Positions 1 to 42,439 of a stretch of DNA of 42,439 bases are shown here, piece after piece; position 1 is the stretch's first letter, and each line of letters opens with the position of its first letter. The notes under the pieces were generated by a model, which saw only the letters and a list, made by a program, of their open reading frames with translations, searched no databases and was not told where the DNA came from. A program made the translations under genes and the position numbers. The DNA comes from Campylobacterota bacterium (lineage in GTDB: Bacteria > Campylobacterota > Campylobacteria > Campylobacterales > JAADDX01), in NCBI GenBank assembly GCA_013153685.1, contig JAADDX010000036.1, positions 1 through 42,439 of the forward strand, in the 5' to 3' direction.

Positions 1-1
1 A

Positions 2-88
2 AATGAAAATAAGGAAATTTATCTAATAGGAATAAACTTCGATGAAGAAAAAAGAAATATAAGTAAGTTTGAGTGGGAGAAGGTATGA
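2..88 (+). CDS. C-terminal end of an AAA-ATPase / PD-(D/E)XK nuclease-like protein (5' truncated by window)
   Basis: An open frame enters from the left edge and ends with TGA overlapping the next gene's ATG. Its last 28 residues contain IGINFDEEKRNISKFEWEKV. This resembles the C-terminal signature of the PDDEXK_9 family (pattern IGInFs..eRnI..w..E), which usually follows an AAA-ATPase_like domain in proteins of about 500-550 residues that are common in Campylobacterota and Bacteroidota. The function of that family is not well established. Only the tail is visible, so the family call rests on one motif. The stop/start overlap with aguB suggests co-transcription. Confidence 0.55.
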   Translation, partial: NENKEIYLIGINFDEEKRNISKFEWEKV

Positions 89-981
89 AAACGGCACTAA
101 TACAACAAAAATATCATTCATCAAAACAAAAAACAATCGAAAAAACACTACAAATGATAGATAACACAGACGCACAGTTGGTTGTATTGCAAGAATTACA
201 TCAAACAGAGTATTTTTGTCAAAGTGAGGATACAAAGTTTTTTGATTATGCAAACGATTATCAAAAAGATATAGAATTTTGGCAAAATGTTAGCAAAAGA
301 AAAAATATCGTATTAGTTACTTCACTTTTTGAAAAAAGAGCAGATGGGATTTATCACAACACAGCGTATGTATTTGATAAAGGAGTATTAGCAGGTAAAT
401 ATCGCAAAATGCATATTCCAGATGATCCGGGATTTTATGAGAAGTTTTATTTTACAATAGGTGATATTGGATTTGAGCCGATTGATACTAGTGTAGGAAG
501 ACTTGGGGTATTGGTATGTTGGGATCAGTGGTATCCAGAAGCGGCGAGAATTATGGCATTAAAGGGAGCGGAAGTTTTGATATATCCTACTGCTATTGGG
601 TGGTTAGAATGTCCCAAAGATAGGCTTGATGAACTATGCGAAAAAGAAAACACCCCACAAGAGAGACAAAAAATGCTTGATGCATGGATAAATGTCCAAA
701 GAGGACATGCCATAGCAAATACAATACCAGTAATTAGCGTAAATCGTGTGGGAAGCGAAAAAGATAGTAGTGGTGTATTAGAAGGAATTAAATTTTGGGG
801 AAATAGCTTTGTGGTAGGGGCACAAGGGGAATTTTTGGCTCGTGGCGGAATGGAAGAAGAGATTATTGAGGTGGAAATTGATTTGCAAGCGGGTAAGGAA
901 ATTCGCAAAATTTGGCCTTTTTTAAGAGATAGACGAATTGAATCATATGAATGTTTATTAAAAAGATATTGTAGATGTTAG
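85..981 (+). CDS. aguB: N-carbamoylputrescine amidase
   Basis: Nitrilase-superfamily hydrolase of 298 residues that should convert N-carbamoylputrescine to putrescine, CO2 and ammonia in the agmatine route of polyamine synthesis, in the cytoplasm. The catalytic Glu-Lys-Cys triad is visible: E37 in VVLQELHQTEYFCQ, K108 in YRKMHIPDD and C145 in VCWDQWYPE. The WDQWYPEAAR and FGFYEKFYF-like context (here PGFYEKFYF) is typical of AguB rather than of other nitrilases. ATG 85 is preferred over GTG 73 because GGAG lies five bases before it and the protein then starts MKTALIQQKY. The stop overlaps the next gene by 7 bases. No agmatine deiminase (aguA) is adjacent. Confidence 0.93.
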   Translation: MKTALIQQKYHSSKQKTIEKTLQMIDNTDAQLVVLQELHQTEYFCQSEDTKFFDYANDYQKDIEFWQNVSKRKNIVLVTSLFEKRADGIYHNTAYVFDKGVLAGKYRKMHIPDDPGFYEKFYFTIGDIGFEPIDTSVGRLGVLVCWDQWYPEAARIMALKGAEVLIYPTAIGWLECPKDRLDELCEKENTPQERQKMLDAWINVQRGHAIANTIPVISVNRVGSEKDSSGVLEGIKFWGNSFVVGAQGEFLARGGMEEEIIEVEIDLQAGKEIRKIWPFLRDRRIESYECLLKRYCRC

Positions 982-2429
982 TTTGTCCGCTTGATTGTTG
1001 GGATACTTGTGTGATGGATAAAAAGGGGGATAAATTTCTCCCTACTAATCAAGGCATTACAAATAAGTATCTTTGCTACAAACTAAATAACTACTTCAAA
1101 TATCCAAAACATAATCCAAAATACAATTTAGATGATGTTGAAAAACTCCTAAAATCCACCACTCCAAATAGAATTTTGTTTTTAAGGGGTAGTGGAAATT
1201 TGGGAATTATGCAAAATGTGACTAAACTTTTCTTTGATAGATTAAATGCCACATTCGCAAAAGGTAGTAGTTGTGATGGAAAGGGGGAAGAAGGGATTAT
1301 TAGAGCCATAGGAGATACACCTATATTGCCAATAAATACCATAAAAGAAGCTAAAAATATCATTATTTGGGGAAGAAATCCATACATTACCAATACTCAC
1401 TTAATCCCTTATTTAAAACACAAAAACATAATTACCATAGATGCAAGATACACACTCACTGCTAAAAATAGTTCTACATTCTACCAAATCAAGCCAAATA
1501 CCGATATTTTTTTGGCTAAATATTTAATAACCAAAAATCCAAAATATCTAGAAATTACCGGATTGGATAATGTGGATAAACTAATAGATATTTTAGATAG
1601 AAGTATTATTTTATTGGGGCTTGGAGTAGCCAAAAATAGCTATGGAGATAAAACTACCCACACAATTTACGCCCTAAATCGTCCAACTGCTTTTTTGGGT
1701 AATTCTATGTCTGGATTAACAAATCCATTTAAAACCCATCCCAAAAATATTATGCCACTTTTTGAGATTGAGTGGGATAAAATAGATGTGGTATTTATAC
1801 AAGGGGCTAATCCTCTTGTAAGTTTGCCAAATTTCACTATTCCAAATGATAAAAAAGTTATAGTATTTGGTAAATATTTGGATAAAACGGCAAAAAGAGC
1901 GGATATTTTTATCCCAACCAAAGATTTTTATGCAAAAAATGATATACGAAGTAGCTATTTTCACGAATTTGTTTTTAAGAATGAAAAAATATGCGATGAT
2001 TATGGAATTAGTGAATATGACTTTACAAAAGAGATGTTTGATAGATTTGGCTTTGATGGGCTTTTGGATGAAGATGAATACATTAGTCAAATATACAAAC
2101 CAAAAAGAGAGGTAAATTATCCTACTAAAAAAGTAGAATTTATTGATTTTGAGGTGGATTACAAAGATACAACCTACCTAATCACCGCCAAAAACAAAAC
2201 TTCTCTTAACTCTCAATTTAAAACGGATAAATTTGCTTATATGAATGATTATGAAGGCAGAGCAATTCTAAAAACCACAATAGGAGAGCTCGAAGTCCAA
2301 GTAAAAAAAGATACCACTATCCCTAAAAATGCGGTATTTATGTATGCCGGTAGTGATGTTAATAAAATCATATCATCAAATGGATATAACGCAACTTATA
2401 GCCAAGAGGTGAATATCACGTTATATTAG
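975..2429 (+). CDS. short molybdopterin oxidoreductase-like protein with N-terminal [4Fe-4S] motif
   Basis: A 484-residue protein starting MLVCPLDCWDTC, which with the later YLCYKLNNY gives the Cys pattern and following Lys of the [4Fe-4S] domain of the molybdopterin oxidoreductase superfamily. Further family-like stretches are GSSCDGKGEEG (around residue 100), IIIWGRNPYITNTH and ITIDARYT, and FIQGANPLVSLPNF. The C-terminal part (about 390-484) resembles a reduced dinucleotide-binding domain. It is much shorter than formate dehydrogenase or nitrate reductase catalytic subunits (about 700-1000 residues). No Tat signal and no electron-transfer partner subunits are nearby. It overlaps aguB by 7 bases and its end overlaps the convergent nnr gene by 9. 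The substrate is unknown, and whether it still binds molybdopterin cannot be seen. Confidence 0.75.
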   Translation: MLVCPLDCWDTCVMDKKGDKFLPTNQGITNKYLCYKLNNYFKYPKHNPKYNLDDVEKLLKSTTPNRILFLRGSGNLGIMQNVTKLFFDRLNATFAKGSSCDGKGEEGIIRAIGDTPILPINTIKEAKNIIIWGRNPYITNTHLIPYLKHKNIITIDARYTLTAKNSSTFYQIKPNTDIFLAKYLITKNPKYLEITGLDNVDKLIDILDRSIILLGLGVAKNSYGDKTTHTIYALNRPTAFLGNSMSGLTNPFKTHPKNIMPLFEIEWDKIDVVFIQGANPLVSLPNFTIPNDKKVIVFGKYLDKTAKRADIFIPTKDFYAKNDIRSSYFHEFVFKNEKICDDYGISEYDFTKEMFDRFGFDGLLDEDEYISQIYKPKREVNYPTKKVEFIDFEVDYKDTTYLITAKNKTSLNSQFKTDKFAYMNDYEGRAILKTTIGELEVQVKKDTTIPKNAVFMYAGSDVNKIISSNGYNATYSQEVNITLY

Positions 2430-3788
2430 TTGTGATATTTCATCGATGAGTTTGATTGGAGTTAGGGCGTAGTTTGGTTGTATATCCCCAGCAATACTAT
2501 GAGCTAAGCTAGCTGTGATAGTAGCTTTTAATGGATGGTAGTTTTGTGCTAGTAACGCTCCTATCATTCCAGCCAATACATCTCCACTTCCACCTTTGCT
2601 TAGTGCGGGAGTGCCGAGCGTATTGATGTATAGTTGTTGTTTATATGCAATAATAGGATTACTCCCCTTTAATAGCAACACTACATCAGGATATAGTTTA
2701 CTAAATTGTAAGGCTAGCTCAAATCTCTTTTGTTGTACTTGTTCGGTCGAATAATTATACCCTAGCAATCCAAGCAAATGAGCAAACTCTTTTGGGTGAG
2801 GAGTGATTACACTACCATCTCTTAGCAAGGATACAACCTCCTTTTTATAAAACATATCAGCATCAATGACGATTTTTTGGGGTAATTTATTATAATCTAT
2901 CTCATATTCCCCAAGTCCCATGCCCAATACCACACTATTGAATTTATCGCTAATTTGGTGTTCTTTCATTAGTTCGTATGGCAGATTCACATCCGTTAGA
3001 CAAACACTACTTACAAGCCCCGCTCCAAAATGCAATGCTCCAAGAGATGCCAAGATACCGGCTCCACTTTTGGCACCCACAACTACTCCTACATGACCGT
3101 ATGTGCCTTTATGAGAAGTTTTTTTAGTGCGAATTGGTAAATGCATATCTGATTGTTGCAATAAGTAGTATTTCGATTTGTTGATATAATTTTTAAAACT
3201 CACTCCCAAGTTTGCAGTAACAATATCCCCCACATAGTCTTTTGCGTTATCACTTAATAAAGCTAGTTTAATAGCCCCCATTGTTACAGTTACATCAGCT
3301 TTAAAAGCTACACTTTGTATATTTCCGTTAATATCTATACCAGTAGGAATATCACATGCTAGCTTAAAACCGGATTTTTTATTAAGTCTTCTAATGATAG
3401 ATTGAATATCAGGACTCAAATCACGCTTTAGCCCACTTCCAAAAATCGCATCCACATATACGTCAAATTCCCGATTTGTGGTATCTTCTAAACATTTCCC
3501 TCCGTAGTTTTTATAAATATTATACTGGAAATGTGCCATTTGGCTTTTTAATTCCATCGGTAGATACAAACACACTTCATCAATTTCCCCAAGCAACATC
3601 CTCCCCAAAGCAATCCCATCAGCACCGTTATTTCCGCTCCCACTGATAATACAGACGGATTTGGGTTGGAGTTTTTTGATCTGGATAGCCATCGCTCTTG
3701 CTGCATTTTCCATTAGGATATATTCATTTAAGCCTTGGTCATAACATTGTTTATCCAATGTATAAACTTCATCAAATATTTCTATCAT
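2421..3788 (-). CDS. nnr: bifunctional NAD(P)H-hydrate epimerase / ADP-dependent NAD(P)H-hydrate dehydratase
   Basis: A 455-residue NAD(P)HX repair enzyme. The N-terminal YjeF domain (about 1-205, with ISGSGNNGADGIALGRML) epimerises damaged hydrated NAD(P)H. The C-terminal ribokinase-like domain (about 210-455, with KTSHKGTYGHVGVVVGAKSGAG, split here as KTSHKGTYGHVG and VVVGAKSGAG, VITPHPKEFAHLLG and TPALSKGGSGDVLAGMIGAL) dehydrates it back using ADP. ATG 3788 is chosen because AAGGGGG lies just upstream. The start overlaps the ABC ATPase stop in an ATGA arrangement, implying translational coupling. Its place after metal-transporter-like genes is where a permease would be expected. Confidence 0.93.
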   Translation of the reverse strand: MIEIFDEVYTLDKQCYDQGLNEYILMENAARAMAIQIKKLQPKSVCIISGSGNNGADGIALGRMLLGEIDEVCLYLPMELKSQMAHFQYNIYKNYGGKCLEDTTNREFDVYVDAIFGSGLKRDLSPDIQSIIRRLNKKSGFKLACDIPTGIDINGNIQSVAFKADVTVTMGAIKLALLSDNAKDYVGDIVTANLGVSFKNYINKSKYYLLQQSDMHLPIRTKKTSHKGTYGHVGVVVGAKSGAGILASLGALHFGAGLVSSVCLTDVNLPYELMKEHQISDKFNSVVLGMGLGEYEIDYNKLPQKIVIDADMFYKKEVVSLLRDGSVITPHPKEFAHLLGLLGYNYSTEQVQQKRFELALQFSKLYPDVVLLLKGSNPIIAYKQQLYINTLGTPALSKGGSGDVLAGMIGALLAQNYHPLKATITASLAHSIAGDIQPNYALTPIKLIDEISQLI

Positions 3789-4492
3789 GTATCCCCCTTG
3801 CATATATTGCAGTTTTTAATTGCATTGATAAATTCAATTTCACAAAAATGTTCTTGGTCTGGTTGGAAATGTAGATGAGGTGTATCATGCAATACTAGAG
3901 TTTGGCTAATATACGCCACTTTATTAACCCCTTCTAGCAATACATTCATATCGTGAGAGATGATAATTTTGGTGATGTCAAGTTGCTTGAGGATCGCATA
4001 AATTGCCCTTTGAGATTTGGTATCTATTGCACTGGTAGGCTCATCTAATATTAGCAATTCCGGCTCATCGACAAGTGCTCTAGCAATTAGCACTTTTTGT
4101 CGTTGCCCTCCACTAAGGTCTGAGATTTTTTTGGATTGTAAGTTTGCAATTTGCAACAATTCCATCTTCTCTATTGCTTTTTTAATATCGTTTTTGCAAT
4201 AAAAAAATTTATTTTTTGTAAGTCTTCCTTGCAAAACTACATCCAATACAGTAATTGGTATATCCAAAGAAAAATTGGTATATTGAGGAACATAACCGAT
4301 TTTGTTAGTAGCGATCTTGATAGTACCGCTTGTGGGTTTGAGTATGCCAAGTATAATCTTGATAAGTGTTGTCTTTCCACCGCCGTTTGGTCCTATAAAG
4401 GCTATATAGTCACCTTTAGCGATATGCAAATTGATATTATCTAATATTTTTTCATGTCCATATTGGAAGCTTACGTTATTGATTTGAACCAT
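3785..4492 (-). CDS. ZnuC-like metal ABC transporter ATP-binding protein
   Basis: A 235-residue ABC ATPase with Walker A GPNGGGKTT (residues 34-42), Q-loop YVPQYTNF, signature LSGGQRQKV, Walker B LLILDEPTSA and the switch His in IISHDMNVL. The small size, the GPNGGGKTTL form of Walker A and the adjacent ZnuA-like binding protein point to the zinc/manganese/iron ABC family of the cytoplasmic membrane. A Cys-rich tail (FCEIEF...NCNICKGDT) ends the protein. Its start overlaps the binding-protein gene by 17 bases. No ZnuB-type permease lies in this operon or elsewhere in the window. Confidence 0.88.
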   Translation of the reverse strand: MVQINNVSFQYGHEKILDNINLHIAKGDYIAFIGPNGGGKTTLIKIILGILKPTSGTIKIATNKIGYVPQYTNFSLDIPITVLDVVLQGRLTKNKFFYCKNDIKKAIEKMELLQIANLQSKKISDLSGGQRQKVLIARALVDEPELLILDEPTSAIDTKSQRAIYAILKQLDITKIIISHDMNVLLEGVNKVAYISQTLVLHDTPHLHFQPDQEHFCEIEFINAIKNCNICKGDT

Positions 4493-5258
4493 GCAATATC
4501 TTCACTACTTGAGATAATGTATCGAGGATGTTGTATTTGAGTGCTGAGAAAATATAGACTCTCGCACCGACCTTTTGTGCAATAAAGCGAGCACTCTTTG
4601 GGTTGAATTCTGCTGATGCAAAAATAATCTTAATGTTGTTTTGTTTGGCTGTGTTGATGATCTCTAGCAAATACTTAAAACTCGACTCTTTGGCGTCTTT
4701 TTCGATTGCTATCTCTTGTAAATGATATCTTTTAGCAAAGTAATATAGGTTTGGATGGAATATCAAAAACTTCGTATATTTAAATTTAGTATGTCTAATC
4801 ATATTATCAAAATCTATCATATCTTGTTTGAATTTGAGGAAATTTTGATGATACAATTGTGCATTTGCCTCATCTATGTGTGAGAGAGTCTCATATACTA
4901 CTTTAGCTTGAGATATTAAAAGGATTGGATCTAGCCATATATGAGGATTTGCATCCATATCAATATACTTTGCAAAATTTACTATTTGCATAGATGGATT
5001 GATGGCTTTGAATTTATCAATATAAGCCTTTTCAAACGGCACATTAATTCTGAAATATACAAGAGTATTTTTAAGACTTTTTAATTGTGCAATAGAAGGG
5101 GAATACATCACAGGATTGGCACCTTTGGGCAACATTACGTTTACCGTTGCTTTGTGTGAAGAGATACGATCAATTACAAATTTTTGAGGTAATATCGACA
5201 CTGTTACGTTATAAGCATACAACCAGCTTGCAATTATGATAAGAAATACAGATTTCAT
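4476..5258 (-). CDS. ZnuA-like periplasmic metal-binding protein (cluster A-I)
   Basis: A 260-residue protein with an N-terminal signal peptide (MKSVFLIIIASWLYAYN) and the fold landmarks of cluster A-I solute-binding proteins: ANPVMYSPSIAQLKSL, PHIWLDPIL (metal His), FHPNLYYFAKRY (metal His) and ASAEFNPKSARFIAQKVGARV. The first canonical ligand, usually His in a PHxYEP motif, is Val here (NPVMYSP), so one of the usual metal ligands is missing. The start follows GAGGG with about seven bases of spacing. It lies downstream of rpsU, probably in the same transcript, past a hairpin. The metal specificity cannot be told from sequence. Confidence 0.82.
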   Translation of the reverse strand: MKSVFLIIIASWLYAYNVTVSILPQKFVIDRISSHKATVNVMLPKGANPVMYSPSIAQLKSLKNTLVYFRINVPFEKAYIDKFKAINPSMQIVNFAKYIDMDANPHIWLDPILLISQAKVVYETLSHIDEANAQLYHQNFLKFKQDMIDFDNMIRHTKFKYTKFLIFHPNLYYFAKRYHLQEIAIEKDAKESSFKYLLEIINTAKQNNIKIIFASAEFNPKSARFIAQKVGARVYIFSALKYNILDTLSQVVKILHGSNQ

Positions 5259-5274
5259 AACAATCCCTCAAGGG

Positions 5275-5300
5275 GAAGCAAAAAATTATAATTTTGCTTC
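5275..5300 (-). terminator. hairpin at the 3' end of rpsU (possible attenuator)
   Basis: Perfect 9-bp inverted repeat GAAGCAAAA / TTTTGCTTC with an 8-base AT loop. It overlaps the last codons and stop of rpsU and lies 17 bases before the znuA-like start. There is no T-run after the stem on the minus strand, so it is not a canonical intrinsic terminator. It may instead be a partial terminator or mRNA-stability element separating highly expressed rpsU from the transporter genes. Confidence 0.5.
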
Positions 5301-5498
5301 ATATCTTCTAAGCATCCATAATTTTCTAAGAAGTTTCTTTCTTGTAGCGATTTTCTCTTTCTTTCTAATTTCAGATTTCGGCTCAAAAAATCTTCTTTTT
5401 CTTACTTCTACAACAATTAGATTTCTATCTACTTGTCTTTTGAATTTTCTATAAGCACTTTCGAAATCTTCACCGTCTTTTACGATAATTCCTGGCAA
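5286..5498 (-). CDS. rpsU: 30S ribosomal protein S21
   Basis: Ribosomal protein S21 of the small subunit. The start is taken as TTG 5498, giving a 70-residue protein beginning (M)[19 protein letters not shown] and continuing with [19 protein letters not shown] to RRYEAKL. Length and ends match the Campylobacter S21 form. Upstream in-frame GTG codons at 5507 and 5510 would put the ribosome site (AAAGGTGG) too close, whereas it is well placed for the TTG. A -10 box lies just upstream. It is probably the first gene of a transcript that runs into the metal-transporter-like genes. Confidence 0.95.
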
Positions 5499-5537
5499 CT
5501 TACTCACCACCTTTCTTGTTAAGAATTTTTCGGGGTA

Positions 5538-5543
5538 ATTATA
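5538..5543 (-). promoter_or_regulatory. rpsU: -10 box upstream of rpsU
   Basis: The minus strand reads ATGGTATAATTACC here, matching the extended -10 form (GGTATAATTA) that recurs before several operons in this window. It is about 40 bases from the rpsU start. No clear -35 element is seen. Confidence 0.6.
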
Positions 5544-5612
5544 CCATGTTTTGCTTAAATATTACTTAAATGTTTTTATGATTTGTGATATAGCCACTAA
5601 GAATTCAAGAAT

Positions 5613-5641
5613 TTGACTTTGCTTTTAAGATTTTATATAAT
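5613..5641 (+). promoter_or_regulatory. sigma70-type promoter for thioredoxin 2
   Basis: TTGACT at 5613-5618 and TATAAT at 5636-5641 are separated by 17 bases, an almost perfect vegetative promoter. It lies 32 bases before the ATG at 5674. Confidence 0.75.
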
Positions 5642-5673
5642 TCATCCCAAATTACCAATTATAAGGAGATTAA

Positions 5674-6117
5674 ATGGAAAAGATTAGAGTAATATGTCCA
5701 CATTGTTTAAAACCGAATAATGTCGTAAAAAAAGATGAATACAAAAAGGCAGTTTGCGGTCATTGCAAAGGTAATTTATTGGATAATGCACCGATTAATG
5801 CCGATGATAGTAACTTTGAGTATATTTTATCAAATACTGATTTGCCGGTATTTGTGGATTTTTGGGCACAATGGTGCGGTCCTTGTAAGATGTTTGCACC
5901 TACTTTTAACGAAGTCTCAAGAAGTTTGCCTCTAAAGGCTCAATTTGTAAAGGTAAATACCGAACAAGCTCAGATGACTGCTGCAAAAAACCGAATTCGT
6001 AGTATACCCACAATCGTAGCCTTTCATAAGAATGTGGAAATACACAGAGTAAGCGGAATGATGCCAACACCGCAATTTATGCAATGGGCAACACAAATTA
6101 TCCAACAATGTAATTAA
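5674..6117 (+). CDS. trxC: thioredoxin 2-type zinc-ribbon thioredoxin
   Basis: A 147-residue cytoplasmic disulfide reductase. The N-terminus carries a zinc ribbon (VICPHCLKPNN and CGHCKGNL, two CxxC pairs within residues 6-36), characteristic of thioredoxin 2. The thioredoxin fold follows with the active site FWAQWCGPCKMF (around residue 68), the cis-Pro loop RSIPTIVAF and the C-terminal helix. The start is supported by AAGGAG five bases upstream. It is monocistronic, with its own promoter and a terminator right after the stop. Zinc-ribbon thioredoxins are linked to oxidative stress and redox-sensitive folding. The family assignment is firm but the physiological partner is unknown. Confidence 0.93.
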   Translation: MEKIRVICPHCLKPNNVVKKDEYKKAVCGHCKGNLLDNAPINADDSNFEYILSNTDLPVFVDFWAQWCGPCKMFAPTFNEVSRSLPLKAQFVKVNTEQAQMTAAKNRIRSIPTIVAFHKNVEIHRVSGMMPTPQFMQWATQIIQQCN

Positions 6118-6137
6118 GGAGAAAATTATCTCCTTTT
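6116..6137. terminator. bidirectional hairpin terminator between trxC and the RND operon
   Basis: Perfect stem AAGGAGA / TCTCCTT with loop AAATTA, starting at the trxC stop and overlapping the stop codon of the convergent RND gene. It is flanked by T-rich sequence on the + side and by A-rich/T-rich sequence on the other strand, so it can serve both genes. Confidence 0.65.
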
Positions 6138-9100
6138 ATCCGTGATATAAGCAAGCATAGGAACATATACAAGTGTAAGGAATGTCCCTACCAAAAGTCC
6201 TCCTATGGCTATATCCGCGATTGGAGACAATCTCTCAAGCCCTATGGCTTGTTCTAATGCTATTGGAATCATTCCAGCAATAGTCCCAAATGCAGTCATC
6301 ATAACCGGTCTAAATCTTACCTTAATAGCTTCTAATGCACTCTCAAATGGAGTTTTTCCTTCTTTTTCGTATTCTTTATAAAAGTCTATCAACAATACCG
6401 CATTTTTGATAATAATACCAAAAAGCAACAATAGCCCAATCATACTTGGCATACAAGTAGGCTTGTGAGCGATTATCAGTCCCCACATACCTCCTATCAT
6501 AGATAAAGGCAATACCACTATCATAACAAGAGCTAATTTTAGCGATTGATATACTACCATTAAAGTCAAAATCAATACAATTACCCCGATTACCACCGCT
6601 TTTATTAGTCTTTGGAATGAATCGTTTAGTTCTTTCATATCACCATTTTGTGAATAATTAGTAATCCCTTTTTGATGAAGTATTTCATCAGATTCTGCCG
6701 TGATTTTGCTAATAGGTCTTGTAGCACGATATGCTTGTGTTTCTACTTCGTATTTTAATCCATCTCTTTCTATTTTTGAATATGTAAAGTTAGTAGAAAT
6801 GCTAGCAAAGGTACTTAGAGGCACTACACCTTTTGGCGTGGCAATAGGTAGCATTTTTAGTGTTTGTATGTTTTTATTAAATTCCTTATCAAATCTCACT
6901 CTTACAAATTGCACATTCATACTACTGATATTTGTAGCTAATGTAGCTATTTGGTCTTTAAGTGCGATTTGAGAGATGATACCAAGAGGAGTGATACCAT
7001 AACTCAATGCTTTATTTTTGTCTATTTTAATATCTACTTCCAAAAAGTCCTTATCCCAGCTTGTCATAGTGGTAGTAAGCCCTTTGATATTTTGGATTAG
7101 TTTTTGAGCTTTTAGGGCAAGTTTTGGTAAATTTTCATAATCATCACTTTTAAATTCTATCGCCAAAGGAGCGGAGATAGTCGATAGGGCAGTAGCCCCA
7201 AAGTCATAAACTGCTAGATTTTTAACCCCTTTTAGTGAGGCTAATTGTTTTCTTACTTCCTCTTCTAACTGCCAAATTGTATCTTTTCTATGAAATCTAT
7301 CAACAGCGATAATAGTCATCATAGCACTATTTCCACCACCATTTCCACTAACTGATAAAACTCCATTTTCAGTCCCAATAGCAATAGAACTTTTCTCCAC
7401 CCAATTTTGTGTATTTAGCCATTGTAAAAATGGTTGTAATCTCTCTTTTGTCATATCGGCATTTAAGTTACTCGAAAATTCCACTTTTGCTTTCATAATA
7501 CCGGTATCCATCGGAGGCATTACGTCTCTACCTATCGTAGGCATAATGTTTTTTAGACTAATTGCGAGGATAAATAAAGCACCACCCATCAACATCATTC
7601 TTCTAATTACCTTAAATCCGCTATTAGAAAATTTAAGAATAGATACATAAGGGGTGATTAGTTTGGCGATGGTATTTTGATACAAACTCTCAAAAAATTT
7701 CTCTATTTTAGTTTTACCGGCTCCATTTTTATAAAGCCAACTTGATAATTTTGGTATAAAAGTCACCGATAAAAACCAGCTAATTAGCAACGATACTATC
7801 AAAGTCTCAATCAAAGGTCTAAATATTTTTTCTGGATAACCACCTACAAACATTAGTGGAAATACAATAGCAATAGTTGATATTGTCCCAGCAAATACCG
7901 GCATTAATACTTCTTTTGTCCCTTCATAAATAGCTTTATTTAAATCTTCATCGTTTGATAAGTGTCTTTCTATATTTTCCAACACCACAACCGCATCATC
8001 AGTTAGCATTCCAAGGGCTAAAATAATCGCGGTATAAATAATGATATTTAATTCTCCCCCAGTAAGATATAAAAATGCCAATACCCCAAAAAATACCATT
8101 GGGATAGAAATCGCAGCCGCGATTAATGCCCTAAAATTCGCTAAAAATATTAATAGCACCAAAAGTGTATAAACTATCGCATCTCGCAAAGCTTCTAACA
8201 TATTGTCGTTTGAAGTCTCAACAAGCGTTCTTTGTGTATCAGAGATAGTGATTTTGATATTTGGATATTCTTGGGCTACTTTTTTCATCACTTCTCTTGC
8301 GGCATCACTTGTAGCTATTAAATTCCCCCCTGGGGCTCTCTCTACTGATATAGCAATAGCCGGTGTGTTATTTCCGATATATGAGCTATTGCTTGTTTTA
8401 TAGATCCATTTTATTGTGGCGATGTCTTTTAGTTTGAGGTTTTGTCTGATGAATACTTCTTGCAATTTCTTCACATCGTCTTTTTCTCCATAATAAGTAA
8501 GTGTGATGAAATTTGAATTATCTTTGATAAATCCTATTGGTAAATCTTTGTTGGTAGTTTGCAATACTTTTAGTATCTCTTCTAATGTAAGATGATATTT
8601 TGCCATTTTACGAGGATCGATATGTATCATTATGCTACTCTCATACCCTCCAAATACTTCTACATTTCCTATATCTTTTTTATTTAGCAGTTGAGGTTTG
8701 ATAAAGCTTACGGCTATTTTTCTAATATCTGCTAATGTAATGTCGCTATTTTTTGGACTTAAACTAAACAAATCTACCGGAGGTGTGAAATCTCCTACTA
8801 GATAAATAGCAGGTGTAGCATTTGTTGGTAATTTGCTTTTTACTCTATTTAAAGCATTACTTACCGCTACTGATGCGGATTCTAATGTTTTAGTATAGTT
8901 AAATACTACATGCACAATAGAGAAGTTAGCAACGTTTGTGCTTTTAATCTCGTAAATGTTATTCAAAGTAGCCATCTCTTCTTCGATCGGTTTTGATACA
9001 CTTGTGGCTACCACATTTGCAGCCGCCCCTGGGGCATTTGTAAATACCACCACTTCCGGTCTATTCGCATCTGGAAATAAGTTTTTTGGCATTTTAATAA

Positions 9101-9179
9101 GCCCAATTACTCCAAATACAAACATCGCTAAAATGATAGCATATAACAAATGACCTCTTTTATAAAAAAATTCAAACAT
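6126..9179 (-). CDS. RND efflux transporter permease (AcrB/HAE1-like)
   Basis: Inner-membrane proton-driven pump of 1017 residues, the full length of the family. The N-terminal TM segment lies around residues 12-28. Porter regions follow, then TM bundles about 335-540 and 850-1010. The proton-relay Asp pair is present in LGMLTDDAVVVLENIERH (D394/D395), which fits the HAE drug/hydrophobe branch better than the heavy-metal branch. The gene sits between its adaptor and the convergent trxC, and its start has a strong AAGGGGA ribosome site 9 bases after the adaptor stop. Together with the adaptor and the TolC-like protein it should form a tripartite exporter. The substrate cannot be predicted. Confidence 0.93.
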   Translation of the reverse strand: MFEFFYKRGHLLYAIILAMFVFGVIGLIKMPKNLFPDANRPEVVVFTNAPGAAANVVATSVSKPIEEEMATLNNIYEIKSTNVANFSIVHVVFNYTKTLESASVAVSNALNRVKSKLPTNATPAIYLVGDFTPPVDLFSLSPKNSDITLADIRKIAVSFIKPQLLNKKDIGNVEVFGGYESSIMIHIDPRKMAKYHLTLEEILKVLQTTNKDLPIGFIKDNSNFITLTYYGEKDDVKKLQEVFIRQNLKLKDIATIKWIYKTSNSSYIGNNTPAIAISVERAPGGNLIATSDAAREVMKKVAQEYPNIKITISDTQRTLVETSNDNMLEALRDAIVYTLLVLLIFLANFRALIAAAISIPMVFFGVLAFLYLTGGELNIIIYTAIILALGMLTDDAVVVLENIERHLSNDEDLNKAIYEGTKEVLMPVFAGTISTIAIVFPLMFVGGYPEKIFRPLIETLIVSLLISWFLSVTFIPKLSSWLYKNGAGKTKIEKFFESLYQNTIAKLITPYVSILKFSNSGFKVIRRMMLMGGALFILAISLKNIMPTIGRDVMPPMDTGIMKAKVEFSSNLNADMTKERLQPFLQWLNTQNWVEKSSIAIGTENGVLSVSGNGGGNSAMMTIIAVDRFHRKDTIWQLEEEVRKQLASLKGVKNLAVYDFGATALSTISAPLAIEFKSDDYENLPKLALKAQKLIQNIKGLTTTMTSWDKDFLEVDIKIDKNKALSYGITPLGIISQIALKDQIATLATNISSMNVQFVRVRFDKEFNKNIQTLKMLPIATPKGVVPLSTFASISTNFTYSKIERDGLKYEVETQAYRATRPISKITAESDEILHQKGITNYSQNGDMKELNDSFQRLIKAVVIGVIVLILTLMVVYQSLKLALVMIVVLPLSMIGGMWGLIIAHKPTCMPSMIGLLLLFGIIIKNAVLLIDFYKEYEKEGKTPFESALEAIKVRFRPVMMTAFGTIAGMIPIALEQAIGLERLSPIADIAIGGLLVGTFLTLVYVPMLAYITDKRR

Positions 9180-9188
9180 AACTTCCCC

Positions 9189-10253
9189 TTATTTGATTGT
9201 GATAGGATAACCGGCTTTGATTTTTAGCAAAATATCCGGTTTAGCCACAATCACTTCATCAGGAGCATTTTGCAATACTACTTCATTTTCCCCTTTTGCG
9301 ATAATATTTACTTTATGCACTCCACCACTTATATCAAAAACATAATTTTGATTATTGATAGATAGTATCGAATCATACGGATAAGTTTTGGCTTGTTTGT
9401 GAAATTCTACCACTTGGATATTAACTTTTTGTCCGTTAATTAAGTTTTTATCATTTACTATTGCTTTGAAATTCAATAAGCCGTTAATTGATGTATGAAG
9501 CGGGATAAGTGGATAAAATTTGTTTTTATAAATAATTTCCTTTTTATCGTTTGCGAGACTTATAAACAAATAATTTCCATTATTTGCAGATATTTTTAGG
9601 ATAGGTTTTGCCATAAATACATTATCGTCTTTATTTAAAAATTTTGCACTTATAACCCCATCAATAGGCGATTTAATAAGTGTATAGCTCATATTGTTTA
9701 TGATTGAGGCTTTATTTGCTTTTAGGGCTTGTATGTTGTTGGTATCTGCTTTTATAGATGCTTTTAGATTTGCTATTTTGTTTTGTTCGTTTTGGTATTC
9801 TTCGATTGAAGCCATTTTTACATCAAGTAGTTGTTTTGTTCTTTTGTGTGTGGCTAGTAGGTTATTTAAATTTAATTTTTCAGCATTTAGTTTGTTTTTT
9901 AGTGAATTGATTTGGGAATTTACTTCTTTTAATTTTGCTTTTAAGTCAGTATTATCTATTTTTACTAGTATATCACCTTTTCTTACCTTATCTCCTAACT
10001 TTGCGATATATAAAATCTTACCGGCAAATTTTGAATTGATAGTTACTTCTTTGTCGTTTTTCACTTCTGCTAAATATGGAAGTGATAGTATTGCTTCGTG
10101 TTCTTTGGCTTGATATGTTTTTACTACTATTGGGTAGATTTTGGCAGTTTGAGAGTGAGCATCTTCTGCTCGTCTTTTTTTAATTAGCATAATCCCACCT
10201 AGGGCTAATAATCCAGCTAATGTAATTGCGATTATAAATTGTAGTATTTTCAT
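9189..10253 (-). CDS. RND efflux periplasmic adaptor (membrane fusion protein)
   Basis: A 354-residue HlyD/AcrA-type adaptor. An N-terminal membrane anchor (IIAITLAGLLALGGIML) is followed by a lipoyl half-motif (KILYIAKLGDKVRKGDILVKID), a helical hairpin of about residues 110-175 rich in Lys/Asn/Leu heptads, the second lipoyl half (YTLIKSPIDGVISAKFLNKDD) and beta-barrel regions. It links the inner-membrane pump to the outer-membrane channel. It overlaps the TolC-like gene by 4 bases and precedes the pump by 9, so the three are one operon. There is no lipobox, so anchoring is probably by the N-terminal helix. Confidence 0.9.
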   Translation of the reverse strand: MKILQFIIAITLAGLLALGGIMLIKKRRAEDAHSQTAKIYPIVVKTYQAKEHEAILSLPYLAEVKNDKEVTINSKFAGKILYIAKLGDKVRKGDILVKIDNTDLKAKLKEVNSQINSLKNKLNAEKLNLNNLLATHKRTKQLLDVKMASIEEYQNEQNKIANLKASIKADTNNIQALKANKASIINNMSYTLIKSPIDGVISAKFLNKDDNVFMAKPILKISANNGNYLFISLANDKKEIIYKNKFYPLIPLHTSINGLLNFKAIVNDKNLINGQKVNIQVVEFHKQAKTYPYDSILSINNQNYVFDISGGVHKVNIIAKGENEVVLQNAPDEVIVAKPDILLKIKAGYPITIK

Positions 10254-11509
10254 TTGAATATCCTTTCTAAATTTTCTCCATAAATTAGGGCTTTATTTGC
10301 TTTTAGTGTGTTTTTGGTAGCTATTAAATTTGCTATATTTGCATAAGCTTGTGTAAGGTCATTTTCGTATTGTAAGTAATCATCTACACTCATTCTATTT
10401 AGTTTAAATGCTACTTTTGCACCTTTTAAAAGCTCTTTTTTTAGTTTGATTGATTTTTGGGTTAGTTTGATTTGTTTGATTGTTTCATTAATAGAATGAT
10501 TAATTTGCATAATTTGTGCGTTTAGATCTTTTATAGTTTTTGAGATTTGTAGTTTGTTTTTTATCATCTCTATTTTTGCTTTTTGAATATCTGCACTATT
10601 TTTTTTGTTAAAAATTTCCCAATTTAGATATATTCCAACTGATGCGAAATCTTCTTGGATATTTTCATCTGTATTATATGCTTTTGCATAAGCTCTATTT
10701 CCACTTGCTTTTAGTATCAATTTAGGATAAAAAGCCGATTTTTTGGCTTTTATATCATACATGCTTGCTTGTAAATTGGATTTGAGAGGTTTGATGGAAA
10801 TAAAATCTCCCTTTTTTACATCACCACTTGTAATATTAATAGGGTGTTTGATGTATATTTTTGTAAGTTTATAAATGTCTGATTGAACTTGTGCTATATT
10901 ACTATTGATGCTTGATATTTTTATTTTTATTTGGTTTAGACTATCTTGCAATCTCACAAGCTTAAATTCAGGAATTCTACCGACATTTACTCCTACTTTT
11001 AGGGCTTTGTAGGTAGTTTGGATAGAATCTTTTTGTTTTAGGAGTGCTTTTTTTAGCTTAAAAAGATAGTTTAATTTACTTACATAAGTAACAAGTAACG
11101 CTTCTTTTTTTAGTAAATTTATTTTAGCCAAAATTTTGGTAGCTTTTACTAATTGCTCCATTTTCTTTTTGTTGTCATAAATTTCTTTTACAAATATAGG
11201 CATACTCGCACTAAATCCAATCCTATCGATATTTTGAGAAAATGGCAAACTCTCGTTTTTAGCCATAAGTTCCGCACTTTCGGTAGGCGGCAATGGGATT
11301 AGTGAATTGTATCTATTGAAATGTTCTTTACTTGCAAACAAACTAATGCTTGGATATAACATACCTTTTATACTCTCTTTATTTATTTTCATCTCTTTAA
11401 CTGCTACGTTATCAAGCTTATAATCTGGTGTATTTTTGATAGCTTCTAAAAGATTTGCAATAGTAGTAGCATGCAGAGATATTGCCATAAAAATCGCTAA
11501 TTTTTTCAT
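10250..11509 (-). CDS. TolC-family outer membrane efflux protein
   Basis: A 419-residue outer-membrane channel subunit. It has a short signal peptide (MKKLAIFMAISLHATTIA), a duplicated long-helix architecture (two stretches of charged heptads near 110-230 and 300-400) and amphipathic beta segments such as YPSISLFASKEHF and FYPKLILKASGNRAY. These are the landmarks of the OEP family. It overlaps the TetR gene (4 bases) and the adaptor gene (4 bases), giving the gene order regulator-channel-adaptor-pump. Sequence divergence is high, as is usual for this family, but architecture and context agree. Confidence 0.87.
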   Translation of the reverse strand: MKKLAIFMAISLHATTIANLLEAIKNTPDYKLDNVAVKEMKINKESIKGMLYPSISLFASKEHFNRYNSLIPLPPTESAELMAKNESLPFSQNIDRIGFSASMPIFVKEIYDNKKKMEQLVKATKILAKINLLKKEALLVTYVSKLNYLFKLKKALLKQKDSIQTTYKALKVGVNVGRIPEFKLVRLQDSLNQIKIKISSINSNIAQVQSDIYKLTKIYIKHPINITSGDVKKGDFISIKPLKSNLQASMYDIKAKKSAFYPKLILKASGNRAYAKAYNTDENIQEDFASVGIYLNWEIFNKKNSADIQKAKIEMIKNKLQISKTIKDLNAQIMQINHSINETIKQIKLTQKSIKLKKELLKGAKVAFKLNRMSVDDYLQYENDLTQAYANIANLIATKNTLKANKALIYGENLERIFK

Positions 11510-12048
11510 TTATGTGCCTTTATGTATAGACTTATTGTAGTGTATATTTCCTCTATTATATGAAAATCTATTAGTAATTTAGGATTATTTACAATGTCTG
11601 AAATCTTTTCTCTTACTTTTAGAGTATTTGCATAGGTAGTAAAAGAAGAGATTATAAGCGTTTGGATAAAAAAAGGATTAATATCAGTCTCACTCAAAAT
11701 CTCGATTAAGCTTCGGAGTGTTTTTGATACTATTTTTATAGTATCCACTTCCAAATGCTCCATCTCACAAGCAAGCTCTTTTGCAAAAAGCTTCGCCATA
11801 TAAGGATTTTGCAAGAAAAACTCCCCCATGGTATAAATATAATCTTTTAGTTCATTTTTAAATGCAAGACCTTTAAAATGTGAAATGAAAATTTGATTAT
11901 AAATTTCCTTTTTATTTCTGAAATGGTAATAAAGTGCCGGTTTTGTGATGTTTAGCTCTTTTGCTACTTCTTCTAATGAAGTGTTGTCATACCCCTTATT
12001 TGCAAAATGTTTGAGTGCAATTGATAAAATCCTTTGTTTTGTATCCAA
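11506..12048 (-). CDS. TetR-family transcriptional regulator of the RND efflux operon
   Basis: A 180-residue TetR regulator. The N-terminal helix-turn-helix is clear: ALKHFANKGYDNTSLEEVAKEL and LNITKPALYYHFRNKKEIYNQ around residues 10-55 (given in two parts). The C-terminal domain that senses ligand is, as usual, unrecognisable. It is the first gene of the efflux operon, overlapping the channel gene by 4 bases, so it probably represses itself and the pump. A near-perfect 18-bp palindrome 10 bases upstream of its start is the likely operator. The ribosome site is AAGGAGAG. Confidence 0.92.
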   Translation of the reverse strand: MDTKQRILSIALKHFANKGYDNTSLEEVAKELNITKPALYYHFRNKKEIYNQIFISHFKGLAFKNELKDYIYTMGEFFLQNPYMAKLFAKELACEMEHLEVDTIKIVSKTLRSLIEILSETDINPFFIQTLIISSFTTYANTLKVREKISDIVNNPKLLIDFHIIEEIYTTISLYIKAHK

Positions 12049-12057
12049 ACTCTCTCC

Positions 12058-12075
12058 TTACTAACCGGTAAGTAA
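12058..12075. promoter_or_regulatory. candidate TetR operator palindrome
   Basis: TTACTAACCGGTAAGTAA is a palindrome with a single mismatched pair (16 of 18 bases symmetric), centred on ACCGGT, in the intergenic space between the divergent tetR and bcp genes. Size, symmetry and position fit a TetR-family operator. The assignment is inferred. Confidence 0.55.
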
Positions 12076-12144
12076 AATTATATCATAAAAAATTTGTAAA
12101 TCAAACAAAATCAATCAATATTTGGCAAATTATGTGTATTTTTG

Positions 12145-12150
12145 TATAAT
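12145..12150 (+). promoter_or_regulatory. bcp: -10 box upstream of bcp
   Basis: TATAAT within TTTTTGTATAATTATG, 29 bases before the bcp ATG. It lies about 70 bases from the palindrome in front of tetR, so it may or may not share control. Confidence 0.55.
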
Positions 12151-12179
12151 TATGCCCAATTTACTAGCAGGAGTGAATA

Positions 12180-12641
12180 ATGAAAGCACATGAGTTTTGT
12201 TTACCCAATCAAGATGAGACGGAAATTTGTTTAAGAGATTTAAAAGGGAGATGGATTGTATTGTATTTTTATCCAAAAGATAATACCCCAGGTTGCACAA
12301 CACAAGCGTGTGATTTTAGTAATGAATTAGAAGAGTTTGAAAATCTGGATGCGGTGATTTTAGGAGTTAGTCCGGATAGCCCTAAAAAACATACGAATTT
12401 TATAGCCAAGAAAGATTTGAAAATTACACTTTTGAGTGATGAGAATAAAGATGTTATTAAAGCATACGGAGCGTGGGGAAAGAAAAAAATGTATGGAAAA
12501 GAATATGAGGGTGTTATTAGAAGCACATTTATCATCAATCCAGAGGGTGAAATAGTAGCTGAATGGAAAAAAGTAAAAGTCAAAGGTCACGTTGAGGCTG
12601 TCAAAGAGAAATTGAAAGAATTAAAACGTGCGTATAATTAA
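12180..12641 (+). CDS. bcp: thiol peroxidase Bcp/PrxQ (thioredoxin-dependent peroxiredoxin)
   Basis: A 153-residue atypical 2-Cys peroxiredoxin that reduces hydrogen peroxide and organic hydroperoxides with thioredoxin. The active site YPKDNTPGCTTQACDF places the peroxidatic Cys at 39 and the resolving Cys at 44, the PrxQ arrangement. LLSDENKDVIKAYGAWGKK and RSTFIINPEGEIV complete the AhpC-TSA pattern. It starts at ATG 12180 after GCAGGAG. Its end overlaps the metallopeptidase gene by 14 bases, so the two are probably co-transcribed. Confidence 0.95.
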   Translation: MKAHEFCLPNQDETEICLRDLKGRWIVLYFYPKDNTPGCTTQACDFSNELEEFENLDAVILGVSPDSPKKHTNFIAKKDLKITLLSDENKDVIKAYGAWGKKKMYGKEYEGVIRSTFIINPEGEIVAEWKKVKVKGHVEAVKEKLKELKRAYN

Positions 12642-13137
12642 AAAAAACATTAAAAGTCTGACAATTAGAGTAAATAACGATTGCGAAGTTGTAGTGAGTG
12701 CTCCGAAATTTGTTAGTGATGCGTATATTGAGGATGTTATATCTCAAAACCAACAATGGATTAATAAACTCTTAAAAGATTGTCGGAAAAATTTGTATTT
12801 GGGGCGAGAATGGGATATGGAATTTAGTGATGAATTTTATTATTCGGAAGCTAAAATTTTGTTTACTAGGTTGATTCACAAATATAACCGCTATATCAAC
12901 AAACCTATTACGAAAGTAAGAATTAAAAAAATGAATTCCAGATGGGGTAGTTGCAATTCTAAAAAAGGGTATATTAATCTCAATTTATACCTGATTAAAA
13001 AGGATATTGAGTTTATTGAATATGTAATCTTACACGAATTAGCTCACCTCATCCATCCCAATCACTCCCAACAGTTTTATGCTCTTATAGCTAGTATTAT
13101 GCCGGATTACCGAGATAGAATATCTAAGCACAAATAA
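12628..13137 (+). CDS. YgjP/SprT-like zinc metallopeptidase (DUF45, M48-related)
   Basis: A 169-residue protein with the zincin motif HELAHLIHPNHSQQFYALI (HExxH plus downstream NHS and F) and the preceding NSRWGSCNSKKGYINLNLYL signature of the YgjP/DUF45 family. These are cytoplasmic putative metallopeptidases of unknown substrate, sometimes tied to restriction-modification loci. No such partner is present here. The start is GTG 12628, inside the end of bcp. This gives the expected N-terminal RII-type strand and positions it for coupled translation. Family membership is clear; activity is unproven. Confidence 0.85.
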   Translation: MRIIKKNIKSLTIRVNNDCEVVVSAPKFVSDAYIEDVISQNQQWINKLLKDCRKNLYLGREWDMEFSDEFYYSEAKILFTRLIHKYNRYINKPITKVRIKKMNSRWGSCNSKKGYINLNLYLIKKDIEFIEYVILHELAHLIHPNHSQQFYALIASIMPDYRDRISKHK

Positions 13138-13145
13138 GGTCTTAT

Positions 13146-14012
13146 ATGGGATTTGAACCAAAGAAAATCAAAATCAACGGCAGATTAATTCCACAATTAG
13201 TGCAACATCTCAATATCAATTTCAAGCAAGCCCAAAAATTTGTAGATAGAAAGAGGGTCTATTATCGGGGGGAAATTTTATCAGATAAAAAAGCGATTAT
13301 TAATGGTGAGATTGAAGTGATTGTGTTTGTTGCACGTCCTAGTGGAAATAAGCCTATTTTTGAAACAAAAGAATTCGCAGTATTTGATAAGCCTACACAC
13401 CTTGCAGTCCATCCTAAGAATCTCGCTCCATCGGTAACACTACTTGATGATGTGAAATTTTATCTAGGAGCAAATGCCAATCTAGCACACCGGATAGATA
13501 AAGAAACGAGTGGATTGGTCTTGTGCGGTAAGACTAAGCAAGATGAAATTAATCTTAAGAAAATGTTTGAAGACAAGCAAATCCAAAAATACTACATTGC
13601 CCTTATCAAAGGTCATCTAAAAGATGAGGTAATTATAAATAAACCAATTATTACCAATAAGGATATGAATATTAAAGTAAAAGTCCTAATAGATAATAAC
13701 GGTAAGCAAGCTATTACCAAAATTACCCCGCTAAGGATTGTGGGCGATAATACATTGGTATTGGCTCAACCACTCACGGGTCGTCAACATCAAATTAGAG
13801 TCCACTTGCATTACATAGGTCATCCTATAGTGGGTGAGCCATTGTATGGGGTCCAAGAGGAGATAGCAGATAAATATCTAAAAGGGGAGTTAAGTTTGGA
13901 TGAACGTATGCGATATATCGGACATCACAGGCTGATGCTGCATGCACACAAAATAGAATTTACCTACAAAAATATCAAGTATGTTCTTGTTTCACAGAAA
14001 AAAATAAACTAA
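13146..14012 (+). CDS. RluA-family 23S rRNA/tRNA pseudouridine synthase
   Basis: A 288-residue pseudouridine synthase. An N-terminal S4-like region (residues 10-62, KINGRLIPQLVQHL...KFVDRKRVYY) precedes the catalytic domain with AHRIDKETSGLVLCGKT, where D118 is the catalytic Asp, then TGRQHQIRVHLHYIGHPIVG and LMLHAHKIEF. It isomerises uridine in structured RNA. Which RluA/C/D-type target it modifies cannot be told, though Campylobacterota carry several such enzymes. It follows the metallopeptidase by 8 bases. Its 3' end overlaps the convergent aroK by 38 bases. Confidence 0.9.
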   Translation: MGFEPKKIKINGRLIPQLVQHLNINFKQAQKFVDRKRVYYRGEILSDKKAIINGEIEVIVFVARPSGNKPIFETKEFAVFDKPTHLAVHPKNLAPSVTLLDDVKFYLGANANLAHRIDKETSGLVLCGKTKQDEINLKKMFEDKQIQKYYIALIKGHLKDEVIINKPIITNKDMNIKVKVLIDNNGKQAITKITPLRIVGDNTLVLAQPLTGRQHQIRVHLHYIGHPIVGEPLYGVQEEIADKYLKGELSLDERMRYIGHHRLMLHAHKIEFTYKNIKYVLVSQKKIN

Positions 14013-14526
14013 GTATTTTGTTGGATTCTAAAATGTGTATGATTCTCTCTACTGTGTGTGTTAGATCTTTGTTGTGAATGATGTAATCCGCACTTTTTGC
14101 GTATATTTTGTCTCTTTTTTCAAATAACTCTCGTGCCTTGGTAGTATCGGCAAGTAACGGACGTTTTTGTTTTTCTTCGTGACTTAGTCTCTCTAAAATT
14201 TCCTCAAAATCCACTCGTAAATATATCAAGATTCCCGCTTCTTTTATTTCCGGTATAAAAATAGGCATACCTCCACCCGTGGAAATAATAGCGTTTTTTA
14301 CGTCGTTTTTTATCCAATCAAACAATCTTTTCTCAGCGTTTCTAAAATACTCCTCCCCATGTTTATCGAAAATTTCTTTAATACTAATATTTTCAAAATG
14401 CTCAATTAAGCTATCCGTATCCAAAAAATAACTATGTTCTAAATGCTTCGCAAGACTTCTTGCTACTGTGCTTTTACCGCTTCCCATAAAGCCGGTTAAA
14501 ATAAGATTCTTTTTTAACGTATACAT
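13975..14526 (-). CDS. aroK: shikimate kinase
   Basis: A 183-residue P-loop kinase of the aromatic amino acid pathway (shikimate to shikimate 3-phosphate). Walker A is GFMGSGKST (12-20). The shikimate-binding residues include DTDSLIE, FRNAEKRLF and ISTGGGMPI. The lid region is QKRPLLAD. The length is typical. It lies 9 bases after the ppk2 stop on the same strand, so it may be co-transcribed. The 38-base tail-to-tail overlap with the pseudouridine synthase means no terminator fits between them. Confidence 0.95.
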   Translation of the reverse strand: MYTLKKNLILTGFMGSGKSTVARSLAKHLEHSYFLDTDSLIEHFENISIKEIFDKHGEEYFRNAEKRLFDWIKNDVKNAIISTGGGMPIFIPEIKEAGILIYLRVDFEEILERLSHEEKQKRPLLADTTKARELFEKRDKIYAKSADYIIHNKDLTHTVERIIHILESNKILSLFFSVKQEHT

Positions 14527-14535
14527 CTACTATCC

Positions 14536-15441
14536 TTAATCGGTAAATTTACCGGATTTAATGCGTTGCACTTCCATCAGTTCAATTTCCCTTGCACCGC
14601 TTACAACAATCGACTCATCGGGCACAAAGTCCAAGTCATTATTTCTATCGTCATAATCAACCGCATTTAAAATCACTTTCATCGCATTGAGTCTGGCTTT
14701 GAATTTATCATCACTCCTAATTACCGTCCATGGTGCATAAACCGTATGCGAAGTTTTGAGCATTTCATATTTCATATTTGTAAAATCGTCCCATTTGTCT
14801 TGAGCTTGCAAGTCAATTTCGCTCAATTTCCACTGTCTTAACGGATCTCTTTGCCTTTTGGCAAATCGCTTAGCTTGTTCCTCTTTTGAGATAGAGAGAT
14901 AAATTTTGACTAAGATAGTACCGTTTCTCACAAGCGATTTTTCAAAATCCACGACATCTTTTTTGAAATTTTCATATTCTTCTTCCGAACAAAATCCAAA
15001 TACGGGCTCTACCATTGCCCGATTATACCAACTTCTATCAAAAAGCACTATCTCACCTCCGCGAGGTAGTTGTTCAACATACCTTTGGAAATACCATTGA
15101 GTTCTTTGGACATCACTAGGTTTTCCTAATGCCACTACTCGATAATGTTTTTCGTTCATATATCGAGTAACCCTTCGGATAGTCCCCCCTTTACCCGCAG
15201 CATCTCTTCCTTCAAATAACACAATCATCCGTTTGTTGTTGTTTTCTAGATACTCTTGCATCTTGATAAGTTCTGCTTGGTATGGTTTTAGAGATTGTTC
15301 TTGTAAATATTTCTTCACAGCTTTTTTTTGGGTTTGTTTTAGCTTGGTATAATCATTGATAAGTTCTTCAAATTTCATTTTCTTATGACCAACCAAAACA
15401 TATTCGGGATTTTGCAATTCAGTCAATTCTATCTCTTTCAT
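14536..15441 (-). CDS. ppk2: polyphosphate kinase 2
   Basis: A 301-residue PPK2-family enzyme that phosphorylates nucleotides with polyphosphate, or the reverse. Walker A GRDAAGKGGT (78-87), the conserved GKPSDVQRTQWYFQRYVEQLP stretch (given as GKPSDVQRTQWYF and QRYVEQLP), Walker B with FDRSWYNRAMVEP, and the lid FAKRQRDPLRQWKLSEID are all present. The single-domain length indicates a one-domain PPK2. ATG 15441 is favoured over TTG 15450 because the AAAAGG ribosome site directly abuts the TTG. The nucleotide preference (ADP, GDP or NMP) is not certain from sequence. Confidence 0.94.
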   Translation of the reverse strand: MKEIELTELQNPEYVLVGHKKMKFEELINDYTKLKQTQKKAVKKYLQEQSLKPYQAELIKMQEYLENNNKRMIVLFEGRDAAGKGGTIRRVTRYMNEKHYRVVALGKPSDVQRTQWYFQRYVEQLPRGGEIVLFDRSWYNRAMVEPVFGFCSEEEYENFKKDVVDFEKSLVRNGTILVKIYLSISKEEQAKRFAKRQRDPLRQWKLSEIDLQAQDKWDDFTNMKYEMLKTSHTVYAPWTVIRSDDKFKARLNAMKVILNAVDYDDRNNDLDFVPDESIVVSGAREIELMEVQRIKSGKFTD

Positions 15442-15474
15442 ACAATACAACCTTTTAGAAATAAGTTTTGCATA

Positions 15475-15480
15475 ATTATA
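15475..15480 (-). promoter_or_regulatory. ppk2: -10 box upstream of ppk2
   Basis: The minus strand reads ATTTGGTATAATTATGC, the recurring extended -10 motif, 34 bases upstream of the ppk2 start. It is divergent from the mrdA promoter. Confidence 0.65.
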
Positions 15481-15513
15481 CCAAATATTCTTGCGTATTG
15501 CGATGTTTTTTGG

Positions 15514-15519
15514 TATGAT
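15514..15519 (+). promoter_or_regulatory. mrdA: -10 box upstream of mrdA
   Basis: TATGAT within TTTTTTGGTATGATTTATA, a one-base variant of the window's extended -10 motif, about 50 bases before the TTG start of mrdA. Confidence 0.55.
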
Positions 15520-15569
15520 TTATAAGACGTAACTCCAAACTTACATCGAAATATCACAAAGGGATTTGC

Positions 15570-17369
15570 TTGAGATTAAAGATTATTTTGTATTTGATAT
15601 TCACATTTTATCTAGTTATATTAGTCAGAGTATATCAGCTAGCCATCAAAGAGCATAAACATTACTCTTCTTTGGCACTAAATAACACACATAAGGTGCT
15701 TTATATCAAACCAAAAAGAGGTATTATTTATGATGCACACAATGTCCCGATTGCATATAACGAATTGAGATTTTCAATCCTCCTCAAACCCCATCTTACC
15801 ACACCAACATTACAAAAGACACTGCAATTTATCAATACGTATTTACCCATCGATATTCAAAAAGTAACCAAAATTTATCGTCGCAACAATTCCTTTTATA
15901 ATCATGATGATATTCCTATTGTAGAGTATATCAAATACCAAGATATCATCAATGTAATGCCGATTCTTATCCACAACCCCAACCTCACTATTGAATCGGA
16001 TTATTTAAGGATATATCCATTTAAAGAAGTGTTAAGTCATATTGTAGGGTATGTGGGGAAAGCTAACAAAAGCGATGTTGCTAAAAATCCGGAGCTGAAA
16101 TATATCAAATTGACCGGTAAAAACGGGATAGAAAAACAATACAACAAAATCCTCACAGGTACATTAGGCAAAAAAAACGTTATAGTTAATGCCAAAAACA
16201 AAATCATCAAAGAGCTTAATTCTACCAAAGCCCTCTCTACTAATATCCAACTCCACATTGATTCAACATTGCAAAAATTTATCTATAATCTATTAAAAAA
16301 GCAAGATAAAAAAGGTAGTATTATTGTGATGAAAACTACGGGAGAAGTGATTGCGATGGTGAATTATCCATCGTATGATGATAATTTGTTTGTAAGAGGT
16401 ATTTCCACTAAAGAATGGCGTAAACTTATTCATAATAACTTCAATCCTTTCTTAAATAAAGCTATAGCCGGTTTGTATCCACCAGGATCTACCATCAAAC
16501 CTTCATTAGGTCTTGTGGCTATTGCAAGTGGTAAACTCAATCCGTATCAAAAGATTTATTGTCCTGAGGAAATTGAGATAGGGCATAGGAAATTTAGAGA
16601 TTGGAAAGAAGGTGGACATGGATATGTGGATATATTCAAAGCTATCAAGCGAAGTGTGGATGTGTATTATTACAAGATTGGATTGTTGCTTGGGATTGAT
16701 TATATTGCTGCTAATCTCAAAAAGATGGGATTTGGCAAAAAAACACAAATCGATTTGCCAAATGAACGAAGTGGTATTATGCCAAATAAAATGTGGAAGA
16801 AGCGTAGATATCATCAAAGCTGGTATATGGGAGAGACTGTAAATGCCTCGATAGGACAAGGATATGTGCTTGTAACACCGATTCAAATCGCAGTTAATAC
16901 GGCATTGATGGCTACTGGGAAATTACCAATCCCGCAAATCATACGAAAAATTGGCGATAAATATATCCCTACTAGGCAAAAAGATGTTCTAACTGCTACG
17001 CAGAAGAAATTTTTGCCGCTTATTCAAAGAGGGATGTGGCAAGTGTGTAACTCTATAGGTGGGACGGCGACGCGTCATTTAGCTAAATTGCCGTTTTTTA
17101 TTGCGGGTAAGACAGGGACTGCACAGGTGCACTCTATCCCGCAAGATGTTAAAAAAAGAAAACGAGAAGATGAACTTGCGTATTGGAAGAGGTCGCATGC
17201 GTGGCTTACGACTTATGCACCGTTTCATAATCCGCAGTTTGTCGTAACGGCTTTGATAGAACACGGAGGGCATGGTGGTGAAGCAGCCGGTGGAGTTATT
17301 AGCCAGATATATCGTAAATTGATTCAAATGCACTATATCCAGCTAAAAAAACATCATAAAAAACGATAA
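15570..17369 (+). CDS. mrdA: penicillin-binding protein 2 (peptidoglycan D,D-transpeptidase)
   Basis: A 599-residue elongasome transpeptidase. One N-terminal TM segment (IILYLIFTFYLVILVRVYQL) anchors a periplasmic protein with a PBP dimerisation region and a transpeptidase domain. The latter shows PGSTIKPSLGLVAI (SxxK, Ser about 307), SVDVYYYKIG (SxD, the usual MrdA form) and AGKTGTAQV (KTG, about 512). HAWLTTYAPF and EHGGHGGEAAG are typical of PBP2. The start is TTG 15570 with AAAGGG about 7 bases upstream; no better start precedes the TM segment. rodA is not adjacent. It sets rod shape by crosslinking lateral wall. Confidence 0.94.
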   Translation: MRLKIILYLIFTFYLVILVRVYQLAIKEHKHYSSLALNNTHKVLYIKPKRGIIYDAHNVPIAYNELRFSILLKPHLTTPTLQKTLQFINTYLPIDIQKVTKIYRRNNSFYNHDDIPIVEYIKYQDIINVMPILIHNPNLTIESDYLRIYPFKEVLSHIVGYVGKANKSDVAKNPELKYIKLTGKNGIEKQYNKILTGTLGKKNVIVNAKNKIIKELNSTKALSTNIQLHIDSTLQKFIYNLLKKQDKKGSIIVMKTTGEVIAMVNYPSYDDNLFVRGISTKEWRKLIHNNFNPFLNKAIAGLYPPGSTIKPSLGLVAIASGKLNPYQKIYCPEEIEIGHRKFRDWKEGGHGYVDIFKAIKRSVDVYYYKIGLLLGIDYIAANLKKMGFGKKTQIDLPNERSGIMPNKMWKKRRYHQSWYMGETVNASIGQGYVLVTPIQIAVNTALMATGKLPIPQIIRKIGDKYIPTRQKDVLTATQKKFLPLIQRGMWQVCNSIGGTATRHLAKLPFFIAGKTGTAQVHSIPQDVKKRKREDELAYWKRSHAWLTTYAPFHNPQFVVTALIEHGGHGGEAAGGVISQIYRKLIQMHYIQLKKHHKKR

Positions 17370-17375
17370 ATTTGG

Positions 17376-17381
17376 TATAAT
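17376..17381 (+). promoter_or_regulatory. ybaB: -10 box upstream of ybaB
   Basis: TATAAT in ATTTGGTATAATTACGC, immediately after the mrdA stop and 30 bases before the ybaB ATG. It matches the recurring extended -10 motif and likely starts the ybaB-fetB operon. Confidence 0.65.
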
Positions 17382-17411
17382 TACGCTAGATGTGCTTATA
17401 AGGAGTAAGAT

Positions 17412-17693
17412 ATGTTTAATAACGAACAATTAATGTCTATGTTAGAACAATTCAAAAATACATTAGCAAGTGAAGATAAAGTATACACAACATCAAGTGG
17501 GGGTGGCATGATTCAAGTAAGCATCAACGGTAAACTAGAAGTAACCGACATTACCATAGATGATAGTTTACTAGAAGATAAATCATCATTGCAAATACTC
17601 CTAATGAGTGCTATTAACGATGCGATTAAAATGGCGTTAGAAGATAAACAAGCACAAGCGATGAATTTATTTAGCGGTGTAAATATGCAATGA
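17412..17693 (+). CDS. ybaB: YbaB/EbfC family nucleoid-associated protein
   Basis: A 93-residue small DNA-binding protein that forms tweezer-like dimers. It shows the family hallmarks: a helical N-terminus (MFNNEQLMSMLEQFKNTL), GGGMIQVSINGKLEVTDITIDDSLL and a C-terminal helix with INDAIKMALEDKQAQAM. It is slightly shorter than the E. coli form. The gene is first in a coupled operon and its TGA overlaps the PDZ gene's ATG. The same neighbour order (YbaB, PDZ protein, IspA) occurs in Campylobacter jejuni, which supports both the identity and the phylum call. The start has AAGGAG upstream. Confidence 0.93.
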   Translation: MFNNEQLMSMLEQFKNTLASEDKVYTTSSGGGMIQVSINGKLEVTDITIDDSLLEDKSSLQILLMSAINDAIKMALEDKQAQAMNLFSGVNMQ

Positions 17694-18364
17694 AAAAATT
17701 GCTATTTTTGCCTATTTTGGCGTTGGGGATAACTTATCCGGATTTTTCTTTGTGTTATAAACGTTATAAGAAATATACAATTATCCCTATTAGCAAATAC
17801 TATTCAGTAACCGCACAAAAGCCTACCAAATATGTAAAATACGACGAGGATTTGGGGCTTTATTTGATTAAAACTTACAATAAAAAGTATATCCATTTTA
17901 CCAAATCACACATGGGTGTATGGTTGGCTAGTATCACCAAAGATACCGTGTATTCCGGAAATTACGCCTCATATCAGCATGATGTATATAAACCGGCGAA
18001 ATTTTCTACCAAAACAAGTGCTGGTAGTATAATGACGGATATTTTTTGTAATCCCGTGGGAATTGGCGTAAAGGGTGGATTTCTGACTAAGCGATATATT
18101 TACAAATTCATCACCTCAAAACCACCTCGCAAAGATTTCTTGAAATGGATGGGGATTATTTTTAATCGACAGTTGATTATTACTAAGATACTACCTGATT
18201 CACAAGCAGCAAAGCGATATTTATCAACAGGAGGTAGGATAGTAAGGATTAATAACCATCCGGTATATACAATTTGGGATATCAAAAAATACCTCCATCC
18301 AAAGAAAAACTACATCACTATTTTGCAAGATGGATTTGCATTTACGATAGAAGGATACAAATGA
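17690..18364 (+). CDS. periplasmic PDZ-domain protein of unknown function (Campylobacterota-type)
   Basis: A 224-residue protein with a probable signal peptide (MKKLLFLPILALGITYPDFS). It has a basic Tyr/Lys-rich central region and a C-terminal PDZ-like domain (about 160-224: IITKILPDSQAAKRYLSTGG and RIVRINNHPVYTIWDIKKYL). No protease catalytic domain is visible. The gene between ybaB and ispA in Campylobacter jejuni encodes a comparable periplasmic protein of unknown function. It overlaps both neighbours by ATGA, so it is translationally coupled. Cys residues at about 22 (FSLCYK) and 121 (FCNPVG) could form a disulfide. The role is unknown. Confidence 0.8.
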   Translation: MKKLLFLPILALGITYPDFSLCYKRYKKYTIIPISKYYSVTAQKPTKYVKYDEDLGLYLIKTYNKKYIHFTKSHMGVWLASITKDTVYSGNYASYQHDVYKPAKFSTKTSAGSIMTDIFCNPVGIGVKGGFLTKRYIYKFITSKPPRKDFLKWMGIIFNRQLIITKILPDSQAAKRYLSTGGRIVRINNHPVYTIWDIKKYLHPKKNYITILQDGFAFTIEGYK

Positions 18365-19218
18365 TTAACTTTGAGAAGTTTTTAAAATCACATTTAATTA
18401 CCAATCCCTCTTTCCATCCGTTTTTTCAGCAAGCAACAAATGAGATGTTGTTAGCCGGTGGAAAGAGATTTCGTCCGATGTTATTGCTTAGTATTGTGCG
18501 TCAGTATAATTCTTTGTTGATTGATAGTGCGTACTATGCGGCATTAGCGATTGAGATGATTCATACTTACTCTTTGATTCACGATGATTTGCCGGATATG
18601 GATGATGCTTCTTTAAGAAGAGGGCATCCGACTTTGCACACTACTTATGATACGCCGACTGCTATTTTAGTGGGCGATGGACTTAATACGTATGCGTTTT
18701 ATTTGCTTAGCATCTCTCCTCTAAGTAGTGATACTAAAATAGACTTGATCAAAGAACTAGGGCTTGCTGCTGGACTTGAGGGGATGGTATTGGGTCAGGC
18801 TATAGATATTTATTTTGAAGATAAAGAGTTGCAATTAGATGAAGTGGAATTTATGCATATCCATAAAACAGCCAAATTAATTGCCGCAAGCTTGAAGATG
18901 GGGGCTATTATTGTCAATTTACCTACGGCAATACAGAGCCAACTATATGATTTTGGTATCAAACTTGGGTTGTTGTTTCAGGTCCAAGACGATATTTTGG
19001 ATGTGACATTAGATGAGAGTGAGGCTGGAAAGGATACGAATGCGGATGGAGATAAAAATTCATTTGTTAAACTCCTTACATTACCAAAAGCGGTAGAATA
19101 CGCTGATAGGCTAGCTAGTCAATTACAAAGTGAATTTGAGCAATTCGATACTCAATTACAGCTCGCTCTTGAAGAGATAATAAAGACATATCTTTATAGA
19201 CATAAGGCGATGTTGTGA
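18361..19218 (+). CDS. ispA: polyprenyl (geranyl/farnesyl) diphosphate synthase
   Basis: A 285-residue all-alpha prenyltransferase that extends DMAPP/IPP to C15 or longer for undecaprenyl and quinone precursors. Conserved features are GGKRFRPMLL (33-42), the first Asp-rich motif HDDLPDMDDASLRRG (74-88), HIHKTAKLI, and the second Asp-rich motif FQVQDDILDVT (about 210) followed by GKDTNADGDKNSF. The start is ATG 18361 within ATGA at the stop of the PDZ gene. An in-frame upstream extension exists but would overlap that gene by 90 bases. The ispG gene in this window feeds the same isoprenoid pathway. Confidence 0.94.
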   Translation: MINFEKFLKSHLITNPSFHPFFQQATNEMLLAGGKRFRPMLLLSIVRQYNSLLIDSAYYAALAIEMIHTYSLIHDDLPDMDDASLRRGHPTLHTTYDTPTAILVGDGLNTYAFYLLSISPLSSDTKIDLIKELGLAAGLEGMVLGQAIDIYFEDKELQLDEVEFMHIHKTAKLIAASLKMGAIIVNLPTAIQSQLYDFGIKLGLLFQVQDDILDVTLDESEAGKDTNADGDKNSFVKLLTLPKAVEYADRLASQLQSEFEQFDTQLQLALEEIIKTYLYRHKAML

Positions 19219-19952
19219 TTATTGCACTATATAATATCAAAGGTGGAGTAGGGAAGACTTCTACTACGATAAATCTTGCTTATAATGCTTCTAAGAAATA
19301 TAAAGTATTGGTGTGGGATTTGGATCCACAAGGTGCGAGCACGTTTTTTTTGGACCGAAAGGTAAAAGATGATAATTTTGTTAGCAAAGTAGAAAAAAAG
19401 GGGATAAGGAAATTTATCAAATCTACTCATCACAAAAACATCGACTTGATTCCGGCTGATTTGTCTCTTAAGGATATCGATAGACATTTAGAAGATGATA
19501 AGATGTTTAAGACATTACTTAAAGATATTAAAAAAGATTATGATTATATATTTATAGATTCACCTCCTACCCTCTCAATCATTTCCCAAAATATATTCAA
19601 AGTAAGTGATGTGATTTTGATACCGACTATTCCGACTATTTTGTCTGTTAGGACATACAATCAGATCGTAAAATACTTTAAGAACTATACCAAGAAAAAA
19701 TATATCTTTACGTTCTTATCTATGGTAGATAAGAGGAAGAAGATGCATTTAGATATCGCCAAAAAAATCTTAAAACTCCCAAAAAAACAAATCCTCAAAA
19801 CCCCTATTTATGACTCTGCGATTGTGGAGAAGATGGGTGAGGAACTCAATCCGGTGGAAATTTTTGCTCCTTATAGTGAGAGTGCCAAAGCATATATTCA
19901 ATTGTGGCAAGAATTGCTGGAGAAATTAAAAACACTAAAGGAGAAAAAATGA
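19215..19952 (+). CDS. orphan ParA-family ATPase
   Basis: A 245-residue ParA/Soj-type ATPase. It has the deviant Walker A KGGVGKT (residues 9-15), A' motif [10 protein letters not shown], and Walker [14 protein letters not shown]. The final third matches the ParA fold ([27 protein letters not shown]). No parB or parS site is seen nearby. It lies between ispA and apt with 4-base overlaps on both sides (GTGA and ATGA). ParA relatives without ParB often position protein complexes rather than DNA. What it positions is unknown. The start is GTG 19215, required to include the whole P-loop strand. Confidence 0.87.
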
Positions 19953-20470
19953 TAGAAGAACTGTTAAAACAAACCATAAGAACTATTCCAAATTTCCCAA
20001 AAGAAGGGATTATGTTCAAAGATATTACAACACTACTTAACAATCCTTCGGCTTTTAAGCAATTGATTGACTTTTTGTATGAACGTTATAAAGATAAGAA
20101 TATCGATTATGTAGCCGGTATTGAGAGTAGGGGGTTTATATTTGGTAGTGCACTCGCTTATGCTTTAAATGCCGGATTTGTACCAATTAGAAAAAAAGGT
20201 AAATTACCCTACAAAACCGTGAGTAAACGGTATGAATTGGAGTATGGGTATGATGAGATTGAGATCCATGTAGATGCTTTTAGACCTAATTCAAATGTTT
20301 TATTAATTGATGATTTGATTGCTACTGGAGGGACTGCCGCAGCGGCTGTAGAACTTATCAAAGAAGTGGGTGCAAATGTGGTAGAGGCTTGTTTTATTAT
20401 TGAGCTTACGTGTCTAAATGGAAGAGATAAGATTAACGCTGAAGTGTTTAGTATACTAAAAACAGAGTAG
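19949..20470 (+). CDS. apt: adenine phosphoribosyltransferase
   Basis: A 173-residue purine-salvage enzyme (adenine + PRPP to AMP + PPi), cytoplasmic. Markers are [55 protein letters not shown] and the PRPP loop [20 protein letters not shown]. The start is ATG 19949 with AAAGGAG 7 bases upstream, overlapping the ParA stop by ATGA. A longer in-frame start inside the ParA gene would add 15 residues with no family similarity. It is embedded in the ybaB-fetB operon. Confidence 0.96.
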
Positions 20471-20473
20471 CCG

Positions 20474-21280
20474 ATGGAATTTTTTAGTGAACTTGAGAAG
20501 TTATTTGCACTTGATGATTTGCATACCAAGCTTGAAGCATCACAACAATTCATCACAAATTTCCACAATGGCGTATTTGATTATAATCATCATTTGCCAA
20601 TTAAGACATTTAGACCTACATACGAGGCTTTTTGTGAAATAGTGCCTCCACAAAAAGTGCCACGTAGAGGATTTGGAGATATTAAAAAAAGAGCCTATTT
20701 AATCCATGCAATCGCTCATATAGAGTATAGTGCTATTGATTTGGCTTTTGATGCTTGTTATAGGTTTAGAGAGATGCCTATGGAATTTTATCAAGATTGG
20801 ATTGAGGTGGCTGATGATGAGATCCGTCATTTTAATATGATTTGTGAATTACTCAATGAGATAGGGTATCAATATGGGGATATTCCGGTGCATAATTCCC
20901 TCTATCAAGCAAGCATAAATACGCCAAATTTGATAGAGAGAATGGCTATTGTGCCGCGATGGCTAGAAGCCAATGGCTTGGATGCAAACGAACAAATTAT
21001 CCACAAACTACAAAAATACGATGATAATTTAGCTAAAAAGCTTATAGATAATTTGTATGTAATATTGCAAGAGGAAATATCACACGTCCAAAAAGGGGAC
21101 AAATGGTTTAAATGGGCTGCCCAAAAAGAAGGTTATGATCCCCAAAGTAAATATTTTGAGATAGTTAATAAATTTTACAAAAATATCAAAAAACCGCATA
21201 TCAACATCAAAGCCCGCATGCAAGCTGGATTTAGCTGTGGGGAGCTTCAACAACTCTCTAAAAATAAAATAGAGTGCTAG
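20474..21280 (+). CDS. DUF455 ferritin-like protein
   Basis: A 268-residue protein of the DUF455 family, predicted to have a ferritin-like four-helix diiron fold. Candidate metal ligands appear in HAIAHIEYSAIDLAFDACY, EVADDEIRHFNMI and ILQEEISHVQKGDKWF, i.e. paired ExxH-type motifs. The conserved VPRWLEANGLDAN region is also family-specific. The biochemical role is not established; the fold suggests an oxidase, hydroxylase or iron-related activity. It begins 3 bases after apt and ends 1 base before fetB, an iron-export-type permease, which is weak circumstantial support for iron handling. Confidence 0.88.
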   Translation: MEFFSELEKLFALDDLHTKLEASQQFITNFHNGVFDYNHHLPIKTFRPTYEAFCEIVPPQKVPRRGFGDIKKRAYLIHAIAHIEYSAIDLAFDACYRFREMPMEFYQDWIEVADDEIRHFNMICELLNEIGYQYGDIPVHNSLYQASINTPNLIERMAIVPRWLEANGLDANEQIIHKLQKYDDNLAKKLIDNLYVILQEEISHVQKGDKWFKWAAQKEGYDPQSKYFEIVNKFYKNIKKPHINIKARMQAGFSCGELQQLSKNKIEC

Positions 21281-21281
21281 C

Positions 21282-22004
21282 ATGCATTATTCATTTTTGG
21301 TAAGTTTCGTATTAGTATTGATTGTGCTTTTGTATTCTTACAAAGCCGATTTAGGTATTTCTACTCAACTTCTCAAAAACTCCATCCGAGCTTTTGTGCA
21401 GTTGAGTATTTTGGGGTATTTTTTAGTCTACATTTTTCAAATTCACAATTTTTATATTTTATTGGTAGTGATTTTTGCAATGATTGTATATTCTGCATAT
21501 ATTGCCAAAAATCGAGTAGAAGTGCCATTTAAGATTGCTTTTGTTAGTATATTTTTATCTACTGTTATTGTGTTGGGATTGGTTGTAGCTTTGGGTATTA
21601 TTTCCACTAATGCTAATGAATTTATCCCTATTGGTGGGATGGTAGTTGGAAATAGTCTAAATACTTTTACTATTAGTATAGATAGATTAAAGCGGGAAAT
21701 ATCTTTGCAAACAGAGCTTATTGAGGCTTATGTTGCACTTGGTGCAAGTATTAAGCAAGCATACTCGCAACTCCAAAAACAAGCCATTAAAGCTAGCTTA
21801 ATCCCTACGTTAAATATGCTACAAACTATCGGAGTTGTAGCTATTCCAGGTATTACTACCGGTATGTTGCTTGCGGGGGCAGACCCCCTAATTGCAGTGA
21901 GTTATCAATTGGTGATTATTTATATGCTTGTGAGTATCAATCTATTTAGCAGTTTATTTGGAGTGCACTTTTTTACCTATCAATTACGCTCACACCGCTT
22001 CTAA
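21282..22004 (+). CDS. fetB: UPF0014 / FetB-like ABC permease
   Basis: A 240-residue integral membrane protein with about seven TM segments and the UPF0014 landmarks: QLLKNSIRAFVQLSILGYFL, GGMVVGNSLNTFTISIDRLKRE and AIPGITTGMLLAGADP, the last being the cytoplasmic coupling region. E. coli FetB pairs with the ATPase FetA and has been linked to iron export and peroxide tolerance. No FetA-type ATPase is adjacent, so the partner must lie elsewhere. It is the last gene of the operon and its 3' end overlaps the convergent ilvN by 32 bases. Confidence 0.87.
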   Translation: MHYSFLVSFVLVLIVLLYSYKADLGISTQLLKNSIRAFVQLSILGYFLVYIFQIHNFYILLVVIFAMIVYSAYIAKNRVEVPFKIAFVSIFLSTVIVLGLVVALGIISTNANEFIPIGGMVVGNSLNTFTISIDRLKREISLQTELIEAYVALGASIKQAYSQLQKQAIKASLIPTLNMLQTIGVVAIPGITTGMLLAGADPLIAVSYQLVIIYMLVSINLFSSLFGVHFFTYQLRSHRF

Positions 22005-22434
22005 CTATCTCAATTGGGTTATATCGTTTAATCCCTTTGATAAAATTATCGATTCTAGCAGGTCTATCGATAATTGTTGCGACGATAAAATCATCACTTA
22101 CATTAGAGATGCTACCGTTGTAACATCTAGCTAACGCGTCAATATCGCTTAGTGAGTTTTCAATAGGAAATTTGACCATAGCCATCTCTTTTTCGATGAA
22201 ATTATCACTCTCGATGACTTTATACACAGGCACTAGCTTATTTAGCTGTTTTGCTATTTGTTCAAATACATGCGGTTCACCTTGTGTGGCGATAGTCATT
22301 CTTGAATAATTACTTTGAGGGATTGGAGCAACTGTAAGTGAATCGATATTATATCCTCTTCCGGCAAATAAATTTACTACTCTTGCCAACACTCCATGTT
22401 CGTTTTCTACAATTACTGATAATATCTTTTTCAT
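21973..22434 (-). CDS. ilvN: acetolactate synthase small (regulatory) subunit
   Basis: A 153-residue regulatory subunit with an N-terminal ACT domain (ILSVIVENEHGVLARVVNLF, AGRGYNIDSLTVAPI) that binds valine for feedback inhibition, and a C-terminal ALS_ss_C domain (FIVATIIDRPARIDNFIKGI and KRYNPIEIVRSGV). The length is typical. It starts 3 bases after the large-subunit stop, so the two form an operon. The end overlaps fetB tail to tail. Confidence 0.95.
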   Translation of the reverse strand: MKKILSVIVENEHGVLARVVNLFAGRGYNIDSLTVAPIPQSNYSRMTIATQGEPHVFEQIAKQLNKLVPVYKVIESDNFIEKEMAMVKFPIENSLSDIDALARCYNGSISNVSDDFIVATIIDRPARIDNFIKGIKRYNPIEIVRSGVSVIDR

Positions 22435-22437
22435 TGA

Positions 22438-24153
22438 CTATCCTTTATTTTCTATTGCTTTTGGGTCGTGATATTCTACAATTGTATTACTCAAGCTCTC
22501 TCCAGCTGGAACCATTGGCAATACGATCTCTCTTCTATCTATAATCACATCTATCATCACTGGCACAGGTTGTTTAATAGCGTCGTTTAATGCTTGGATA
22601 AATTCTTCTTTTGTTTTTACTCTATATCCTTTACCTCCGCATGCTTGTGCTAATTGAACAAAATCAGGTTGGATTGATAAGTCGGTCTCAGCTAGCCTAT
22701 CATCATAAAACATAGTTTGCCATTGTCTTACCATCCCTAGGTAGTTGTTATTTAGAATGATGTTAATTACCGGTAGTTTGTATTCGTATGCGGTTACTAA
22801 CTCTTGAATATTCATAAGAATACTTCCATCACCGCTGAAATTTACTACTATTTTATCTTTTTTAGCTCTTTTAGCACCTATGGCCGCTGGAAATCCAAAT
22901 CCCATCGTCCCAAGACCCCCACTTGTAATAAATTCTCTTGGATATGTGAACGGATAATATTGTGCTGCCCACATTTGATGTTGTCCTACATCGGTTACTA
23001 CAATCGCTTTATCTGCTAAAATTTCCCCGGTTTTTTGGATAACCCATTGAGGTTTTAATACTTTGTCGCTATCATGGAAAGATAGTGGATGGAGTTGATT
23101 GTATCTCTCTACAATATTTCTAAAATAAGCATATTGTTCCGGATCGATTTGGGATTTGATAAGAGGCATCATATCTTCTAATACGTTTTTTAAATCACCT
23201 ACGATTGGATAGTCTGCATGCACAATCTTAGAGATGCTAGTAGGATCGATATCTATATGGATGATTTTCGCATCTTTTGCAAACTCATCAAGCCTTCCAG
23301 TTACCCTATCATCAAATCTCGCCCCAAGTGAGATAATCAAATCCGCTTCAGCCATTGCCATATTAGCTGCATACGTTCCATGCATCCCAACCATTCCCAA
23401 ATTCAATGGATCATCATATCTTAATACTCCCTTTGCCATAAGTGTCTCAACAGCTGGGATTTGTGTAGTATGCACAAATTCACGCACCAATGTTGCACTA
23501 TTAGATAAGATAGCCCCACCACCTATGTATACTAGAGGTTTTTTAGCTTGTTTGATCGCTTCTACTGCTTTTTTGAGTTGTCGTTTATTTCCTTTGGTAT
23601 TTGGTTTGTATGTTTTTAAATCCACCTCTTTTGGATAGACAAACTCGGTCTTGGCTGCTGTGACGTCTTTTGGGATATCTATATGCACCGGTCCAGGTCT
23701 TCCACTTTTGGCTAAATAAAACGCTTCTTTGATAATATAAGCCAAGTCTTTGACATCTTTTACTAGAAAATTGTGCTTAGTGCACGGTCTTGATATACCA
23801 ACGGCATCGATTTCTTGAAATGCATCTGTCCCAATTAGTCCAGTAGGCACTTGCCCAGAAATTACCACAAGCGGTATTGAGTCTGTATATGCAGTCGCAA
23901 GTCCGGTTACACCGTTTGTAAATCCTGGTCCACTTGTGAGAAATGCTACTCCCACTTTACCCGTAGCCCTTGCGTATCCATCAGCCGCATGGACAGCTGC
24001 TTGTTCGTGGCGTGTTAGAATGTGTTCAAAAGAATCTTGTTTATAGATCTCATCATATACATTCATAATAGCCCCACCAGGATAACCAAATACTACCTCT
24101 ACACCCTCTTGTATCATACTCTCAATTACGATTTTCGCACCGCTCATTTTCAT
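22438..24153 (-). CDS. ilvB: acetolactate synthase large (catalytic) subunit
   Basis: A 571-residue ThDP-dependent enzyme that condenses pyruvate to acetolactate (or acetohydroxybutyrate), the first common step of branched-chain amino acid synthesis. The catalytic Glu is E50 in HILTRHEQAAVHAADGYARA. The central FAD/Rossmann domain contains LISLGARFDDRVTGR. The ThDP/Mg motif is NFSGDGSILMNIQELVTA through NNYLGMVRQWQ. The start is ATG 24153 with AAAGG 7 bases upstream. It is followed directly by ilvN. The upstream region has the recurring extended -10 promoter; I could not identify a convincing leader-peptide attenuator. Confidence 0.96.
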   Translation of the reverse strand: MKMSGAKIVIESMIQEGVEVVFGYPGGAIMNVYDEIYKQDSFEHILTRHEQAAVHAADGYARATGKVGVAFLTSGPGFTNGVTGLATAYTDSIPLVVISGQVPTGLIGTDAFQEIDAVGISRPCTKHNFLVKDVKDLAYIIKEAFYLAKSGRPGPVHIDIPKDVTAAKTEFVYPKEVDLKTYKPNTKGNKRQLKKAVEAIKQAKKPLVYIGGGAILSNSATLVREFVHTTQIPAVETLMAKGVLRYDDPLNLGMVGMHGTYAANMAMAEADLIISLGARFDDRVTGRLDEFAKDAKIIHIDIDPTSISKIVHADYPIVGDLKNVLEDMMPLIKSQIDPEQYAYFRNIVERYNQLHPLSFHDSDKVLKPQWVIQKTGEILADKAIVVTDVGQHQMWAAQYYPFTYPREFITSGGLGTMGFGFPAAIGAKRAKKDKIVVNFSGDGSILMNIQELVTAYEYKLPVINIILNNNYLGMVRQWQTMFYDDRLAETDLSIQPDFVQLAQACGGKGYRVKTKEEFIQALNDAIKQPVPVMIDVIIDRREIVLPMVPAGESLSNTIVEYHDPKAIENKG

Positions 24154-24201
24154 AAAAAAGCCTTTATAAAAAGTTTTAAGCTATATAGCTTGAATTGTGT
24201 A

Positions 24202-24207
24202 ATTATA
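24202..24207 (-). promoter_or_regulatory. ilvB: -10 box upstream of ilvBN
   Basis: The minus strand reads AGTTTTGGTATAATTACAC, the recurring extended -10, about 50 bases before ilvB. The rest of the 150-base gap to the divergent glycosyltransferase is AT-rich with no other clear element. Confidence 0.65.
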
Positions 24208-24302
24208 CCAAAACTTTGTATTTTACCAAAATCTTATTTTTTGCAAAAATATTTAGTAAAAGTTTGTTTTTTTGATACAATGCCAAGTAAAAAGGAATTG
24301 TT

Positions 24303-25388
24303 TTGAAAATAGCTATTGCATGTGATTGGTTGAGTAGTTATAACGGTGCTGAGAGATGTATAGAGAGTTTTGTAAATTTATATCCTGATAGTCAACTTTA
24401 TACGTTGGTTGATTTCTTGCAAAATAGGGATTTTATCCAAAACAAATCCACCCATACCTCTTTTATCCAAAATTTGCCACTCGCACGGAAATATTTCCGT
24501 TATTACTTACCTTTATTTCCGTATGCAATTGAAAATTTTGATTTGAGTCGATACGATATTATTTTGTCTTCTTCTCATTCAGTAGCCAAAAACATCCTTA
24601 CACACTCTTTGCAAACGCATGTGTGTTATTGTCATACACCGATGCGTTATGCGTGGGATTTGTATTTTGAATATATCAACCAAACCAATCCACTAGTTAA
24701 AAATATACTCAAACTAGTCTTACATAAGATTCGGATTTGGGATGTAGTAGGTGCAAATAGAGTGGATTATTTTATTGCCAATTCACATTTTATTAGTAAC
24801 AGAATCAAAAAAATCTACAACAAACCCTCAAAAGTGATATATCCACCAGTAGATGTGGATAAGTTTGAATATTGCGATAAAAAAGAGGATTATTATATCA
24901 CCGTTTCACGATTGGTGCCATATAAAAGGGTGGATTTAATAATCCAAGCCTTTAATCAAACTAATAAAAAATTGATCGTAGTAGGACAAGGAGAGATGCT
25001 AGATGAACTAAAATCGATAGCTAATAGTAATATCGAATTTAGCGGCTATGTGCCGCATAAACAAATGGTGCAACTACTCAAAAAAGCCAAGGGCTTTGTT
25101 TTTGCGGCATTGGAGGATTTTGGTATTAGTGTGGTTGAAGCATTGGCATGTGCTACTCCTGTAATTGCTCTAAATAAAGGGGGAACTAAAGAGAGTGTGA
25201 TCCCATCTGTAGGGGTGTTGTTTGATAAACAAGATCCCCAAGACTTACTAGATGCTATTAATCGCTTTGAGAAGATAGAGTGGGATTATCCGCACATTCG
25301 TAATTATGCTTTGTCGTTTGATAGGAAAGTGTTTGAGGCTAAAATCAAGGAGTTTATTGACAATATTTCATATACAACATCCTCTTAA
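24303..25388 (+). CDS. GT4-family glycosyltransferase
   Basis: A 361-residue GT-B fold glycosyltransferase. The N-terminal acceptor half begins KIAIACDWLSSYNGAERCIE with CYCHTPMRYAWDLYF. The donor half carries YYITVSRLVPYKRVDLIIQAF and the GT4 signature EDFGISVVEALACATPVIALN with KGGTKESV. GT4 enzymes of this type often add mannose or other sugars to polysaccharide or lipid-linked acceptors; the sugar here is unknown. The start is TTG 24303 with AAAAAGGA about 7 bases before. It stands alone, not in a sugar cluster, and runs convergent to yidD where yidC would normally lie. Confidence 0.87.
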   Translation: MKIAIACDWLSSYNGAERCIESFVNLYPDSQLYTLVDFLQNRDFIQNKSTHTSFIQNLPLARKYFRYYLPLFPYAIENFDLSRYDIILSSSHSVAKNILTHSLQTHVCYCHTPMRYAWDLYFEYINQTNPLVKNILKLVLHKIRIWDVVGANRVDYFIANSHFISNRIKKIYNKPSKVIYPPVDVDKFEYCDKKEDYYITVSRLVPYKRVDLIIQAFNQTNKKLIVVGQGEMLDELKSIANSNIEFSGYVPHKQMVQLLKKAKGFVFAALEDFGISVVEALACATPVIALNKGGTKESVIPSVGVLFDKQDPQDLLDAINRFEKIEWDYPHIRNYALSFDRKVFEAKIKEFIDNISYTTSS

Positions 25389-25400
25389 ATGCTTCCATAC

Positions 25401-25706
25401 TTAATCTATTTTTTTGATAAGATAATAAATCCCATCCTTAGCAGTAGGGACTAGGAAATATCGAATCGGTATTTTTTGGTAAGTAATATTAGATGGAGTA
25501 AATTTGATAGTAGGATAATCTATCCCTCCCCGAAAGAGCTGATTGCACCGCATAATTCTTGTAATTGTTTTTAGTGTGGCATTTGGAATATTGTCGTTTT
25601 CAAACACCCATTTTGAATATTCACTACAACTTGGATAATATCGACAATTATTTCCAAGTATAGGTGATATGAATTTTTGATAAAAATTTATAACCTTGAT
25701 AAACAT
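25401..25706 (-). CDS. yidD: membrane protein insertion efficiency factor YidD
   Basis: A 101-residue protein with the YidD core: [30 protein letters not shown] and IMRCNQLFRGGIDYP. It is a small amphipathic, membrane-associated protein that assists insertion with YidC. The start ATG 25706 overlaps the rnpA stop by 19 bases, the usual rnpA-yidD arrangement. About 25 residues follow the core, slightly more than in short forms. The usual next gene, yidC, is missing; a convergent glycosyltransferase ends 12 bases away. Confidence 0.94.
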   Translation of the reverse strand: MFIKVINFYQKFISPILGNNCRYYPSCSEYSKWVFENDNIPNATLKTITRIMRCNQLFRGGIDYPTIKFTPSNITYQKIPIRYFLVPTAKDGIYYLIKKID

Positions 25707-25996
25707 CTCAAAGCATCTTTTTGGAGTTGTTGAAAACCGAAGTCTTTTGTAGCGGGCTTAGCCAAGAAGATGTGCCAACCCGATCGTAATTTTGCCTCTC
25801 GTGCAATAGCCCTAAAGCGTCTTTTGAGTTTGTTTCTTACAACAGCATTTCCGACTTTTTTTGATACTACAAAACCAAATTTTAATTCATCATTGGGCAA
25901 AGATATCACAGTCAAAGACTTGCTATAACATCTTTTCCCTTTTTTATATACTAGATCAAATTCCGTTTTTGTTTTTAATGTGATTAAACCGCTAAT
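25688..25996 (-). CDS. rnpA: ribonuclease P protein component, probable non-canonical ATT start
   Basis: Protein subunit of RNase P, which matures tRNA 5' ends. The RNR-type motif is clear ([16 protein letters not shown]) with [12 protein letters not shown] before it. The first standard start in frame (TTG 25915) would drop the conserved N-terminal part encoded upstream: [20 protein letters not shown], the substrate-groove strand and helix. The frame is open back to a TAG inside rpmH and contains no ATG, GTG or TTG before 25915. ATT at 25996 has AAAGG 10 bases upstream and gives 102 residues, a normal RnpA length; ATC at 25984 is the alternative. Either the gene starts at ATT/ATC or a start codon was lost by error. 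Confidence 0.7.
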
Positions 25997-26118
25997 CTTT
26001 TTCTACCTTTAGCTCTTCTTCTATTGATAACTTTTCTTCCGTTTTTAGTTTTCATTCTTGCTCTAAAACCATGTGTTCTTTTTCTTGATACGTTACTTGG
26101 TTGGTATGTTCTTTTCAT
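25984..26118 (-). CDS. rpmH: 50S ribosomal protein L34
   Basis: A 44-residue L34 reading [32 protein letters not shown] and [12 protein letters not shown], an essentially canonical sequence. ATG 26118 follows AAGGAGACCTA. It is followed on the same strand by rnpA, whose probable start overlaps its 3' end, as in most bacteria where rpmH-rnpA-yidD lie near the replication origin. I see no dnaA or DnaA-box cluster in the window. Confidence 0.97.
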
Positions 26119-26149
26119 TAGGTCTCCTTGAGAAAATTTTTAGTTTGGA

Positions 26150-26178
26150 ATTTTACTATATTTTTTATTGATTTTCAA
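26150..26178 (-). promoter_or_regulatory. rpmH: promoter of rpmH-rnpA-yidD
   Basis: On the minus strand TTGAAA (26173-26178) and TAAAAT (26150-26155) are separated by 17 bases, about 30 bases before the rpmH ATG. Confidence 0.5.
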
Positions 26179-26224
26179 CTCTATTATCAAAAACTTTCCT
26201 TAAAATACCAAAAAACATCTCAAT

Positions 26225-26569
26225 TTATGTATCTTTACTAAAAAATGACGTAAGCTTACTCAATCCCGTCTTTATTCCGGCATATTTCATAATTTTGGCA
26301 ATTTTTTTCCACGTATCTTTATCATAACAAGGATTAGGGCACTTGCGGCACCTTGGTTTTTCATCATGTGGACAGTTTTGTAAGTTGGAGATAGCAATCT
26401 CAAAAAGCTCGGCACATTCATTACATAGAGTGCACTCTATTTGAATAGTTTGGTTGTGATAAGCGATAGTATAATTTCTGCTGCTAGCTAGATGATGTTT
26501 GTCGTGACAGTATATCTCAAAAAATTTTTTAAGTGTCATAACTTCATTGGTAAACTTCTCAAACGTCAT
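26225..26569 (-). CDS. small Cys-rich protein, 'nitrous oxide-stimulated promoter' family (PF11756-like)
   Basis: A 114-residue protein with six clustered cysteines: IECTLCNECAELFEIA, NCPHDEKPRCRKCPNPCY. The arrangement LCxxC...CP...KPxCxxCPxxCY followed by IAKIMKYAGIKTGLSKL matches the small family annotated as nitrous oxide-stimulated promoter protein. The function is unknown; the cysteines suggest a zinc or iron-sulfur site. It is transcribed divergently from the GGDEF gene from a shared palindromic -10 region. The name of the family should not be read as evidence for N2O metabolism here. Confidence 0.75.
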   Translation of the reverse strand: MTFEKFTNEVMTLKKFFEIYCHDKHHLASSRNYTIAYHNQTIQIECTLCNECAELFEIAISNLQNCPHDEKPRCRKCPNPCYDKDTWKKIAKIMKYAGIKTGLSKLTSFFSKDT

Positions 26570-26620
26570 ATATTGCCTTTAAATATGTGTAATTGTATCT
26601 AATTTTTCAAAATCGATTTT

Positions 26621-26642
26621 TTTTGGTATAATTATACCAAAA
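26621..26642. promoter_or_regulatory. palindromic bidirectional -10 region
   Basis: A perfect 22-base palindrome, half-site TTTTGGTATAA, contains TATAAT on the + strand (26627-26632) and on the - strand (ATTATA at 26631-26636). It lies between the divergent Cys-rich protein gene and the REC-PAS-GGDEF gene, so two overlapping promoters probably compete here. It could also be read as an operator. Confidence 0.6.
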
Positions 26643-26693
26643 TTACCGGTGTAGATTGCACGGGTTATGTAGATTTTAATATAAAGAGTAAGA

Positions 26694-27863
26694 ATGAGTA
26701 GGATCAAACCACATCAATTTTTAAAAGAATTAACATGCTTGTATGTAGAAGATAACGAATTTATCAGAGAATCCTTTTCGATGTTAATTAGCAGATACTT
26801 CAAAGAAGTTGTGATTGCTTCAAATGGTGAAGAGGGGTATGAGAAATTTTTGCAAGTTCATCCGGATATTATCATAAGCGATATTAGAATGCCGGTGATG
26901 GATGGGCTTGATATGGTCAAAAAAATCAAAGAACATTCACCCGATATATTTGTGATATTTACAACCGCCTTTACCGATATAGAATATTTAAAGCAAGCTA
27001 TTGATTTGGGGGTAGAGGGGTATATTACCAAGCCAGTAGACAAACAAAAACTCCTCAAGAAACTCAATCTACTAGCACAATTTCTCAAACAACAAAGAGA
27101 CTCTCAAGAGTTGCTAGAATTATTAGAGAGTATTTTTAACAAACAACCAAATCCGACTGTTTTGATAGACGGACAGGCTATTAAGCTTGCTAATAGTGCT
27201 TTTAAACTCATGTTCGGTTTTACAAGTGCCGATGAGTTTTTTGAGCAATTTCCTCTTGATTTATCTAAGACTACGCAAGAGATCACAATTCAATATGAAG
27301 ATAAATCAGTGACATTTGAGGTGCATATCCAAAAACTCGGTTCGAAATTGTTAGTTGTGCTAAATGATATCTCCTCACTTGAAAATCAGATTCTTACAGA
27401 TTCCCTAACCAAACTTTATAATAGAAAAATTCTAGCAAAAGTTCTGCCAAGCTTGGAATCAACACGCAGATGTTTATTAATGATGGATATAGACCATTTC
27501 AAACAAATCAACGATAATTATGGTCATTTAGTAGGGGATAGAGTGTTGGTGCAATTGAGTGAATTACTCAAAAATTCTATTAGACGAGATGATATCTTAA
27601 TTCGCTGGGGTGGTGAGGAGTTTTTGTTGATTTTGGATAATGTATCTGATATTGATATTGCGTACAAAGTAGCCAACTCATTGCGGCACAAAATTGAGGA
27701 ATTTACGTTTGATTTTGTAGAGAGAGTGACGTGTAGTTTTGGGGTGTGTTGTGGTGTAATTAGCCAAGATTCATTTGAAATGCTAGTAGAAAAAGCGGAT
27801 AAGGCATTGTATGGAGCAAAACAAACCGGTAGAAATAAAGTGATAAAGAGTGAAGAATGCTAG
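26694..27863 (+). CDS. response regulator diguanylate cyclase (REC-PAS-GGDEF)
   Basis: A 389-residue cytoplasmic signalling protein. REC (about 12-125) has the acidic pair in YVEDNEF, phospho-Asp D63 in IISDIRMPVMDG, and K113 in YITKPVDK. A PAS-like sensor (about 145-230) contains NPTVLIDGQAIKLANSAF and LLVVLNDISSLENQ. The GGDEF domain (about 238-385) has LTDSLTKLYNRK, FKQINDNYGHLVGDRVL and the active site RWGGEEF. An inhibitory I-site RRDD lies at the right distance upstream. It should make cyclic di-GMP when phosphorylated. No partner kinase is adjacent. The stop overlaps the Nif3 gene start by 7 bases. Confidence 0.93.
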   Translation: MSRIKPHQFLKELTCLYVEDNEFIRESFSMLISRYFKEVVIASNGEEGYEKFLQVHPDIIISDIRMPVMDGLDMVKKIKEHSPDIFVIFTTAFTDIEYLKQAIDLGVEGYITKPVDKQKLLKKLNLLAQFLKQQRDSQELLELLESIFNKQPNPTVLIDGQAIKLANSAFKLMFGFTSADEFFEQFPLDLSKTTQEITIQYEDKSVTFEVHIQKLGSKLLVVLNDISSLENQILTDSLTKLYNRKILAKVLPSLESTRRCLLMMDIDHFKQINDNYGHLVGDRVLVQLSELLKNSIRRDDILIRWGGEEFLLILDNVSDIDIAYKVANSLRHKIEEFTFDFVERVTCSFGVCCGVISQDSFEMLVEKADKALYGAKQTGRNKVIKSEEC

Positions 27864-28570
27864 TAAGAGATATTTATAACAAACTCAATCAAATTTCCCC
27901 TTTTGAATTGCAAGAATCGTGGGATAATAGCGGGTTGATAGTAGGTGATTTTGACAATGAAATACAAACGGTTTATTTGTCGTTGGATTTGGATTTGGAT
28001 TTGGTGGATGAGCTTGCTGCAAATTCCCTTATTATCACTCATCATCCACTTATCTTCAAACCTCTAAAACAACTTATCCCCGTATCGTATGAACAAAAAA
28101 TAGCAATTAAACTTATTCAAAAAAATATCTCTCTTATCTCAATGCATACGAATTTTGATAAAACACATCTCAACAAATACGTTATGAGCGAGGTTTTAGG
28201 CTTTGAAGGTATACAGAGTGACGACTTTGTATTGAGTGCGAATGTGGATATGGATTTTGATGAATTTGTCAAATATATAAAAGCTAGATTTAATCTTACA
28301 CACATAACCACAGTCCAATCACACCACAAAGTTCGTTCATTTAGTTTAACTACCGGTAGTGGAATGTCACTCTTGCCTAGTATTACGACAGATGTATTTC
28401 TAACTGGTGATATCAAATATCACGAAGCGATGCAGGCTAAAGCACGCAATATTTCTTTGATTGATATTACGCATTACGCTAGTGAACAATACTTTCCGCA
28501 TGCATTATCCGCTTTGCTTCATTTTGATACACAAATTGTCACATCACACAATCCATTTGTTATTAAATAA
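27857..28570 (+). CDS. Nif3-like dinuclear metal center protein (DUF34/YbgI family)
   Basis: A 237-residue protein of the Nif3/YbgI/YqfO family, ring-forming proteins with a two-metal site. Key motifs are WDNSGLIVGD, ITHHPLIFKPL (metal His pair), SMHTNFDKTHLNKY, a GxGSGMSLLP-type segment (TTGSGMSLLP), VFLTGDIKYHEAMQA and DITHYASEQYF. The family has been called GTP cyclohydrolase I type 2, but the true activity is unsettled. It starts inside the end of the GGDEF gene, suggesting co-transcription, and ends about 125 bases before rpmI, which has its own promoter. Confidence 0.9.
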   Translation: MLVRDIYNKLNQISPFELQESWDNSGLIVGDFDNEIQTVYLSLDLDLDLVDELAANSLIITHHPLIFKPLKQLIPVSYEQKIAIKLIQKNISLISMHTNFDKTHLNKYVMSEVLGFEGIQSDDFVLSANVDMDFDEFVKYIKARFNLTHITTVQSHHKVRSFSLTTGSGMSLLPSITTDVFLTGDIKYHEAMQAKARNISLIDITHYASEQYFPHALSALLHFDTQIVTSHNPFVIK

Positions 28571-28660
28571 CTTGTTGGCGTATTGTGTGTGCTTGTAAAC
28601 AATTTGTGTCAAAAATACACAAAAATTCTAATATTTTGTGCAATATTCCAAAAATTATGA

Positions 28661-28666
28661 TATAAT
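28661..28666 (+). promoter_or_regulatory. rpmI: -10 box upstream of rpmI-rplT
   Basis: TATAAT in ATTATGATATAATATCC, 30 bases before the rpmI start. No strong -35. Confidence 0.55.
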
Positions 28667-28696
28667 ATCCTCTCAATTTTAACAAAGGAGCCTATG

Positions 28697-28891
28697 ATGC
28701 CTAAAATGAAAACAAACAGAGGTGCCGCAAAAAGATTTAAGCTCAAAAAAAGCGGAAAAATCAAAAGAGGTAGTGCATTTAGAAGTCACATCCTAACTAA
28801 AATGTCACCAAAAAGAAAAAGAAAATTAAGAAGTCCAAAACACGTGGACAAAACAAACGTAAAACAAGTAAAAGAACTTTTAGCAAAATAA
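28697..28891 (+). CDS. rpmI: 50S ribosomal protein L35
   Basis: A 64-residue L35 with the canonical [20 protein letters not shown] start and a basic core ([20 protein letters not shown]). Two ATGs lie in tandem. The second (28697) is chosen because it yields the standard N-terminus and sits 6 bases after AAAGGAG. It pairs with rplT downstream. infC is not adjacent, unlike the gamma-proteobacterial order. Confidence 0.96.
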
Positions 28892-28899
28892 AAGTTTCC

Positions 28900-28937
28900 A
28901 CCTATTTACGAAACAATAGGTTAAGTTGGCAAAGCCA
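28900..28937 (+). other. two small hairpins in the rpmI-rplT spacer
   Basis: The 82-base spacer holds a perfect 7-bp stem ACCTATT / AATAGGT with an 8-base loop (28900-28921), and beside it TGGC-AAA-GCCA (28927-28937). Neither is followed by a T-run, so they do not look like terminators. They could be an mRNA-processing or autoregulatory L20 site, which is speculative. Confidence 0.4.
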
Positions 28938-28973
28938 CACCTAAGAAATCAAACACAAGGTAAAGGATAAAAA

Positions 28974-29324
28974 ATGAGAGTAAAAACAGGAATCGTAAGA
29001 AGAAGAAGACACAAAAAAATCCTAAAAATGGCAAAAGGATTTTATTCAGGTAGAAGAAAACATTTTAGAAAAGCAAAAGAACAAATTGAGAGAAGTTTAG
29101 TATACGCATTTAGAGATAGAAGACAGAAAAAAAGAGATTTTAGAAAACTATTTATCATTAGAATCAATGCAGCGTGTAGATTAAACGACATTAATTATTC
29201 AAGATTTATTCATGGACTTAAAAAAGCAAATATCGAGTTAGATAGAAAAATCTTAGCTGATTTGGCTATGAATCATCCTCAAACATTTGCTAAAATCGTA
29301 GAAAAAGCAAAATCAGCTCTATAA
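28974..29324 (+). CDS. rplT: 50S ribosomal protein L20
   Basis: A 116-residue early-assembly 23S rRNA binding protein. It begins [20 protein letters not shown] and continues with [35 protein letters not shown] and [20 protein letters not shown], all typical of L20. The start follows AAGGATAAAA. It is transcribed with rpmI and ends in an intrinsic terminator whose hairpin includes the last codons. In other bacteria L20 represses its own operon by binding the mRNA. Confidence 0.97.
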
Positions 29325-29345
29325 TGAGCTTTTTGCTACTTTTTA
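29306..29345 (+). terminator. intrinsic terminator after rplT
   Basis: Stem AGCAAAA-(TC)-AGCTC paired with GAGCT-TTTTGCT, loop TATAAT, followed by A-C-TTTTT. The stop codon of rplT lies in the loop. The structure ends the ribosomal protein transcript before the chemosensory operon. Confidence 0.65.
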
Positions 29346-29409
29346 TCACCCTCTAATAGACTGCATTACAAATTTCACAAAAAATATTTATTTTTAAGGA
29401 TAATTTTGC

Positions 29410-29415
29410 TATAAT
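29410..29415 (+). promoter_or_regulatory. -10 box of the chemosensory operon
   Basis: TATAAT in TTTTGCTATAATTACGG, about 180 bases before the first gene. This predicts an unusually long 5' leader for this gene-dense window. Confidence 0.55.
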
Positions 29416-29427
29416 TACGGCATAGCT

Positions 29428-29553
29428 GGTTTTACTCGGAGAAAATCTCGTAAAATCGGTGAAATATATTTCTTTATAACTCGAATTGCCTTATAAAATA
29501 AGATAAGTATCGTTTGTGATACTTCTATCTATAATTCATTTATCTTATTTTAT
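29428..29553 (+). promoter_or_regulatory. structured 5' leader of the chemosensory operon
   Basis: Two strong foldable elements lie between the predicted promoter and the first ATG. Element 1 is TTTTAC(29430-29435)...GTAAAA(29450-29455) enclosing GAGA-AAA-TCTC. Element 2 is a perfect 14-bp stem, ATAAAATAAGATAA (29493-29506) with its complement at 29540-29553, enclosing an inner hairpin AGTATC/GATACT (29506-29523). No T-run terminator follows. I do not recognise a known riboswitch class. It may control translation or stability of the operon. Confidence 0.45.
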
Positions 29554-29596
29554 TGGCGATTTTGGTTATGAAAATTTATATCACAAAGGGATATTT

Positions 29597-31171
29597 ATGT
29601 ATGTATATTACATCAGCGAAGGTAAGTATACTGACCGGAATATAAAGTTGTTAGAGAAGTATATGGATGTAGAGTTTATTCCCAAGAACAAATACGATTC
29701 TATGTATCTTCTCTCAAAAAATCTCCAAGACGCCATAATTATCAGTAACGATATCAATATCCTTCACAGTCTAATTCAAGAGGAGGAAGCAGATATATTG
29801 TTGAGTGTGTATATTTGTGATTGCAACAACACTTGCTTAGAACAATCACTAAAAAAACATATCGATATTTGTTTACCTCCGAAATTTAGCGAGGATAGTA
29901 TACAAGAGTTGGAAAAAAGAGCGGATGAGATGTTGGAAGTGCACCATCTCCAAGAGGAGAAAAAAGAGTTAATTAGAACAAACAAAGTCTTACACGAATC
30001 GATAGAATATGCAGCACTTATTCAATCGGCTTTGTTGCCGGATAATAAGGTTATTAGGAAGTATTTCAATGAGTATTTTGTGATTTGGCATCCTCGTGAT
30101 GGTGTGGGTGGTGATGTGTATTTCTTTGATGACATCTCAGATAAATTAGCACTTTTTGTGATTGCGGATTGTACGGGGCATGGTGTGCCAGGTGCACTTG
30201 TTACTATGATGGTAAGTTCTGTATATAATGAGATTCTTAAGGAAATTTCACACGGAGAGTTACTCTTTTCACCGGGAAATATTTTAAGTGAATTTAATAT
30301 CAAACTCAAAAGATTGCTCAAACAAGAAAAAAGCACGAGCGGAAATATTACAAACGTAGGATTTGATGGGGCTGTTGTTTGTTACAACAAAGAAAAAAAA
30401 GAGTTAAAATACGCTGGGGCTAATTGTCCTTTGTTTTGCGTAAAAGGAAATGAGCTAAAGGTTATTAAGGGTGATAGATTTTCTATCGGTTACAAAGAAA
30501 GTGATACCGGTTTTGTATTTAAAGAACACAAAATTTCATTTGCCCTAAATGAAGATGGTATTATCTATTTAACAACTGACGGTTATATTGATCAAATCGG
30601 TGGTGATAAAGGATTCCCGTTTGGTAAAAAAAGACTTACGAAGTTAATTGAGGAGTATCATTCGTATTCATTGGCTGACCAACAAGAAGTATTTTTGAAT
30701 GCTTTAGAGGAGTACAAAGGAAATCACGACCAAATAGATGATATTACGGTAGTTGCTCTTAGAACTTCAAAAACAATAACCCAAGAAGAAGGGTTATACC
30801 AAAAAGATGAAGACAAAATCAACGTAATGCTTGTGGATGACTCGAGAATTTCAAGAAAAATTATCGGAAGTGTAGTAAAAGAACTCGGTTATAATATAGT
30901 AGCTGAGGCTAAAGACGGTAAAGATGGATTAGAAAAATATAAAAAAGTCCATCCGGATGTTGTGCTTACGGATATTGAGATGCCAGAAATGGATGGATAT
31001 GAGATGGCACAGAAAATTTTAGAATATGATAAAAAAGCGAAAATATTTGTAATTACGTCTATTGTAAATGCTCAATTTATCAAAAAGATCCTATCAATTG
31101 GAGTATTGGATGCTATCAAAAAACCTGTTAACAAACAAAAACTCCAAATGACATTGGAAAAATTCCTATAG
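29597..31171 (+). CDS. SpoIIE-type PP2C serine phosphatase with C-terminal receiver domain
   Basis: A 524-residue soluble protein. Residues 1-100 form an alpha/beta region I cannot name with confidence, followed by a short coiled coil (103-135). The SpoIIE/RsbU-type phosphatase (about 140-395) shows RDGVGGDVYFFDD, VIADCTGHGVPGALVTMMV, YLTTDGYIDQIGG and DQIDDITVVAL, with the metal-binding Asp residues intact. The receiver (405-524) is intact: D414/D415, phospho-acceptor D459, T487 and K509. ATG 29597 is used since AAAGGG precedes it and the in-frame extension upstream lies in the structured leader. It heads an operon with a STAS protein and a full chemosensory set, so CheA probably phosphorylates its receiver and the phosphatase acts on a STAS-type protein. 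Confidence 0.92.
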   Translation: MYVYYISEGKYTDRNIKLLEKYMDVEFIPKNKYDSMYLLSKNLQDAIIISNDINILHSLIQEEEADILLSVYICDCNNTCLEQSLKKHIDICLPPKFSEDSIQELEKRADEMLEVHHLQEEKKELIRTNKVLHESIEYAALIQSALLPDNKVIRKYFNEYFVIWHPRDGVGGDVYFFDDISDKLALFVIADCTGHGVPGALVTMMVSSVYNEILKEISHGELLFSPGNILSEFNIKLKRLLKQEKSTSGNITNVGFDGAVVCYNKEKKELKYAGANCPLFCVKGNELKVIKGDRFSIGYKESDTGFVFKEHKISFALNEDGIIYLTTDGYIDQIGGDKGFPFGKKRLTKLIEEYHSYSLADQQEVFLNALEEYKGNHDQIDDITVVALRTSKTITQEEGLYQKDEDKINVMLVDDSRISRKIIGSVVKELGYNIVAEAKDGKDGLEKYKKVHPDVVLTDIEMPEMDGYEMAQKILEYDKKAKIFVITSIVNAQFIKKILSIGVLDAIKKPVNKQKLQMTLEKFL

Positions 31172-31182
31172 AAAGGTAGCAG

Positions 31183-31434
31183 ATGGCTATTACGTTTACC
31201 CAAAGTGAGTTAACAATAGACAATATAGAGCAAAACTATGATACTATCAAAGCTCATTTGGATGAGAATCCTATCGAGCTTGATTTGGGAAATATCGAAG
31301 TTTTGGATCTAGCGAATATTCAGATGTTTTTGTCGCTAAGGAAATATTGTCACACTCTAAATAAAGAATTCAAGATACAGAATGTAGACTCAAACCAAAT
31401 CAAAGAAGAGTTGAAGTTATTTAAATTAATATAG
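31183..31434 (+). CDS. STAS-domain protein (anti-sigma antagonist-like) lacking the phosphorylatable Ser
   Basis: An 83-residue single-domain protein with the STAS pattern: a strand, IELDLGNIEVLDLANIQMFLSLRKYC around residues 31-56 (given IELDLGNIEVLDL and ANIQMFLSLRKYC), then FKIQNV. In SpoIIAA-type antagonists the loop reads DSSG with a Ser that is phosphorylated. Here it is D42-L-A-N, with no Ser or Thr. So it probably cannot be switched by the usual kinase, or it works as a scaffold. It lies between the PP2C phosphatase (11 bases before) and cheA (10 bases after), so it is likely a partner of the pathway. Start ATG with GAAAGG 6 bases upstream. Confidence 0.8.
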   Translation: MAITFTQSELTIDNIEQNYDTIKAHLDENPIELDLGNIEVLDLANIQMFLSLRKYCHTLNKEFKIQNVDSNQIKEELKLFKLI

Positions 31435-31444
31435 AGGGTTGATT

Positions 31445-33544
31445 ATGAATGAAGATTTGAAACTGTTTTTAGAAGATTCAGAAGAACAATTAGAGACGAT
31501 GGAGGAAGTGCTGATAGATATTACGGAGCTTCCTTCTTTGGATGATGTCACAAAAGATCAAATCAATGCCGTATTTAGAGCGATGCATACCATCAAAGGA
31601 AATGCTGGTATGTTCGGGCTAGATGAGATTGTTTCTTTTACCCACAAAGCGGAGAGCTTGTTGGATAAGGTAAGAAATGATGAGGTGAAGTTGACAAAAG
31701 AGCTTGTGGATCTATTTTTGAAAATCAATGATCACGTGCGAATGCTTGTGGAATTGAGTGTAAATGAACAACAAATGGATGATGACCAAAAAGCCCAACA
31801 TAACGAGCTTTTAGAAGCAATGAAGAAATACTTAGATGCCAAAGAGCCAGTAGTGCCAGTGGCGGATGAAACAGTAGTGGTAGAAGAAGATCAAGCGGAT
31901 TTTGATGGTTATGATATTACGATTGAACTTTACGAAGATTTCTTTCTTAAAAAAGAGGATATTTTCGCTATCTTCAAGTTGTTAGACGTTATTGGAAATA
32001 TTATTGATTTTGAGACTGATGTTTCACGATTGCCAGAATTTGATAAATTAGATCCTAAAAAAGCTTATATCAGATTCCATTTTATGTATCAAAGTGATGA
32101 GACGTTAGAGAATATTGTAGATAATTTTGAATTACTAAAAGGGCTTGTAAATATCGTTATCAAAAAACAATCGCAAGTGGTGTATGAACTAGATCCTCAA
32201 CACCCAATCCAATCATCGCCGCAAGAAGAGCCAAAACCACAAGAAGAAGCAAAACCACAAGACGTTTCGACACCGCCAGAAGCACCAAAAGCACCAGAAG
32301 CACCAAAAGCCCCAGAAGCACCAAAACCGCAAGAAGCAGCCAAAGCCGCTCCTCCAGCAAAAAAACAAGAGAAAAAGTCGTACACTCTAAGAGTTAATTC
32401 AGAAAAAGTAGATATGCTGATGAATAAAATCAGTGAAATGGTTATCCTAAATGCTAGATTGATTCAATACGCGATGGATAAGAATGATTTTGAATTAGAA
32501 GAAAATGTTCTTAAGATGAGCGATTTGATTGAGAAAATTCGTGATGGTGTAATGAATATTAGAATGGTGCAAGTTGGGGATAGTTTTGCGAAATTTAGAA
32601 GAATTATCCTTGAAACTGCCAAAAAAGTAGGAAAAGATGTACATTTTGAAATTGTAGGTGGTGATACTGAACTTGATAAAAGTATGGTAGAAAAAATCAC
32701 GGATCCACTTATTCATATATTAAGAAATAGCGTAGATCACGGGATCGAGACTCCAGAGGAGAGAGTAGCCAAAGGTAAACCACCAAGAGGGACTATTATT
32801 CTCAAAGCTTATCCGGATTCAGGGATGATTGTTATTGAAATTAGTGATGATGGTAGAGGTATCAATAAAGATAGAATTTTACAAAAAGCTATCGAAAAAG
32901 GTATCGTACCAAAAGATGCTAACCTAAGTGAGCGAGATATTTACAATCTTATGTTTGCTCCAGGTATCTCGACAGCGGATAAGATTTCTGATATATCTGG
33001 TCGTGGTGTTGGGATGGATGTAGTTAAGAAAAATATCGATTCACTAAGAGGCTCTATCGATATTCAAAGTGAGATTGATAAAGGAACGAAAATTACTATT
33101 AGACTTCCTTTAACGCTTGCTATTATCGATGGATTTTTAGTGAAAGTAGCAAATGTGAAGTATGTAATACCTCTAGAGCTTATCAAAGAGTGTATCGAGC
33201 TTACTCCAACTCAAAAAGAAAAAGTGCAAAAACACGGTTATATTGCACTAAGAAAGAAAATTTTACCGATTCTTGATATGAAAGAGTTTTTCGAGATTAA
33301 AACCGATAAGTCATTAAGAGAAAATATCGTAATTGTAAGATATGGAAATCTGGAAGTAGGATTGTTGGTGGATGAGTTTTATGGAGAATTCCAAACAGTA
33401 ATCAAGCCGTTGGGCGAATTGTTTGAAAAAGTACAAGGAATTTCAGGAGGAACGATTCTCGGAAGTGGAGAAGTAGGGTTGATTTTTGATATTCCAAGAC
33501 TAATAGAATACAGAATAGCATTAGAACTAAAAAAAGGAGAATAA
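31445..33544 (+). CDS. cheA: chemotaxis histidine kinase CheA (no receiver domain)
   Basis: A 699-residue CheA. P1/HPt: H48 in [20 protein letters not shown]2-like alpha/beta region covers about 155-240. A Pro/Ala/Glu/Lys linker (about 256-311) contains tandem repeats. P3 dimerisation begins [18 protein letters not shown]. The P4 ATPase has the N box [16 protein letters not shown]1 [16 protein letters not shown] and [10 protein letters not shown]5 is CheW-like to the C-terminus. Unlike the main flagellar CheA of Campylobacter and Helicobacter, there is no C-terminal receiver, which marks this as an accessory system. Start ATG 31445 (AGAGGG 6 bases upstream), not the TTG at 31439. Confidence 0.95.
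32276..32329 (+). repeat. three tandem 18-bp repeats in the cheA linker
   Basis: Three near-identical 18-base units (CCAGAAGCACCAAAAGCA and variants, at 32276, 32294 and 32312) encode repeated PEAPKA in the CheA P2-P3 linker. Unit number may vary between strains by slippage without breaking the frame. Confidence 0.8.
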
Positions 33545-33545
33545 A

Positions 33546-34937
33546 ATGGGAAAAAAGAAAAAAAATAATGACGTAATACAAATTTCAAAAAGAGACTTCG
33601 AAGAATTAATGTCGTATCTATCTGAGATTGAGGATGGTAATTTTGATGCGAAATTAACAGTATCTGGCGATGAAGCATTTGTTATAGGTAAGAAAATTTC
33701 TGGAATAGTAGCAAATATTAAACATTTCGAGGAAGATATCTCAAAAGTAGCACTTGATGCACTAAAAGGTAACTTAACTTCGTATGTAAATGCAAGCAGA
33801 TATAAAGGTGTGTTTTTTGATATGGCAAGTAAGCTAAATGAATTTGTAGAGCTTGTAGATAAAGCCGTAAAAGATATTTTAGGTGCAACAATAGCTCTTC
33901 AAGAAGGTGATTTTGATAAGAGAATTACCAATGAATATAGTGGTGAATTCAATATCCTCAAAGATGCTATCAATACTACAGCTCATACGTTGGCAAATTT
34001 CGTAACCGATGTGAATTATCTTACACAACAAGTATTAGAAGGACATCTAAATACTAAAATCGATGAATTCAAATATAAAGCAGGGTATGGAGTAATTGTA
34101 AGAAATATCAACTCAGTAGCGGCAACGTTACAGCAAATTATCAATAGAATCAAAGAAGCGACAGATGAAATAGCTGATGCGGCAACTAGTATCTCATCAA
34201 CAGCACAAGTTATTTCTTCTGGTGCGGAAGAGCAAGCAAATTCACTCGAAGAGATTGGAACAAGTGTGGAAGAGATTAGTGGTGGTATTAGCGAAACGGC
34301 TAAAAACACTCAAAGAACTAAAGAGGTAGCAAAAGAATCAGCTAATATTGCTGAACAAGGAAGTAGTGCTGTATTAAAAACTGTTGAAGCGATGGAGAAA
34401 ATTGCGGAGGAGATTAGAATTATTGAAGATATTGTATATCAAACCAACTTGCTTGCACTTAATGCAGCAATTGAAGCGGCAAGAGCTGGGGAACATGGGA
34501 AAGGATTTGCGGTTGTTGCAGCAGAAGTTAGAAAACTTGCAAGAAGAAGCCAAACAGCTGCGGAAAAAATCTCTAAAATTACCAAAGATAGCGTAGATAT
34601 CTCAAAAGAAGCAGGAGAGCTTATCAAAAGTATGCTGCCAAAAATCGAAGAAACGGCTACGCTTATTAATGATATTTCAAATGCGACCAAAGAACAAGAA
34701 ATCGGTATTAGTCAGATTAATACGGCAATTGGTGAGCTAAATAACATTGCTCAGTCTAACTTAAATGAGGCAAATTCATTAGCATCATCAAGCGAAGAGT
34801 TAACATCACAAACATCTGAGGTTAGCAAAATTTTATCAAGATTTGACTTAGGAAGCGGTATTAGTTATCAAAAAGAACAACCATCACAAAGCCAATCATC
34901 ATCTGAATTTGATTTGAGAAATTTTGAAAGATTTTAA
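33546..34937 (+). CDS. soluble multi-HAMP methyl-accepting chemotaxis protein
   Basis: A 463-residue receptor without signal peptide or TM segment, so cytoplasmic. Residues 15-205 hold about three HAMP-like repeats, each with an [10 protein letters not shown] / [18 protein letters not shown] / [10 protein letters not shown] type connector. The signalling domain follows, with long Gln/Glu/Ala-rich adaptation helices and the hairpin tip [20 protein letters not shown] (about 300-319) and [17 protein letters not shown]. The protein ends RNFERF. The last five residues NFERF fit the CheR/CheB tether pattern (aromatic, two residues, aromatic; NWETF in E. coli Tar). No ligand domain is recognisable, so the input may come through the HAMP chain or a partner. 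It sits between cheA and cheW. Confidence 0.93.
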
Positions 34938-34939
34938 AA

Positions 34940-35401
34940 ATGCAAAGATATTTATTATTCAAACTAAACGATGAAGTTTATGCAATAAATTCATCGGAAA
35001 TTAGAGAGATTATCGATTATACGCAAATTACTCCTATACCAAAGATTAATACGGCGGTTTTAGGAGTGGCGAATATTAGAGGAGAGTTGTATGGTGTAAT
35101 TGATCTTAAAAAAAGATTAAACCTACCCCCTCGTCAGCTTACCAATAGAGCGTCGTTTGTTTTGGTAAATGCGTATGGACAAAAAGATAATCAAAAAGTA
35201 GCCCTTTTAGTAGATAGCGTAGAAGAGGTTACGGAAGTAAGAGAACGCGACGTGTTAGCACCTGTGGAATTTGGGACAAAAATCGATATTAAATTTGTAG
35301 AAAATATTATTCGCTATGGCGATAAAGAAAATGAATATGCGATAGCTTTAAAAATGCCGGTTGTGGTGGATTTGGAAGAATTATCAAAAACAAAGGATTA
35401 A
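34940..35401 (+). CDS. cheW: chemotaxis coupling protein CheW
   Basis: A 153-residue CheW that bridges receptor tips and CheA. Markers are YLLFKLNDEVYAINSSEIRE, ITPIPKINTAVLGVANIRGE and GVIDLKKRLNLPP. Its length is normal. It begins 2 bases after the receptor stop and ends 1 base before cheV, so all are in one transcript. Confidence 0.95.
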   Translation: MQRYLLFKLNDEVYAINSSEIREIIDYTQITPIPKINTAVLGVANIRGELYGVIDLKKRLNLPPRQLTNRASFVLVNAYGQKDNQKVALLVDSVEEVTEVRERDVLAPVEFGTKIDIKFVENIIRYGDKENEYAIALKMPVVVDLEELSKTKD

Positions 35402-35402
35402 G

Positions 35403-36362
35403 ATGGGGCTTGGATTTGATGATGAAATAAACGAAGAAGAATTGGATTTATTGGAGATTGTTACTGCCGATACGAAGAATATGACAAGTCAGTTTCTTAT
35501 CTTTAGAGACTATAGGGATGAGCTCTTTGCTATTAACGTATCTAAGATTAGGGAGTTGTTGGAATTTCATGAGATTGACATGATTAGAAATGACAAGGCA
35601 AAAGGATATGTAAAGGCAACTGCCGATGTGAGAGGAAATCTGATACCTATTGTGTATTTTGATGAATGGTATAGCAATGAGAGATTGGATGATAAAGAAT
35701 ACAGACTTGTCGTATTGGCAAGTTTTGGTGGACATGAGTTTGGTATAGTTGTAAAAAATGTGGAATATATTGCCACAATCTTGCCGGAGTATATGCAAGA
35801 GAGTAATGACAAAGAGCTTAAAGCTACATTCGTAGCTAAAATCAGACTTGATGGTAAAAATTACTTGTGTACAATCTTTGACGGTGATAAGATGCTATTG
35901 GATATCTTTGAAGAAACTCAAGCCGGAGCGAAGACAGAAGATGTAGAGGATTTTGAGCATGATAATAAAACGAAATTTATCCTTTTTGCCGATGATTCTA
36001 AGTTTGTAAGAAATATTGTAGGAAATACTATCAAAAAAATGGGAATTCCTTACAAAGTGTTTGAAAACGGAAAAGAGTTGTTAGCAGAATTGGAGAAAAT
36101 GAATCCGGACGAAGTGGGACTTGTTATTACCGACTTGGAAATGCCGGTGATGGATGGAAAGGCGTTAATTAGTGAGATTAGACAACGCCCAGAATTTGAT
36201 AAACTCCATATTTTAGTGCATACAAATATGAGTAATGATGTATTAACTGAATCATTAATCGAGGCTGGAGCAACAGAAGTAATAGCTAAAATCAACGCCA
36301 AAAGATTATCAAAGAAAATAGAGAAGTATTATGCAAAAGATAGAGTTACTAACGCTGAATGA
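35403..36362 (+). CDS. cheV: chemotaxis coupling protein CheV (CheW-receiver fusion)
   Basis: A 319-residue protein with an N-terminal CheW-like domain (about 25-175: SQFLIFRDYRDELFAINVSK, DVRGNLIPIVYFDEWY) and a C-terminal receiver (about 192-315). The receiver has the acidic pair FADDSKFVR, phospho-Asp D244 in VITDLEMPVMDGK, the Thr in LVHTNMSND and Lys in VIAKINAKR, so it should accept phosphate from CheA, as a sink or adaptation device. ATG 35403 is used; an in-frame upstream start would lie within cheW. CheV is common in Campylobacterota. It overlaps cheR by 32 bases. Confidence 0.94.
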   Translation: MGLGFDDEINEEELDLLEIVTADTKNMTSQFLIFRDYRDELFAINVSKIRELLEFHEIDMIRNDKAKGYVKATADVRGNLIPIVYFDEWYSNERLDDKEYRLVVLASFGGHEFGIVVKNVEYIATILPEYMQESNDKELKATFVAKIRLDGKNYLCTIFDGDKMLLDIFEETQAGAKTEDVEDFEHDNKTKFILFADDSKFVRNIVGNTIKKMGIPYKVFENGKELLAELEKMNPDEVGLVITDLEMPVMDGKALISEIRQRPEFDKLHILVHTNMSNDVLTESLIEAGATEVIAKINAKRLSKKIEKYYAKDRVTNAE

Positions 36363-37128
36363 TTTTACATCTTTTCAAGATTTGATTTTAAAAGAGACGG
36401 GTATTAAATTGTCAAATACCAAAAGGACTCTTTTACAAACCAAAATCTTAGAGAGGATGAAAATCAAAAAAATAAAAACATTTAAAGAATATTACCATTA
36501 TATACTCAAGCACCCAGATGAAAAGGCATATGTGATCAATTTTGCCACTACGAATGAGACATATTTTTTTCGTGAAAAGAGACATTTGGAATTTTTCAAA
36601 AAACATGTGGCTCTTGAACTACCAAAGATTAGGCTTTGGTCTGCTGCAGCAAGTGTCGGAGCAGAAGCTTATACTCTAGCGATGATTTTAAAAGAACTTG
36701 GTAGGCAATTTGAGATTATTGGAACAGATATTAATCATGAAGTAATCCATAAAGCCAGACAAGGTGTATATCCTATCACTTGGGCTAAAAATATCCCAGA
36801 TGAATATCTCAAAAAATACTGTTTACGCGGTAAGAACGACTATAAGGGATGGTTTATGATAGGAAATGCAATTAAGAAAAATGTGAAATTCAAAGTTGCG
36901 AATTTATTATACCCACAAAAGGATTTGGGATTGTTTGATGTGATTTTTCTCAAAAACGTTTTGATTTATTTTGATGATAAAACCAAGAAAAAAGTAGTAG
37001 AGAATGTATTGCACAATCTCAAGACAGACGGATATTTGTTTATCTCTCTAACAGAAAATATAGATCACTTAAAAATCGATAGATTACACAAAGTAGATTC
37101 TTCCGTATACCAACTAAAGGACAACTGA
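36331..37128 (+). CDS. cheR: chemoreceptor methyltransferase CheR
   Basis: A 265-residue SAM-dependent methyltransferase that methylates receptor glutamates. N-terminal helical domain about 1-75, TTNETYFFREKRHLEFF, SAM motif LWSAAASVGAEAYTLAMIL (a variant of the usual WSAACSSGEEPYS), GTDINHEVIHKARQGVYP and FDVIFLKNVLIYFDD (Lys where Arg is common). The start lies 32 bases inside cheV. It ends on the A of the next ATG (TGATG), tightly coupled to the ParA-like gene. It probably docks on the receptor's NFERF tail. Confidence 0.94.
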   Translation: MQKIELLTLNDFTSFQDLILKETGIKLSNTKRTLLQTKILERMKIKKIKTFKEYYHYILKHPDEKAYVINFATTNETYFFREKRHLEFFKKHVALELPKIRLWSAAASVGAEAYTLAMILKELGRQFEIIGTDINHEVIHKARQGVYPITWAKNIPDEYLKKYCLRGKNDYKGWFMIGNAIKKNVKFKVANLLYPQKDLGLFDVIFLKNVLIYFDDKTKKKVVENVLHNLKTDGYLFISLTENIDHLKIDRLHKVDSSVYQLKDN

Positions 37129-37925
37129 TGAAGAAGAAATTGAAATTTATTACAATTTCAAGCAAAGGGGGAGTTGGTAAAAGTGCTATTTCCATGCAGG
37201 TGCTTGCTCCCTATTTATATGAGAAAAACAAGCAAAAAAAGATAGATTATTTTGAGTTTGATGATGAAAATATAGATTTGTTAAGTTATGGTGATAGTAA
37301 CCTTACAAAAAGGGAACAAGTAGAAATCGAGGAATTTATTATTGTAGATAAATTAATAGAAGTTTTTTCTAAAAAGGGAGCGTGTGTGGTGGATGTAGGC
37401 GGTAACCGTTCTGCATCGATTATATTAGAAGCTATTGAGACAAGTGGAATAGGGGAGCTTATTGATATGGCTGTAATTCCTATGCTTGATGGTGAGCAAG
37501 ATGCTATTAACGCCAAAAAAGTATACGACAAACTAAAAAGTGCCAATCCAAATATGAATATCGTATTTGCACTCAATAGAGTTATTAATCCAAAGTATTT
37601 AGAGTATCAATTTGAAAATTTCTTTGGGGATATTAGAGGGATTTTTAAGAATATTTTTTATTTACAAAGCTATATTGATCATAAAGACAACTATATCGCC
37701 ATAGAAAACAGCGACCTTATCAAATTTAGTAGAAGATTTGGGATCACCATATACGAAATAGCAAATTCCAACAGGGATTTTACTACTCAGATAAAAAACC
37801 ATGACGATATTAACGAAGCCAAACTTTTGATGTTTAAAAACTATATTTACCAAAATTCCAAGAAATATTACCAAACAACAATTAAAAGGTGTTTTGATAA
37901 GTTTGAGGAAATCTTGAATGATTAA
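37128..37925 (+). CDS. diverged ParA/MinD-like ATPase of the chemosensory operon
   Basis: A 265-residue P-loop ATPase with the deviant Walker A SKGGVGKSA (K13 and K18) and a Walker B/switch II-like CVVDVGGNRSASI. FEFDDEN near residue 48 resembles the A' region, with Asp residues as in MobD/TraL-type relatives rather than typical ParA. The last 80 residues show no family signature. It lies between cheR and cheB, with its end overlapping cheB by 8 bases. In Rhodobacter sphaeroides a ParA homologue (PpfA) partitions the cytoplasmic chemoreceptor cluster, and in Vibrio ParC positions polar arrays. A similar role for this soluble-receptor system is an inference. No ParB is present. Confidence 0.82.
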   Translation: MKKKLKFITISSKGGVGKSAISMQVLAPYLYEKNKQKKIDYFEFDDENIDLLSYGDSNLTKREQVEIEEFIIVDKLIEVFSKKGACVVDVGGNRSASIILEAIETSGIGELIDMAVIPMLDGEQDAINAKKVYDKLKSANPNMNIVFALNRVINPKYLEYQFENFFGDIRGIFKNIFYLQSYIDHKDNYIAIENSDLIKFSRRFGITIYEIANSNRDFTTQIKNHDDINEAKLLMFKNYIYQNSKKYYQTTIKRCFDKFEEILND

Positions 37926-38877
37926 GATTTTTTTAATTGACGCTTCTATTAAAAATAGAACTCTAATCAAGCAATATTTAGCTTTTGAGAAAGATATCAA
38001 AGTAATAGGCGAAGCAAATGATCCAATCGATGCCATGAAGGTATTTTCAGCGGTTGGATTGCCGGATGTGTTTTTGGTAAGTGCACATTTAGAGAAAATA
38101 TCGATTTTTGATTTTTTAAAAAAACTCAAAGAACAAAGACCGATTCCAACAATTGTTTATGCCGATATAGCCGATAAGTTGATGGTGCAAAGATTGTATG
38201 ATGCTGGTGCTACGAAGGTAATCCCTCAGCCAATAGAGAGTGATACGAATTATCGTTATGCACTCTTAACGGCGATTCGTGCAATCAAAATCAAAACATT
38301 AAATATCAAGCCAATTAACAAGATTATTGCTATTGGCTCATCTACAGGTGGTGTTCAAGCACTTGAGGAAATTATTAAGCGTCTTAAAAAAAATCATGCA
38401 CCCATTATCATAACCCAACACATGCCAAGCGATTTTACCGGCTCTTTTGCGAAGCGGCTGACATCTTTATACAAAAATACGTATGTCAAAGAAGCGGAAG
38501 ATTTTGATGAATTGGCTGTGGGTCGAGTACTGCTAGCCCCTGGAAATAAACATATGGAAGTTATTAAAAAAGGCAACGGTTATCAGGTAATCCTAAAAGA
38601 TTATCCAAAAGTAAACGGACACAAACCAAGTATTGATGTTATGTTTGATTCTGTAGCTAGAGAAGTAGGAGATAAGGCAGTGGCGTTTTTGCTTACTGGT
38701 ATGGGCAAAGACGGTGCTTTGGGTCTAAAGAAAATTAGAGAAGCTGGAGGTATTACTTATGCACAAGATGAACAATCAAGTATCGTATACGGTATGCCAA
38801 AAGTAGCCAATGAGATCGGTGCGGCACGATATGTAGTCCCACTAAAAGATATCGCAAATATTATCAACGCTTACTAG
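37918..38877 (+). CDS. cheB: chemoreceptor methylesterase CheB with a degenerate receiver domain
   Basis: A 319-residue CheB. The C-terminal methylesterase is intact: S142 in [12 protein letters not shown]168 in [18 protein letters not shown]265 in [16 protein letters not shown]. The N-terminal region (1-120) has receiver fold spacing but lost the chemistry: the acidic pair is D8-A9 (FLIDAS), the phospho-acceptor position is S55 ([10 protein letters not shown]), the Thr/Ser position is A82 (VYADIAD) and the Lys position is Q104 (VIPQPIES). So it should not be activated by CheA phosphorylation. Campylobacter and Helicobacter relatives often lack the receiver altogether in CheB, so this may be an intermediate state or a protein-binding pseudo-receiver. 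Confidence 0.94.
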
Positions 38878-38879
38878 TC

Positions 38880-39938
38880 ATGAAAAGATATCCCACCAAA
38901 ACTATTCAAGTAGGAAATGTCAAAATCGGCTCTGATGCACCAATTAGCGTGCAATCTATGACCTTTTCTCATACAAAAGATATCCAAACAACCATTCATC
39001 AAATACAACGTCTACAAAATGCCGGTGCCGATATCGTAAGAGTAGCCGTATTGGATAAAGAGGATGCCAAAGCACTCAAACAAATCAAAGCCCAAACTAC
39101 CATACCGATTATTGCAGATATTCACTTTAATCATAAGTTAGGTTTGATGGCGGCTGAAGTGGTTGATGGTTTGAGAATAAATCCAGGAAATATTGGAAGT
39201 AAAGAGAAGATTAAAGCTTTAGTAGATATGTGCAAACAACGCTCAATTCCGATAAGAATAGGTGTGAATAGTGGAAGTTTAGAACAGCATTTAGAAAACA
39301 AATACGGACAAACTCCAAAAGCAATGGTGGAGTCTGCTTTGTATCATATTAAATTGTTAGAAGATTTGGACTTTACGCAAATCAAAGTAAGTCTGAAAGC
39401 CAGTGACGTTATAAGGACGGTAGAAGCTTATAGGATGTTAAGACAGCTTGTGGATTATCCATTTCATCTAGGTGTTACTGAAGCTGGCACAACGTTTCAT
39501 GCAACAATCAAGAGTAGCATTGCACTTGGGAGTTTGTTGCTTGATGGGATTGGCGATACACTTAGAGTATCCATCACTGGTGAATTAGAAGAAGAGATTA
39601 GAGTAGCTAAAGCTATCTTACAGGATGTTGGTATCCAAAAAGAGGGATTGAATATTATCTCATGCCCTACATGCGGGCGATTACAAGCAGATCTCAAAAC
39701 AGCGGTGCACCAGATCCAAGAACGCACCAAACATATCAAAGCACCACTAAACGTGAGTGTGATGGGGTGTGTGGTAAATGCATTGGGAGAAGCTAAAGAA
39801 GCGGATGTGGCTATTGCGTATGGAAAAGGGGATGGGATGATTATTAAAAAAGGGGAAATAATAGCTAAATTACCCCAAGAACAATTAGTAGAGAGATTTA
39901 TCCAAGAGATCCAAAAAGAAGCTGACAAACTAAAATAG
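38880..39938 (+). CDS. ispG: 4-hydroxy-3-methylbut-2-enyl-diphosphate synthase
   Basis: A 352-residue [4Fe-4S] enzyme of the MEP isoprenoid pathway (MEcPP to HMBPP). It starts [20 protein letters not shown] and has [39 protein letters not shown], and the cluster ligands in [13 protein letters not shown] and [17 protein letters not shown] (three Cys plus Glu). The length is typical of the bacterial short form. It starts 3 bases after cheB with no evident ribosome site, so it may be read as part of the chemosensory transcript. The 3' end overlaps the convergent helicase by 9 bases. Confidence 0.96.
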
Positions 39939-41174
39939 CTTCTTTTGCGTGGTATTGCTTTGATAAAATTTTTTTACTCTCTCATCAATGTAGAATATTT
40001 CATCTAGTTTGCCTTTTGGTGGATTGATGACGATGTTATTAGGATTTGTGCCACGCGAGAGTGCTACGTAGGCTTGTGCTGGTGCGAAAATATAGCTTAG
40101 ATCTATTGCTAGATGATCGATACTCAGCCCTTGTGCTTTGTGGATGGTGATAGCGTAGGCGAGTTTGAGTGGAAATTGATAAAATACACCGATTGTTTTT
40201 TGGATAATTTTATCGTTTGTGCCGTCGTAGTCATATTCTATAAGTTCAAATGGGTATTTTTCGATATTGACGATCTTACCTAAGAAATCTACTTTAATAA
40301 TCTCATTTTCTTCATCGATATCTACTACTACACCTTTTTCACCATTATACAACACATCATCATCCATTTTTTGATTTACCACATTTAAAACCACAGCACC
40401 CTTTTTGATCTCAAAAATTTCACCAATATTTAATGATTGTTTGAAATTTTCAAATTGTGTTTGTTTGTTGGTATCAAACAACTCTTCATCCGACTTAAAT
40501 CGGATAAGAGGTGATGGTAGTTCTTTGAGTTTTTCTTTGTTTTTGTGATCCACCTTTTTATTAGTCGAATACAAAAACGTAAGATTTGTATTTTTTAGGT
40601 GTTTGTTGTGTTTTAGATTGTCTATAAAGGCTATATCCTTATCATCGTAGCTCCCCTCTCTTATTCTTAGTAAAATTTCACTAAATTCTTTGTGATTTGT
40701 TCTTTTGATTTGAGTTAGAGTAATAGTTTCAAACTCCCACTCATCCCACCAAGTAGATTCAAAAGCCCACCCTTCTTCTTCTACATTTACCGGTGGTAAT
40801 TGATAAAAATCTCCTACGATGAGTAATTTCCCTTTATATTCAACTTCTTGCAATCTGATATTGATTGCATCAAATAGTTTTTTAGAGACCATGGAAATTT
40901 CATCTATGATAATTAAGTCGGTTTTTTGTAGTAATTTTTTCTTAGGGTATGTTAGTGGATTGAATTTGGAGATATTTCTAGAGAACTCAAATAAACTGTG
41001 AATTGTTTGACCTCCTATATTCACTGCTGCAATACCGGTAGGAGCGGTAGCAATGAGGTGTCTTGGGTAGTATTTGATAATTTCCTTGGTAATATAACTT
41101 TTCCCAACACCAGCCCCTCCAGTTAGAAATATATTGCTTGAATATAACTTTTTAATAATCTCTTGGCTATCCAT
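39930..41174 (-). CDS. Pif1-like DNA helicase
   Basis: A 414-residue SF1B helicase. Walker A is [11 protein letters not shown] (17-27), followed by [21 protein letters not shown] (given [11 protein letters not shown] and [10 protein letters not shown]), DEAD-type [18 protein letters not shown], and the C-terminal [15 protein letters not shown] and [13 protein letters not shown]. This set marks the Pif1/RecD2 branch (5'-3' helicases acting on forks and G-quadruplex-like barriers). ATG 41174 is used; it overlaps the rseP stop by 8 bases, so the two are probably co-transcribed. The compact size, without N-terminal extension, is usual for bacterial Pif1-like proteins. Confidence 0.9.
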
Positions 41175-42213
41175 GCCCCATCCTTGTAATATCGTTATAC
41201 ACACCAATTACCATTAACATTCCCAAAAATATCCATCCCATAATTGTAAGCTTTATCATCACTTCTTCATTAACAGCTCGTTTGGTAATAAGCTCATACA
41301 AATTAAACATAATATGACCTCCATCTAAAGCCGGAATAGGCAAGAGGTTTAAAACCCCAAGATTGACTGATATAAGAGCACTCAATAATAATAGTGCATC
41401 TAGCCCATACTCGCTAGCTTTGCTTGTAACTCTTACGATCCCAATCGGTCCGCTAACATTCTCCAGCCCAATAGCTCCACTTGCCATTTTGATAAATCCC
41501 TCAAAGATAAGTTTGGATTTATCAATCGTCTCATGCCATGCTATGCTAAGAGCTTGTGTGAAGGGATATTTGATAGTAACAAACGCAGCTTTTGGCATAA
41601 TCCCTATGAGGGGTTGGTGGACTGTTTCGCCTAGGATATTTTTGGTTGTCATAATTTTGGGTTTGATGGTGAGATGTAAGATACGATTATCTCTTTTGAT
41701 AACGATATTTAATGGTTTGGTAGAATGTTTGATTGCTTTTTTGATATCATCCCACGTAGTAATTGGATGGTTCATAATTTTAAGAATACGATCATTTGCT
41801 TTTAGGACATTTTGTGCCGGTGAATTCTCCAGCACTTTGCCAACAACAGGTGCTAATTTTTGCCATCCACTTAGTGCTATAAATAGATATATCAAAAATG
41901 CCAACAAAATATTAAACAACGGTCCACCCAATAATATCAAGATTCTTTGTATTGGAGTTTTTGCAAGATAACTATCTTTATCGTAATTTTTGAGCGTTGG
42001 GTTGGTATCGTCTTGCCCTTTCATTTGCACATATCCACCAAGCGGAATGGCACTCAAACAATACGAAGTCTCACCCCATTTTTTACAAAACAATTTCTTA
42101 CCAAATCCGATACTAAACACTTCTACCTTAACCCCAAGTAGCCGTGCCATAATAAAATGTCCAAGTTCGTGAAAAAATATTAAAAATGACAATACCAATA
42201 TCGCTACAAGCAT
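41167..42213 (-). CDS. rseP: RIP metalloprotease RseP (site-2 protease)
   Basis: A 348-residue intramembrane zinc protease. The first TM segment carries FLIFFHELGHFIMARLLG (H15-E16-x-x-H19). IGFGKKLF and SAIPLGGYVQMKGQ are followed by TM2. A single PDZ domain spans about 120-200 (PVVGKVLENSPAQ, LKANDRILKI). The C-terminal TM part has NLGVLNLLPIPALDGGHIMF with the LDG metal ligand. It should cleave membrane-anchored regulators or signal peptides. ATG 42213 is chosen with AAGGAG 6 bases upstream; a longer start would add seven residues. Confidence 0.94.
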   Translation of the reverse strand: MLVAILVLSFLIFFHELGHFIMARLLGVKVEVFSIGFGKKLFCKKWGETSYCLSAIPLGGYVQMKGQDDTNPTLKNYDKDSYLAKTPIQRILILLGGPLFNILLAFLIYLFIALSGWQKLAPVVGKVLENSPAQNVLKANDRILKIMNHPITTWDDIKKAIKHSTKPLNIVIKRDNRILHLTIKPKIMTTKNILGETVHQPLIGIMPKAAFVTIKYPFTQALSIAWHETIDKSKLIFEGFIKMASGAIGLENVSGPIGIVRVTSKASEYGLDALLLLSALISVNLGVLNLLPIPALDGGHIMFNLYELITKRAVNEEVMIKLTIMGWIFLGMLMVIGVYNDITRMGHG

Positions 42214-42235
42214 AATCTCTCCTTTTAAAAGCATA

Positions 42236-42241
42236 ATTCTA
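42236..42241 (-). promoter_or_regulatory. rseP: -10 box upstream of rseP
   Basis: The minus strand reads GTATGGTAGAATTATGC, a one-base variant of the window's extended -10 motif, 22 bases before the rseP start. Confidence 0.5.
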
Positions 42242-42346
42242 CCATACTTTGTGATAAATAATTGTGATTTTGGTATGCGGAAATGTATAAAACGTACAAT
42301 TTGTAAAAAGTTCGTGTGATTTTAATGTATGAGGAAATTGTGAAGT

Positions 42347-42425
<79 letters not shown>

Positions 42426-42428
42426 AAA

Positions 42429-42439
42429 TGGTGGTCGCT
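42429..42439 (-). tRNA. 3' end of another tRNA (truncated by window edge)
   Basis: The last 11 bases read AGCGACCACCA on the minus strand: seven bases of acceptor strand, discriminator A and an encoded CCA, three bases upstream of tRNA-Asp. A tRNA starting GGTCGCT is expected beyond the edge; tRNA-Val is a plausible identity, but it cannot be shown from this fragment. Confidence 0.55.

Follow-up and report, generated by a model that had tools for sequence, protein, structure and literature searches.

Upstream of the chemosensory operon of this Campylobacterota bacterium lies a long leader that is predicted to fold almost entirely into two hairpins, the second of which reaches about 50 pairs. 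The observation of a long structured leader is confirmed as real and statistically strong. The preferred reading, to which a probability of roughly 40% is given, is that of a lineage-specific double-stranded 5'UTR that would act post-transcriptionally, possibly through RNase III or through translation initiation. The window (the whole stretch of DNA that was analysed, 42,439 nt) is contig 68 in a 1.30-Mb draft genome of 92 contigs that is 90% complete. Among the genomes compared, the family of the host holds one other genome (G001) and its genus none. The leader region sits between the end of an upstream ORF (29324), which we take to be rplT, and the chemosensory operon. The following features are referred to below:

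29404..29415, forward strand: near-perfect predicted sigma-70 promoter TTTTGCTATAAT, with the -10 at 29410-29415 (promoter matrix)
29422..29596, forward strand: predicted 5' leader of about 175 nt, the start being assumed 6-7 bases past the -10
29425..29460, forward strand: hairpin 1, with 11 + 4 pairs around a 3-base bulge (15 pairs), -12.9 kcal/mol when folded alone
29459..29584, forward strand: long imperfect inverted repeat or hairpin, 126 nt, about 50 pairs
29493-29506 / 29540-29553, forward strand: core perfect 14-bp stem, enclosing GTATC/GATAC (29507-29522)
29513..29521, forward strand: apical UUUGUGAUA, perfect complement of 29579-29587, a speculative alternative pairing
29585..29590, forward strand: ribosome-binding site AAAGGG (read from the sequence), with the ATG (29597) 6 bases downstream
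29597..31171, forward strand: first operon gene, a SpoIIE phosphatase + receiver domain fusion of 524 aa (Pfam)
31183..38877, forward strand: remaining operon, encoding STAS, CheA, MCP, CheW, CheV, CheR, ParA-like and CheB proteins (Pfam; ParA-like by eye)

The preliminary description had put about 180 bases between the -10 and the first ATG, and indeed 181 bases separate the end of TATAAT (29415) from the ATG. With a matrix derived from 35 further promoters of this genome, picked by hand, TTTTGCTATAAT scored 25.4 (training median: 21.7), and a score of at least 25.4 is found at about 1 in 100,000 (a rounded figure) of 461,328 background positions. Because the same TGnTAnAAT pattern had served to find the training sites, this score is partly circular and is not independent proof. 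The runner-up between 29340 and 29599 reached 7.4 and is located upstream of the promoter, and no position inside the leader (29416 to 29599) scored above 1.3. A start close to the ATG, which would undo the idea of a long leader, thus receives no support from the matrix as a predicted sigma-70 start. It could still be argued that transcription truly starts downstream, from a sigma-28 promoter or an internal -10, which would leave most of the hairpin outside the mRNA. A TATAAT is present within the leader at 29530-29535, as is a CGATTT at 29557, which was set against the sigma-28 consensus. However, these scores inside the leader are far from the 25.4 of the promoter ending at 29415, and a full sigma-28 match with CGATTT was not found at up to 6 mismatches from that consensus. 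A downstream start is accordingly regarded as very unlikely.

The claim that most leaders measure 20-50 bases broadly holds. In 231 kb of the genome (ORFs of at least 90 aa), 45 sites of the TGnTAnAAT class were flagged as intergenic. Seven of these, the present leader included, lie at least 100 nt from the first ATG or start, and the rest are much closer. By eye, a small ORF was found nearer to the promoter at two of the long-leader sites (L174 and L160) and another -10 nearer to the gene at two more (L178 and position 12030 of the window). Another long-leader site precedes a short gene under the ORF cut-off, presumably rpmI, and yet another falls in the 3' end of rplT. For C. jejuni, a published survey reports 471 5'UTRs of 0-158 nt with a mean of 30.6 (PMC3847290); the predicted leader of about 175 nt would be longer than all of them.

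Both stems that had been described for the first hairpin are found, namely TTTTAC/GTAAAA (29430-29435 / 29450-29455) and GAGA/TCTC (GAGA at 29439, TCTC at 29446). The perfect 14-bp stem also stands, whereas the GTATC/GATAC hairpin enclosed by it is recognised by eye and gives way to a different apical pairing in the minimum-energy fold. The structure had in fact been understated, since this 14-bp stem forms the core of the inverted repeat 29459-29584. The two hairpins take up almost all of the leader, and the long one ends directly before the ribosome-binding site; the structure is thus placed exactly between the 25.4-scoring promoter and that site. The sense RNA of the repeat folds at -39.8 kcal/mol and forms 50 pairs, of which 6 are G-U; the antisense RNA reaches -28.3 kcal/mol with 42 pairs and 1 G-U.

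The fold is far stronger than expected by chance. For the leader (29422-29600) a z of -6.26 was obtained and for the repeat (29457-29586) a z of -7.69, and in neither case did any of 200 shuffles do as well. Within 231,546 bases sampled from this genome, the leader is the second-best peak by GC-corrected energy among 35,226 windows, and 29459-29584 is the best Watson-Crick inverted-repeat peak among 12,699 windows (46 vs 44 for the next). The second-best inverted repeat of the sample (36360-36466) is located in coding sequence of the same operon, at the cheV/cheR junction, and folds with a z of -5.65 in sense and -4.89 in antisense. Such repeats therefore also occur outside leaders, and the 29459-29584 repeat stands at the far end of a continuous tail instead of forming a class of its own. 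The top GC-corrected fold of the sample lies at a contig end (L160, 1-130, minus strand). By eye, a promoter-like TTATAAT is accompanied there by a stem and by a hairpin with a U-run that resembles a terminator; an Rfam match was not found for this fold, which is possibly a small RNA.

The main rival, close behind the preferred reading, is a palindromic insertion or inverted duplication (e.g. a decayed miniature inverted-repeat element) that has no role and of which the long leader would be a mere by-product. Such an origin would fit a repeat of about 126 nt that is almost symmetric from end to end. It would also fit the confinement of the repeat to this one locus and its absence from eight examined orthologous operons, as well as the comparable inverted repeats elsewhere in the 231-kb sample. 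A miniature element would, however, be expected in several copies, whereas no further copy of the leader was found in its own genome, of which 90% is covered. An obvious target duplication was not seen by eye either. In phages and plasmids only short leader matches were obtained (E 0.2-0.6), and an exact 26-base leader pattern gave 0 matches in viral contigs.

The mismatches between the two arms also speak against an insertion without a role, though they are few. In a decaying DNA palindrome, G-T and A-C mismatches are expected to be about equally frequent, while G-U is tolerated where selection acts on the sense RNA. The arm alignment contains 6 G-U and 0 A-C on the sense strand (next to 7 mismatches of other kinds and 9 columns with gaps), and a stricter alignment contains 4 G-U and 0 A-C (4 other mismatches, 3 gap columns). 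A helix that is of importance as sense RNA should shift the mismatches in this direction, and the bias is suggestive of RNA-level selection, although the signal is small. The difference in folding energy between the strands proved a weaker argument. A difference of 11.5 kcal/mol is matched in 14% of all windows and in 43% of 63 strongly folding low-GC windows, and is thus ordinary for this genome.

It had been stated that no known riboswitch was recognisable, and no Rfam family indeed reached its gathering score in the leader. The sole match at E<=10 was a spurious microRNA model (E 1.8, 16.8 bits against a cut-off of 83), and over the whole window Rfam returned a tRNA only. By DNA similarity, a search of 149 genomes (own included) gave a full-length match in the own window only. 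Some match at E<=1 was obtained in 142 of these 149 genomes (again with the own genome counted), but among the matches listed those outside the window were short, spanning up to about 62 query bases, and the best non-self match had an E of 2.7e-5 over 31 bases. This same 31-base match, in G082, was the only one besides the own genome at E<=1e-4 in 397 genomes of the phylum (own included). A covariance model built from the single leader sequence was likewise run with stricter filters on 100 genomes (own included), where it found its own locus and the antisense of it only. In 30 loci it returned, apart from the own locus and the antisense of it (E 0.013), two matches at chance level (E 6.6 and 8.1). 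The sets of 149, 397 and 100 genomes overlap. Among the genomes searched, the leader would thus be lineage-specific, having been found so far in this lineage alone. That no recognisable homologue turned up in these genomes, leaving no second sequence in which to look for covariation, counts against a functional leader.

The orthologous operons point in the same direction. CheA orthologues with 48-50% identity are encoded in G043, G124, G041, G001 and G042. Thirteen orthologous loci were fetched and the upstream regions of eight were examined, L155-L159 being compared by tblastn only. The leader is absent upstream of all eight. Five of their upstream folds have a z between -1.2 and 0.5, and the remaining three reach -2.38 (L151), -3.38 (L153) and -5.11 (L154). 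By eye, L151 and L154 each have a compact hairpin close to where the upstream gene ends, while the hairpin of L153 lies between divergent genes. By the same 200-nt measure, the leader region has a z of -4.95, comparable to the unrelated hairpin of L154, and a strong fold upstream of such an operon is therefore not in itself unique.

The head of the operon differs as well. In each of the eight examined loci, CheA is preceded by a CheY-like receiver ORF and by a small ORF in the place of STAS (L148 alone showed similarity to STAS as such), whereas the operon described here starts with the SpoIIE-receiver fusion. When the fusion was used as query, its receiver part was matched in these loci, not its phosphatase domain. 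A contig scan with the same protein kept 80 loci, and the best segments listed all fall in residues 336-524, mainly the receiver domain; the scan was uninformative as to the leader. Database matches to the full protein, among those listed, start at residue 67 at least, and a search of the 397 phylum genomes with the first 201 aa gave matches at E 1e-25 that start at residue 95 at least. Upstream regions could be folded for 17 of 32 SpoIIE homologue loci, the others running off the locus or having too little upstream sequence. Two of the 17 gave a z below -3, namely L033 (-4.77) and L044 (-3.51). Neither upstream region resembles the leader by eye, and the ORF list shows a different gene neighbourhood for L033.

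Several conventional roles could be discarded for the leader. Within 29416-29596, nothing terminator-like was listed by a simple consensus scan, and the hairpins are not followed by a T-run, so the leader is not an ordinary terminator; as an intrinsic terminator or attenuator, it lacks the combination of a GC-containing stem and a U-run. By eye, no start codon with a ribosome-binding site is present in 29422-29596. The leader is thus not a peptide attenuator for lack of such a small ORF.

A quite unlikely role is that of an RNA sensor, be it a riboswitch of a new class or an RNA thermometer, that would control the operon. What invites this idea is that a long structured leader adjoins the ribosome-binding site and that the nine apical bases of UUUGUGAUA are perfectly complementary to a segment (29579-29587) that overlaps the start of this site. 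For that 9-mer, which was chosen after the fact, a shuffle P of 0.0028 was obtained. With the alternative pairing, the fold reaches -52.1 instead of -49.7 kcal/mol, yet this gain of 2.4 kcal/mol is counted before any pseudoknot cost, and the two partners would be separated by about 33 stacked pairs. Given the weak net gain and the doubtful geometry, the pairing is kept as speculation only. The absence of an Rfam match also argues against a sensor, and the leader is neither repeated elsewhere in the genome nor does it offer a conserved loop to judge. A thermometer was rejected in particular: the predicted exposure of the ribosome-binding site would be 0.66 at 10 C and 0.54 at 45 C, and between 10 and 65 C it keeps within 0.52-0.66, without any melting.

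The earlier suggestion of an RNA regulatory element can hence be retained in part. The long structured leader is well supported, while a regulatory role is plausible only and unproven, and nothing in the analysis speaks for an involvement of signalling nucleotides or stress. While the potential to fold, its statistical extremity and a strong promoter prediction upstream have been shown, we infer that the leader is transcribed as such and is functional, with RNase III or translation as its point of action. The 5'UTR of the operon mRNA would then be a lineage-specific structured RNA, in which a 5' hairpin is followed by a hairpin of about 50 pairs before the ribosome-binding site. It would act post-transcriptionally, after the start of transcription. 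RNase III, which is encoded in the genome, would cut the long double-stranded stem; alternatively, the base of the stem beside the ribosome-binding site would modulate the access of the ribosome. These effects are favoured because no terminator, peptide or known family was found, because RNase III is present and because pre-CJnc190 (see below) offers a model. What counts against them is a predicted fold that leaves the ribosome-binding site largely accessible (P unpaired about 0.6).

Leader hairpins that are cut by RNase III are known from the E. coli pnp and rnc mRNAs, both RNA-metabolism genes with autoregulation. As in these mRNAs, a long hairpin lies here between the promoter and the first gene, but the connection to RNA metabolism and autoregulation is absent for the chemosensory operon. 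The nearest published model is pre-CJnc190 of C. jejuni, described in PMC8687705 as a precursor of 186 nt that has a 5' hairpin as well as a long duplex and is processed by RNase III. The leader is similar in length (about 175 against 186 nt), in having a 5' hairpin and a long intramolecular duplex, and in the presence of RNase III. Unlike the leader, CJnc190 is a small RNA with an antisense partner according to the same text, and here the hairpin abuts the ribosome-binding site of a coding gene without a terminator, with RNase III processing being putative.

Another C. jejuni leader suggests a different mode of action. CsrA binds GGA motifs in flagellar leaders of C. jejuni (PMC4894983), and this precedent could be extended to a leader controlled by CsrA and FliW, as for flaA. 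One CsrA and two FliW proteins are encoded in the genome (L191, L192 and L193), and the flaA leader likewise has two stem-loops before a motility-related gene. The flaA leader is 45 nt long, however, carries ANGGA in both loops and shows compensatory changes in other Campylobacter (PMC4894983), compared to about 175 nt here with GGA outside the loops. Only two GGA were found, one of them within ANGGA: that at 29438 is half in a stem and that at 29589 is expected as part of the ribosome-binding site letters, and neither lies in a hexaloop. Control by CsrA-FliW is regarded as the least probable of the explanations considered.

If functional, the leader with its putative RNase III or translational effect would be a point at which a chemosensory operon is controlled post-transcriptionally, in a group whose 5'UTRs are very short. 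Among the 5'UTRs of C. jejuni, a TPP riboswitch was the only one detected (PMC3847290). In the literature, for which coverage of subscription journals was thin, a structured leader was not found to be reported for any chemosensory operon of this group. As it stands, the leader is a well-defined candidate rather than a demonstrated regulator. A bolder and unlikely scenario would be that the SpoIIE-receiver protein replaced CheY and that the operon also gained a hairpin resembling a miRNA precursor, from which RNase III would excise a regulatory RNA while setting expression. If true, this would be a dual-function leader not seen in any of the searched relatives.

A minor observation concerns the ParA-like protein encoded between cheR and cheB (37128-37922). 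No Pfam match was found for it at 0.001, and a Walker A motif is recognisable by eye. Relatives with 39-49% identity are present in loci L150 and L156-L158.
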